Below, in pieces: positions 1-41,865 of a stretch of DNA of 41,865 nt. The notes under the pieces were generated by a model. That model was not told the origin of the DNA. It did not search any database and saw only the letters and a program-made list of their open reading frames with translations. Each line of letters begins with the position of its first letter. The first letter of the stretch is position 1. The stretch comes from a virus: positions 1 to 41,865 of IMG/VR virus record IMGVR_UViG_3300046512_000067. The stretch is one strand, 5' to 3'. Both the position numbers and the translations under genes were made by a program.

Positions 1-66
1 AAAATGGAAGATGAGTACCGTGGCGATGTCGCCGGTCGTTGGAACAGGCGATTTCTGTTTGATTCC
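1..66. repeat. Left copy of 66-bp terminal repeat
   Basis: Positions 1-66 are identical to 41800-41865, and the repeat ends exactly at both window ends. The reading frame entering from 41680 continues in phase through this copy. This is what an assembler leaves when it closes a circular or circularly permuted genome. P22-like phages package by headful and have no fixed ends, which fits that reading better than a biological direct terminal repeat. Confidence 0.9.
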
Positions 67-513
67 TTGGAAGATGAAAAGCAGCGCATTATCGCCGAAG
101 CTGAACGACTGCTCCAGACGGTGGAGCGATTCGAGGTAACGGAGCCTTACGGCTACGTCTTCCAGCACGAAGAAACGGGGCTTCAGCAGGTAGTTGATGC
201 CCAACATGTCGAGTGGGGCTTCGAAAAGAATAATCCTCGCTGGCAGAAAATCTGCCCGGTATTCGCCCGACCACAGTCAGCAGCCGTGATGGATGGGTGG
301 CAACCGATTGAGACGGCTCCGACTGACGGTTCAAGAATTCTCATAACCGATCGAAACGGCGTGAAGATCGTTTGGTGGGGTGCTGCTGCCTACAACCGTA
401 AATCCAAATCATATGATCGTGGCTGGACGAATGGAGCAGTCTACGGATTCGTGCCAACGCACTGGATGCCTCTCCCCGCCTCCCCAGCCCTTCACTCAAC
501 GCAGGAGGGGTGA
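1..513 (+). CDS. Lar-like zinc ribbon / DUF551-like protein (C-terminal part, gene crosses the circular join)
   Basis: This is the 3' part of the gene that begins at 41680; joined across the ends, the product is about 210 residues. The N-terminal part (at 41680) has a CPFCGG zinc-ribbon motif of the Lar restriction-alleviation type. The C-terminal 70 residues here look like DUF551: they start with WQPIETAPTDG and end with a PTHWMPLP motif, with conserved tryptophans between. The middle has a short charged helical stretch. Lar proteins help phage DNA survive type I restriction, but sequence similarity alone does not show that activity here. The next gene follows after 3 bases with a strong ribosome site (GGAGGGG), so both belong to the rightward early operon. 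Confidence 0.75.
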   Translation, partial: KMEDEYRGDVAGRWNRRFLFDSLEDEKQRIIAEAERLLQTVERFEVTEPYGYVFQHEETGLQQVVDAQHVEWGFEKNNPRWQKICPVFARPQSAAVMDGWQPIETAPTDGSRILITDRNGVKIVWWGAAAYNRKSKSYDRGWTNGAVYGFVPTHWMPLPASPALHSTQEG

Positions 514-516
514 TCG

Positions 517-933
517 ATGCAGGATATCACCAAACTCCCCCTCTTCGTGATCCGCGAGATGTGGCTCGATGGCGAATTGAGTGACGCTGACTACACCGCA
601 GAAGTGCAGAGACGGAACGATCTCATCGAATCCCTCCGCTCCAGAGCCGAGAATGCGGAAGCGGAACGGGACGAAGCCCGCGCCGACCAACAGCAAGCCC
701 TCGATCTCTGCGCCGCTGCCGTGGACGACTACAACGACGCTCTGGCCACATGCGAAAAGCTGGCGAAGGCGCTCGACCAGTGCCAAAGGGCCTTGGCCTC
801 GATGATCGATCCGAGCTGCATCGCGCAGACAACCGTCATCTACGCCTTCGCTACGGCAACGACAGCAGAGGCGACCGCCCGCCACGTTCTCTCCGAATAC
901 CGCAAGGAGGCGTCCGATGCCGATCAGGGCTGA
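517..933 (+). CDS. Hypothetical coiled-coil protein
   Basis: A 138-residue protein of no recognised family. Residues 30-90 are rich in Glu, Ala and Arg with heptad-like spacing, so a coiled coil is likely. A few scattered cysteines lie between residues 65 and 105. The start has a good ribosome site (GGAGGGG) about 7 bases upstream. It overlaps the following HNH gene by 17 bases and lies in the rightward early operon that ends with the integrase. The small proteins of such operons are often host-takeover or accessory functions, but nothing in this sequence shows a role. Confidence 0.7.
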   Translation: MQDITKLPLFVIREMWLDGELSDADYTAEVQRRNDLIESLRSRAENAEAERDEARADQQQALDLCAAAVDDYNDALATCEKLAKALDQCQRALASMIDPSCIAQTTVIYAFATATTAEATARHVLSEYRKEASDADQG

Positions 934-1279
934 CCGCATGAAGCTCTATCCCGGCGGCGGCACGCACTCGAAGGAATGGAAGGCTTTCCGTCAGTCTATC
1001 CTCGATCGCGCCGGCAATGCCTGCGAGGGCACTCCGCAGCATCCAGACTGCCGAGCCGAGAACCGCGGCATCCATCCGGAGACCGGCAGCAAGGTCGTTC
1101 TGACGATCGCTCACATGGATCATGACGAAAGCCACGCCGATCCAGAGCGCTGCCGAGCACTTTGCAATCGCTGTCACCTGAAATGGGATGCGAAGCACCA
1201 CGCCGCCAACGCCGCTGTCACACGACGACGCAAGGCAGCGCAGATCGACATGGAGGATTTCCTCAATGGCGCGTCGTGA
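917..1279 (+). CDS. HNH-type endonuclease
   Basis: A 120-residue protein with a compact HNH (His-Me finger) fold. CEGTPQHPDC around residues 37-46 and CNRCH around residues 83-87 supply metal-binding cysteines. Between them, LTIAHMDHDE carries the expected catalytic His region. A basic tail follows. It starts inside the preceding gene and overlaps the next gene by 14 bases. Small HNH proteins of this kind may be homing nucleases or packaging-associated nickases. The position, far from terminase and inside the early operon, favours a free-standing homing or DNA-metabolism nuclease. This is the first of eight HNH genes in the genome. Confidence 0.85.
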   Translation: MPIRADRMKLYPGGGTHSKEWKAFRQSILDRAGNACEGTPQHPDCRAENRGIHPETGSKVVLTIAHMDHDESHADPERCRALCNRCHLKWDAKHHAANAAVTRRRKAAQIDMEDFLNGAS

Positions 1280-1688
1280 ATTTACCAGAAACCAGCGAGA
1301 GCAGATCGTCGAGCGGTCCAAGCGCAATGGCAACATCTGCTGCGAGCGCTGCGGCCTCGTCCTTGGCGCGAAGCCATACGAAATAGATCACATCATCCCA
1401 GAGGCTCTTCGGCCAGAAGTGGACAAGCAATCAAAAATCACAATCGCTGAAGGCCAGCTGCTCGGGAAGGAATGCTGCCACCGTGGCGAGGAAGGCAAGA
1501 CCAACAAGGATGTCTCCCAGATCGCCAAGGCGAAACGCCAGTACAACGGCGCCAACGGACTGAAGCGGCCGAAACAGACGATCCGATCCGCAGGTTTCCC
1601 GCAATCCGAGAAATCAGCCAGGCGCAGCGCGAAGCCGTCGCTTCCGCCTCGGCAGCTCTACAAGCCGATCGAGGAGACGCAGCGATGA
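1266..1688 (+). CDS. HNH endonuclease
   Basis: A 140-residue HNH protein read from the ATG at 1266 (MARREFTRNQ). The longer upstream extension lies in the body of the previous gene and looks out of character. The core is ICCERCG around residues 22-28, then YEIDHIIPEAL with the Asp-His pair, then LLGKECCH and a NKDVSQIAKAKR helix. This pattern of a CxxC knuckle, DH and a late basic helix is common in rhizobial phage HNH proteins. The last residues are basic and probably disordered. Its stop overlaps the next start (ATGA), so translation is coupled. It sits directly beside another HNH gene, which is unusual. Confidence 0.85.
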   Translation: MARREFTRNQREQIVERSKRNGNICCERCGLVLGAKPYEIDHIIPEALRPEVDKQSKITIAEGQLLGKECCHRGEEGKTNKDVSQIAKAKRQYNGANGLKRPKQTIRSAGFPQSEKSARRSAKPSLPPRQLYKPIEETQR

Positions 1689-1903
1689 CCAGAGCAGCTT
1701 TCCGCCAGGCCGACATGGAACGGATCTTCCGCGCCGCCAAGAGCGAAGGCATGGCCGTGACGATCGACATAAAGACGCTGGTTGTTACCGCTATCCCCGG
1801 AATCCCCAAGCCGGAATTGCTTGACACGACTACCGGAGGCGGCGGCAAGGTTCCATCGGGCAATCTTGCCCCTGATGGAAAGGAAGACTGGGATGAGGAC
1901 TGA
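1685..1903 (+). CDS. Small protein upstream of integrase; possible excisionase (inference)
   Basis: A 72-residue protein starting MTRAAFRQADMERI at an ATGA overlap with the HNH gene and overlapping the integrase start by 11 bases. An N-terminal helix (residues 4-22) is followed by a short beta-like segment (VTIDIKTLVVTAI) and a Gly-rich acidic tail ending EDWDED. From memory, similar small proteins with a QAD/QAE helix and an acidic, Trp-containing end often precede integrases in rhizobial prophages; this was not checked by search. The tight coupling to int makes a recombination directionality factor possible, but no classic excisionase helix-turn-helix can be pointed out. Confidence 0.65.
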   Translation: MTRAAFRQADMERIFRAAKSEGMAVTIDIKTLVVTAIPGIPKPELLDTTTGGGGKVPSGNLAPDGKEDWDED

Positions 1904-3035
1904 TAGGCCCGGTTATAAGTACCGGGACAACAAGGACGGCACCCGCGTCCACTACTGGGATCCGAAGAGGGCGGTAAAGGGTTCACCCACCGCCCTCTCG
2001 ATCGTCAGGCTCGCTGATGACCTGACAGACGACCAGATTGCCGAGGAATGCAAGAAGCGCACCGAGGCTCTCAAGGCCGAGCTCATCGATCGGGACACCC
2101 CGATTGAATTTGATGGCACGATCAAATCCCTGATCAAGCTCTACCGGCACGACAAGACGAGCACGCTGCACGGCGTGAAGCACTCGACCCGCATCCGGGA
2201 CTATGAGCCAAGCCTTCGCGTGTTGGAAAAGAACGTCGGGAAACGCCGCATCGATGCTCTCAGGGCATCCGACTTCAGGGAATGGTTCACCAATTGGCGC
2301 AAGAAAGGCCACAGAAGGGCGTCAGGCGCTGTCAAGCTCCTGCGGCTCATCATCAGCTATGGAGCGGGTGAAAGGCTTCCTGGATGCTCTCAGGCCCGAG
2401 AGATCCTCTCGGACATGCGTTTCGAGCAGCCACAGGCCCGTACGGTCGCCATGACCTACGAGCAATGCCTGGCGATCGTCAAGAAAAGCGCGGAGATGAA
2501 ATGCCCGTCGATCGGCTTCGTCGAGGCCGTGAAGTTCGAAACGGCACTGCGCCGTATCGATGTGATCGGGGAATGGGCGCCGCCGCCTGAAGGTGGAGAG
2601 TTCCGCTGGACCGGCCTAATGGCCAAGGACATCTCGAAAGATATGATCCTGACGCTCAAGACGAGCAAGACCGGTGCCGCGGTAGCACGCGATCTGAAGG
2701 GCTATCCTCTCGTTGAGGAAGCGCTGAAGGCCTACCGGATCCCGGATATCGGGCCTGTGGTCATCGATGAAGACTACGGAAAGCCCTACTGGGAGAACCG
2801 CTACACCGAAAAATTCAAGAAGGTGCGCGATGCGGCCGGCGTATCGAAAGACGTCTGGTCGATGGATTCGCGGGCTGGGGCAGTGTCGGAGACGGTGGAA
2901 GCGACAGGTTCGCTTGAAGCTGCCCGAGATTTGGCAACCCACACGACGACGAAGACGACGCGACGTTACAGCCGCGGCGATGGTTTGGAAGCAAGCCGGA
3001 AGGTAGCCGAGGCCAGAGCGAAAAACCGTCTCTGA
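1893..3035 (+). CDS. int: Tyrosine-type site-specific integrase
   Basis: A 380-residue tyrosine recombinase that would recombine attP with a tRNA-Gly gene. I read it from the ATG at 1893, inside an upstream-open frame, because MRTDRPGY lines up with the start of the HNH gene at 3224. Residues 1-64 form the probable arm-binding domain and about 75-165 the core-binding domain. The catalytic domain shows Arg220 (TALRRIDVIGEW), a Lys near 256-259 (TLKTSKTG), Arg327 (WSMDSRAG), His350 (LATHTT) and the nucleophile Tyr359 (RRYSR). The box-II HxxR His is Met324, a tolerated change in the family. It is the last gene of the rightward operon, and attP begins within its stop codon. Confidence 0.95.
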   Translation: MRTDRPGYKYRDNKDGTRVHYWDPKRAVKGSPTALSIVRLADDLTDDQIAEECKKRTEALKAELIDRDTPIEFDGTIKSLIKLYRHDKTSTLHGVKHSTRIRDYEPSLRVLEKNVGKRRIDALRASDFREWFTNWRKKGHRRASGAVKLLRLIISYGAGERLPGCSQAREILSDMRFEQPQARTVAMTYEQCLAIVKKSAEMKCPSIGFVEAVKFETALRRIDVIGEWAPPPEGGEFRWTGLMAKDISKDMILTLKTSKTGAAVARDLKGYPLVEEALKAYRIPDIGPVVIDEDYGKPYWENRYTEKFKKVRDAAGVSKDVWSMDSRAGAVSETVEATGSLEAARDLATHTTTKTTRRYSRGDGLEASRKVAEARAKNRL

Positions 3036-3060
3036 CACGGCGTGACACGGAGTGACACGC
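3033..3060 (+). repeat. Three tandem TGACACGG repeats, putative integrase arm-type sites
   Basis: TGACACGG occurs at 3033-3040 and 3043-3050, with TGACACGC at 3053-3060, a period of 10 bases (one helical turn). The first copy contains the integrase stop codon. They lie 26 bases before the tRNA-derived core. Repeated short sites flanking the core are the usual arm sites bound by the integrase N-terminal domain. Binding is inferred, not shown. Confidence 0.65.
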
Positions 3061-3085
3061 GGTATTGCTAAGTGGTTGAAAAGCT

Positions 3086-3133
3086 TGGAGCGGGTAGCGG
3101 GAATCGAACCCGCGTATTCAGCTTGGAAGACTG
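3086..3133 (-). other. attP: attP core: 3' half of tRNA-Gly(UCC)
   Basis: Read on the minus strand, this stretch is the 3' part of a tRNA-Gly. It holds the anticodon loop CTTCCAA (anticodon UCC), then the right anticodon arm GCTGA, a variable region, the T arm GCGGGTTCGATTCCCGC, the acceptor strand ACCCGCT and the encoded CCA. The 5' half is absent, so it is not a functional tRNA gene. It lies 50 bases after the integrase stop. Phage integration at tRNA genes typically uses a core equal to the tRNA 3' end, so that integration restores the host gene. The anticodon stem 5' side matches only partly, which marks the likely left limit of identity with the host. Confidence 0.85.
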
Positions 3134-3207
3134 TCAAAAACCTTAGTAAAAACAGCGTGCCGTTCCTCTCAAAACTTTTCCCGGGTGGTATAGTCCCACT
3201 CGGGAAC

Positions 3208-3215
3208 TGACACGG
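3208..3215 (+). repeat. Single TGACACGG site on the far side of the attP core
   Basis: The octamer TGACACGG recurs once at 3208-3215, 75 bases beyond the tRNA-like core, in the same orientation as the three copies at 3033-3060. This would be the opposite-arm integrase site. It also overlaps the GGAG ribosome site of the HNH gene that starts at 3224, so integrase binding and expression of that gene could interfere with each other. That link is inference. Confidence 0.5.
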
Positions 3216-3223
3216 AGATGAGC

Positions 3224-3844
3224 ATGAGAAGAGACCGCCCTGGCTATCAATTTAGGACCAATGGCGATGGCAGTGTAGCCCACTACTGGAACCCTCGAAG
3301 GGCGTCACGTCAATTTGGCGGAGAGGCTTTCCGTCTGCGGCTGCCAGATGGGCTTTCCGACGATGAGATCGCGGCAAGGTGCCGGGAACTGACGGACGAG
3401 TTGCGCCGTGGACGAGACGTCCAGACTGAGCGCCAGAGGAAAAGGCGGAACATCGCGGAGCAGCTATTCAAGATGTATAGGAAGAGAGCCCGGGAGATCG
3501 GGAAGGACTTCGCCATCACGGAAGAGTGTATCCATGAAGAGCTGCGAAAGAGCTCCGACAAGTGCGAGATAAGCGGCATCGAGTTCAACTACGATCCGCA
3601 GCCCCGAGGCACCAAGAAGTATTTCAAGCACCCCCAGCGCCCGAGCCTAGACAGGATCGACAACGCGAAAGGGTATGTGCTTGGGAATGTCCGGTTCGTG
3701 CTTCATGGCGTGAATATCGGAATCAATGAGTGGGGGCTGGATCACTACATCGCCGTCTGCAAGGCAGTAGCAGGACACGACCGAAGGGGCTTTCCGGATC
3801 TGTCATCAGCGGATGGAAAGTTGCTGGTATCGACAGATTGGTGA
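3224..3844 (+). CDS. HNH nuclease with integrase-like N-terminal domain
   Basis: A 206-residue two-part protein. The ATG at 3224 is chosen because GGAG (3214-3217) is 6 bases upstream, and because MRRDRPGY then aligns with the integrase start. Residues 1-62 match integrase residues 1-62: DRPGY, HYW and a P[KR]RA motif are shared, with 17 of the first 27 residues identical, and a LSDDEIA-type helix also matches. Residues 70-200 form an HNH-like nuclease domain: CEISG at 114, then PSLDRID at 140 and KGYVLGNVRFV. If the shared domain binds arm sites, the nuclease would be guided to the att region. No neighbour overlaps it. Confidence 0.85.
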   Translation: MRRDRPGYQFRTNGDGSVAHYWNPRRASRQFGGEAFRLRLPDGLSDDEIAARCRELTDELRRGRDVQTERQRKRRNIAEQLFKMYRKRAREIGKDFAITEECIHEELRKSSDKCEISGIEFNYDPQPRGTKKYFKHPQRPSLDRIDNAKGYVLGNVRFVLHGVNIGINEWGLDHYIAVCKAVAGHDRRGFPDLSSADGKLLVSTDW

Positions 3845-3859
3845 TTGCGACCAATATAG

Positions 3860-3879
3860 TCGTGTCACTTTGGACACGA
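3860..3879. repeat. Inverted repeat in the gap between the HNH gene and the next gene
   Basis: CGTGTC (3861-3866) and GACACG (3873-3878) form a 6-bp stem with a 6-base loop, extended by one A-T pair. No U-run follows, so it is a poor terminator. The arms contain the integrase-arm-like word GTGTCA/TGACAC in inverted form, so an additional recombinase or regulator site is possible. Confidence 0.4.
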
Positions 3880-3902
3880 TCTGTTCACGGTCAAATTAGA
3901 AG

Positions 3903-4187
3903 ATGGAAGAATATAAACCTAAGCATCTTTGGCGTGAGACGTGGCCTGGAGAAGGCCATCAGGACTTCGCGGCATGGGATGGGGAGGCGCCCGTCGGACG
4001 GATCAGGCTCGAGGAATCAGGTCCGATGAGTGGGCGATGGCATTGGTCCGGTAATGGGGGACCGAATGTCAAGCGACGGTTGGCGCCGAATACCGGCTAT
4101 GTCGCGACGGCTCGGGAAGCCTCTCGGATGGTCGAGGAGTATTATGATAGGCTGCTCGCCAACAATGTGTTAAGGCCCAGTATCTAG
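3903..4187 (+). CDS. Hypothetical protein, 94 aa
   Basis: A small protein of no named family. It has WDGEAPVGRIRLE around residues 25-37, a GRWHWSGNG stretch, then a GYVATAREASRMVEEYY helix. The layout (an Asp-Gly turn, a Trp-rich strand pair, then an alternating helix near the C-terminus) resembles small conserved proteins in rhizobial genomes. Its 3' end overlaps the convergent DUF982 gene by 18 bases, so it is the last rightward gene before the leftward late region. In a lysogen it would lie at one prophage end together with the HNH gene, so it may be expressed from the prophage. Confidence 0.65.
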   Translation: MEEYKPKHLWRETWPGEGHQDFAAWDGEAPVGRIRLEESGPMSGRWHWSGNGGPNVKRRLAPNTGYVATAREASRMVEEYYDRLLANNVLRPSI

Positions 4188-4517
4188 TGATCGTTGCCCG
4201 CGCTTGCCCTTCGCCGGACGCTTTGCGGGTCGCTGCTGGATGTATTCTTCTCTGATCATCAGCATCTCGGCGGCGATGGCCGCTGCCACAAAGGACGCCC
4301 TCGCCTGTTCAGGATCTCTTAGCCCTTCCATGGCTTCGAGGCACATGGTCTGCGCCAGCAGCCATTCCTTGCCGCGATGGTCATCGGGCCAGCGGTAGAG
4401 CAGGCTATAAGCAAGGTCGCTGAGAGTGCAGTGCCGGCGCATCGTGACACCCTTGCGCTTCTCAACGCATACGATGCAGTCTCTGATGGGGATATGTTCA
4501 CCTATATATTCGGACAT
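4170..4517 (-). CDS. DUF982 family protein
   Basis: A 115-residue protein of the DUF982 family, which is largely confined to Rhizobiales. The signature is a VTMRRHCTLSDLAYSLL segment, the RWPDDHRG turn, then LEAMEGLRDPEQARASFVAAA ending in EML. The C-terminus is basic and Gly/Arg/Lys rich. The function of the family is unknown. The start at 4517 has a textbook ribosome site (GGAGG, 6-base spacing), and that site sits inside a predicted hairpin at 4525-4558. It is the last leftward gene, after the lysis cassette, and its presence is the clearest single pointer to the host order. Confidence 0.85.
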   Translation of the reverse strand: MSEYIGEHIPIRDCIVCVEKRKGVTMRRHCTLSDLAYSLLYRWPDDHRGKEWLLAQTMCLEAMEGLRDPEQARASFVAAAIAAEMLMIREEYIQQRPAKRPAKGKRGQRSLDTGP

Positions 4518-4524
4518 ACGTCAC

Positions 4525-4558
4525 CTCCGGCCGAATCAGGTGAGGATTCAAACCGGAG
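4525..4558 (-). promoter_or_regulatory. Hairpin enclosing the ribosome site of the DUF982 gene
   Basis: CTCCGG (4525-4530) pairs with CCGGAG (4553-4558), and GAATC (4533-4537) pairs with GATTC (4545-4549), giving an 11-pair stem with a small internal loop. On the minus strand the 3' arm contains most of the GGAGG ribosome site for the gene starting at 4517. Folding would hide that site, which suggests translation control. No ligand or partner is visible. Confidence 0.5.
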
Positions 4559-4606
4559 AGTCAAGGGACGTTTTTAAGGATTCGCTAAACTGTCTGTTTG
4601 CGGACG

Positions 4607-4918
4607 CTAGGGAAGATTGAACCCGCCCTTGATCAGGAACGCTATTACCCCGAGGATGACACCCGTCAGGATTGTCCGGTTGACCCATTTCAGCGTGCCG
4701 CCGATCTCATCCGTCTTCGCCCCCATCGATTTCCCCAGGTCATCGATCTTCTTGTCGATCGACGAGAACCGAGCGTCCATATTCTTGAACTGCTCGTCTT
4801 TGCGAGCATCGGCAATGTCACTTAAACGTTGCCACTTTTCCAACTCGCCTATCCTCTGCGAATGCAGTGTGGATTGGTGCTCGAGACTGACAACGCGGGT
4901 TCTGAGATCATATTCCAT
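4607..4918 (-). CDS. Coiled-coil membrane protein in lysis cassette (XhlA-like)
   Basis: About 103 residues from the ATG at 4918; a TTG seven codons upstream (4939) is an alternative start. The N-terminal two thirds are charged helices with heptad pattern (SLEHQSTLHSQRIGELEKWQ, then FKNMDARFSSIDKKIDDL). The C-terminus is one hydrophobic segment, ILTGVILGVIAFLI, ending GGFNLP. This soluble coiled coil with a C-terminal membrane anchor resembles XhlA-type haemolysin/holin accessory proteins. It is downstream of the holin and endolysin, so a role in lysis or spanning the envelope is likely but not proven. Confidence 0.75.
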   Translation of the reverse strand: MEYDLRTRVVSLEHQSTLHSQRIGELEKWQRLSDIADARKDEQFKNMDARFSSIDKKIDDLGKSMGAKTDEIGGTLKWVNRTILTGVILGVIAFLIKGGFNLP

Positions 4919-4981
4919 CTCGGTGCTCGGTGGGTTCAACGTTCCAGCCCCTTAAATGCGCATCAAATGCTATGGTTTCGA

Positions 4982-5359
4982 TTATTTGCTTCGCCACTTG
5001 GACAGGATCTGCTCACCGGCCTTCCCTATGAAGAGAGAGCCTACAATCGCCCCCATCCAATCGCTCAGAGGAGGCGGCAGCGCGGCAACCGTCCATTCTT
5101 GCGGGTAGGCGCATCCCCGGCACCAAAGCACGCTGTAGACGCACACAGCGCCAAACCAGAAACCAGCAGGGGCGAGGAATAGGATCGGGAACCACCACCC
5201 TCGCCCAGTGAGGACTTGAGCCTGGGCGTTGACGTAGCTCTGCACGGCTTCCGTTTTGATCCGTTCGCGCTCCGTGTCGTTGTCGACCTTGCGATCGATC
5301 GTGTCCAGGATGCGACCTAGCGGCCCCTTGAAGAAGCCGAGGATGAGTGACCAGATCAT
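4982..5359 (-). CDS. Holin, three-membrane-segment (GTA holin-like)
   Basis: A 125-residue membrane protein that would permeabilise the inner membrane so that the endolysin can act. An amphipathic N-terminus (SLILGFFKGPLGRILDTI) and a charged linker (DRKVDNDTERERIKTEAV) precede two hydrophobic segments around residues 55-80 and 98-115. The layout fits the 3TM holin family known from gene-transfer agents and alphaproteobacterial phages. Its start overlaps the stop of the upstream small membrane gene (ATGA). It lies two genes downstream of the muramidase in a normal lysis cassette. Confidence 0.85.
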   Translation of the reverse strand: MIWSLILGFFKGPLGRILDTIDRKVDNDTERERIKTEAVQSYVNAQAQVLTGRGWWFPILFLAPAGFWFGAVCVYSVLWCRGCAYPQEWTVAALPPPLSDWMGAIVGSLFIGKAGEQILSKWRSK

Positions 5360-5547
5360 TTCGCCCAGCCGAGCTTGCGAGCCAGGATGTAGGCGCCTTC
5401 GGTCACGAAGCCGATACCGAGGCCGACGAGCATCAGTACGTCAGGATCGGTCGCGAGCGTGTCACCCGTCCCGGCGTCGAGGAAGCCCTTGGCTATGAGT
5501 GCGCCAGCGATGTACCGGCACGCGATTCTTGCGATAACTGCGGTCAT
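5356..5547 (-). CDS. Small membrane protein in lysis cassette
   Basis: A 63-residue protein, mostly hydrophobic, with likely segments at residues 4-22 and 36-55 (VLMLVGLGIGFVTEGAYIL) around a polar loop GTGDTLATDPD. It overlaps both neighbours by 4 bases, the endolysin upstream and the holin downstream. This arrangement suggests a second holin, pinholin or antiholin. No motif decides between these. Confidence 0.75.
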   Translation of the reverse strand: MTAVIARIACRYIAGALIAKGFLDAGTGDTLATDPDVLMLVGLGIGFVTEGAYILARKLGWAK

Positions 5548-6302
5548 GCTTGTTTCCTCGTAAAAATGGCAGCGATGGCCTTGATGAGAGCGTTTATCCA
5601 GTTGCCGTCAGAGACCGGCTGCGGCTCGATCGTGACGGGCTTGGGCTGAATGGGTGCGGTGGGGACCGGCTGCGGAGCGGTAGCGGCCGGCAGATATGGA
5701 GTATCCTTGATCTTCGCCCACTTGGCATAGGCGGCCGCCAGCTTCGTGTCGTAGGCATTCTTCGCGTAGCCTGGGCCGTTCCAGCGCTTGGCGACTTCTG
5801 CCCACCGATGAGCCTTCAGATCGTCAGCAATGCCCATCGAGACGAGCAGAGAGACCGTTGCCTCAAGATGGGCTGCCTCGCTGTCCATGAAGGCCAGAAC
5901 CATCGCTTGTGGGCTCACATAGCCAGCATCGGCGAAGTTCTCCCCGAGGATCTGGGTGAGGCCCCATGATGCTGATGCGAGGGCATCCGTCTCGTCGATC
6001 AGAAGAGCCGACATGAGGCGCGGATAGCTGTCCTTCGGATACGGCTTCTCGCCCCACTTCGGATAGGCCAGACCAGCCTTCACGGCAGCCGCGCGCTTCG
6101 ATCCCGAGAGGTTGCGATGGAATACGTGTGGCTCGAACAAGATTTTCGGCCTGCCTTGGCTGTCGAAGCCGGAGCCGGCCGCCTCAACGTCCATGAACGC
6201 GTGCAGCTCATCCTCGCCAACGCCGATCTTAGCGCCGATGCGCGGCAAGTCTGTATCGACAATGCGCGCGGCAATGCCTTTGAAGGACCGGAAGTCCGTC
6301 AT
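5544..6302 (-). CDS. Endolysin, N-acetylmuramidase family
   Basis: A 252-residue peptidoglycan hydrolase. Residues 27-205 match the N-acetylmuramidase (DUF3380) family: FMDVEAAGSGFD with the presumed catalytic Glu40, RPKILFEPHVFHR, the SWGLTQILGEN block and a late RWNGPGYAKN block. The remainder is a Pro/Gln linker and a C-terminal hydrophobic helix (NALIKAIAAIFTRK), which could tether it to the membrane. No N-terminal signal sequence is seen, so release depends on the holin. GGAG lies 8 bases before the ATG at 6302. It diverges from the esterase gene across a 64-base gap. Confidence 0.95.
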   Translation of the reverse strand: MTDFRSFKGIAARIVDTDLPRIGAKIGVGEDELHAFMDVEAAGSGFDSQGRPKILFEPHVFHRNLSGSKRAAAVKAGLAYPKWGEKPYPKDSYPRLMSALLIDETDALASASWGLTQILGENFADAGYVSPQAMVLAFMDSEAAHLEATVSLLVSMGIADDLKAHRWAEVAKRWNGPGYAKNAYDTKLAAAYAKWAKIKDTPYLPAATAPQPVPTAPIQPKPVTIEPQPVSDGNWINALIKAIAAIFTRKQA

Positions 6303-6366
6303 GGAAAGCTCCAGTTTAGAGGGAGCCGCACTTGATCCAAAAAAACGGACGTGCGACGGAAGTCAG

Positions 6367-7143
6367 ATGAAGACGAAAGACATTGCAACGTTGGCGCTTG
6401 TCGTCGCCGTAATCGCTGGCGGCGCTTACGCTTTTGGGCTCACCCAGAGAGTGACTGACGCTCGCAAGCTCATCGTCCTTGCTGGGCAGTCAAATGCTTC
6501 TGGCGGGGCATCAGATGCCGCCCTGCTGCCTGCTGATAGGCCAACCGTCCCTTTCTGGTGGGATGAGCCAGGGTTCAGCAATAGCGCCATGAAATGGGTT
6601 CACCTGTCGCCGCAGCCTCTGTTAGCTTTCCCTAAAGGCCACTTCGGGCCGGAATACGGAATTGCCGCAGCGATGCCGGATGCAGCCATATTTAAGTTCA
6701 CGTCCGGGGCAAGTAGCCTGGCCAAAGACTGGAAGCCGGGATCTGTAACGGGGTTGGCGCAGCGATTCGAAGACGAGCTAGAGGTCGCCATGAAGGGCAC
6801 GAACGCCACTCCTTATTGCTTCGTACTGGTACAGGGCGAGAGCGATGCTGAAACCAAGGAGATGGCAACAACCTACGCGGATCGCCTCAAGGCCCTGATT
6901 GGTGCAATCCGGTCGAAGATGGGTTCTGACGTGCGCATCGTTCTTAGCGTCGATGAGCTGCACCCTTGGGTAGTTGCAAACCACGAAGTTGTCGCCGCGC
7001 AGAAGGCGCTTGCAGATGCTGATCTGAAAATCAGCTTTTCAAGCTTCTCCGACCTACCCAAAGCGGACTCCACGCATCTTGTGGCGGCGGGGACACTGGA
7101 GCAGGGCAAGCGCCTTGCCGAAGCATGCAGGGCAATCCCATGA
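6367..7143 (+). CDS. Membrane-anchored SGNH/sialate O-acetylesterase-like protein
   Basis: A 258-residue protein read from the ATG at 6367 (GGAAG upstream). The open frame extends further back, but into the antisense of the endolysin. Residues 6-24 are a hydrophobic signal-anchor. The rest is an SGNH hydrolase of the sialate-acetylesterase/CE6 type: nucleophile Ser42 in LAGQSNASG, a QGESDAET block, and the Asp234-x-x-His237 pair in ADSTHL. It would remove acetyl groups from a surface polysaccharide in the periplasm. It is rightward inside leftward late genes and overlaps an acetyltransferase gene (ATGA), a typical added cassette. Confidence 0.85.
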   Translation: MKTKDIATLALVVAVIAGGAYAFGLTQRVTDARKLIVLAGQSNASGGASDAALLPADRPTVPFWWDEPGFSNSAMKWVHLSPQPLLAFPKGHFGPEYGIAAAMPDAAIFKFTSGASSLAKDWKPGSVTGLAQRFEDELEVAMKGTNATPYCFVLVQGESDAETKEMATTYADRLKALIGAIRSKMGSDVRIVLSVDELHPWVVANHEVVAAQKALADADLKISFSSFSDLPKADSTHLVAAGTLEQGKRLAEACRAIP

Positions 7144-7655
7144 TTGGCTTCATCAAAAAATGGATCGACGCCACAATCGACGAGCGGTTAGCCAGTCTTG
7201 GAGCCGCGGAAATTATCACCCATAACTTGAGGGATAAGCCTGTCATTTGGGGTGATCCGTCCCGCTTGTTGATGGGCACGGATGCCATCGTAAACAACGC
7301 CACGCTGAACACCAACTCAGGACGGATCGAGATCGGGGATGGCACCATATTCGGCCACAACGTTTCGATCATCACCGGCACTCACCCAATCGACCAGAGA
7401 GGATTAGACCGTCATTCCTTCCCTCTGGAGGGCAGAGACATTATCATCGGCAAAGGCGTGTGGGTGGCGACCAATGCCGTCGTCCTTGGTCCCTGCACCA
7501 TTGGAGATAACGCCGTCATCGCCGCTGGCGCGGTTGTAATCGGCGGTGACATCCCGCCAAATACCGTTTACGGTGGCGTTCCTGCGAAGTTCATCAAGAC
7601 ATTGGGAGAGAGTGATGAAGAACATCGAGCAATGGATGCTCAAAAAGGCAGCTGA
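7140..7655 (+). CDS. Hexapeptide-repeat O-acetyltransferase
   Basis: A 171-residue left-handed beta-helix acyltransferase, started at 7140 (MIGFIKKW) through the ATGA overlap with the esterase. Hexapeptide turns run from about residue 50 to 160. The catalytic His is His82 in GTHPID, and the C-terminal block (AVVIGGDIPPNTVYGGVPA followed by KFIK) is the family end signature of WbbJ/Maa-type enzymes. A helical N-terminus replaces the usual cap. Together with the neighbouring esterase it probably modifies host lipopolysaccharide or exopolysaccharide, which can change phage receptors (lysogenic conversion). Confidence 0.9.
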   Translation: MIGFIKKWIDATIDERLASLGAAEIITHNLRDKPVIWGDPSRLLMGTDAIVNNATLNTNSGRIEIGDGTIFGHNVSIITGTHPIDQRGLDRHSFPLEGRDIIIGKGVWVATNAVVLGPCTIGDNAVIAAGAVVIGGDIPPNTVYGGVPAKFIKTLGESDEEHRAMDAQKGS

Positions 7656-7764
7656 AGAGGTCGAGCGCAACAAGGAAATCCTGCGCAAGATCGACGAGGA
7701 AAAAAAGAATCAGGGTTCTTCGGGCGCTAATAGCTCGTCAGCCCTTTTGGCAGCGAAAAGCTGA
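7615..7764 (+). CDS. Possible small protein after the acetyltransferase
   Basis: A 49-residue frame with an ATG at 7615 preceded by GGGAGAG. It starts inside the acetyltransferase gene and ends 55 bases inside the convergent tail gene. The first 35 residues are a charged helix (EQWMLKKAAEEVERNKEILRK), the last part Ser/Ala rich. The ribosome site and helix are in favour; the double overlap is against. Confidence 0.4.
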   Translation: MKNIEQWMLKKAAEEVERNKEILRKIDEEKKNQGSSGANSSSALLAAKS

Positions 7765-8051
7765 GTTAGAAGCCCCTTAAGGGTTCCGAATAGCTCATCT
7801 GACGTATCTATGTAGCTCGCCGCATCATAGATCATCTGATTTTTGATGGTCTGCTGTTTCATGGCATTGGAAACGATCACCGCCTCTTCATCTGTCATCC
7901 GACGCCACGGCGTTGACTTGCCGATGCGGTATTTCGTGTCTGCAGGCGCATTCAACACAGACTGTATTTGCGCGAGCGACGCCAGCTCATCCTCGGTCAT
8001 GTCGCGCTCGATGATTTCTCCGAGATCTGGATCCCAAGCTACTGTTTTCAT
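7710..8051 (-). CDS. Probable tail-fibre-associated protein
   Basis: A 113-residue protein directly downstream of the tail fibre gene and overlapping it by 4 bases (ATGA). The sequence has a WRRMTDEEAVIVSNAM helix in the middle and an acidic C-terminus (ADELLAPEEP). Small proteins in this position, with a conserved W-x-R-x-T-x-E-E-A element, are often fibre assembly factors or fibre tail pieces. No firm family can be named from the sequence. Confidence 0.65.
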   Translation of the reverse strand: MKTVAWDPDLGEIIERDMTEDELASLAQIQSVLNAPADTKYRIGKSTPWRRMTDEEAVIVSNAMKQQTIKNQMIYDAASYIDTSDELFGTLKGLLTQLFAAKRADELLAPEEP

Positions 8052-9238
8052 CCGCGAATTCCTTCAAGAACCAACCGGCCATTCACCGTTCCAGATGATG
8101 GGAAGAATTTGAAAGCGTTGTAAGCAACGGCACTCGTGATCACGTACCCCAGCTTGGAAGTCGCGTTACCGGCGGCCGCATTATTCGAGTGCCAGAAACC
8201 GTTTGCTGTTTTGTTGAAGGCTTTATTGAACCTGCGCAGTTCAAAGCCTGAAAACAAAGTCATACCGGCTTGCGGCGATACTGTGCCAAACAGAAGAGCA
8301 GTGTCTGATCCGACGCCAGCGGCAACCGCAGACGATGGCAGCTGCGTACCCGTTACTTCCATTCGCGCATAAACTGCGGAAGTCAGGAATGTAGATCCGT
8401 TGTCTGCCGATAGCTGCATGGACATGCCGACACCGGCACCGTCATAATCAACGCCTATGCGGAGATCACGATAGCCGCCGAGATTTTGAACGATCTGCCC
8501 AGAAGTCCCGAGACCCGTAAAGTCGTAAATGCCAATCAGTTCCCATCCAGTGGGTTTGATCACCGTGAAGAAGTTCGAGCCGTCGCAGATGATCTCGGCC
8601 GAGGAGCCGTTTGGGACGATGAGCGTGGCAAGCCCATTGATGGTCTCGCTGCCGTTCGGATCGATCGTGACCACTCCGCCGTCTGCCACAACGCTCAGAG
8701 GCCAACCGTTGGCCAGCGTTGCGGCGGCTGTCAGTGACAGTGTGGCGGCAGCCGTGAAGCGCAACGTCGCTCCAGCGTCGGCAGCAACCGCAGTGTAGTT
8801 GCCCGACTTGACCGCGTAGGACGACTTCGGGGCTTTTGTCGCCAATGCCGCCGTGGTTGCAGCAGCATCCGCTTTGCTGTCCAGCGCAGTCTGAAGCCCG
8901 GTTACGGTAGAGATCGCTTGAACACCGGTTTGGTTTGCACGAGCGAAAGCGTCTGCGTGTTTGCCTTGTGGGTCGTAGACCGATTCCTGCATGAAGCCGA
9001 GATCGGCGACACCCTCGAACAAGTCGCTGAACGACATGATGCGATAGAGGCCCAAGATCCTGTCCCAGGCCATAAAGAAGACATTGTCGCCATCGCCTAC
9101 ATTCGGGATCTGCACCAGGGAGCCGAAATCGGGCTTCACGATCAGGTTCGGCGTGCCGACGGGACGCTCAACAGTCAGACCGTTTGTGGCGCTGATCGTG
9201 GCCGGGAAGCGCGGCAAGACGCGCATGCGAAGGGTCAT
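8048..9238 (-). CDS. Tail fibre protein
   Basis: A 396-residue protein. The N-terminal 80 residues probably attach to the tail (RILGLYRIMSFSDLF). A linker (FARANQTGVQAISTVTGLQ, TALDSKADAAATTAAL) resembles trimeric coiled-coil and triple-beta linkers of fibres. The next 100 residues are Ala/Thr/Gly-rich beta repeats (DPNGSETINGLATLIVPNGS). The C-terminal 180 residues (from WELIGIYDFTGL) would be the receptor-binding beta domain. It lies in a run of fibre genes translated with 4-base overlaps, so assembly with them is expected. The host receptor is unknown. Confidence 0.8.
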   Translation of the reverse strand: MTLRMRVLPRFPATISATNGLTVERPVGTPNLIVKPDFGSLVQIPNVGDGDNVFFMAWDRILGLYRIMSFSDLFEGVADLGFMQESVYDPQGKHADAFARANQTGVQAISTVTGLQTALDSKADAAATTAALATKAPKSSYAVKSGNYTAVAADAGATLRFTAAATLSLTAAATLANGWPLSVVADGGVVTIDPNGSETINGLATLIVPNGSSAEIICDGSNFFTVIKPTGWELIGIYDFTGLGTSGQIVQNLGGYRDLRIGVDYDGAGVGMSMQLSADNGSTFLTSAVYARMEVTGTQLPSSAVAAGVGSDTALLFGTVSPQAGMTLFSGFELRRFNKAFNKTANGFWHSNNAAAGNATSKLGYVITSAVAYNAFKFFPSSGTVNGRLVLEGIRG

Positions 9239-9582
9239 GACCGCACCACTCCTTCTACGATCGGCAGGGAGCCAATCAATTCTTGTTCCGTGAAATCGTC
9301 GAGCGTGACCGTCACCCCGATTTCGTAGGTTCCGAGGCTGAGGTTTGACATCTCAAGCTTGGTGAAATGCCACTGGATCACGCCGTTGCCTGGGAAAGTC
9401 ACGTGACCATCGTCCGAGGAACCAACCAGGGCGGACCAGCAATCCGTAAGACGGCGGATTTCAAGCTTGACCGTGACCCCCGTCAGATCGGTGATGACCT
9501 GCCCCGTATCGTCATCGATGAGTTCTATCGTCTCGATCCAGTCGGCTCGGTTCGACACCGGCTTAAGCTGCGCGTCGTACAT
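9235..9582 (-). CDS. Small tail/baseplate-like protein
   Basis: A 115-residue, all-beta-looking protein. WIETIELIDDDTGQVI at residues 15-30 and a TVKLEIRR strand are followed by alternating strands and an ELIGSLPIVEG end. Proteins with ETIELID-DxTG-type openings are found as tail or fibre adaptor domains (BppU-like fold). It overlaps the fibre gene downstream and abuts the collar-type fibre upstream. I infer a connector between fibres; the sequence alone is not decisive. Confidence 0.65.
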   Translation of the reverse strand: MYDAQLKPVSNRADWIETIELIDDDTGQVITDLTGVTVKLEIRRLTDCWSALVGSSDDGHVTFPGNGVIQWHFTKLEMSNLSLGTYEIGVTVTLDDFTEQELIGSLPIVEGVVRS

Positions 9583-10532
9583 CAGAGCCTCACGTAGATG
9601 GTTGTGACGAGGGACGGCTGAACGTTGTTGTGGCCAGCGCCGCCCCCGGTATTGCCGACGGTAACGTTGTGGGCGTGAGCGCCAGCTACTTCCGTGTTCT
9701 GTGTAATAGCGCCGGGTGGTGTATCACCGCCTCTGACGCCGTTCGTGCCCGCATTGGTATTGATGTTTGTCCTAATGCCGTGGACGTGGTCACCCTGAAC
9801 ATCCGTTGCACCGGTGTGACCGTGAGCAGGCATTTCCGCTACTGTCAGCGTATGGGCCGCCTCGCCTAAGGTCTTGCCGAGGACATTTGCATCAGCGACG
9901 ACGTTGGCCGCGATATTGCCCATGACGTCATGACCGATCGCCACACGTCCACGGAAGTCAGGAAGGGTGATCTGCTTGTTTGCGGCCCAGTCTGTCGCCG
10001 AAGAAGCCCCACGACCGCCTACAACAACGAGGTTGGCATTTGCATTCCACAGGAACTCAAACAGCGGCTGCGTGTCGTTGTTGGCCCGCTCTGAAGCTCC
10101 GGAGACCGCAGAGCCGACGGTGCGACCATTGCCGCGCACCCATCCGGCGATGAAGCCCTCGCCATAACGGAACTTAAGGTCACCGGTTGACAAGACGCCA
10201 TTGGGATCGACAGGCGTCACGCTACCGCCGCCACCACCGGCGGGGCCGATGATCGGAATGCCGTCGACATCGAAGACAACCACGCCCCCGGCATCAGTCA
10301 CACGGACACGGAAGAACCCGTCCGCTTCGTCGAAGTAGACCGAAGGCCAGCGCCCATAACCGTCAGTAATGATCGGGTTGGGCAACTTGTTGACGAGGCC
10401 AAGATCGAACGCCTGGTAGATATTCATGGGCGTCGTCGTGCCAGCCTGATAGAAAAAGGCCCTGGCGCCAACCATGGGCTTGCCGTTCGCATCGTAAAGC
10501 TGTTGCTGCGAAAGGTTCCAGAACCCTGCCAT
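9582..10532 (-). CDS. Tail collar / microcystin-dependent-type fibre protein
   Basis: A 316-residue tail protein. Residues 1-95 form an attachment domain (FWNLSQQQLYDANGKPMVGA and FYQAGTTTPMNIYQAF), seen in many tail-spike heads. After a Gly-rich hinge (GPAGGGGGS) comes a collar domain: ITLPDFRGRVAIGHD, then EAAHTLTVAEMPAHGHT, a His-rich segment and the end signature HNNVQPSLVTTIYVRL. That signature is typical of phage tail-collar/MdpB proteins. It is the first fibre gene after the ejection proteins, where P22 places its tailspike. Confidence 0.85.
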   Translation of the reverse strand: MAGFWNLSQQQLYDANGKPMVGARAFFYQAGTTTPMNIYQAFDLGLVNKLPNPIITDGYGRWPSVYFDEADGFFRVRVTDAGGVVVFDVDGIPIIGPAGGGGGSVTPVDPNGVLSTGDLKFRYGEGFIAGWVRGNGRTVGSAVSGASERANNDTQPLFEFLWNANANLVVVGGRGASSATDWAANKQITLPDFRGRVAIGHDVMGNIAANVVADANVLGKTLGEAAHTLTVAEMPAHGHTGATDVQGDHVHGIRTNINTNAGTNGVRGGDTPPGAITQNTEVAGAHAHNVTVGNTGGGAGHNNVQPSLVTTIYVRL

Positions 10533-10569
10533 ATTGCTGTTTCCTTAGGTTTCGGGCATCGTGCGTGAC

Positions 10570-10743
10570 ATGAAAGATCTTGCCCCGTTCGCCATTGCTC
10601 TCTTTTTTGGTGGTATGACCTGGCTTCTCGCCAGCAACGTTGGAGCCGCATTGGCGGCTGCGTTTGTCGCCGCGACCGTTACCGTCGCCCTCATGCGTTT
10701 AGAGGAACGTGTGAAGGCGCTTGAAAACAAGAACTCGAAATGA
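10570..10743 (+). CDS. Small membrane protein (rightward)
   Basis: A 57-residue protein from the ATG at 10570; a GTG at 10561 is an alternative start. Residues 5-38 are hydrophobic (FAIALFFGGMTWLLA and AALAAAFVAATVTVALM), giving one long or two short membrane segments. A short charged tail follows (RLEERVKALENKNSK). It fills the 213-base gap between two leftward structural genes and is read the opposite way, like an added accessory gene. No good ribosome site is seen, which lowers confidence. Confidence 0.5.
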   Translation: MKDLAPFAIALFFGGMTWLLASNVGAALAAAFVAATVTVALMRLEERVKALENKNSK

Positions 10744-10745
10744 TG

Positions 10746-12599
10746 TCAGGTCTCGTTCGGCATCAGCACGCGAAGCTGCTGGCCTTCACCTTCATTCTGA
10801 CCTTCTGGCTGCCCATTGTTTTCGCCCCCTTGATCTGCTGGCATCTGGCGGACCCCAGAAATCGCGGGCAATACCTGTTGGGATATCGCCGGATTACCGG
10901 TTTCATGGCCGATAAATGCCGACAGGGCGCGAGACGCGTTGGCCAGAGCCTGCGTTGATTGCGCCGTAGGAGCGACGGCCTGCCGCTGGTAGGCCTTGGT
11001 ATAGGCCGCTAGGGCTCTCGCGCTGGTAGGCTTCGCCATGATCGAGGAAAGCACCCTCGCCCCGACCACAGAGCCCACCACAGACGTCGGATCGAGCAGC
11101 GCGCCGCTGAGATAGCTGGCGCCGATCATCGTCTGGCCGGTTCCCGACGGGTTGGCATACTGGTTGAGCTGCTTGAACTGCCGTGAGACTGTCGCGATGT
11201 CATCGAGCGCAGAAGACAGATCCTTCTTGCCGCCGAATAGCTGAGACTTGCCCTCCGGGGAGAGCTTGCCCCATCCGGTGACAAAGCGATCGGGCGAGAA
11301 GTTGCCATCATTATCGCGGCCGAGCTTGGAGATCACGCCAGAGGCAAGATCATTCCATGTCTCATCGCTGACAGCGCCACGTACACGAGCCAGAGCCACA
11401 CGATCGCCGCGGGTGTTGGAGTTAGCCATGGAGGTGATACGGTCAAAGATACGCTCGTCCGATGCGTCATTGCCGAGAACCTTCTGCAGGCCTTCCCGCT
11501 CGCGCGCCGTCTTGGCTGCAAGCTTGTTGGCTTCCTCGAATGCTGCGGATGCCTTTTCACCCCCCGACCGGGCAACCGCCGCCTTGAGGTCCGTCGTCAA
11601 GCCGCCGTAGATCTGCTTAAGCTCTCCCTCAGAGAATCCGGAGGCGACCACCTTCCTCGGATCTTCGAGCAACTCACCGATGTTCGTCCGGAGGTCTTTG
11701 ATGCCCTGATAGTTGAGGCCATCCTTCTGATCGAGCGCACGGCGGACGAGGTTGACCGCCCCACTCTCTGGCAAAGCTGCATTTGACCGGCGCGCGCCAA
11801 TGTCGGTGGCGACTTTGGCAGTCTCAGAGAGAGGTGTCGTGACGTTCTGCGTGATGAGCGCGTCAACGCCGTCGTAGGCCTCCTTGACGCGTCCTGGCAG
11901 CGTCTTCTTTGCGAAGTCGGTAATGCCCTGCCGAGCAGCCGCGCCAGCGTTGGCGACGTTACCGGGGCCGTAGCCTTCCTGTACTCGGCCGGCGGCTTGC
12001 CCGATCTGATCGATAGCCTGCTTTGAGGCCGTGCGAAGAGGCGTGCCACCGAGCGGAACGTTGGTGAGAACCTTGCCGGTCTGCTGGACGGCTGCGGAAT
12101 CGCTCGCAACAGCCCGAGGAAGGTCAACACCGAGGCGATTAGCGGCCGCTGCCGCTTCCATGCCCTGGCTGACTTTCGGCCCAGCCCGTTCGGCTGCTAT
12201 GGCCGTTATTGCCTTCCCAGTGCCGGCAGCCGGAGACGCGGGCAGGAAGACACTGCCGAACTCGACAGCGCGGCCTATGCCTTCATCGCTCGTCGGATCG
12301 ACCTCCCCAGCCAATACATCGCCGGGGAGTGTAATCGCGCGCTTTACCGCTCCGAGCAGACCCGCGTTGCTGTCAAAGCTGACGTTGCCTTCTGCATCGC
12401 GGCTGATAGGGAGGATCTTGCCCTGATAGGCTTGGCTTTGTGCAGGTTCAGAAGTGGACGCAGCGGCAGGATTAACAGCCTGAGGCGATGGCGTGGATGC
12501 CGGTTGCTCCTGCGGCTTGGCATACTTTGCCCAAGGACCTGCCGACGCAGCTGGTGCGCTCGCCTGAGGCGCTGCGTACTTTTCCCATGGTCCAGCCAT
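10746..12599 (-). CDS. DNA ejection protein, P22 gp16-like position
   Basis: A 617-residue internal virion protein that would leave the capsid ahead of DNA. The N-terminus has two GPWxKYA units (MAGPWEKYA, AGPWAKYA) in an Ala/Pro-rich stretch, typical of ejection proteins in P22-like phages of alphaproteobacteria. The body is long Ala-rich amphipathic helix, followed by a Gly/Ala segment near residues 490-530 that could enter membranes. The tail is Gln/Asn/Glu rich. Its length is close to P22 gp16 (about 609) and its place after gp7- and gp20-like genes matches. Sequence similarity to gp16 itself is not evident by eye. Confidence 0.8.
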   Translation of the reverse strand: MAGPWEKYAAPQASAPAASAGPWAKYAKPQEQPASTPSPQAVNPAAASTSEPAQSQAYQGKILPISRDAEGNVSFDSNAGLLGAVKRAITLPGDVLAGEVDPTSDEGIGRAVEFGSVFLPASPAAGTGKAITAIAAERAGPKVSQGMEAAAAANRLGVDLPRAVASDSAAVQQTGKVLTNVPLGGTPLRTASKQAIDQIGQAAGRVQEGYGPGNVANAGAAARQGITDFAKKTLPGRVKEAYDGVDALITQNVTTPLSETAKVATDIGARRSNAALPESGAVNLVRRALDQKDGLNYQGIKDLRTNIGELLEDPRKVVASGFSEGELKQIYGGLTTDLKAAVARSGGEKASAAFEEANKLAAKTAREREGLQKVLGNDASDERIFDRITSMANSNTRGDRVALARVRGAVSDETWNDLASGVISKLGRDNDGNFSPDRFVTGWGKLSPEGKSQLFGGKKDLSSALDDIATVSRQFKQLNQYANPSGTGQTMIGASYLSGALLDPTSVVGSVVGARVLSSIMAKPTSARALAAYTKAYQRQAVAPTAQSTQALANASRALSAFIGHETGNPAISQQVLPAISGVRQMPADQGGENNGQPEGQNEGEGQQLRVLMPNET

Positions 12600-14560
12600 C
12601 AGTTTGCCTTTTCCCAGCTTTTAGGATCTGCCGGGTCGCCACCCTTAAAACGGTACCCGTCTTCGATCTGTCCAGCCTTCGGTGCTTCTGGCTGCTTCTT
12701 GTTCATAAACCCGCCAACGTCGCCGGCTTTGCCCTTGATGGCTCCGGATGTTACGGACTCTAGGTCATCCTTGAGGCCCTCGGCCTTGCGTAGGAGAGTT
12801 TCAGCATCATCGGTGGGTTGAGGAAGATATCGCCGTGCGTATTCCTCACTTTCAGTAACCGACATCCCTGCGCCAGTCAGTCCGCGCCTAAGTGCATCAG
12901 CCCCACTTGCCATACGACGCTGCACAATACCGCTATTGCCTCTGCCGAATATGCCTTGAGCATAGTCAATTGGGCCGGTTGCATCCCCGTTTTTGATCAT
13001 TTTAATCACTTCAGGGTAGTCGTTCTTGATGAAGTTGTCGCCCAGCCCTATCCGAGCCCCAACCTCTGCAGGAAGTGACGTGCCGCTATAAGCCGCCCCG
13101 TCTGTATCCCCACCGATTTGGATTTCTGTGCCATTGGCATCCCGAAAGGTGATCCCACGCGATTTTGGCTTCGAGAACTCCTGAAACGTCGGCAGTTTAT
13201 CTTCGGGAACACCGCGTTCTCGCAACTGCTTCATGGCATATTCGTAATCTTGCTGCCCGGCAGTGCTTTTCGGCTTGCCGGTAAAGATTGGCTGCTTGGT
13301 GACCGGATCGAGAAGAGTGTCGCCGTCCCCGACCTTGATCGGGTCTTGCGGCTTCGCGAAGGTACCCAGTCGTTCCACCTGCCCGGTCTGCTGGTTCGCT
13401 CGTGCAAGCGTGCCATCAGGCAGATTGACGAACTGCCAAGGTTCCGTAGGGGCTTGCCCCTTCACGTTCGCCGCCCAAAGCTGGAGTCCTGTCTCGCGAA
13501 GGTTAGGATCGCGAAGCATGAACTGGATAAGCGATGGATCGACGGACCCGCGAGTAACAGGCGTCACACCGGGAGCGATGATGTTGCTGCCGGAGTCCGC
13601 CACCTGAGCAGGCACAGGAGCGCCCACAGGAGGCTGTGCAAGCGCGGCGGCCGCAGACGGCTGTGGAGCAGCGGCAACAGCAGGCGTGGCGACTGGCATA
13701 GGCTGGGCGGGATCGGAGGCGCGCATCTGGCCTGTAGCACCAGGCATAGGGATGCCGGCCGACGGATCGAGGCTTGCCACAAGGTTGGAGGCGACACGAG
13801 CGGGAGCGGCAGCCGGAGCAGCGGCAGGAGCGCCCTGCCCGTCTCGGAAATCCTGCGCATAGTAGTTCTGGGCAAGCGCCATCCGTCGAGCGGTCTCTCC
13901 ACCGGGTTGGTCATAGCCTGCGAACTTCCACGCGTTGTTCATGACCTGCTGTGCTTCCTGCGGCGACTTGGCAGCGTTCAGCCGATCGATGAGCCCCGGA
14001 TCTTCGGAGAGGAAGAATTCGGCCTGTGTTGAGGGAGAACCGTTGCCTTCCTCGCCCTTGGATCGGGCATAGTTCTGCAGGTTCTGCAGGCGCTCGGCAC
14101 GCCACGACAGAATGCCGCCGGCCGTGCCCGCTTGTCCGGACTGGCTTGGATCAGACCAAGAGCGAGCAGCGTTCACAGGGCTCCAGCCACTCTCAGCGCG
14201 GCCGGTAGCGGCGACGGCTGCCAGACCATACGGGTTGGTGACCTTCGTCTTGATCGTGTCGATGAACGGGGCGTAGGTGCTGCCCTGTGCTGGGCCGCGA
14301 TCAACAGGCCCCACAGGAGCCGTCATAGGCGCGTTTGCAACCTGCGGGGCTCCACCAGTCAGCCGGGACAGAAAACCGCCCTGCTGAGGCGCTGCGGCTG
14401 CGGGAGCGCCACCGATGCGATCGGCAAGAGCGTTGAAGGACTTGCGAGCGCCGAGCTCCTGTGTCAGCCCACCGAGAGATTCGGCGATCCCATCCAGCCA
14501 GGAGTTGTCCGGCCGAGGAATGCTGACACTCTGGGGAAGCAGGCTTGCGATTTGAGCCAT
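12599..14560 (-). CDS. Ejection protein with lysozyme-like domain, P22 gp20 position
   Basis: A 653-residue internal virion protein. Residues 90-245 resemble the phage tail-lysozyme (Phage_lysozyme2) fold: a GLAAVAATGRAESGW block with a candidate catalytic Glu, then GTAGGILSWRAERL and a late NNAWKFAGYDQPGGETARR helix. The rest is low-complexity Ala/Pro linkers and two helical regions. It probably cuts peptidoglycan locally as DNA crosses the envelope. It overlaps both neighbours by 1-3 bases. Gene order puts it where P22 has gp20, though gp20 is shorter (about 471) and not known for such a domain. Confidence 0.8.
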   Translation of the reverse strand: MAQIASLLPQSVSIPRPDNSWLDGIAESLGGLTQELGARKSFNALADRIGGAPAAAAPQQGGFLSRLTGGAPQVANAPMTAPVGPVDRGPAQGSTYAPFIDTIKTKVTNPYGLAAVAATGRAESGWSPVNAARSWSDPSQSGQAGTAGGILSWRAERLQNLQNYARSKGEEGNGSPSTQAEFFLSEDPGLIDRLNAAKSPQEAQQVMNNAWKFAGYDQPGGETARRMALAQNYYAQDFRDGQGAPAAAPAAAPARVASNLVASLDPSAGIPMPGATGQMRASDPAQPMPVATPAVAAAPQPSAAAALAQPPVGAPVPAQVADSGSNIIAPGVTPVTRGSVDPSLIQFMLRDPNLRETGLQLWAANVKGQAPTEPWQFVNLPDGTLARANQQTGQVERLGTFAKPQDPIKVGDGDTLLDPVTKQPIFTGKPKSTAGQQDYEYAMKQLRERGVPEDKLPTFQEFSKPKSRGITFRDANGTEIQIGGDTDGAAYSGTSLPAEVGARIGLGDNFIKNDYPEVIKMIKNGDATGPIDYAQGIFGRGNSGIVQRRMASGADALRRGLTGAGMSVTESEEYARRYLPQPTDDAETLLRKAEGLKDDLESVTSGAIKGKAGDVGGFMNKKQPEAPKAGQIEDGYRFKGGDPADPKSWEKAN

Positions 14561-15249
14561 TAGAACAGACCTCCCGAAGCCGCCTTGGCAGCTATGCCGA
14601 TACCGCCCTTGAGCAGACCGCCGAGGAACCCGCCCTTAGCGGATGTCTGGGCTTCCTTGGCCTGCGCGATCTGATTGTTGACGCCTTCGAGGCCCTGAAC
14701 GACACCGCTTTCCAGCCCGAGCCGGTCACCGGCGGTTCCTTGGTACAGATCGGCCTTTGCGCCATAGCCTTGGGCTTGACCACCAGCGGCGGATAGGCCT
14801 TGACCAGAAACGCCATTGAGCCGATCGAGCCATGAGCCAAACTCCTGGTTAGCGGTCCCTTGGCCGAATTTGGTGAGTTCTGTAAGCAGGTTTCCAGAGC
14901 CGAGCATGCCGCCAGCAGAAGCCCCTCGCTCTGCCGCCTGCAGTCCTTGGTCGAGCGCGAACTGATAGCCTGGTCCCGTCTGGAAGGCTCCCGTAGCTCG
15001 GGCATTACCCTCGGCACCGTTCAGGCCGATAGCATCGCCATAGAGGCTATTTGCATCCGTGCCACTGGCCACCCAAGGAGCATAAGCGCCGATGGCGCTA
15101 TCCAGCGCCGCTCCGGACTTCTGCTCACCGGTATTGATGATGTTGTTGCCGGTGGTCTGGAAGCCGGTGATCAGACCCTTGTTCTGATTGGCGGCGGCTT
15201 TCGTCGCCTTGCCGACATCGCTGCCCGTCAGCGCTCCGAGGAAGCCCAT
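14560..15249 (-). CDS. DNA transfer/ejection protein, P22 gp7-like
   Basis: A 229-residue protein, the same length as P22 gp7. It is Gly/Ala/Gln rich, with the recognisable block GPGYQFALDQGLQAAERGAS followed by AGGMLGSGNLL. A C-terminal Gly-rich hydrophobic end (GGFLGGLLKGGIGIAAKAAS) could insert in membrane. Proteins with this block are annotated as phage DNA transfer proteins, which leave the virion first on infection. Start and stop overlap or abut the neighbouring genes, in line with one late operon. Confidence 0.8.
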   Translation of the reverse strand: MGFLGALTGSDVGKATKAAANQNKGLITGFQTTGNNIINTGEQKSGAALDSAIGAYAPWVASGTDANSLYGDAIGLNGAEGNARATGAFQTGPGYQFALDQGLQAAERGASAGGMLGSGNLLTELTKFGQGTANQEFGSWLDRLNGVSGQGLSAAGGQAQGYGAKADLYQGTAGDRLGLESGVVQGLEGVNNQIAQAKEAQTSAKGGFLGGLLKGGIGIAAKAASGGLF

Positions 15250-15408
15250 TTATAACCCTCCGGCCGTTAGGCGCTTCTCGACCTCGCGGATATGCTGGTC
15301 GAGGCGTTGAAGATAGAGATACCAGTCCCGGTTCATGGTGCCGTTGACCTCAAGAACCCGTTGACCGGAAGGCGGGAGCGGAGACAGTGGAGCAATCGCG
15401 CTGGCCAT
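15250..15408 (-). CDS. 52-aa structural-cluster protein
   Basis: A short gene that exactly fills the space between the hub and gp7-like genes. The ATG at 15408 overlaps the hub stop (ATGA), and its TAA ends one base before the next ATG. The product begins MASAIAPLSPLPPSGQR and has a WYLYLQRLDQHIREVEKRL helix near the C-terminus. The position corresponds to P22 genes 26/14 (tail needle, assembly factor), but it is far too short to be a needle. The perfect fit and GGAGGG before the next start support it as real. Confidence 0.75.
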   Translation of the reverse strand: MASAIAPLSPLPPSGQRVLEVNGTMNRDWYLYLQRLDQHIREVEKRLTAGGL

Positions 15409-16832
15409 CAGTTCACCCTCGCCGCAGCATCCATCGTGCCGCCCAATACAGAGGCGTAGACCGGATCAGAGATATCAATCCGCCACACTCGCCCATACCG
15501 GCTGCTCATGCCTGCCCGGTTGATCGTTACAGGCGTCTTGTGCTTCGCCAGTTCACCAAGCGAGCGCTTGAGAGGCGTTCCGAAGCGGTTGCCGCCATCG
15601 TCAGACCATGAGACCAGGCAGACGGGATTGCTCTGGATTGGCTGCTGGCCCTGCGGGATGCCCTGCCCGACGATCATGTCGAAGTCAGCACGTGAGACCG
15701 CCACACGGTTCGGGAAGTTCGAGACCGGCAAGGATTCGATGCGCATGACCAGCGGATGACCGCCCTCGCTCTGTTCGTTTGGGTTGAGCATCCAGACCGA
15801 GTCCGTTCCCCGATCGCCAATCACCCAGCCGTCGAAGGCCTGTGTAGAACACACACCGCGCCAGTGATCGTCGAGGTAGCTCTTGCGCTCATGCCAGAAG
15901 CCGGTTCCGAGTTCGTAGGTCCAGGAGAAGTTTGGCCCGGAGACCGTCGCCCACTGATGGCCCTCTGTCACCGCTACAGTGACATCGAGCTTCGTCTTGT
16001 CCGTTGTCGCTGCAATCAGGCGATCGAGATCAGGACCGGAAATCTTGGTAGGTTGGTAACCACCATCGAGCTGATAGACCGCGTTGTCATCGCCGACGAA
16101 GATTAGGGCAGAGAAGCCGTATTCATTCCCGGCAATGGCGAATGGGCCGGCGATACCGCGCGCAACGACAGCGGACCTTGAGAATGGCGAACCCGTTGCA
16201 TTGCCCGCGTTCTGCCAGAACTCGATTGCGTTAGGCCCACAGAGGAGCAGCATCTCGCCAAAGGCCACAGCACGATAGATGCCGCCCGTATGGCTTTCTG
16301 CCTTGCCAAAATCGAGAGCCGAGACGGTCTTGTCGTTGATGCCGGAGAAGAACACCCGCCCGTCACGAATGGCCCACACAAAGTAGCCATCGATGAAGTC
16401 AATCGTCACCGCCTGCGGCAGATCACCGTCGCCAAGGCTTGCCGGCGCCAGGGTGCTGCTGATGACGTAGGTGTCGTTCTCTGTCGTGCAGAGGATATCC
16501 GGCACCGGTGCCTTGTTATTGCGGGCAAAGGTAACTCTCCCAGTACCCGGCAGTGACCCGAGGTTGGTCACCAGATAGATCGCGCCTGATTTGGCGATCT
16601 TCAGCAGCCTGCCAGCCTGGGCAACGTACAGGGTGCCGTTGTGAAAGTGGAAGCCACGGCAGCCAGCAAAGCCCGTGGACGCGAGTGAGGTCAGGCCGGG
16701 AACCCTACGCCTCGCAAAGCTGTTGCGCGCGCCACCGTCTAGCTTCTCGGCATACGCGTTGATCAAACGGCCGGAGCCTTCGCCGGGACGCGCACCAGGC
16801 GCCGTGCTGGTTGGGAAGATGATATCACTCAT
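15408..16832 (-). CDS. Tail hub / packaged DNA stabilisation protein, P22 gp10-like
   Basis: A 474-residue protein with the length (P22 gp10, 472) and features of the phage stabilisation protein family, which forms the tail hub beneath the portal. It opens IFPTSTAPGARPGEGSGRL with an NAYAEKLDGG element, has RRVPGLTSLASTGF, then repeating blade-like units such as FIDGYFVWAIRDGRVFFSGI and CGPNAIEFWQNAGN. These suggest the beta-propeller known for this family. The upstream HNH gene at 16933, read the other way, separates it from the gp4-like gene. Confidence 0.9.
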   Translation of the reverse strand: MSDIIFPTSTAPGARPGEGSGRLINAYAEKLDGGARNSFARRRVPGLTSLASTGFAGCRGFHFHNGTLYVAQAGRLLKIAKSGAIYLVTNLGSLPGTGRVTFARNNKAPVPDILCTTENDTYVISSTLAPASLGDGDLPQAVTIDFIDGYFVWAIRDGRVFFSGINDKTVSALDFGKAESHTGGIYRAVAFGEMLLLCGPNAIEFWQNAGNATGSPFSRSAVVARGIAGPFAIAGNEYGFSALIFVGDDNAVYQLDGGYQPTKISGPDLDRLIAATTDKTKLDVTVAVTEGHQWATVSGPNFSWTYELGTGFWHERKSYLDDHWRGVCSTQAFDGWVIGDRGTDSVWMLNPNEQSEGGHPLVMRIESLPVSNFPNRVAVSRADFDMIVGQGIPQGQQPIQSNPVCLVSWSDDGGNRFGTPLKRSLGELAKHKTPVTINRAGMSSRYGRVWRIDISDPVYASVLGGTMDAAARVN

Positions 16833-16868
16833 GCATTCCCCTTCCTGATTTTATCGAGTAGAATCAGC

Positions 16869-16903
16869 GAACCCGCCGAGCGTTGGCGCGCTGCGACGGG
16901 TTC
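16869..16903. repeat. Hairpin between tail hub gene and inserted HNH gene
   Basis: GAACCCG (16869-16875) and CGGGTTC (16897-16903) make a perfect 7-bp stem. Inside, AGCG and CGCT can extend it. It lies in the 100-base divergent gap between the leftward hub gene and the rightward HNH gene. It has no U-run, so it is unlikely to be an intrinsic terminator. It may be an operator, or a remnant of the homing gene insertion site. Confidence 0.45.
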
Positions 16904-16932
16904 TAACCAAGCCAACCTGTCAGGAGGTCAAC

Positions 16933-17541
16933 ATGGCTGCGAATTTCATTTCATGTTCTTTCAACGGCTGCAACGCCAATGCGCACCGGAGCGCGTCGGG
17001 AGCGGCTGGACTTTGCGGCATGCACTACCAGAGGCAGCGCCTCGGCTTGGACATGCTCGCGCCAAAGAAGGCGGTAAATGCAGACCTTCTAGCCTTTGTC
17101 CACGATGTGGCAATAAACCACACTGGCGACGAGTGCTTGATCTGGCCTTACGGCAAAAACAAGAATGGTTATGGCAAGATTACTGTCGATGGCCACCGGG
17201 TTCTGGTCACTCGGTATGTCTGCGAACTCACCATTGGATCCCCACCGTCACCGGAGCACGAAGCCGCCCACTCTTGCGGCAAAGGGCATAAAGGCTGCGT
17301 CTCTCCTAGCCACCTGTCTTGGAAGACGCATGCCGAGAACCTAGGCGATATGGTCGAACACGACACCCATCATCGCGGTAGCCGTCAATGGATGGCAAGA
17401 CTTACAGAACCTCAAGTGCGAGAGATACTGCGCCTTAAAGGCATCAGGCCGCAACGCACTCTGGCAAAGGAGTTCGGCGTGAGCCGCGGTACAATTTGTA
17501 GCATTCACCTCCGCGAAAGCTGGTCGTGGCTCGCGCCCTAA
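16933..17541 (+). CDS. HNH homing-type endonuclease inserted in structural genes
   Basis: A 202-residue protein on the opposite strand from its neighbours, with its own strong ribosome site (AGGAGG). An N-terminal zinc-like CxxxxC...C..H module (SFNGCNANAHRS, AGLCGMHYQRQRLG) is followed by an HNH core: CLIWPYGKNKNGYGKI, a VCELTIGSPPSPEHEAAHSC block, then HKGCVSPSHLSW. At the C-terminus a helix-turn-helix (RTLAKEFGVSRGTICSIHL) would bind DNA. Opposite-strand location between conserved morphogenesis genes and a DNA-binding tail mark it as a free-standing homing endonuclease. Confidence 0.9.
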   Translation: MAANFISCSFNGCNANAHRSASGAAGLCGMHYQRQRLGLDMLAPKKAVNADLLAFVHDVAINHTGDECLIWPYGKNKNGYGKITVDGHRVLVTRYVCELTIGSPPSPEHEAAHSCGKGHKGCVSPSHLSWKTHAENLGDMVEHDTHHRGSRQWMARLTEPQVREILRLKGIRPQRTLAKEFGVSRGTICSIHLRESWSWLAP

Positions 17542-17879
17542 TAATAGTCCACCGCAAGCGTGGAGCCTGAGACGTATGTCGAGGGCCTCATGGATCGAAG
17601 CCGTGCAATCGCCGCCCATCGGCTGTCTTCGCTTCGAGCTGCGCCATAAGACGGGTTTGCAGTGTAGGCGATGATCGTGGCCAGCGGGTCGATATACTTG
17701 TCCTCGAAGGTCGTGTAATCGTCCGGAGAATAGGCGCCGATCTCGCTCATCTCGTCGAGCACGCCATTCATGATGGCGTCGATGTCCTCGACGTTCTCAG
17801 CCTCTGGCGTCTGGCCTATACCGCCGTCGGCCTGAAGCAATTTGAGAGTGGCGGTAATCAAGTCTGTGCGTGTTGCCAT
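17538..17879 (-). CDS. Head-to-tail adaptor, P22 gp4-like position
   Basis: A 113-residue protein started at the ATG at 17879, because GGAG lies 8 bases before it; the GTG at 17888 falls on that ribosome site. The sequence is helical, with TLKLLQADGGIGQTPE, a conserved-looking DEMSEIGAYSPDD segment and a YIDPLATIIAYTANPSYG helix. It follows the head genes and precedes the gp10-like hub, where P22 gp4 (tail accessory factor, 166 aa) sits. Short helical adaptors of this kind close the portal. Its stop overlaps the end of the HNH gene by 4 bases. Confidence 0.75.
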   Translation of the reverse strand: MATRTDLITATLKLLQADGGIGQTPEAENVEDIDAIMNGVLDEMSEIGAYSPDDYTTFEDKYIDPLATIIAYTANPSYGAARSEDSRWAAIARLRSMRPSTYVSGSTLAVDYY

Positions 17880-17896
17880 CACCGCCACTCCTGTTT

Positions 17897-18238
17897 TCAG
17901 TCGTTCAATGCAGCCTTGTCCTCAGGGGACATGGCGTTGAACGAGTCTGCTTCTGCCTTGTTGAGGCCTTCTTTGACCGTCTTGTCGCCGTCGACGATCT
18001 TGAACCGGCCGCCAGCGATGTGAACGGCCTTCAGGCCTTCGACCGGAGCCTTGGGCTTGCTTTCTGGCTTGGGAGCCTTGGGCTTGCTTTCGGCAACCTC
18101 GAAATGCTGGTTGGTTTGCAGCTTCTCAAGGAAAGCCTCATCTTCGATATCGACCGGCTGGCCGTCGAAGAAGGTGTAGCCGCGCATCTCGACCACACGC
18201 TCATCGCCCTTCGGGGCCTTGTAGGTAACCTTCGTCAT
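17897..18238 (-). CDS. Hypothetical virion protein with KPKAP repeat
   Basis: A 113-residue protein between the coat accessory and adaptor genes. Residues 1-48 look globular (YTFFDGQPVDIEDEAFLEKL). Residues 52-66 hold a tandem ESKPKAP repeat, and residues 68-113 form a second small domain (GGRFKIVDGDKTVKEGLNKA) ending in an acidic helix. The two-domain-with-linker design is common for head accessory proteins. No family was recognised. Confidence 0.7.
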   Translation of the reverse strand: MTKVTYKAPKGDERVVEMRGYTFFDGQPVDIEDEAFLEKLQTNQHFEVAESKPKAPKPESKPKAPVEGLKAVHIAGGRFKIVDGDKTVKEGLNKAEADSFNAMSPEDKAALND

Positions 18239-18250
18239 CAGATGGTCACC

Positions 18251-18670
18251 TCACTTCATGAAGCCGGTGAGGTAGGTCGTGACCGTACCCGCGGCAGCCG
18301 TTGCCGAGCCCGTGCCGAACTTCAGGGCGATGTCCGTGTCCGCCGTGAATTCGTAGTAGAGGCCCGTTGCTGCAAGCGTGGTGGTCGAGCCGCCAGCCTG
18401 GCCGATGGTAGATGCCGTGACGAAGCGGTCATCGTCGGCGGAGTCACCGAGCGTGACAGAGACAGTCGGGGTGCCGTTGGTGTCGATGTCCGTCAGGGCG
18501 AGATAGACGCCCGTCGCGACAAAGCCCTTCGGCACCTTCATGACCTGCACAGTGTTGCCGGTTGCTGCATCAGCCGCGAGGACAGCCAGAGGGCCGCCCA
18601 GCGTCTTCATGGTTCGGGCAAAGCCCTGGTTACCCACCTGAGGCTGGGTATATGCCACACGATCAGCCAT
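18251..18670 (-). CDS. Probable head decoration protein
   Basis: A 139-residue, Thr/Ala/Gly-rich, beta-strand-dominated protein directly downstream of the coat gene. VPKGFVATGVYLALTDIDTN, then VSVTLGDSADDDRFVTAS and TGLYYEFTADTDIALKFGTG suggest an Ig- or jelly-roll-like sandwich. The position after the major capsid gene and the size point to a capsid decoration or cement protein. A strong hairpin (18704-18727) separates it from the coat gene, so its level may be set separately from the coat. Confidence 0.7.
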   Translation of the reverse strand: MADRVAYTQPQVGNQGFARTMKTLGGPLAVLAADAATGNTVQVMKVPKGFVATGVYLALTDIDTNGTPTVSVTLGDSADDDRFVTASTIGQAGGSTTTLAATGLYYEFTADTDIALKFGTGSATAAAGTVTTYLTGFMK

Positions 18671-18693
18671 TGCCGATCTCCTTCATTGTTGAT

Positions 18694-18727
18694 GGAAAAG
18701 GGAGAGAGCCGGCGCTAACCGGCTCTC
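18694..18727 (-). terminator. Hairpin after the coat gene (partial terminator)
   Basis: GAGAGCCGG (18704-18712) and CCGGCTCTC (18719-18727) form a perfect 9-bp, GC-rich stem with a 6-base loop. In the transcribed (minus) direction it is followed by TCCCTTTTCC, a short U-rich run. It lies in the 62-base gap after the coat gene. It could attenuate transcription or protect the coat message from 3' decay. Confidence 0.6.
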
Positions 18728-18732
18728 GGCTG

Positions 18733-19932
18733 TTAAGCGTTAGCAACGCCGGAGACGAAGCCGGTCACGCAGCCCCAATCGACGAGATCGCCGAGAGTTG
18801 CGCTGGCGCCCTTGGCGAGGGGAGCCTTTGCGATCTTGCCGACACCGTACTGTGCTTCGATGCCCATACCGGCAACGAAGCCATAGTCGCCATCTTCAAG
18901 CTGCGTCGGACGCGGCATCTGACCTGTGGCGTAGGCGAAGGCGCCCTGACCGCAGAGGAAAACCGGCTCGACGTCGATCGAGGCAGCACCGATGCCCTTC
19001 AGGAGAAGGCGCGTGGTGATTTCCGGGACTTCCTTGTAGATGATGCCGTTGTAGACCAAGCTCCCGCCGTTGAAGATCGGGTTCGTCTTCTCCGGGTTCT
19101 TTTCACGCTCACGAGCGTCACGGTTGGCCTGGTACATGACCGGGTCAGCCTGAAGATCGCGGAACGCGCGAGAACCGAGGAAGCAGACGTACCATTCCTG
19201 ATCGGTGTCTTCGATCATGTACGGGTTGATCTTCGGACGTCCGTTGTAGGTGCCTGGGTTGTTCGGGTCTACTCCGGTTGCCTTGGCCTGATCCTTCAGC
19301 AAGTTGCCGACAGCAGCGGTCATCTTGTCGTTGGTGGAGTCGACGTTTGCCGCAGCGGTCGCGAAGGTCGTGGAGTAGTTCGAGATCTGCGACCCGAACA
19401 CAACGCGGTCGTAGTTCGCGGTAACCCACGAGTTCTTGTTGGCTGCGGAAGCTGCCGACCAACGAATGCCGTTGACGCGGTTGCCCGGTTCACTGAGCCG
19501 GCCCGACTGGATGCTGGCAGTCGGGATGGACAGCAGCATGTCTACGAGGTCATCGCGGACAATGCGCTTGGACCAGCCACGCAGAAGGCTGCGCGCAGTT
19601 GAGCGGACCGAGAAGGACGATTCCTTGTTCGATGCGCGGTTGTTGGCAACAGCGTTACGTGCCCAGTCTGCCCAGAGCGGCATGCCGTAGCTGTCGATCT
19701 GCTCTTCCTTGCCTCGCAGCGTGCCAGCGCCGACGCCGTCGCCGGTCAACTGAGTGACCAGAGGGACGCGGATTTCCTTGCCGTCTGCTTCGAGGTCATT
19801 CATGCGAACGATGATAGACGTGCTATCAGCGCCCATGTAGGGGTCGAACCGGGAAGCCCGCAGGAAGTCATAGGCGACGTCTGTGCGGAATTTGATCAGT
19901 TCGTTGTTCGGATGGTTCTGCGTGAGTGCCAT
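18733..19932 (-). CDS. Major capsid protein
   Basis: A 399-residue protein, similar in length to P22 coat (430), placed after scaffold and portal. It has the N-terminal NNELIKFRTDVAYDFLRASR segment, a WADWARNAVANNRASNKE block, DQEWYVCFLGSRAFRDLQ around the middle, and a C-terminal PRPTQLEDGDYGFVAGMGIE region. This resembles the phage_capsid_3/N4-gp56-like coat families (HK97 fold). It would form the icosahedral shell with the scaffold. No extra inserted domain is obvious. Confidence 0.9.
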   Translation of the reverse strand: MALTQNHPNNELIKFRTDVAYDFLRASRFDPYMGADSTSIIVRMNDLEADGKEIRVPLVTQLTGDGVGAGTLRGKEEQIDSYGMPLWADWARNAVANNRASNKESSFSVRSTARSLLRGWSKRIVRDDLVDMLLSIPTASIQSGRLSEPGNRVNGIRWSAASAANKNSWVTANYDRVVFGSQISNYSTTFATAAANVDSTNDKMTAAVGNLLKDQAKATGVDPNNPGTYNGRPKINPYMIEDTDQEWYVCFLGSRAFRDLQADPVMYQANRDAREREKNPEKTNPIFNGGSLVYNGIIYKEVPEITTRLLLKGIGAASIDVEPVFLCGQGAFAYATGQMPRPTQLEDGDYGFVAGMGIEAQYGVGKIAKAPLAKGASATLGDLVDWGCVTGFVSGVANA

Positions 19933-19965
19933 TTGGCTCGCTCCAGAGTGCTGCCGAGGCGGATC

Positions 19966-20847
19966 TTATCCGCGGCGGCTTGACGTGACGGAAGAGAACA
20001 GCGCCGCATCGCTCTGATCGCCTGCTGGCGGTGCGTTACCACCGGCCGGAAGACGGGACAGAGAGGGCGGGATGCTCGTGACGGGCGGTTGGCGAGATCC
20101 GGGGACAGGTGTTGCGGCTGCGCGGGCTCGTTCCATGGCCTGAGCCAGGAAGGCGGGGTCCGCGAGCTTCTTATCGATTTCCGATTGGAGCCATGCTTCA
20201 GGGTCGTTGCCTACTCGGGCGTACGCCTGCTGCTGTTTGTGCCACTTCACCAGATTGTCAAACGGGTTACCGCCCGCCGTAATCTGCTGGTGCAGAGCCT
20301 TGCCTTGTGGAGTGCCCGCCAGAGCGTTGGCGGCTTCCTTCGCGGCGTCGACGGCTTCCTGAGTGTGGATGCCTGCTGCTCTGGATTCCCAAAGCTCTTC
20401 CCGCAGTTCCTGAACGGTCTGCTGAACCGGGGTGAGTTGGGATTGCAGGTACTCGTCCGGATTCTCGAAGATCGAGACCGGCTGCTTTTCCTGCTGTGGC
20501 TGCGGCGTTGGCTGGCGAACTGCCTGGACCATGCCGCGGAGTTCCGCGATTTCACGCCGGAGGGCTTCAGCTTCACGCTGCGCTTCTTGACGCTTCTCGC
20601 GCTCTGCCTGCACCGCGCCTACCGGAACAGCATTGCCGTTGCTGGCGGGCTGCTCTGGGGCGTTGGGCTGCGGTTCCACAACGGGGGCTACCGGCTGCGC
20701 TGGCGGGTCTGCCTGCTGGCTGGTGAAACGTCCGCTGTCGTCGCGCTGCTGCGGTGACGGCTGAGGTGTTGGCTCGGGTTGTGGTTCCGGAGCGGGATTG
20801 CCCGAAACGACGGAATCAAAGATTTCACTGTCCGAAAGATCGGCCAT
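19966..20847 (-). CDS. Scaffolding protein
   Basis: A 293-residue protein, close to P22 scaffold (303), started at the ATG at 20847 (ADLSDSEIFDSVV) with GGAG upstream; an in-frame GTG lies 11 codons earlier. The N-terminal 80 residues are Pro/Gln/Glu-rich and disordered. Residues 85-150 are a strongly charged coiled coil (QAEREKRQEAQREAEALRRE). The C-terminal half is helical and ends basic (SSVTSSRRG), like coat-binding ends of scaffolds. It directs coat assembly and is not kept in the mature head. Confidence 0.85.
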   Translation of the reverse strand: MADLSDSEIFDSVVSGNPAPEPQPEPTPQPSPQQRDDSGRFTSQQADPPAQPVAPVVEPQPNAPEQPASNGNAVPVGAVQAEREKRQEAQREAEALRREIAELRGMVQAVRQPTPQPQQEKQPVSIFENPDEYLQSQLTPVQQTVQELREELWESRAAGIHTQEAVDAAKEAANALAGTPQGKALHQQITAGGNPFDNLVKWHKQQQAYARVGNDPEAWLQSEIDKKLADPAFLAQAMERARAAATPVPGSRQPPVTSIPPSLSRLPAGGNAPPAGDQSDAALFSSVTSSRRG

Positions 20848-20882
20848 CTTGCATGTCTCCAATGTCGTGGGAGTTTTCACGG

Positions 20883-20983
20883 ATCGCCCTTGAGCCTGGC
20901 GGCGGCTTGTTTCGCCCGTCTAGTCGGCGGCACTCTGCTGATGAGCGGGGTCAGCTCCCGAAATCGCCCTTGAGGATGGCGGC
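20883..20983 (-). repeat. Direct repeat in the portal-scaffold gap
   Basis: A 21-base unit occurs at 20883-20903 and at 20963-20983, 80 bases apart, with 19 of 21 positions identical; the unit reads ATCGCCCTTGAG, two variable bases, then TGGCGGC. The second copy is next to the portal stop codon and the first lies upstream of the scaffold start. The 140-base gap holds no convincing gene. The repeats may set transcript processing or be remnants of a duplication. Confidence 0.6.
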
Positions 20984-20987
20984 TCCT

Positions 20988-22949
20988 TTATTGCGGTGCG
21001 TTGGATAGCTGGTCCTTGTGCATCGCAAATCTCTCTTCTCGGCCGAGCGCGTCCTCTCGCTGCTGGTGCGCCACTTCGGCGGGCTTCAGCGCGGTCTCGA
21101 CGCGGGTTCGCTCGGTCTCTGCAATCGTCTTGGCCGTGTTGGCATCCTTGTTGCGGATGGTGGCCATGGCCTCTTCGGCGTCGAGCATTGTCGGGCCCGG
21201 GCTGCCGGGTTGCGGTTGCGTAGCGGCTTGAGCATCGGCCATCGCCTTGATGGCTTGAGCTTCCTTCAGTTTGGCCGAGGCGACCGTTTCCTGAAGCTCT
21301 GCCTGTGCTCCGGCTTGCGCCAGCGGGTTCGGCTGCTGTTTCTGCTCGAGAATGTCCGTGAGCTTCTTCTTGGCCTTGCCGGGAAGGTTGGACGCCTCGA
21401 TGATCAGTTCTGGCGGAACTGGCTGGCCGTTCTGAACGAGCAGCGTTAGTGTGTCATAGACCTCTTGCTGCTGGTTGATGGTGTCCGGACCTTCGTCGAT
21501 GATGATATCGACATCCAAGGAGCCGAGAGAGTTGACCAGCGCCGGCAACCCGGTTCGCGGATCAGTGCCTATCTGGTTGATGGCAAGGAACTGCGCAACG
21601 TCGTCATCGTCAGTCACGCGAATCCAGCGCTCTCCGGTCCAGTGCTCCTGCACAGCACACCAGATCGCCCGGTAAACCCGAAGCTTCCAATTCTTGAACG
21701 ACAGGAGATACGGGCCAAGCTCGGCAATCCCAGCCTGTTGCTGGAACTGCATTGCCCGACCGGAGAGCTTGTCCACGCCCTGCCCGACTAGAGCCGGGTT
21801 GAAGCCGTAGTTCTCGATCTCGTTCTTGGCATCCTCGAGGAAGGCAAGCTGGCCCTGCAATTCGGCGTTCTTGGCAGCGTCATCGAACACTGGAGGCTCT
21901 GTGCCAACCGGATACTGGATCACGCCATCGGGCCGTGCTGCCTCGCGGCGTATCTGCTCGATGTCCTTGCCATCGTTCGAAGCCGTGATGATGCGGCGGC
22001 TGTTGAGGGTATGGAGGCCCTTGGACCGGCGCTGATTGATCTCGTCCTGGCTGGACTGCATGTTGCGCACGAAGCCGTAGCGGTCGCCGTCCTGGTCTAT
22101 CGCTGCGGAGTACATCACGTACTTGCAGATCGATCGCTTCTTCTCGTCCTTCAGGTAGCTGACGCCTTCAGCAAGCACCGTTGCACCCGTGTAGATGCAC
22201 CAGCGCCACTCGTTGCCGACCATGTACCAGTGATCGACGATGCGGAGCTGCTTGCGCGTTTCCGTCTGCATGAACCACACACGATCACTGTCGGGATCGC
22301 TGGTAAGCTCGGTGCCGGTGTCGACGGAGGCTAGTATTTCCTCCTCCTTGTCCGGGAAGAGCGCAATCGTCGCATCGACGTCGGCCCATTTCGCCACGCC
22401 CATATATCGAGCGTCGGAGAAATCCGCCTTGAGGGAGCGTGGGTCATAGAAGAAGGATGACGGGTCAACCTCCTCGAGCCCTACTTCAACGTCACCAACG
22501 TCGCCGCGCTCGAGCATGATCTCGACGCCGCCCAGGCCATCGACGGAACCATTGAGGCCGCCGACCATAGATTTGGCTGACCACACCTGTTCATCACACA
22601 CATAGCGAAGGACAGCGGTCGCAATGTCGGCGCCTTCCTCGTGCTTTGGCGTGCGAGGATACCCACGCGGGTCTTGCCTCTGGCGTTCCAGCAGCCCGAC
22701 GAGAGCGTTGATCTTGCGCGCAATGCGGTTGTACGTGACAACAGGCTGCTTGCGCTTGTTGAAGATTTCGATTTGCTTCTTGGTGTACTGGACGGAATGA
22801 TAATATCGACGGGCGTTCTGCTGTTCGCGGATCTCGTTCTGCTTGACGTCGAGGTAGTTCAGGTACTCGCGCTTCCGCTTGCTGTGGTCGGCGCCTTGAG
22901 CGGAGTATCCCGGAGCGCTGGCGACAGCGTTTGCCATTTGATTTGCCAT
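20988..22949 (-). CDS. Portal protein, P22 gp1-like
   Basis: A 653-residue protein of the P22-type portal family. It begins with a charged N-terminus, then YYHSVQYTKKQIEIFNKRKQ and PVVTYNRIARKINALVGLLE, a family hallmark. The middle has FFYDPRSLKADFSDARYMGV and the wing helices (MQSSQDEINQRRSKGLHTLN). The crown and C-terminal barrel region is Gln/Ala-rich coiled coil (ELQETVASAKLKEAQAIKAM). The dodecamer forms the DNA channel and binds TerL and the gp4-like adaptor. It abuts TerL with a 1-base overlap. Confidence 0.95.
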   Translation of the reverse strand: MANQMANAVASAPGYSAQGADHSKRKREYLNYLDVKQNEIREQQNARRYYHSVQYTKKQIEIFNKRKQPVVTYNRIARKINALVGLLERQRQDPRGYPRTPKHEEGADIATAVLRYVCDEQVWSAKSMVGGLNGSVDGLGGVEIMLERGDVGDVEVGLEEVDPSSFFYDPRSLKADFSDARYMGVAKWADVDATIALFPDKEEEILASVDTGTELTSDPDSDRVWFMQTETRKQLRIVDHWYMVGNEWRWCIYTGATVLAEGVSYLKDEKKRSICKYVMYSAAIDQDGDRYGFVRNMQSSQDEINQRRSKGLHTLNSRRIITASNDGKDIEQIRREAARPDGVIQYPVGTEPPVFDDAAKNAELQGQLAFLEDAKNEIENYGFNPALVGQGVDKLSGRAMQFQQQAGIAELGPYLLSFKNWKLRVYRAIWCAVQEHWTGERWIRVTDDDDVAQFLAINQIGTDPRTGLPALVNSLGSLDVDIIIDEGPDTINQQQEVYDTLTLLVQNGQPVPPELIIEASNLPGKAKKKLTDILEQKQQPNPLAQAGAQAELQETVASAKLKEAQAIKAMADAQAATQPQPGSPGPTMLDAEEAMATIRNKDANTAKTIAETERTRVETALKPAEVAHQQREDALGREERFAMHKDQLSNAPQ

Positions 22950-24394
22950 CAGTAGCTAACCCAATCTCCAGCGGAATCTTCGTTATTGCGAGAACGATAG
23001 TCGTTCATGGTGTTCGGCTTGGTCACTTCGACAACCGGCACATATGGCCGCGACATGCAGCCGTAGCGCGCCTCGTCAGCGACGTGATCTTCCGACTCCG
23101 TGTCCAAGTCTTCGGGCCTGTCAGGGTCATGCTGCAGGATCGGGATCGTGCGTATGAAATCCACGCAGGTGGAGAAGACGAACAGCGCCGGCCGTTCACC
23201 GTCACCTTTCATCCTGGCTCTCATCTGATCCCACCCGCCAAGTGCGCCCATTTGGGATACGCGCTTGTTGTCGGCCCTGCGAAAGGTGACCTTGTACTCA
23301 GTGGCACGGCTTAAACGCTCGTGGATCGACGGGCCTCCATCCTCTGCGAATGCCGCCGGATCGAGCACGCCGTAGGTGATCTTGTCGCCCTGCTCTCTCT
23401 TCAGGATGCCTTGCCCGACCTCTTCAGCCGTGAGCTTCAGGCCGGTGTTAGGCTCTCCCGGTTTGCAGCCATACCATTCGCGGTAGCGGACCAGAGCGCC
23501 CCGAGGAATGACGCCCGTAGGCGTCGGGTAGTCCTCTGACGCAATAGCCCACCAACCGACCGAGAACGGACGAGCAGAGCCCCAGTCCATTGACCGGAAC
23601 CGCATCCAATCCGAAGGAATGGCGAAAGGCCTGACAATATGCTTGCCCGTGTCCCAACAGTCGAAGAAAGCGCCCTCGACGGCGTTCCAGTCGCCATCAA
23701 GCCAAGCCTTCACCAACGCTTCGGAGCCGACCAGGTACAGGTTGTTGATATATTCCGGGTCGTTGTTCATCAGGAGCTTGTTGTCCTGGATGCGCGACGG
23801 AATGAATACGAAGCGATGCGTCTTGCCGTTTGGCAGCAATCGCGACAGCGGCTGCATCCCCATGGGCGCGGGATCGATATACCTCTGCTTGATCCAGCTC
23901 TGACCAGCACCGCCGGGGTTGCCTGTCAGGATCAATTGCGTAGGAACGCCCTTGGCAGAGCGCAGGATGGCGAAGAGTCGATCGATGGGCTTAGGGTCCG
24001 GATAGATGCCGGCCTCTTCTATGCAGGCGTCTGAGACGTTCTGGCCCTGATACTTGTCGGCGTCCTGCACTCGCTCCAGCGGGCGGAAGCGAAGGCGGCC
24101 ACCACCGGGGAATGTCCATGTCTTTTTCTGATCATTCCAGCCAGCACCGATCTTGCCGTAGATTTCCTTGCTGCGCTCGATCGCGTCGTCAAGCATCGGC
24201 AGCTCGCGACGGCAGAACAGAGCGTTGAAGCCAGAACCATAGAGAGCGGCTTTGACAGCATATTTTCCTAACACGCCGTCTGTTTTCCCGCCTCCTCGAG
24301 CACCACCGAAGAATATTTCTCTAAACGGGCAGTCAATCAGCGCCTTTTGTGGACCCGCTTGCGGGGACCAGGCAACTCTACGAACCTGATCCAT
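22949..24394 (-). CDS. terL: Terminase large subunit
   Basis: A 481-residue ATPase-nuclease packaging motor. Walker A is GGARGGGKT at residues 30-38, and Walker B with the catalytic Glu is DACIEEAG at 122-129. A LILTGNPGG coupling motif is near 155. The nuclease domain has Asp270 (SMDWGSARPF), Asp in YGVLDPAAF and a late Asp in DHVADEARYG. The set is complete, so it should be active. Length fits headful (P22/Sf6) terminases. It overlaps the small subunit by 17 bases. Confidence 0.95.
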   Translation of the reverse strand: MDQVRRVAWSPQAGPQKALIDCPFREIFFGGARGGGKTDGVLGKYAVKAALYGSGFNALFCRRELPMLDDAIERSKEIYGKIGAGWNDQKKTWTFPGGGRLRFRPLERVQDADKYQGQNVSDACIEEAGIYPDPKPIDRLFAILRSAKGVPTQLILTGNPGGAGQSWIKQRYIDPAPMGMQPLSRLLPNGKTHRFVFIPSRIQDNKLLMNNDPEYINNLYLVGSEALVKAWLDGDWNAVEGAFFDCWDTGKHIVRPFAIPSDWMRFRSMDWGSARPFSVGWWAIASEDYPTPTGVIPRGALVRYREWYGCKPGEPNTGLKLTAEEVGQGILKREQGDKITYGVLDPAAFAEDGGPSIHERLSRATEYKVTFRRADNKRVSQMGALGGWDQMRARMKGDGERPALFVFSTCVDFIRTIPILQHDPDRPEDLDTESEDHVADEARYGCMSRPYVPVVEVTKPNTMNDYRSRNNEDSAGDWVSY

Positions 24395-24842
24395 GATCCT
24401 TCAGCCATTGATCCTCATCGACCGGCTTGGCGCTAACCACGAAGTCAAGCGCACCGGTGATATCGACATCCAGTTTATCGCCGTAGACCTTGGGTCTAAG
24501 CTTAGCCGCCACCCACTTACGGGCCTCGATCTGCAAGCGGCGGTGCTCGATCATGTCCCCGGTCGAGGACTCGATCAGCTTGCCGTCCGCGTCGTACTTC
24601 TCTTTCTTGCCCATCACCGGAGTGTTGGCGATGTCGACAATCTCGTCGAAGAGAGCGTCCGCCTGGGCCTCGCGTGCGCGCGCGTACTGGTCCCTGAAGT
24701 CTGCGTTGGCAGTCAACCACCTGAATACCGATGCTTTTGCCGGCATTCCCTTAGTGGAGCAGATGGACCTGAGGCTTTCACCGTTGGAAAGTCGATCGCA
24801 GATCTTATCCGCTATCTTCTGGTCGTACGTGCTTTTTGCCAT
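24378..24842 (-). CDS. terS: Terminase small subunit, Sf6-like
   Basis: A 154-residue protein read from MAKSTYDQ at 24842; an upstream ATG at 24890 would add 16 residues. The N-terminal domain is a helix-turn-helix (LRSICSTKGMPAKASVFRWL), followed by FRDQYARAREAQADALFDEI, the oligomerisation helix typical of Sf6/phiE125-type small terminases. The C-terminal part (DMIEHRRLQIEARKWVAAKL) completes the family pattern. It selects phage DNA at pac and stimulates TerL. The ribosome site is weak for both possible starts. Confidence 0.9.
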   Translation of the reverse strand: MAKSTYDQKIADKICDRLSNGESLRSICSTKGMPAKASVFRWLTANADFRDQYARAREAQADALFDEIVDIANTPVMGKKEKYDADGKLIESSTGDMIEHRRLQIEARKWVAAKLRPKVYGDKLDVDITGALDFVVSAKPVDEDQWLKDHGSGS

Positions 24843-25002
24843 GGTATCCGCGTATGTTGATTGCCGGCTTCTCCACTTCACACCGTTCATGAGGGCGACA
24901 AACCCGGAGCGGCGGTGTTGGGCTCTTCACCCACGAGTGAAAGCTTGTCCCTCGCGCCGGTTGGCGAGGTTAAGGACTCCGCTCCTTGCGTGATGCAAAA
25001 CG

Positions 25003-25030
25003 AAAAACCCGCCCCAGTTACGGAGCGGGC
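25003..25030 (-). terminator. Rho-independent terminator between early/middle and late genes
   Basis: On the minus strand CCCGCTCC pairs with GGGGCGGG (25008-25015 with 25022-25029), one G-U pair in eight, with a 6-base loop and a TTTTT tail (25003-25007). A smaller hairpin, CCGGC/GCCGG, lies just before it (25035-25050). It follows the stop of the gene at 25060 and precedes terS by 160 bases, so it should separate middle and late transcription and makes antitermination or a separate late promoter necessary. Confidence 0.85.
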
Positions 25031-25059
25031 TAGGCCGGCTGATGTGCCGGGGATGAAGT

Positions 25060-25734
25060 CTACGCGGCCTGTCGCCGCCTTGCCTCTCGCTGTCTGCGCT
25101 GAGCGTTCCGGATTTCCCGCCAGTCGAAGACGGCCGCCTCTTTGCAGAAGACCGTATCGGCGTCTCGGTAGGAATTTCGTTCTTTCCGGCTCGGCGCGTC
25201 GGCTGCGATGTTGTCTGAAATATGCTCGAAAACCGGGCCAACAGGCAACATGCCATCCAACCAGATTTCGTTATCGGGTGAGGCACCCCGAACCAGATGT
25301 TGTTCTATGATGGTAATTGCCCGGTCTTTGCGTCGGGAACCGGTCATTTCATGAATGCCTTCGTGTCGGCACCATTTGACGAACTCCCGGCCACCAGCCT
25401 TGGCTATGGCCCAATTCCAGAGGGCTCGGCGGTTGCCTTCATCCGCCACCAACTTGATAAGCTCATTGCAGCGCTCCCAGTCGGCTATGTCTTCCGGTCT
25501 AAGGCGCATCCTATCCGCATCCCAGAAATGATGCATCCATTCATTGAAGGGGTCGTCTCCCTCGGTGAGCTTCTCCGAACGAGCATTGGTCACCATCCGG
25601 GAATTGAGGTCTTTGGCGCTGTGGGTGAAGGGCACCCATGCCGCCTTGAGACGGGCTGGACGCTCATTGATGGGCAGCCGCCGATCGACAACCGCTGCCT
25701 TGATGAAGAGATTCGCGATTTCCATTCTGTTCAT
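25060..25734 (-). CDS. Possible late-gene regulator (DUF6362-like end)
   Basis: A 224-residue protein, the last gene before the terminator and terminase. Residues 75-145 follow the pattern of the DUF6362-type DNA-binding region: LRPEDIADWERCNELIKLV, then RRALWNWAIAKAGGREFVKW and a GSRRKDRAITIIEQHL recognition-like helix. The ends are basic (AQRRQREARRRQAA). DUF6362-like genes commonly sit just before terminase in alphaproteobacterial prophages. I infer a transcription activator or antiterminator of late genes, similar in place to ArpU/RinA or P22 gp23. Confidence 0.6.
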   Translation of the reverse strand: MNRMEIANLFIKAAVVDRRLPINERPARLKAAWVPFTHSAKDLNSRMVTNARSEKLTEGDDPFNEWMHHFWDADRMRLRPEDIADWERCNELIKLVADEGNRRALWNWAIAKAGGREFVKWCRHEGIHEMTGSRRKDRAITIIEQHLVRGASPDNEIWLDGMLPVGPVFEHISDNIAADAPSRKERNSYRDADTVFCKEAAVFDWREIRNAQRRQREARRRQAA

Positions 25735-26168
25735 GCTGCCGCCTTCCGCCTGTCGTCGAATAGATCGCCCTGTCCCGCGTTCGGGCCGAACCTACGCACC
25801 ACTCGCTCTGCTATCATCCCCACCAGGGCGAACCGTTGGTGAGGGAGACCTTTCGCAACCACCTGCAATTCAGCCACAGGAGCCTCATCGAAGCATTCGA
25901 GCCATTCCGAGGTGTTCACCTCTATGATTGCTCGATAACGCTCCACGAGGTCACTGACGGCCCATAGCAGATGCTTGTCGATATACCCTTGATTGTTGTG
26001 GGTTTCCGCCACCGTCGACATGACCAGCCGGAAGTGATCTTCACCCTTTGCCCGGAGGATCTTCTCCATTGTGGCAACAGCTCGCGTCTCCCGGATGCCA
26101 GGGTATGACCGGCCATCGACAATGACGATGCCGTACTCCTCGCAGATCTGGGAGACGTGGTCTGTCAT
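25731..26168 (-). CDS. Hypothetical protein, 145 aa
   Basis: Not recognised. The protein begins with HVSQICEEYGIVIVDGRSYP, then a helical middle (FRLVMSTVAETHNNQGYIDK, LLWAVSDLVERYRAI) and ends with a basic PNAGQGDLFDDRRKAAA tail. It overlaps both neighbours by 4 bases (ATGA). Being between the DnaA-like and the putative regulator genes, it is likely part of the same replication or control block. The helix-rich composition and basic C-terminus would suit a DNA-associated protein, but no motif proves it. Confidence 0.7.
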   Translation of the reverse strand: MTDHVSQICEEYGIVIVDGRSYPGIRETRAVATMEKILRAKGEDHFRLVMSTVAETHNNQGYIDKHLLWAVSDLVERYRAIIEVNTSEWLECFDEAPVAELQVVAKGLPHQRFALVGMIAERVVRRFGPNAGQGDLFDDRRKAAA

Positions 26169-26707
26169 TCCTTAGCCTTCCCTCTCGGATGACGCTCGTT
26201 GTAGGCCCGCATCTGCTCCCTGCGGATCTCGCGGGTTTCGAGCACATACTTGATAGCGCCGTAGTGGCGGTTGAAGAGACGGCTGAGATCGGTCGTGGAG
26301 AGGTTCGGATACTCCTCGGCCGTCATCTGCCAGATGTGATGCCGGATCGCGACGAGATGGACGCTCTTCTTCCGTGACTTAATATCCCGGCGATTGGTCC
26401 CGAACACTGTGCATATGTCGGCCAGGTATTGCTCGGGCGACCGGCGGCGGCCTTCCCACTTCATCCAGAGCTTCCGCGACAGCAGGTGCGCCTTGGGCTC
26501 GTTGGCTTTCATCTCCGGTGTGGGCTTGGCATAGACCACAACAGGCGGGGGAAGCGCTGCAGGCTCTTCTGCAATGGGCGGCGCTGGCTGCTCGACGACC
26601 GTGAACGCCCGCACCACGTTGACGACGCGAGGCTGGCCCATGAGCCGCTGTCTGACCGCGCTGTACTTGGCGGTGATCTCTGCTGTGTAGTTGCCGGCGA
26701 TGGTCAT
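26165..26707 (-). CDS. Protein with DnaA domain IV-like DNA-binding end
   Basis: A 180-residue protein. Residues 1-70 are mixed and Pro-rich. Residues 90-165 resemble the C-terminal DNA-binding domain of DnaA: DICTVFGTNRRDIKSRKKS, then VAIRHHIWQMTAEEYPNLS and a TDLSRLFNRHYGAIKYVL helix equivalent to the GRDHTTVL signature. The AAA+ ATPase core is absent, so it cannot initiate like DnaA. It may bind DnaA boxes at a phage origin or on the host chromosome. It is in the same operon as DnaB helicase. Confidence 0.75.
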   Translation of the reverse strand: MTIAGNYTAEITAKYSAVRQRLMGQPRVVNVVRAFTVVEQPAPPIAEEPAALPPPVVVYAKPTPEMKANEPKAHLLSRKLWMKWEGRRRSPEQYLADICTVFGTNRRDIKSRKKSVHLVAIRHHIWQMTAEEYPNLSTTDLSRLFNRHYGAIKYVLETREIRREQMRAYNERHPRGKAKE

Positions 26708-27141
26708 AGGCCGAGCTCCTTGAGGTATTCCGAGAGCCTGCGCTTGGTGTAGAGCAGTTCGGCTTGTTGGTTGATTTCATCCATGCGGCGGCGATGGATA
26801 CGAACCTTGGTTGCCGATGAGACCGATTGGAGGCTCATGACATTCTGCGAGATGATCGGCTCGACATTATCCAGTCGGCGCTCTCGCTCCCTTTCCTTCT
26901 CCTCTTCTGTCTTTTCACCAGTGAGAATTCTTCTCAGTCGGTTGACCTCGTCGAGCCGCCAATCGCGATCTATTCCATTGATGCCCGCTGCTTCCGTGCC
27001 GCCACCGACGAGGCCAAGACCCTTGCCATAGCCAGCGATGTCGCTCACGCCTCTCGGCATAGCCTGAACGACGTTCTTTGCCACCTGTGGGCCGGCTACA
27101 GCAGCGCCGCCCATGAAACCGAGAAATCCTCTGCGCTTCAT
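26704..27141 (-). CDS. Hypothetical protein with twin-arginine-like leader
   Basis: A 145-residue protein opening MKRRGFLGFMGGAAVAGP, which fits the Tat consensus (RRxFL) and a hydrophobic core ending in a possible cleavage region. The rest is charged and helical (EKTEEEKERERERRLDNVEP) and ends YTKRRLSEYLKELGL. Tat substrates are normally exported folded proteins; the coiled, highly charged body is unlike an enzyme. It overlaps both neighbours (ATGA). Whether the leader is a real export signal or a chance match is open. Confidence 0.65.
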   Translation of the reverse strand: MKRRGFLGFMGGAAVAGPQVAKNVVQAMPRGVSDIAGYGKGLGLVGGGTEAAGINGIDRDWRLDEVNRLRRILTGEKTEEEKERERERRLDNVEPIISQNVMSLQSVSSATKVRIHRRRMDEINQQAELLYTKRRLSEYLKELGL

Positions 27142-27431
27142 GCTCCGACCCTTTCTACGGAAATGCGTTTCCCCTTCCTGAAAATCGCCTCGGCCGACTT
27201 CTTGGCCGCCGCTCGCTTGGTGGTAGGCCCGGTCATAGACTCAGCGACGATCGGCGAGTTGAGATAATCGAGGAAGGCATTCAGCGCCGCCTTCTCCGCC
27301 TCTTCCCTGGTCGCGAAGATGATGTCTCTCTTGCCGTCGCGCAGAACGAAGTTGGCCGAGCGGTGGACTTGGCGATAGAAGGCGACGTACCCTGTCGGGG
27401 TTTTCATCGCGCCGGCGTCGAACTTGTTCAT
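27138..27431 (-). CDS. Hypothetical basic protein, 97 aa
   Basis: Read from the ATG at 27431 with a strong ribosome site (AGGAGG, 5-base spacing) and coupled to the methylase stop. The product has AFYRQVHRSANFVLRDGKRD around residues 15-34, a TREEAEKAALNAFLDYL helix, and a very basic C-terminus (TKRAAAKKSAEAIFRKGKR). It may bind nucleic acid. It lies directly downstream of the C5 methylase. No family recognised. Confidence 0.75.
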   Translation of the reverse strand: MNKFDAGAMKTPTGYVAFYRQVHRSANFVLRDGKRDIIFATREEAEKAALNAFLDYLNSPIVAESMTGPTTKRAAAKKSAEAIFRKGKRISVERVGA

Positions 27432-28102
27432 GCTGCCTCCTGATAGAACTGCTGAGTGGCGTAGTCGCCCCACTGATCGGCCATTGCCGCGGCGATGCCC
27501 GAGAAGAACCGAGACCTTTCACGCCAGCGATCTGGACCGGGAGGCATGCGATGGACGCGAGCTTGCCGGCCATCGACGATGTTGGTGTGGACAAGCGGTG
27601 GAAGATTTCGAAGCCAGAAGCACGTGCGCTTCACTTCGGGATGGCCGAACTGCCAAGGCTGGACGCTCTGGGCGAATTCCTCGTAGTTCTGGATCCGCTC
27701 CTTGGCGTGCTTGTGCATGACCGGGTTTTCGATGCAGACGCGATCGATCGGCGCATTCCAAAAAGCTGAGAAAAGCTCTGCCCCTTCGTCCAACTCGGTC
27801 CACATGTCCTCAACAGTGCGACCAGGAGGCGGGACAGACAGCCACCTGACTCCGCTGTTGCAAAGCCGTGTGCATGGGGGATGAGCGACCATGAGCAGAT
27901 CCCAGCCGTCGTTGAGGTAGTCGCGAGCGTCACCGCGGATGTGCCGATTGCTGCCGTTCTCGGCCGGCAGTAGATCGCAGGACCAGGCATCATGGCCGCG
28001 ATCGAGGAAGGCATTGCGGACAGTGCCGGAGAACTCGCAGGCGACGAGGACGCGAAGGGAGCGTGTCGGGCTGCGGCGGTGGAAGTTGAAAGAGGTCTGC
28101 AT
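27428..28102 (-). CDS. DNA (cytosine-5) methyltransferase-like protein
   Basis: A 224-residue protein with the C5-methylase hallmarks: motif I-like VLVACEFSGTVRNAFLDRGH (SAM binding), a CDLLP acidic strand, motif IV HPPC with the catalytic Cys77, and motif VI ENP at 125-127. It is short and has no evident target-recognition domain; typical enzymes exceed 300 residues. It would methylate DNA or could be a relic or RNA/DNA hybrid-type small methylase. No partner endonuclease gene is adjacent, so it is an orphan methylase that may protect phage DNA from host restriction. Confidence 0.8.
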   Translation of the reverse strand: MQTSFNFHRRSPTRSLRVLVACEFSGTVRNAFLDRGHDAWSCDLLPAENGSNRHIRGDARDYLNDGWDLLMVAHPPCTRLCNSGVRWLSVPPPGRTVEDMWTELDEGAELFSAFWNAPIDRVCIENPVMHKHAKERIQNYEEFAQSVQPWQFGHPEVKRTCFWLRNLPPLVHTNIVDGRQARVHRMPPGPDRWRERSRFFSGIAAAMADQWGDYATQQFYQEAA

Positions 28103-29565
28103 CAGAGCAAGGCCCTCTCATTATACTGCTCTCTGAAATCAGGCCCGTAGCTGGTCGTCGCACCCGTCCACCGGATCTCCCGGCGCCGCGGAAACTCGTT
28201 TTCACGAGAGAGAGCGAGGATCAGCTCAGCCTTGCCGGTGACGTCGTTCATCGCCGCTTCCCAGATCGCGTAGTCCTCGGTGCCCTGCTCCGGCTCCATG
28301 GCTGCTACGATCGGGCGAGCCTGAAAGGTGATGACGGCGTGGTCGGCATCCTTGTCGATGTTGCCGAGCAGGCTCTTGTAGGTCGGCCGCCGGCGCATCG
28401 CTGAGTGAAGGCGGTCGCGATAGCTGGTGCGCCCGAAGCTCTCCTGGTACCCGGTCGTCTTGTTGACGTGAGTGAGAGCGACGATCGGGATTCCGTGCTT
28501 CATCGCGATGTCCTTGAGTGTCGACGTCGCGCGGTTCGCCTTCTTGAAGTCGTCGGCTTCATCCATCTTGCCGGTCCATGCCAGCTTGAGGATGTGATCG
28601 ACGACGAAGCCTTCGATGCCATGCTCGCCGCGGAGGCGCTTGATGCGGTCGTCGATCTGGTCGAGCGTGAGGCGCTGGCAATTGATGTCGATGTACTGGA
28701 GGCGCTTCATGTCCGCGCCGGCCTTCACCAGCTCCTGCATCTCGTATTCGCTGACCTGCCCTGCCTTCTGACGCTTGGCAGAGATCCCGGTTCGGCGGGC
28801 CTTTTCGCGAAGGATGATCTGATCGCGAGGCATCTCGCCGCTATTTCCGGCGATCGGGTGCTTCTCGGCGATGTTGAAGAACGCCTGCCAAGCGAGAGCC
28901 GACTTTCCCTGCTTCACGTCACCGCCGAGGATGATGAGGTTCCCGGGCTGCCAGAGGCCGGTGAGCGAGGTCAGTTCCTCAATGCCGGGGTCAATGCCGG
29001 TCAGGTCTCGGCCGCTCATTGCGTCGGCCGTCGAGTCCAGCGTCTTATCGATTGCATCGCGGAAGTTTTCGGTGGGCTCGTTGCGCTCCTGAACGGATGT
29101 AACGATCGCTGTCAGGCGCTCTCGGCATTCCTTGATACGGTCGATGAATTCGAGTTCGTCCTGAGCCTTGGCGCCGGCGAAATATGCCTCGTCGGCAATG
29201 GTCATCGCCTCGCGCCGGTTGAAGTAGCCAGTGATGGCATCGGCGAAGTCCGGCACGTTCATGACGTTGACGGCTTCCATCGCAAGACGGGCGAGGTACT
29301 GCGCCACCGTCATGTCACCGACTTTAGACGTCGCCACCTCGGGCGGCATGAAGGACCGGACCGTTACCGGGTTCATGCCCTTCTTGGCGTCGCGGCCGCT
29401 TAGGATGGCTTGGAAGATCTGGCGATGGATCGGCTCGAAGAAATGCTCGGACGCGAAACTGGAGGGTATCCGGTCCAAGGCGCCGTTGTTCATGAGGATG
29501 GCGCCGAGGAGAGCCTGCTCTGCTTCGATGTTGGCTGGGGATTGTTCTCGATGGTTGGCGTTCAA
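28102..29565 (-). CDS. dnaB: Replicative DNA helicase, DnaB-like
   Basis: A 487-residue helicase. The N-terminal primase-interacting domain starts with the standard NIEAEQALLGAILMNN and includes FFEPIHRQIFQAI. The RecA-like domain from about residue 195 has Walker A GGDVKQGKS (214-222), where DnaB usually reads GRPSMGKT, and Walker B around Asp323 (EGFVVDHIL). A THVNKTTGYQ block corresponds to the DnaB H3 region. It would unwind phage DNA, probably as a hexamer. No phage primase or loader is recognised nearby, so host DnaG may be used. Confidence 0.9.
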   Translation of the reverse strand: MNANHREQSPANIEAEQALLGAILMNNGALDRIPSSFASEHFFEPIHRQIFQAILSGRDAKKGMNPVTVRSFMPPEVATSKVGDMTVAQYLARLAMEAVNVMNVPDFADAITGYFNRREAMTIADEAYFAGAKAQDELEFIDRIKECRERLTAIVTSVQERNEPTENFRDAIDKTLDSTADAMSGRDLTGIDPGIEELTSLTGLWQPGNLIILGGDVKQGKSALAWQAFFNIAEKHPIAGNSGEMPRDQIILREKARRTGISAKRQKAGQVSEYEMQELVKAGADMKRLQYIDINCQRLTLDQIDDRIKRLRGEHGIEGFVVDHILKLAWTGKMDEADDFKKANRATSTLKDIAMKHGIPIVALTHVNKTTGYQESFGRTSYRDRLHSAMRRRPTYKSLLGNIDKDADHAVITFQARPIVAAMEPEQGTEDYAIWEAAMNDVTGKAELILALSRENEFPRRREIRWTGATTSYGPDFREQYNERALL

Positions 29566-30134
29566 GCTGCTTCTCCGAATTTGCCAGCTTCGTTGCCGAA
29601 GTGGTCCCAGCCTGGGCGATTGGTGCGGGAGTAGAGTTCGAGGCGGCGGGCGTTCGGCATCAACAGCTCGGCGGCGCGATAGGCTTCCTCAGGTTTGCGG
29701 GAGTGCTCGCGAGCAAGCCCGGTGAAGCCTGAGCGGACAGACTTGGATGTCTTCGGCTTGCCGCGCGTCCCGATCAGGAATGGCTCGTTGCTTGAGCGAA
29801 GGACGTAGCCGGTCCCAAAGGCGATCTTTCCGTTGACGGTCGTCTTCAGCCATGTGCCGGCCGTCTTGTATTCGAAGCCCTGCGCCTTCATGACTTCTAT
29901 GGCCTGCGGCAGCATCGGGTTCGTCGCCCACATCCAGTGGACGCAATGCTCTTTGCAGAGGTCGAGGACCGGAAGAGCCTTGATATCGTCGAGCGACATC
30001 ACCGAGTAGTGAGCCTGGGCTGACTTACCCTCACCCTTGCTGGAGAACAGCGAGAAGCTCCACGCGAAGTCCGACATGATGAAATCGTAAGAATGAGGCT
30101 GGAGATCACCCCACGGCCAGTTGAAGAGCCTCAT
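29562..30134 (-). CDS. MT-A70-like adenine methyltransferase with altered DPPW motif
   Basis: A 190-residue protein read from the ATG at 30134 (MRLFNWPWG), coupled to the resolvase stop; the longer frame reaches into that gene. It has the phage MT-A70 layout: SLFSSKGEGKSAQAHYSVM, LDDIKALPVLDL, WATNPMLPQAIEVMKAQGF, GTGYVLRSSNEPFLIGTRGK, and REHSRKPEEAYRAAELLMP. The motif that should read DPPW is DFAW at residues 22-25, after YDFIMS. The bases (GACTTCGCGTGG) are unambiguous. Since DPPW contacts the target amine, the enzyme may be inactive or changed. Confidence 0.85.
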   Translation of the reverse strand: MRLFNWPWGDLQPHSYDFIMSDFAWSFSLFSSKGEGKSAQAHYSVMSLDDIKALPVLDLCKEHCVHWMWATNPMLPQAIEVMKAQGFEYKTAGTWLKTTVNGKIAFGTGYVLRSSNEPFLIGTRGKPKTSKSVRSGFTGLAREHSRKPEEAYRAAELLMPNARRLELYSRTNRPGWDHFGNEAGKFGEAA

Positions 30135-30754
30135 GCCGCGGCGCTCCTCTTGGCTTCGAAAGCGCCGGTGCGCAGTTCCATGAACCGCTGCTGCATCCAC
30201 TTGATCTCAGGGATTGCGCAATTCGACCAGCAAGTGCAGACGCCGATCGCCTCGGCTGCGTCACGCTGCTCGGCCTTGGTGGATGGCAAGGCGATGTGCT
30301 CGCGCTGAGCCGACAGGATGGCGAGATCTTTCCAGTCTTGCCCCTCGGCCGGCTTGATGCCCTTTCCGAAGTAGACCGGGCGCCAGGAGGTCGCCGCGAT
30401 CGTGCCGTATGGAATGTTCCTGATCTGGCAGATCGCGATGCAGGCGCCGGCGATGCCCGTAAGCTGCAGGGCGGCCGGGTTGATGGTGGAGATCGTCTCC
30501 TCCTTGCCGGTCAGATCCACCTTGCCCTTCTTCTTGAACTGGCGGACGCCATGCTCAGGGCGCTCGATTGCCACGAAGTCGGGCCGGTGTTCTTTGATGA
30601 GGCGATAGAAGAGGTTCGCGGCGATCGCGTACTTTTCTTCCCACTCGTAGCCCTTCACTGTGAAGGTGCCGCAGAGGATCGAGGAGCGGTGCTTGTTGCT
30701 GTCGCGAAAGGCGTATCCACTCCGGGTGGCCAAATCCAATCCACAAATGATCAT
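30131..30754 (-). CDS. RuvC-like Holliday junction resolvase
   Basis: A 207-residue RNase H-fold nuclease. Candidate acidic residues are Asp7 in GLDLATRSG, Glu64 in VAIERP, and Asp165/Glu168 in EQRDAAEAIGV, the expected DEDD-like set. It would resolve branched DNA during phage replication or before packaging. The upstream ribosome site is GGAGG, 7 bases before the ATG at 30754 and inside the end of the HNH gene. Its stop overlaps the methylase start. Confidence 0.85.
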   Translation of the reverse strand: MIICGLDLATRSGYAFRDSNKHRSSILCGTFTVKGYEWEEKYAIAANLFYRLIKEHRPDFVAIERPEHGVRQFKKKGKVDLTGKEETISTINPAALQLTGIAGACIAICQIRNIPYGTIAATSWRPVYFGKGIKPAEGQDWKDLAILSAQREHIALPSTKAEQRDAAEAIGVCTCWSNCAIPEIKWMQQRFMELRTGAFEAKRSAAA

Positions 30755-31296
30755 AGATGAGCCTCCTGAAGGCGTGCAGGCCGCCGGTTATTTGCTTGTT
30801 GTTTCGGAGTTGCCCACCGGCAGTTCCAAGGAGCGTAAGGACCGTCGTTGTCTTCCCGGTCTAACGAGTGCCCTGCCGGCCTTTTGCCCATGTCAGCGAC
30901 GAAGCATTCGATGCCGGTTAGACCGTCCTCTCCGTCCGTCCATCGCTTGCAGACCGTGATGCCTCGCGCTCCGTAATCCTTGAACGCGGGATCGTCTTCA
31001 TGGAAACAGCGATGCATCATCTTGTAATAGGTGTTGGCCAGAGGGTGCCGTCCAATCCTGCGGCTGGTGAAGCCATGGATGGTGTTTGAGGAGGAGAGCA
31101 CTTCCATATGACGGCAGCCGCAGGATGATGTGTGGCCGGACCGAAGCTTAGTGACCGTGGTTCTTGTTTCACCACCGCAATCGCATCTGCAGAGCCAAAG
31201 AGCCGACTTGGCTGGCGTGCTGCCGTCTCGGCGAACAACTACCAATCTATTGAACCGCTCTCCGACAGGGTTGCTGACATTGTGTGCTTTGGTCAT
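30751..31296 (-). CDS. HNH endonuclease (zinc-binding)
   Basis: A 181-residue protein started at 31296 (MTKAHNVSNP) after GAGG. The N-terminal half has the CRCDCGG...HTSSCGC zinc knuckle. A central LANTYYKMMHRCFHEDDPAF segment is followed by KDYGARGITVCKRW. The HNH-like core is GHSLDREDNDGPYAPWNCRW followed by ATPKQQANN. This combination is common in free-standing phage homing endonucleases. It overlaps the resolvase start, separating it from the CtrA-like gene. Confidence 0.9.
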   Translation of the reverse strand: MTKAHNVSNPVGERFNRLVVVRRDGSTPAKSALWLCRCDCGGETRTTVTKLRSGHTSSCGCRHMEVLSSSNTIHGFTSRRIGRHPLANTYYKMMHRCFHEDDPAFKDYGARGITVCKRWTDGEDGLTGIECFVADMGKRPAGHSLDREDNDGPYAPWNCRWATPKQQANNRRPARLQEAHL

Positions 31297-31306
31297 GGCG
31301 CGCACC

Positions 31307-31879
31307 TCAGACTAGCGACAGAAGGCGCTTGTAGTGGCGCTCTACGGCCATGAACGGCATCTTCATGATGGATGCACAGGCTGCGACCTTGTACTTGCGG
31401 CGCATCAGGTCGAGGAGCTGCTTATCGTGCTCGGCGCGCCAACGCTGAGCCGAGCCTGGTGTGCGAATGCGGATGCTGGAGTCCTTGATGGCGTTGCCCT
31501 CGGAGGCGTCGGCCATCACGATCTTGTAGCCTTTGCCCCAGATCGTTTCGACAACCAGGCCCACATCAGCCAGCGCCGGACGGATTTTGCAGATCATCAC
31601 GTCAATGATCTTCATGTCCGGACCTTCGCCGTGCTCGTCTAGGAAGACGTCCGAGTAGATGGTCCCCTTCTCCGCCATGCGCGGGAAGCAGTCGATCAGG
31701 TACTTGGCGAGGGTGAACTGCTGACGACTGAGTTTCACCGTCTTGTCGCCGTTGGTGATCTGGCAACCGATGGTGTCGACCAGGATGTTAACATCGTCGA
31801 CGAACTGCAGGCAGCACGGGCAAATGATGGAATTGCGCTTGGCTGGCGCGATCTCTTGGTCAACTACATCCGCTTGCAT
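31307..31879 (-). CDS. CtrA-like winged-helix DNA-binding protein
   Basis: A 190-residue protein started at 31879 (AGAGG upstream); a second ATG at 31915 is possible. Residues 20-23 are CPCC. Residues 35-122 form an OmpR/PhoB-type winged helix: VKLSRQQFTLAKYLIDCF, a YSDVF turn, and MKIIDVMICKIRPAL followed by VETIWGKGYKIV. This is very close to the end of CtrA, which has KIIDVFICKLRKKL and VETVWGRGY. No receiver domain with a phosphorylatable Asp is present. A C-terminal helix set (RKYKVAACASIMKMPFMAVE) may be a second DNA-binding motif. It probably acts as a transcription regulator and could bind host CtrA-type sites. Confidence 0.8.
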   Translation of the reverse strand: MQADVVDQEIAPAKRNSIICPCCLQFVDDVNILVDTIGCQITNGDKTVKLSRQQFTLAKYLIDCFPRMAEKGTIYSDVFLDEHGEGPDMKIIDVMICKIRPALADVGLVVETIWGKGYKIVMADASEGNAIKDSSIRIRTPGSAQRWRAEHDKQLLDLMRRKYKVAACASIMKMPFMAVERHYKRLLSLV

Positions 31880-31970
31880 TGGAACCTCTTGCAGGGGAGA
31901 GAGAAAGAGCCGCATTCGCGCGGCGAGTTAGGCGGCCGGTCTTGGGAGGTCAGCAGCCGCCTTGAAACCA

Positions 31971-32516
31971 TCAGTCTTCGTCGTCTTCGTCGTCTTCGGG
32001 AGGTGCTTCGATGTCCGCTTGCTCATTGATGCGAGCGAGGAGATCGGGGACGGTGGTATCGTACTCGGCCTTTCCAGCGTCATACGAAGCCAGCCACAGC
32101 TTGTCGTCTGAACTTCCACCGTCATAACCAGAGACCCGGTCGAGACCGTTGAGGCCGGCGAAGAAGCCTTTCGCCTGAATCATCCCTTCTTGGTCAACGC
32201 GGTCTACGCGGGTGAAGAGGTCGCCCTTGATGGAAGGATCTGGGATAAGGCCGAGGTACGCCAGGTTTTCCATGTCGCGCTTCAGCTTGTCGACGGGCTT
32301 CTGTTGGTCCTCTGTGTTGAAGGACTTCAGAAGGTGATCGAGCTGCGAGGATGGGATGCCGGCAGCCTTAGCGTTGAGCCGGTTAGCCTTCTTCCGTTCC
32401 TTGAGGGCTCTGTCCTGCGCGTCCACATCGCGATCAAGGCGGTGGTAGTAAGCGAGCGTAACCCGCCGTTCCTTCTCCGCCTTCGAGTTGTCGCCAATAG
32501 CTGCGGCAGCAGTCAT
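31971..32516 (-). CDS. Hypothetical protein, 181 aa
   Basis: A conserved-looking but unnamed protein. Its N-terminal 110 residues are charged and helical (KEERRVTLAYYHRLDRDVDA-like pattern, KKANRLNAKAAGIPSSQLDH). Residues 115-150 (GFFAGLNGLDRVSGYDGGSS) have a Gly/Asp cluster reminiscent of ribosome-modulation-factor-like modules, and the tail is very acidic (EDDEDDED). It lies between the HNH-AP2 and CtrA-like genes. A DNA-mimic or DNA-bound role is possible given the acidic end, but unproven. Confidence 0.7.
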   Translation of the reverse strand: MTAAAAIGDNSKAEKERRVTLAYYHRLDRDVDAQDRALKERKKANRLNAKAAGIPSSQLDHLLKSFNTEDQQKPVDKLKRDMENLAYLGLIPDPSIKGDLFTRVDRVDQEGMIQAKGFFAGLNGLDRVSGYDGGSSDDKLWLASYDAGKAEYDTTVPDLLARINEQADIEAPPEDDEDDED

Positions 32517-32517
32517 A

Positions 32518-33096
32518 TCAATCTCCGATCAGGTTGAGGGATGCGTTCGTGCGAGCGAACTCGCCATGGAGACGAGTAACCGCGGCGTCATATGCGCGAG
32601 CGCAGTCTTCCTCGTTTTCGTGGATGCCGAGGTATTCGTAGCGGCCTTGAAACCTGACCTGCGAGAAGAACTTTCCGGTGCATTTGTGGACGTAGACGCC
32701 CTTCAGGCCGCTCCTCGCCACTACCTTTCGGCGGTTGCATAGGTTCTTGCTTGCGTCTGCATCGCGAAGGTTCTTCGCGCGGTTGTTCTTCCGGTTACCG
32801 TCTTTGTGGTCGACAAGGTCTGGGTAGTACCCATAGTGAAGAGCGAAGCAGACGCGATGAACCAGAGCCGCGTACTTCTTTCCGTCGATGACGAAAGCGA
32901 CCTGCAGATAGCCCTTGCAGTGCGGAGAACCGGCGACTTTGCCAGCATGCGATGCATTGAAAATGGCAACGCCTGGGTGGTCACCATGCCGCCGGTTCCA
33001 CGTCAGCAAGCCAGTGCCATGGTCGTACGAGAACAGCTCTCTCAACTCCGCAACAGTTGGTTCACGCTGCTTTCTAATGGCGCCGACGTTGCTCAT
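32518..33096 (-). CDS. HNH-AP2 homing endonuclease
   Basis: A 192-residue free-standing homing endonuclease. It begins with a phage-HNH start (ELRELFSYDHGTGLLTWNRR). The HNH core is VHRVCFALHYGYYPDLVDHK followed by DGNRKNNRAKNLRDA and an N-rich turn. The AP2 DNA-binding domain follows: SGLKGVYVHKCTGKFFSQVR, then GRYEYLGIHENEEDCARAYD. Such proteins recognise and cut phage DNA at an intron-less allele. It sits among short regulatory genes and is not flanked by any visible intron. Confidence 0.95.
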   Translation of the reverse strand: MSNVGAIRKQREPTVAELRELFSYDHGTGLLTWNRRHGDHPGVAIFNASHAGKVAGSPHCKGYLQVAFVIDGKKYAALVHRVCFALHYGYYPDLVDHKDGNRKNNRAKNLRDADASKNLCNRRKVVARSGLKGVYVHKCTGKFFSQVRFQGRYEYLGIHENEEDCARAYDAAVTRLHGEFARTNASLNLIGD

Positions 33097-33101
33097 TCTC
33101 G

Positions 33102-33554
33102 CTACCTTCCTTTTGGTTGTTGGAGAGATCGTTGAGCGGCTGAGCGCGCAGCGTTGACCCGCGCGTCCAAACCCTCAACTTCATCAATAAAATCCGCCAC
33201 AGCGTCATGACCGTAGGCCTCCTCGATAGCCTGGATGTCGTTCTGGATTTGGGTCATGAGAGAGTGGCAAAGGTTCAGGTAGGCGAGCCGGATGCGCTTG
33301 CAGAGCAAGACATCCATGACTTTCCGCTGCCCCTTCATGAGCCGCTTGAAGCTGGTCGCCGTCATTCCGCATTGACGGGCAACCTTGGTCAGGGCGCGCT
33401 CTTCGTCGCCCCAACCTGCGCACTCTCTCTTGAACATCTTCTGGGCGACCAATCTCGCCTCTTCTGGGCTATATGCGTCGACTAATGACATCGCTTTCGC
33501 CTCTTTCCCTGTTTTAAAATCGACTACGTTTTGATGAGTTTCTGCACACTTCAT
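33102..33554 (-). CDS. HTH-like hypothetical protein
   Basis: Up to 150 residues from the ATG at 33554; a second ATG (33491) would give 129 residues and has AGAGG upstream. The region ALTKVARQCGMTATSFKRLM looks like a helix-turn-helix followed by a basic arm (KGQRKVMDVLLCKRIRLAYL). The C-terminal part is helical (HSLMTQIQNDIQAIEEAYGH). It might be a small transcription factor. The start choice is open. Confidence 0.6.
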   Translation of the reverse strand: MKCAETHQNVVDFKTGKEAKAMSLVDAYSPEEARLVAQKMFKRECAGWGDEERALTKVARQCGMTATSFKRLMKGQRKVMDVLLCKRIRLAYLNLCHSLMTQIQNDIQAIEEAYGHDAVADFIDEVEGLDARVNAARSAAQRSLQQPKGR

Positions 33555-33562
33555 GTTCGCCA

Positions 33563-33590
33563 GCCCTGATAGAGTTCTCCTTGTCAGGGC
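33563..33590 (-). promoter_or_regulatory. Hairpin upstream of the HTH-like gene
   Basis: GCCCTGA (33563-33569) and TCAGGGC (33584-33590) form a 7-bp stem whose loop, on the minus strand, contains AAGGAG. It lies 9 to 36 bases before the ATG at 33554. It could be an RNA element acting on translation of that gene, or a processing site. A U-run is absent, so termination is unlikely. Confidence 0.35.
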
Positions 33591-33608
33591 GGCGGTACTG
33601 GTACTGAG

Positions 33609-33824
33609 TTACCCGTCGACTGACTGGTAGGAAGCCCGAACGCTTAGATTGGAACCCGAGGCATCTGGGCACTGAAAATGAGAGAATTGGAGAGCGCCTT
33701 CGGGCGCCCCAGAAATGGAATTATCGGTTGGCTTCTCTTTCTTGCCGAAGAGAGCCCGAGCGCAGAGACCGAAAAAGCATGCGCCGCCAATGCAGAAGAG
33801 AAGACCTTGAAAGAAGACGGTCAT
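33609..33824 (-). CDS. Small membrane protein
   Basis: A 71-residue protein started at the ATG at 33824 (MTVFFQGL) with GGGAGG 8 bases upstream; the upstream TTG is not needed. Residues 3-27 are hydrophobic (VFFQGLLFCIGGACFFGLCA) and the rest polar, with KKEKPTDNS. It could be a membrane-bound accessory protein. It is separated from the preceding gene by only 2 bases. No family recognised. Confidence 0.65.
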   Translation of the reverse strand: MTVFFQGLLFCIGGACFFGLCARALFGKKEKPTDNSISGAPEGALQFSHFQCPDASGSNLSVRASYQSVDG

Positions 33825-33826
33825 GC

Positions 33827-34009
33827 TCAAAACCTCCCCTGCTTCGCCGGACGATCGCCATGAGCCTCGACGGCTTGCTGCGCCTGGATGTCTTCCGGGA
33901 ACTCGTCAGCGAAGCGTTGGCGGAAGTCTTCGAGCCATTCAGACCCGACCGGTTCCGGCTGCAGTGCCTGGCGCTGGAGATGGCGAGCGGCGTCTATCGA
34001 GGAGGTCAT
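33827..34009 (-). CDS. Hypothetical protein, 60 aa
   Basis: A small acidic-to-neutral protein beginning MTSSIDAARHLQRQALQPEP, with a LEDFRQRFADEFPEDIQAQQ helix. The ATG at 34009 overlaps the upstream stop (ATGA), and the gene's end contains the ribosome site of the next one. The tight coupling supports translation. No function can be assigned from the sequence. Confidence 0.65.
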   Translation of the reverse strand: MTSSIDAARHLQRQALQPEPVGSEWLEDFRQRFADEFPEDIQAQQAVEAHGDRPAKQGRF

Positions 34010-34356
34010 GCACCGCTCCCGCAGTCTTCGAGGATGAATGCCGGGGTATCGCCGCCCCGGCTCGGCCCTGTCGCGCCGTTGTCATCGGATGCTTTCGCTT
34101 GGAATGGATGCTCAGGTGTGACGAAGTGCTGCCAAGCGACAGGAACCTCGTTCACGCCCAGCCCTGCCCACCGAGCGGGGCTGAATTTCGTTTTCTCAAG
34201 CCAGTAGGACTTGATGACCCGGCCGCATTGCGTAGCCAGCCACACCGGAGCGATGACCGTTTCGGCGAAGGGCTTCTCTTCACCCTTGACCGTCCGGACG
34301 ATCGTCACGGACTTGCCGCGAGGGGCGGCGCTGATGTCGTGGTTCCAGATGCTCAT
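34006..34356 (-). CDS. DUF551-like protein
   Basis: A 116-residue protein started at 34356 (MSIWNHDISAAPRG), coupled by ATGA to the HNH stop and with GGAGGG upstream. WNHDISAAPRGKSVTI at the start and a VAWQHF end give the general W-x-x-I-x-x-A-P-x-G ... P-x-x-W form of the DUF551 domain. A VIAPVWLATQCGRVIKSYWL strand pair is in the middle. It is the second such domain in this genome; the other is at the circular join. Domain function is unknown. Confidence 0.7.
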   Translation of the reverse strand: MSIWNHDISAAPRGKSVTIVRTVKGEEKPFAETVIAPVWLATQCGRVIKSYWLEKTKFSPARWAGLGVNEVPVAWQHFVTPEHPFQAKASDDNGATGPSRGGDTPAFILEDCGSGA

Positions 34357-35156
34357 GATGCCGCCCTCCCCGCTGGACGCCCCGCAGCCCTCAAAACTGA
34401 GGGCTGTATGGCGTCGGAAACTCCGACATCGTCGATGATCCACTCGTCCGGACCTTCAACCGGCCGGAAGTCAGTCTCGTCCCAATTCCCCTTCCCCATG
34501 TTGCATTCGTCGCACAGGATCTGGAGGTTCGATCGGTCGAGCCGCAGGTGCCAGTATTTGGAGATCGGCTTGATATGATCGACGCAGATGCGGACCGGAT
34601 TGCCAGAGGCGTCCTTCATGCCGGGAGTAGCGCCGCAGCACTGGCAGGAGCGACCATGTTCCTTGATCGCCTCCATTCGGAGCGTGCGCCATTCCCAGGA
34701 TTGATAGAATTCGTCCTTGGCAGCGACAGAGGGCCGAATAGATTTTTTGAGTTTTGGCTTGCGGATGGCTGGCTTGCTTGGGTCTGCCAGATTCTGGCCT
34801 TTGGCCTTCGCATTGGCCTGAATTTGATCGAACGAAACAACCTCATGCAGTTTCATTCCGATGGCTTCGTAAAATCCACGGCGATTGACTGCTTCGATCA
34901 TCCGGACGCGCCAACCCACAGTATGAGCGCCGATCGTCCCTTGAATGCGATGGACGGCATCGATGAAACCTTCATTCGACTGCCGGCACATGCCGGTTAC
35001 GAATTCGATTGCCGTCCAGAACGTGTCCTCGGTCTTGAAGTAGCTCTTGTGAACGCCGAACCGGCCGGTGGTCATCTCGATCAACGAAACGACAGATTTT
35101 TGCGTGCCCCTATGCAGGGCGTAGCCGAGGAATCTCTTTGCCTTCTTCCCGCTCAC
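34353..35156 (-). CDS. HNH endonuclease with N-terminal extension
   Basis: A 267-residue protein starting with GTG at 35156, supported by GGGAGG 7 bases upstream and a 4-base overlap with the Cro-like stop. Residues 1-140 form an unassigned domain (LGYALHRGTQKSVVSLIEMT, FYEAIGMKLHEVVSF). Residues 145-235 are a classic HNH: WEWRTLRMEAIKEHGRSCQC, then VDHIKPISKYWHLRLDRSNL and CDECN. This family often accompanies phage early genes. It may be a nuclease for host DNA degradation or homing. The uncharacterised N-domain is notable. Confidence 0.85.
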   Translation of the reverse strand: MSGKKAKRFLGYALHRGTQKSVVSLIEMTTGRFGVHKSYFKTEDTFWTAIEFVTGMCRQSNEGFIDAVHRIQGTIGAHTVGWRVRMIEAVNRRGFYEAIGMKLHEVVSFDQIQANAKAKGQNLADPSKPAIRKPKLKKSIRPSVAAKDEFYQSWEWRTLRMEAIKEHGRSCQCCGATPGMKDASGNPVRICVDHIKPISKYWHLRLDRSNLQILCDECNMGKGNWDETDFRPVEGPDEWIIDDVGVSDAIQPSVLRAAGRPAGRAAS

Positions 35157-35356
35157 TCTGCAGCCTCCCGCGCCGGACGGAACGCGTCTGGCACAAGCTG
35201 CTCGCGAGGAATGCCGGTGAACTCAGACACTTCTGGGAGATATTCGACCGGCACAGATTTCCACTGCGAGACGGTCGACGGCCTCAGGCAGAGGCGTTCA
35301 GCCAGTCTGATTTGCGCGCCACGATTTGCTTTGAAATATTCAACGAGCTTTTCCAT
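35153..35356 (-). CDS. Cro-like / YdaS-type helix-turn-helix protein
   Basis: A 67-residue DNA-binding protein (MEKLVEYFKANRGAQIRLAE) whose helix-turn-helix is AERLCLRPSTVSQWKS; the rest (VPVEYLPEVSEFTGIPREQL) is the typical YdaS/Cro C-terminal part. It is the first leftward gene of the lytic operon and diverges from the C1-like repressor. No ribosome site is seen before its ATG; its transcript may be leaderless. Cro-like proteins block repressor transcription and commit the phage to lysis. Confidence 0.85.
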   Translation of the reverse strand: MEKLVEYFKANRGAQIRLAERLCLRPSTVSQWKSVPVEYLPEVSEFTGIPREQLVPDAFRPAREAAE

Positions 35357-35365
35357 GCGTTGCAG

Positions 35366-35416
35366 TTTCAGTCAAAACGAAATTTCAGTCAAGAGGAAAT
35401 TTCAGTCAAACGCTAT
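35366..35416. promoter_or_regulatory. Operator cluster between Cro-like and C1-like genes: three 17-bp direct repeats
   Basis: TTTCAGTC begins at 35366, 35383 and 35400, exactly 17 bases apart; the units read TTTCAGTCAAAACGAAA, TTTCAGTCAAGAGGAAA and TTTCAGTCAAACGCTAT. On the minus strand each contains TTGACT, a good -35 word. A TTGACT at 35392-35387 followed by 17 bases gives GAAACT (35369-35364), a weak -10 seven bases before the cro ATG. The first unit recurs identically at 36995. The sites are the likely binding sites of the C1-like and/or Cro-like proteins. Confidence 0.75.
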
Positions 35417-35452
35417 GGAGTGAATCTTTGCTGCTATGCGACAATTAAAATC

Positions 35453-35887
35453 ATGGGAACCAGGAAGAAATTGACGCCGTCAGATGATGGAAAACCGCGC
35501 CACTTCATCAAGGAGTGGCGGAACAAGCGCCGGATGACGCTAGAACAGCTCGCAAACGCTGTTGATCTAGCGGTGTCGAGTATTTCTCAGCTCGAACGAG
35601 GGCAGCAAGGGTACAGCCAAGCGACGCTTGAAGCTCTCGCTGCCGCCCTCGGATGCAGTCCCGTGGACTTGATTTCACGCCCGCCAGATAATGACAATGC
35701 TTGGCGCGCGAAAGTCACAGAGGCCGTTCACCTCGCTCAAGAAGCCGGTGTCGACCGGCAAGACGTTATGGATGAATTTCTCGAGGTAATGCGACGCGTT
35801 CGAGAGCTGGAGAAGGCTCATCCTGAACGAATTCCAGAAGCGATCGAGGCTGCTCGACGATTACTGAACCAGTCTGACACTGACTGA
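35453..35887 (+). CDS. C1-like repressor, Xre-family HTH
   Basis: A 144-residue protein started at the ATG at 35453. Residues 17-75 form an Xre helix-turn-helix (MTLEQLANAVDLAVSSISQL, ERGQQGYSQATLEALAAALG, CSPVDL). The C-terminal part is helical and charged (EAGVDRQDVMDEFLEVMRRV) and has no LexA/S24 peptidase domain, so RecA-triggered self-cleavage is not expected. No ribosome site precedes the ATG, which suggests a leaderless message, as known for lambda cI. It is divergent from the Cro-like gene across the operator cluster and would maintain lysogeny. Confidence 0.85.
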   Translation: MGTRKKLTPSDDGKPRHFIKEWRNKRRMTLEQLANAVDLAVSSISQLERGQQGYSQATLEALAAALGCSPVDLISRPPDNDNAWRAKVTEAVHLAQEAGVDRQDVMDEFLEVMRRVRELEKAHPERIPEAIEAARRLLNQSDTD

Positions 35888-36210
35888 GTTTGTCGCAGAG
35901 AAGGCATCCGAGAACCAGGTTATAAGCCCTTCTCTCACTCGCGCTCATTTTCCCAATTAATTGGTAGATCGCGGTTGCATCACCGGCAACGGGGTTGCTG
36001 ATTTCCGTTTTTTGTCCAGGCTCCGTCGCACTCAGACACCCCATGATTTTCAACCCCCACACACACAAAACCGAGAACATACTAGGAACCAATTCCCACG
36101 ACCGTCAATTGGTAAATCCCGCATCCCGAATATAGGATGGCACATCTGAGGCACATCCGCACCATACTTGCACCATTTTCAGCCTACACTATTTCCGCCA
36201 TAAGGCGCTC
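35888..36210. other. 323-bp intergenic region with AATTGGT palindromes
   Basis: No convincing gene. It contains a perfect 12-bp palindrome CCAATTAATTGG at 35953-35964, and an inverted pair ACCAATT (36088-36094) / AATTGGT (36107-36113). The two right-hand parts share a longer word, AATTGGTAGATCGCG at 35959 and AATTGGTAAATCCCG at 36107. Such paired half-sites are what a dimeric regulator would bind. The region separates the C1-like gene from the Arc-type gene. A leftward frame overlapping the C1 3' end (35766-36092) is listed under rejected items. Confidence 0.55.
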
Positions 36211-36465
36211 ATGCCTCAGATCGATGATCCCAGACACAACTTGCGTTTGACACTGGAACTAAAGAGAAAGCTTGCGCACTCGGCTGTCGACAACGGCCGG
36301 TCGATGAATGCTGAAATCCTGGCTCGTCTGGAAGCATCGTTCTCTCCCGATACCAAGCGCGAGATAGAAAATCTCCTCAAGACAATTACCGAGTTGGAAG
36401 CTTCGAAGCAGAAAGAAGCTTTCGAGCTGCTGGCCAAAGCTGCTGAAATACTCAGCCGGCGTTAG
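36211..36465 (+). CDS. Arc-type ribbon-helix-helix regulator
   Basis: An 84-residue protein. NLRLTLELKRKLAHSAVDNG (residues 10-29), then RSMNAEILARLEASF give the ribbon strand and two helices of the Arc/Mnt family. A leucine-rich C-terminal helix (IENLLKTITELEASKQKEAF) may support tetramer assembly. P22 itself carries Arc and Mnt in its immI region, so this may control an antirepressor-type function, or the palindromes just upstream. AAGG lies 7 bases before the ATG. It is alone between two non-coding stretches. Confidence 0.85.
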   Translation: MPQIDDPRHNLRLTLELKRKLAHSAVDNGRSMNAEILARLEASFSPDTKREIENLLKTITELEASKQKEAFELLAKAAEILSRR

Positions 36466-36659
36466 CGGCACGATTTTTGGGGAAATTTTACTTACAATGC
36501 ATAATTGCATAGCATGCTTGTGAATATCCTTAATTTCTTGTTCCCTCCCTTCCAGTTATTCCCCTCAGAGCAAGAATCTAAGAACAAAGAACTCTTTCCG
36601 TATTTCATCTTTCCGTATTTCGTCTGCCAACCATGTCATAGGTGGTTCTGCCAGCTATG
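36466..36659. other. AT-rich intergenic region with repeats (possible origin or control region)
   Basis: About 190 bases, markedly richer in A and T than its surroundings, with no convincing gene. It holds the inverted repeat ATGCA/TGCAT at 36497-36510. At its right end are two tandem repeat families, described separately. It lies between the Arc-type and winged-helix genes. Its composition and repeats would suit a replication origin or a regulator binding region, but no defined origin motif is recognised. Confidence 0.45.
36593..36622. repeat. Tandem 15-bp repeat TCTTTCCGTATTTC(A/G)
   Basis: Two copies, 36593-36607 and 36608-36622, differ only in the last base. They lie directly before the second repeat pair and close to the winged-helix gene end. 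Confidence 0.8.
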
Positions 36660-36667
36660 TCATAGGT
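36624..36667. repeat. Direct 20-bp repeat CTGCCARCYATGTCATAGGT, period 24
   Basis: Copies at 36624-36643 and 36648-36667 differ at two positions. The second copy overlaps the stop codon of the winged-helix gene. Spaced repeats next to a small DNA-binding gene resemble iterons of replication origins, though two copies are few. Confidence 0.8.
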
Positions 36668-36968
36668 CTAGGCTGTAGACGCTCGGTCGCCCTGGCTGCC
36701 TTCTGACGATGATGAACTCCTCGTCTTCCAGCTCCTTTAACGCTCTCGCGATCTGGCGAACGGATATACCGAGATCCTTCGCCATCCTTTTCATCGCCGG
36801 ATAAGTGAACGGCCTCTTCGAACTCAATCGAAGCGCAATGTAGACGCCCGCCAGCTTGCCGTTGCGGCTCACAAAGCCATTGCTGACGAGTTGACGCATC
36901 CAAGCGTCCCGACGCCGCAACCATTTCCCCGCAGGCTCGCCACGGTCATTTTCAGTCGATCCATTCAT
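36660..36968 (-). CDS. Winged-helix DNA-binding protein
   Basis: A 102-residue protein started at the ATG at 36968 (MNGSTENDRG). The body is helical (KWLRRRDAWMRQLVSNGFVS), then ALRLSSKRPFTYPAMKRMAK and LGISVRQIARALKELEDEEF followed by a beta wing (IIVRRQPGRPSVYSL). This resembles winged-helix replication or regulatory proteins (HTH_36-like). A TTGACT-N17-TATACC promoter ends 7 bases before the ATG, so the message would be leaderless, and the operator 17-mer covers its -35. It may be a replication initiator or an antirepressor-like control protein. Confidence 0.75.
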   Translation of the reverse strand: MNGSTENDRGEPAGKWLRRRDAWMRQLVSNGFVSRNGKLAGVYIALRLSSKRPFTYPAMKRMAKDLGISVRQIARALKELEDEEFIIVRRQPGRPSVYSLDL

Positions 36969-36975
36969 GGTTCCG

Positions 36976-37004
36976 GGTATAGGCCCGAAATCAATTTCAG
37001 TCAA
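36976..37004 (-). promoter_or_regulatory. Leftward sigma-70-type promoter of the winged-helix gene
   Basis: On the minus strand TTGACT (37004-36999) and TATACC (36981-36976) are separated by 17 bases. The -10 box ends 7 bases before the ATG at 36968, so transcription would start at about the start codon (leaderless). The -35 lies in the operator 17-mer at 36995-37011, so the repressor would block it. Confidence 0.7.
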
Positions 37005-37035
37005 AACGAAATTTTTGATTGACTGAATTTCAGTC
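36995..37035. promoter_or_regulatory. Second operator cluster: 17-mer plus 15-bp palindrome
   Basis: TTTCAGTCAAAACGAAA at 36995-37011 is identical to the first repeat at 35366-35382. At 37021-37035, GACTGAATTTCAGTC is a perfect palindrome with 7-bp arms around one base, made of the same TTCAGTC half-site. The two elements lie between divergent promoters and would let one repressor shut off both. This parallels lambda OL/OR. Confidence 0.8.
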
Positions 37036-37047
37036 GAACGATAATGT
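37019..37047 (+). promoter_or_regulatory. Rightward early sigma-70-type promoter
   Basis: TTGACT (37019-37024), 17 bases, then TAATGT (37042-37047) form a good promoter, with transcription expected near 37054. The operator palindrome covers the -35 and most of the spacer. It would drive the operon that begins at 37128 and runs across the circular join to the integrase. Confidence 0.75.
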
Positions 37048-37127
37048 TCTCCTCATCAGCCGACGACGACTGACCGCCCGAAAGGGACAAAGCGAAACGT
37101 CGATCGGCACTGAAGAGGAGTTGGGCA

Positions 37128-37523
37128 ATGGCATTCCAGACGACATACGACTTCGAAGAGTTGAAGCTTCCGGGCCTCGGCGAGGGCTGCCTGCTCTACG
37201 GCCAGGCAACGCTCATCGGCAATGGCGACGGCGATTTCTACGTCAGTGAAATCCGCCTGGGTGGCCGTACCCTTCCCCGCTTCAACGTAATGAGTGGCAA
37301 CGACTTCGAGCAGTCCCTGTTCAAGGCCATCGCTGACGTTCTGGAGAACGACAAGACGACTGACGGCCGTCATTGCGCTCAGGAATGGGCTGACGCCGTC
37401 GAGCAGTCCACTCAACCCGATCCGGACCAGCAGCGGCAGGAGCGCATGGACAATGCGATCCACTTCACCGGACACAACACTGCAGCTCGGCTTGAGCGCG
37501 CCCTTCAGGAGGCTGCGCAATGA
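37128..37523 (+). CDS. Hypothetical protein, first gene of rightward early operon
   Basis: A 131-residue protein of no recognised family, with GAGGAG about 8 bases before the ATG. It begins MAFQTTYDFEELKLPGLGEG, has YVSEIRLGGRTLPRFN in the middle and ends in a polar helix (NTAARLERALQEAAQ). The Gly/Asp-rich strands near residues 30-45 (NGDGDFYVSEI) look like beta turns. As first gene under the repressor-controlled promoter it is made right after infection or induction, and it overlaps the next gene (ATGA). Confidence 0.75.
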   Translation: MAFQTTYDFEELKLPGLGEGCLLYGQATLIGNGDGDFYVSEIRLGGRTLPRFNVMSGNDFEQSLFKAIADVLENDKTTDGRHCAQEWADAVEQSTQPDPDQQRQERMDNAIHFTGHNTAARLERALQEAAQ

Positions 37524-37792
37524 TCACCCACAACAACCTTCACCGCGTCACCAACACGATACAGCGCATGCTCAGCGCTGCCGAGCAGTTCTGCGCATAC
37601 GACATGGGCCGAGAGTTCCACACAGGCGAGATCCGCGACGAGATGGCCAATTGGGCGAATATCAAAGCCCGCGAGCTTGATGGCCAGTTCAAGGAGCTTG
37701 CTCTGGCGCTCGGCTATCGCGTCGAGAAGATCGAAGAAAAGAGCGACGCCGATTTGATCCGCGAAGTCATGGAGGGCCGCGCCAATGCGTGA
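37520..37792 (+). CDS. Hypothetical protein, 90 aa
   Basis: An all-helical small protein, coupled by ATGA to the preceding gene and overlapping the next by 8 bases. It begins with HNNLHRVTNTIQRMLSAAEQ and has EIRDEMANWANIKARELDGQ followed by FKELALALGYRVEKIEEK. No motif of known function was found. Its place in a block leading to RecT suggests an early accessory role. Confidence 0.7.
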   Translation: MITHNNLHRVTNTIQRMLSAAEQFCAYDMGREFHTGEIRDEMANWANIKARELDGQFKELALALGYRVEKIEEKSDADLIREVMEGRANA

Positions 37793-38003
37793 CCTCTGCC
37801 ATATGCGCGGCCTCGAATGCTCCTGCCCTTCCGGCACCTGCCAGCAGCAGCCGAAGGCCATCCCTGCCCCGACCGTTCACCCGACCAACCGCGACATGCT
37901 CGTCCTGTGGGCCTTCTGCATCGTGTTCGCCGTCATCGTCGGCGGGACGGTTCAGGCGCTGCGGATCCAGGAACATCAATTTCAACTTCAAGCGAGGGTA
38001 TAA
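37785..38003 (+). CDS. Small Cys-rich membrane protein
   Basis: A 72-residue protein. Its N-terminus has four Cys (CHMRGLECSCPSGTC), which could bind metal or form a small ribbon, and residues 38-58 are a membrane segment (MLVLWAFCIVFAVIVGGTVQ). A short polar tail follows. Its TAA overlaps the next ATG (TAATG). It may be a membrane-anchored host-targeting factor; the pairing of a Cys cluster with one membrane segment is unusual but function is unknown. Confidence 0.65.
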   Translation: MRDLCHMRGLECSCPSGTCQQQPKAIPAPTVHPTNRDMLVLWAFCIVFAVIVGGTVQALRIQEHQFQLQARV

Positions 38004-39019
38004 TGACCGCACAGTCTATCGGCGCTCTGGCGTCCAAAATCGTTGGCCCGTGGGCTTGGTGGCAGGCAGCATTGAAGAACCCTGCAGCCGTCGGCAAGAC
38101 GCTCCCGGTTCATGAAAACGAGCCGCAACAGGGATACTACCGCACGCGCTTCAAGGACTCGCCTTGGCAGCCGGTGGCTATCTTCTACCCGGAAGGCTCG
38201 AATGAGCTTGTCGCCTATCGCGCCGGTCGCGAGGTTCGCCCCGATGAGGTCTGGACGTTCGCATGCCGCAATCCTGTCTCGTATCAGGCCTACAACGACG
38301 CTCTGGAGGGCAAGGGCTGGCCGGATGATGACAAGACCGTATCGGCTCATGTCACCGCTCCAGCGCCCACTATCGGCGACAACTCGGCCACCGTCGACGA
38401 AGCGGAAGCCATCAAGGATCAGATCGACGCTGCCCTCGCCGGCATGGATGCCTATGCGAAGATTGCCGATGATGCGACTGCGGCAAAAGCCCTGTCTCTC
38501 CGCAATCGGCTGAACGAGCTTTCCAACCAGGCCGATAAAATCCGCGTCAAGCAGAAGGAGCCTCACCTTGAGGCCGGTAAGGCAGTCGATGCCAAATGGC
38601 AGCCGTTGGTGAAATCTGCCAAAGCGGGAGCCGACAAGGTGCGTGACGCCATCGGCTCTTTCGAGACCGAGAAGCTTCGCAAGCAACGCGAGGCAGAGCG
38701 TCAAGCCGAACAGGCCCGCAGAGCTGCAGAAGAGGCCGCTCGCGAGCGACAGGGAGAAACGGCCGTCATTGACGCGCCGAAGGTCGAAACCGTTGTGGAG
38801 GCCGCTCCTGCGCCAATCAAGCCGACATATGGCAAAGCGGCCTCGGTTCAGGTCAAGACCGTCGTCAAGGACGTGACCGATTACGCGGCGCTCTACGCCT
38901 ACATGGCCGGTCGCGAAGAGGTGCAAACGCTCCTCCGTCAGCTTGCGCAGCGCGCTTTGGACGCTGGCCGCACAAACATCCCAGGCATCACCGTTGAAGA
39001 GAAGGCAGCCGTCCGATGA
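38003..39019 (+). CDS. Coiled-coil protein upstream of recT
   Basis: A 338-residue protein started at 38003 (MTAQSIGALASKIVGPWAWW); the longer open frame lies in the previous gene. Residues 1-110 form a globular N-terminal domain with several Trp/Tyr. Residues 130-190 (ATVDEAEAIKDQIDAALAGM) and 200-255 (LRKQREAERQAEQARRAAEE) are long charged helices, likely coiled coil, followed by a Pro-rich linker and a C-terminal helical part. It overlaps recT by 4 bases. Proteins in this position often pair with the annealase, but no exonuclease or SSB motif is seen. Confidence 0.75.
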   Translation: MTAQSIGALASKIVGPWAWWQAALKNPAAVGKTLPVHENEPQQGYYRTRFKDSPWQPVAIFYPEGSNELVAYRAGREVRPDEVWTFACRNPVSYQAYNDALEGKGWPDDDKTVSAHVTAPAPTIGDNSATVDEAEAIKDQIDAALAGMDAYAKIADDATAAKALSLRNRLNELSNQADKIRVKQKEPHLEAGKAVDAKWQPLVKSAKAGADKVRDAIGSFETEKLRKQREAERQAEQARRAAEEAARERQGETAVIDAPKVETVVEAAPAPIKPTYGKAASVQVKTVVKDVTDYAALYAYMAGREEVQTLLRQLAQRALDAGRTNIPGITVEEKAAVR

Positions 39020-39900
39020 ACGCTATCACCAAGACCGAAGCGCCGCGGCAGTCGCTGATCGCTACCATGGCCGCGAAGTTCAACATGGAACCGAAAGCCT
39101 TTGAGGCCACGGTTCGCGCCACGGTCATGCCGGAGCGGCACACCAACGAGCAGTTCGCGGCTCTGATGATGGTCGCCAAGGAATACGACCTGAACCCGCT
39201 CCTGAAGGAAATCTACGCGTTCCCGGCCAAAGGTGGCGGTATCGTGCCAATCGTCTCGATCGACGGCTGGGTGAACCTGGTCAACTCACATCCGGCTTGC
39301 GACGGCTTCGAGTTCGACTTCGAGCATACCGAAGACGGAACGCTGATCTCCTGCACCTGCCGCATGTATCGCAAGGACCGCAACCGGCCGGTGACCGTGA
39401 CCGAGTATCTTAACGAGTGCATTCGCTCCACCGACCCGTGGAAGATGAAACACCGCATGCTCCGCCACAAGGCGATGATCCAGGCGTCTCGCTACGCCTT
39501 CGGCTTCTCAGGGATCTACGACGAGGATGAAGGCTCCAAGATCGCGGAGATGCGCGATGTCACGCCTCCAAAGCCTCCGGCACCGCCTGAGCCCCCTGCT
39601 CCTCCTGTCGAGGAAGCTGAGACCGTTTCCGAGGTGCTTGACGGCGAAATCATCGAACACGACGAGCCGACGGTTGAAGAGGTCGCAGAGGCCAACGCGG
39701 AAGTCGTCGACGATACCGAGTTCTTCCAGGCGCTTGAAGACGATCTCGCGACCGCAAGCGATGCAGCGACCGTCGAAGAGATCTGGAGCCATCACGACGC
39801 GCTCGCTCGGTTCGACGGCAAGCCGAACAGCGAGACGAACCAGGCGATTGCTATAGCGATCAAGAAGCGCGCGATGAAGCGCATCGGCGGTGCGGCATGA
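39016..39900 (+). CDS. bet: RecT/Bet single-strand annealing protein
   Basis: A 294-residue recombinase. Residues 1-170 hold the RecT/Bet domain: EQFAALMMVAKEYDLNPLLK, EIYAFPAKGGGIVPIVSIDG followed by WVNLVNSHPACDGF, and the signature MIQASRYAFGFSGIYDEDE. A Pro-rich acidic linker (PPKPPAPPEPPAPPVEEAE) and a helical C-terminal region of about 80 residues (EEIWSHHDALARFDG) follow, longer than the lambda Bet tail (261 aa in all). It would anneal single strands in replication-linked recombination. Its usual exonuclease partner is not recognised nearby. Confidence 0.95.
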   Translation: MNAITKTEAPRQSLIATMAAKFNMEPKAFEATVRATVMPERHTNEQFAALMMVAKEYDLNPLLKEIYAFPAKGGGIVPIVSIDGWVNLVNSHPACDGFEFDFEHTEDGTLISCTCRMYRKDRNRPVTVTEYLNECIRSTDPWKMKHRMLRHKAMIQASRYAFGFSGIYDEDEGSKIAEMRDVTPPKPPAPPEPPAPPVEEAETVSEVLDGEIIEHDEPTVEEVAEANAEVVDDTEFFQALEDDLATASDAATVEEIWSHHDALARFDGKPNSETNQAIAIAIKKRAMKRIGGAA

Positions 39901-40463
39901 GCAAGACCGACTATCCCGCCCTGCTCGTAAGAGAGCTTTTCGATTACCGCGATGGTCTGCTCTACTGGCGTGAGCGACCGAAGGCCCATTTCTCCGACGA
40001 AAGGTCATGGAAGATCTGGAACTCCCGGTTCTCCGGGAAGGAGGTTGGACATGTCCACAAATCTCGCAGCGGGACGCGACGTAAGACTGTCGTGACCGTC
40101 GGAGGACTGTCTACCCGCTTCCTGACATCCCGACTGGTCTGGGCTTGGCATAAGGGGAAATGGCCAGAGAACCTTGTCGATTACGAAGACGGGGACACGC
40201 TGAATGACCGTATCGGCAATCTCCGCGACGTCCCAGATGTTGTGAACTCTCACAACATGCGTCGACATAAGCACAACAAGTCAGGCGTCACCGGCGTCAA
40301 CTGGCACGCTCAGCGTGGGAAGTGGGTGGCTGGGATCATGGCTTTCGGCGTCAATGAGTATCTCGGCATCTTCGAAAATCTTGACGATGCTGTAGCCGCG
40401 AGAAAGGCCGCAGAGCGACGCCTCGGCTTCCACCCTAACCATGGGAGAGAAGCACATGCATAA
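39897..40463 (+). CDS. HNH-AP2 homing endonuclease with borrowed N-terminus
   Basis: A 188-residue HNH-AP2 protein between recT and the next gene, overlapping both (ATGA upstream; 8 bases downstream). The HNH part is LVWAWHKGKWPENLVDYEDG followed by DTLNDRIGNLRDV. The AP2 part is SGVTGVNWHAQRGKWVAGIM and YLGIFENLDDAVAARKAAER. Its first nine residues, MSKTDYPAL, closely match the start of the downstream gene (MHKSDYPAL), although most third codon positions differ. This looks like an insertion at the start of that gene, with the original start region kept by the inserted one. Confidence 0.9.
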   Translation: MSKTDYPALLVRELFDYRDGLLYWRERPKAHFSDERSWKIWNSRFSGKEVGHVHKSRSGTRRKTVVTVGGLSTRFLTSRLVWAWHKGKWPENLVDYEDGDTLNDRIGNLRDVPDVVNSHNMRRHKHNKSGVTGVNWHAQRGKWVAGIMAFGVNEYLGIFENLDDAVAARKAAERRLGFHPNHGREAHA

Positions 40464-41394
40464 AAGCGATTATCCAGCACTTCGTATGCGGTTTGACCGA
40501 GGGCGCCTAGTTCCAGCGAGCCAGTTTGACCAGGAGCGAATCGATAGCTACCGCAACGGGGCGACGGTCCTTGTACGCCTCACTGAAGAGCGCGACAGGG
40601 TGTTGATCCGGAAATGGTGGGCCGTGCTAGGCCTCGTGCTGAAGCAGTGCCAGACGCCATGGAAGAACAAGGACGAAGCTCACGAGGCGATCAAGCTCGC
40701 GCTCGGCATCGTCAACCTGTCCAAGACAGTCGGCGGCGACTTCATGGCTTACCCGAAGTCTCTGGCCGAGCTCGAAGATCCGGAGCTGCAAGAAGCGCTC
40801 GAGCAGATGACCGAGCTTCTCAGCCACATGACCGGTGTCGACGTTGCGACGCTCCGCAAGGAGACGGCTCATATCGACGAGACGCCGCACGATCCAACCA
40901 CCGGCGAGATCATCGACGGCGAGATCCTGCCACCAGAGACAACCGAATCCGGTGCCTCCCCCGCTCCGGAGAATGCAGATGCGGATGTGCCCTCGTCCGC
41001 ATCTGCCGAGGAGGTCGACACCGCCCAACCGTCGGCCTCCTCCACTGACCCCGATGCTTCCTCTTCCTCCGAAGCATTGGATCAGGCCGGCGATCCTTCC
41101 TCCTCCTCCCAAGGATCGCCGGCCGCTATCTCATCAGCTGATTGGCTTCCGACTGTCGCCCGCATGCTCTGGGCAGCAACCCACGACCGCGGTGACGTCG
41201 AGGACAATCTCGCGCTGCTCAATAACCAGCGGCTGGCGTGCAACGCCTTGGATGCCGAGCCGCCCAGCGAAGAAGACCGCAATAAGGCCGGATCAATTTA
41301 CCGCGTCTGCAAGCAAGTGGTGATGCACACCACCAAACCCGCCGATGGAAAAAAGATAGTCGCCAGCTACGCCGGCGTAGAGCTTGGAGGCTGA
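40456..41394 (+). CDS. Hypothetical protein, 312 aa, Ser/Asp-rich middle
   Basis: Started at 40456 (MHKSDYPALRMRFDRGRLVP) after GGGAGAG. Residues 1-125 look globular and helical (WWAVLGLVLKQCQTPWKNKD, LSKTVGGDFMAYPKSLAELE). Residues 145-230 are low-complexity Ser/Ala/Asp/Pro (DPDASSSSEALDQAG), probably disordered. Residues 235-312 form a second helical part (WLPTVARMLWAATHDRGDVE) with a basic end. It follows recT in the original operon, and may belong to the recombination set, but no catalytic motif is visible. Confidence 0.75.
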   Translation: MHKSDYPALRMRFDRGRLVPASQFDQERIDSYRNGATVLVRLTEERDRVLIRKWWAVLGLVLKQCQTPWKNKDEAHEAIKLALGIVNLSKTVGGDFMAYPKSLAELEDPELQEALEQMTELLSHMTGVDVATLRKETAHIDETPHDPTTGEIIDGEILPPETTESGASPAPENADADVPSSASAEEVDTAQPSASSTDPDASSSSEALDQAGDPSSSSQGSPAAISSADWLPTVARMLWAATHDRGDVEDNLALLNNQRLACNALDAEPPSEEDRNKAGSIYRVCKQVVMHTTKPADGKKIVASYAGVELGG

Positions 41395-41395
41395 T

Positions 41396-41683
41396 ATGGC
41401 GTACGGCGACTACGACGGCCCCAACAAGCCCGACAAGGGCAAGGAAGGCGGCGCCTGCAATCGCGGACGCTGCCAGTGCGAACCGGCCAACTGGTGGAAC
41501 CACGGTTCCTACTCTTGGTACTGCGACGACTGCCGCAACCAGATCGAGTTCGACAGCTTCAACTATCGCGACTGGAAACTGCGATGGGAGCCCAAGTGCG
41601 GTCATCCGATGTTTGAGACCCGCGAGATGATGACCGCCCGTCAATCCGCCACCACTGTTCCGCAGGGAGGGAAGAGCGAATGA
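41396..41683 (+). CDS. Cys-rich zinc-ribbon-like protein
   Basis: A 95-residue protein started at 41396 (MAYGDYDGPN) after GGAGG. CNRGRCQC around residues 24-31 and CDDC around 48-51 could form a zinc site, followed by KCGHPMF. Trp/Tyr-rich strands lie between (NWWNHGSYSWYCDDC). It overlaps the Lar-like gene by 4 bases. Two successive Cys-rich proteins at this place suggest zinc-stabilised host-interaction factors. Function unknown. Confidence 0.7.
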   Translation: MAYGDYDGPNKPDKGKEGGACNRGRCQCEPANWWNHGSYSWYCDDCRNQIEFDSFNYRDWKLRWEPKCGHPMFETREMMTARQSATTVPQGGKSE

Positions 41684-41865
41684 ACGTTGAATTGAAGCCC
41701 TGCCCGTTCTGCGGCGGGGAACCGAATTTTACCTCGGTCACAGACCTGAAAGACAACTTTGACCATGGGTTTACTATCTGGTGTGGCGAATGCGGCATCA
41801 AAATGGAAGATGAGTACCGTGGCGATGTCGCCGGTCGTTGGAACAGGCGATTTCTGTTTGATTCC
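41680..41865 (+). CDS. Lar-like zinc ribbon / DUF551-like protein (N-terminal part, gene crosses the circular join)
   Basis: Starts at 41680 in an ATGA overlap, with GGGAGG upstream. The product begins MNVELKPCPFCGGEP, the typical Lar-type zinc ribbon with a first CxxC. A second pair follows at WCGECG. The frame stays open to the window end and continues in phase at position 1. Lar family members in phages alleviate type I restriction, but many zinc-ribbon proteins with this name are uncharacterised. The fused C-terminal DUF551-like part is described in the entry at 1-513. Confidence 0.8.
   Translation, partial: MNVELKPCPFCGGEPNFTSVTDLKDNFDHGFTIWCGECGIKMEDEYRGDVAGRWNRRFLFDS
41800..41865. repeat. 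Right copy of 66-bp terminal repeat
   Basis: Identical to positions 1-66. The gene starting at 41680 reads through it in the same frame as the copy at position 1. Joining at this repeat gives a circle of 41,799 bp. Confidence 0.9.

Follow-up and report, generated by a model that had tools for sequence, protein, structure and literature searches.

Integrase, attachment site, and HNH gene of the window

The window, a 41,865-nucleotide stretch of viral DNA, contains a tyrosine integrase gene (1893–3035) and the gene of an HNH protein, P0002 (3224–3844), with a tRNA-derived attachment core between them. Both genes are on the plus strand, and their positions agree with the original prediction. The 380-residue integrase has a weak match to the Pfam family Phage_integrase, against which it barely scores, and belongs to a divergent group of integrases. 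In its box II, aspartate replaces histidine (WSMDSRAG), as is also the case in the integrases of L004–L007 (WNRDSRAG). P0002 is 206 residues long, with an alternative in-frame ATG start at 3218. Immediately ahead of the integrase gene, at 917–1279 and approximately 1266–1688 of the plus strand, are two more HNH-like genes, which are of a different, classical type (DHIIPEAL; AHMDHDE); similar genes precede the integrase genes of L127 and L129.

The left (P) arm of the attachment site consists of three TGACACG direct repeats with a 10-bp period (3033–3060, plus strand), the first of which starts in the integrase stop codon. TGACACGG is present at 3033 and 3043, and TGACACGC at 3053; the repeats are conserved among relatives of the window integrase. 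The core (3086–3129) is the 3′ part of a tRNA-Gly gene on the complement strand, as identified from its match to annotated tRNA-Gly genes. In the prophages L010, L012, and L014, the integrases of which are 75–83% identical to that of the window, the integrase gene end and the TGACACG repeats precede an intact tRNA-Gly(TCC) gene, with the integrase ending the prophage. Therefore, the window contains a phage attP with the order integrase, three P-arm repeats, core, and HNH gene. Contig L008 joins the end of the window to its start, so that the attP is in its phage form, unintegrated or circular. The L008 junction (window positions 1 and 41,865) makes the window a permuted circle or an integrated copy with no natural linear end. 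Arm repeats that start inside the integrase stop codon are found in several integrase lineages (in the window and after the integrase in L316, L004, and L007), each with its own motif: TGACACG, GGCTAACC, or GTAGGAAC.

It had been predicted that the two genes lie on opposite sides of the attP core. This holds for the window, and the genes would thus be at opposite prophage ends; however, it is not a rule but a special feature of this lineage and of L093, the second lineage with the HNH gene past the core (L093:490–700: integrase C-terminus, tRNA-derived sequence, and HNH with an arm-like N-domain). In most pairs the HNH gene directly follows the integrase gene and attP lies beyond it; therefore, the general rule is a position beside the integrase and flush with attP. 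An assembly artefact has been rejected, because the independent contigs L001 (100%) and L002 (99%), as well as genomes of isolates (Mesorhizobium, Pararhizobium), contain the same or parallel pairs.

The N-terminal domain shared by the integrase and P0002

Residues 1–63 of P0002 (3224–3412, plus strand), assigned from BLASTP, alignment, and a structure model, have a predicted β-β-(β)-α topology and correspond to residues 1–63 of the integrase (1893–2081, plus strand; BLASTP and alignment), where an arm-binding domain would be positioned. The integrase and P0002 are 39% identical over 89 amino acids (residues 1–86; BLASTP, 64.7 bits, E = 7e-17). At the start of the domain 17 of 27 residues are identical, the DDxIA helix aligns as well, and a shuffle test of the N-domain similarity yields z of approximately 27. 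The resemblance on which the original prediction was built is thus a real homology over residues 1–63. P0002 contains the N-domain only: the catalytic R-K-H-R-H-Y domain is absent, and there is no Phage_integrase match in Pfam. A model of the isolated 68-residue N-domain of P0002 has no significant match in Foldseek. Among the paired integrases, that of L185 is the only one to match an arm-binding family, weakly (Arm-DNA-bind_3 in Pfam, E = 0.005), and the match spans the stretch copied by its HNH neighbor. Therefore, the designation arm-binding is based mainly on the position of the domain in the integrase.

A PacI-like nuclease domain

The remainder of P0002 includes a putative PacI-like HNH (ββα-metal) nuclease domain (3443–3772, plus strand). 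P0002 belongs to no family in Pfam, NCBIfam, or PADLOC. Its earlier designation as an HNH protein is thus not supported by Pfam, but it is backed by PHROG endonuclease families and by PacI, the best match in both sequence and fold. Residues 47–185 match the PHROG endonuclease families 3322 (E = 1e-22) and 1035 (E = 2e-14), and a profile search with the family identified PacI (3ldy) as the best solved relative (E = 0.001). The AlphaFold model of P0002, with a pLDDT of 86, contains strands 140–144 and 156–160 and helix 161–170. Its top Foldseek match is PacI (probability 1.00, E = 0.016), and further plausible relatives are an HNH nickase (Gme), the HNH domains of Cas9, and T4 endonuclease VII.

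Residues D143, Y151, N155, and N164 are invariant in 64 of 64 aligned HNH proteins, R144 is conserved in 63 of them, and 37 of the 38 HNH proteins paired with integrases retain the catalytic motif. The classical HNH histidine is replaced throughout the family (DH to DR), as it is in PacI, in which a tyrosine is positioned to serve as the general base (PMC4081073). The possibility that the loss of the histidine marks a dead nuclease has been rejected, since the DR is shared by PacI, which works with a tyrosine, and this tyrosine is invariant here. With residue roles assigned by alignment, the members of the family appear to be active nucleases whose site is of the PacI type.

Recurrence of integrase and HNH pairs

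Pairs and relatives of P0002 were gathered by protein scans of viral contigs and their alignments, together with genome scans. The HNH-domain relatives comprise 143 nonredundant proteins. An integrase-type N-domain is present in 26 of the 39 that have a tyrosine integrase encoded within 2 kb, versus 3 of the 104 others (odds ratio 67, Fisher p = 9e-16). The three apparent exceptions can all be traced to a contig end or to a neighboring integrase fragment: the contig of L003 is circular, with a 126-bp end overlap, and its integrase ends approximately 130 bp before the HNH gene; L042 starts at the edge of its contig; and L093 has a C-terminal integrase fragment, tRNA-derived sequence, and the HNH gene in the same order as in the window. 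The concern that the integrase-type call is circular, because the cognate integrases belong to the reference set, has been rejected: 22 of 38 N-domains were still recognised after the cognate and similar integrases had been removed. L067 and L068 contain HNH relatives that adjoin an integrase and have a C-terminal AP2-like domain in place of any integrase-type N-domain.

There are 38 nonredundant integrase and HNH pairs, so that the fusion sought beside attP elsewhere was found to recur in many unrelated integrase lineages. In 33 pairs the genes are in tandem with the integrase first, and the gaps in 30 of these are −313 to +220 bp; tandem pairs with such short gaps are probable operons. The N-domain of the HNH protein matches that of its own neighbor integrase in 24 of the 38 pairs (p < 1e-3), and the mean cognate score is 74.2, compared with 32.1 for randomly re-paired proteins and a maximum of 46.1 in 20,000 permutations. 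In 17 of the 24 matching pairs, no integrase fits the HNH N-domain better than the cognate one, and in 14 the cognate integrase is a closer match than the N-domain of any other HNH protein. More than ten N-domain subtypes can be distinguished, each fitting its own integrase. On the basis of these comparisons, P0002 is placed in a recurring group of free-standing HNH nucleases of phages, whose N-domain is a copy of that of the neighboring integrase.

The other 14 pairs have no significant match to the neighbor integrase. In four of these (L048, L198, L270, and L153), an integrase other than the neighbor is the better fit to the HNH N-domain. The HNH protein of L003, a 70% ortholog of P0002, has an N-domain of the window integrase type next to an integrase with another type of N-domain. 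These five mismatches suggest that integrases or nucleases have been swapped. In L003, compared with L126 and L309, that integrase is also without TGACACG repeats, in keeping with an integrase swap or a transfer of the HNH gene.

The N-domain of P0002 has no significant tblastn match in 50,697 phage records, the comparison of P0002 with plasmids matched HNH-domain relatives only, and 398 genomes from the order of Mesorhizobium contain only two relatives at E ≤ 1e-10. Among sequenced isolate phages, the fusion of the N-domain with HNH is all but absent.

Capture and exchange of N-terminal domains

HNH cores that are 47–54% identical may carry unrelated N-domains, each fitting its own integrase, as in L102 and L185 (54%) or L028 and L040. 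Distances among HNH N-domains follow those among integrase N-domains (Mantel rho 0.56), whereas the corresponding value for HNH cores and the catalytic parts of integrases is 0.31. The mismatches between cores and N-domains, together with the difference between the two correlations, point to both co-descent and repeated exchange. Paired N-domains are approximately 30–60% identical, and the pooled identities at the three codon positions are 0.57, 0.62, and 0.38 (1,098 codons), of which the first two are somewhat inflated by the amino-acid-based alignment. Since the third position is near random, the N-domain copies are old and held at the level of amino acids. Both halves of the protein look selected, because N-domain identity persists despite near-random third positions and because the catalytic motif is so widely retained. 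This speaks against the earlier suggestion that the HNH gene is a relic of an integrase duplication.

The same observations bear on a passive origin, in which an integrase duplication fused with a chance HNH gene and the product was retained by chance. In its favor, integrase and attP regions are recombination hot spots, and the window has two other HNH genes just upstream of its integrase. However, the odds ratio of 67 linking this domain to an integrase neighbor, the N-domain subtypes matched one by one to their own integrases, and the constraint on both the N-domain and the catalytic motif make such an origin very improbable.

Insertion of the HNH gene at attachment sites

The HNH-less relative G426 (L305) has an attP approximately 93% identical to that of the window, with 92.9% identity in the left flank (2715–3149) and 93.7% in the right flank (3872–4154). 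In G426, the core is followed after 33 bp by the P′ arm site CGTGTCA and then by a homolog of the 94-residue P0003. In the window, the P′ arm sequence CCAATATAGxCGTGTCACT is at 3851–3867, past the HNH stop codon, and the native P′ site itself (3861–3867, minus strand) is approximately 730 bp from the core. Therefore, approximately 700 bp have been inserted between the core and the P′ site. The boundaries of the cassette (3150–3850, plus strand) are defined to within about 20 bp. A small conserved gene of phrog_12188 (3903–4187, plus strand) follows, which is the first gene to the right of attP in HNH-less relatives. The cassette brings its own arm-type site, TGACACGG at 3208–3215 of the plus strand, near the HNH start and overlapping the HNH ribosome-binding region.

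This layout could also be that of an accessory recombination factor, which would compete for arm sites, bridge them, or nick DNA and so control integration and excision in direction or timing, or would repress the integrase gene and itself. The N-domain of P0002 should compete for arm sites, one such site overlaps the HNH start region, and the cassette alters the spacing from the core to P′. However, the HNH gene is absent from 16 of 16 searched records with related integrases, showing that recombination can do without it, and a binding factor needs no conserved nuclease site. A role in recombination is thus improbable, and the proposal that the HNH protein acts in excision has found no specific support.

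Other lineages differ in the same way from their HNH-less relatives. In Mesorhizobium L029, the HNH gene is between the integrase gene and a tRNA-Cys attachment site and contains two TGCCACAC sites within its 3′ end; in the 81% relative L392, which has no HNH gene, the integrase gene is accompanied by a single GTGTGGCA arm site and by that same tRNA-Cys. In L326, L328, and L329, the HNH gene separates the integrase gene from an attachment site at a gene read from its translation as mutS, and it is absent from relatives with 94–98% identical integrases (for example, L327). The corresponding slot of the mutS prophages L330, L338, L333, and L341 contains different small cargo. In L069, the arm-like repeat TCTACAA, present in six copies against a null maximum of three, begins at or inside the 3′ end of the HNH gene, as do strong arm-like repeats in L091, L150, and L102.

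Within the 12 kb compared, nearly all that G002 (L002/L038) has in common with the window is a 3.3-kb block, 94.7% identical, that includes the integrase gene, attP, and the HNH gene. The shared block fits the spread of a module, and ordinary modular exchange would account for it too. Because integrase modules are swapped between phages anyway, the presence and absence of the HNH gene is no proof of homing.

Proposed function of P0002

We infer that guidance of the HNH protein to arm sites, as had been predicted, is the best explanation of its shared domain. With moderate confidence, based on sequence comparisons, P0002 is interpreted as an attachment-site-directed HNH nuclease that serves homing, exclusion between phages, or both, and is addressed by a borrowed arm-binding domain of an integrase. 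The N-domain would bring the nuclease to arm-type sites in attP, attL, or attR, which in the window have the sequence TGACACG, and the HNH domain would then cut close by. The targets would be phages with the same integrase specificity that lack the HNH gene, such as G426. Repair templated by the HNH-bearing genome would introduce the nuclease gene, together with the nearby integrase gene and attP, into the cut phage, which would amount to attP homing; alternatively, the rival phage would be destroyed. The carrier might be spared because the insertion shifts the arm site away from its adjoining sequence, moving P′ from 33 to approximately 730 bp from the core, and in other lineages because the HNH gene parts the integrase end from the P arm. 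Such self-protection is a conjecture, since arm sites persist in the HNH-bearing attP; the insertion does separate the core from the P′ arm site. When an integrase module is replaced, the nuclease could acquire a new N-domain and would thereby be re-aimed.

The nuclease could instead be purely a weapon of prophage exclusion, cutting attP or attL and attR of incoming or resident phages that share the attachment niche, with copying of the gene being incidental. The overlapping or near-zero gaps between the two genes imply co-expression, an address common to the carrier's own integrase would select direct competitors for attB, and the HNH gene lies in an accessory position at the end of the prophage, where L330, L338, L333, and L341 have other cargo. 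By contrast, neither P0002 nor two other proteins tested have a PADLOC match, apart from one weak match to a PtuB-type HNH (E = 0.003), and insertion within or flush against attP beside the arm sites is predicted by homing and is not needed for exclusion. Exclusion with incidental copying is therefore considered unlikely.

The wider reading of attachment-site-directed cleavage is put forward more tentatively. A mobile PacI-type HNH nuclease may repeatedly, at least about a dozen times, have captured the addressing domain of the adjoining integrase; as a phage strategy, it would cut the attachment sites of the closest competitors and spread as an attP-homing gene, taking the integration module along. 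A shared attachment site makes phages competitors for a single niche, and DNA-level conflict over attachment sites is little known. If the proposal is correct, a nuclease with the address domain of an integrase would serve this contest directly, as a weapon or as a means of homing, and would help to explain the ready movement of integration modules. The pairs would also provide a natural set of matched DNA-binding domains for many arm-site sequences, with predictable targets, and could be used as site-specific nucleases with a specificity readable from the partner integrase.

Comparison with known systems

Tyrosine integrases such as lambda Int and Tn916 Int have arm-binding N-domains (the Arm-DNA-bind families of Pfam). 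The domain copied by P0002 has the same position in the integrase, but in P0002 it is fused to a nuclease that lacks a recombinase domain. PacI (PDB 3LDY/3M7K) shares with P0002 the catalytic stretch VDR(S/I)D...GY...N.R.....N of a ββα-metal HNH; however, it is a stand-alone type II restriction enzyme, whereas P0002 is an integrase N-domain fusion encoded at a phage attP. The PHROG 3322 and 1035 endonucleases include the HNH part of P0002, but most of these relatives have no integrase-type N-domain and are encoded away from integrases.

The IPA-HNH homing endonucleases of phage ICP1 are free-standing HNH proteins with AP2 DNA-binding domains, and their description brings up integrases for satellites only (PMC10448857). 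Like P0002, they combine HNH with a DNA-binding domain and are products of accessory genes at boundaries of exchange. They differ from it in that their AP2 domain is C-terminal and their genes are near essential genes, whereas P0002 has an N-terminal domain matching the adjoining integrase and is encoded at attP. The full-text literature searched, which does not cover most subscription journals, contains no description of an HNH protein that copies the N-domain of an adjoining integrase or is encoded in attP. HNH nucleases, free-standing homing endonucleases, and HNH-AP2 fusions are thus known, and what appears to be new is an HNH protein that carries the N-domain of its neighbor integrase at attP.
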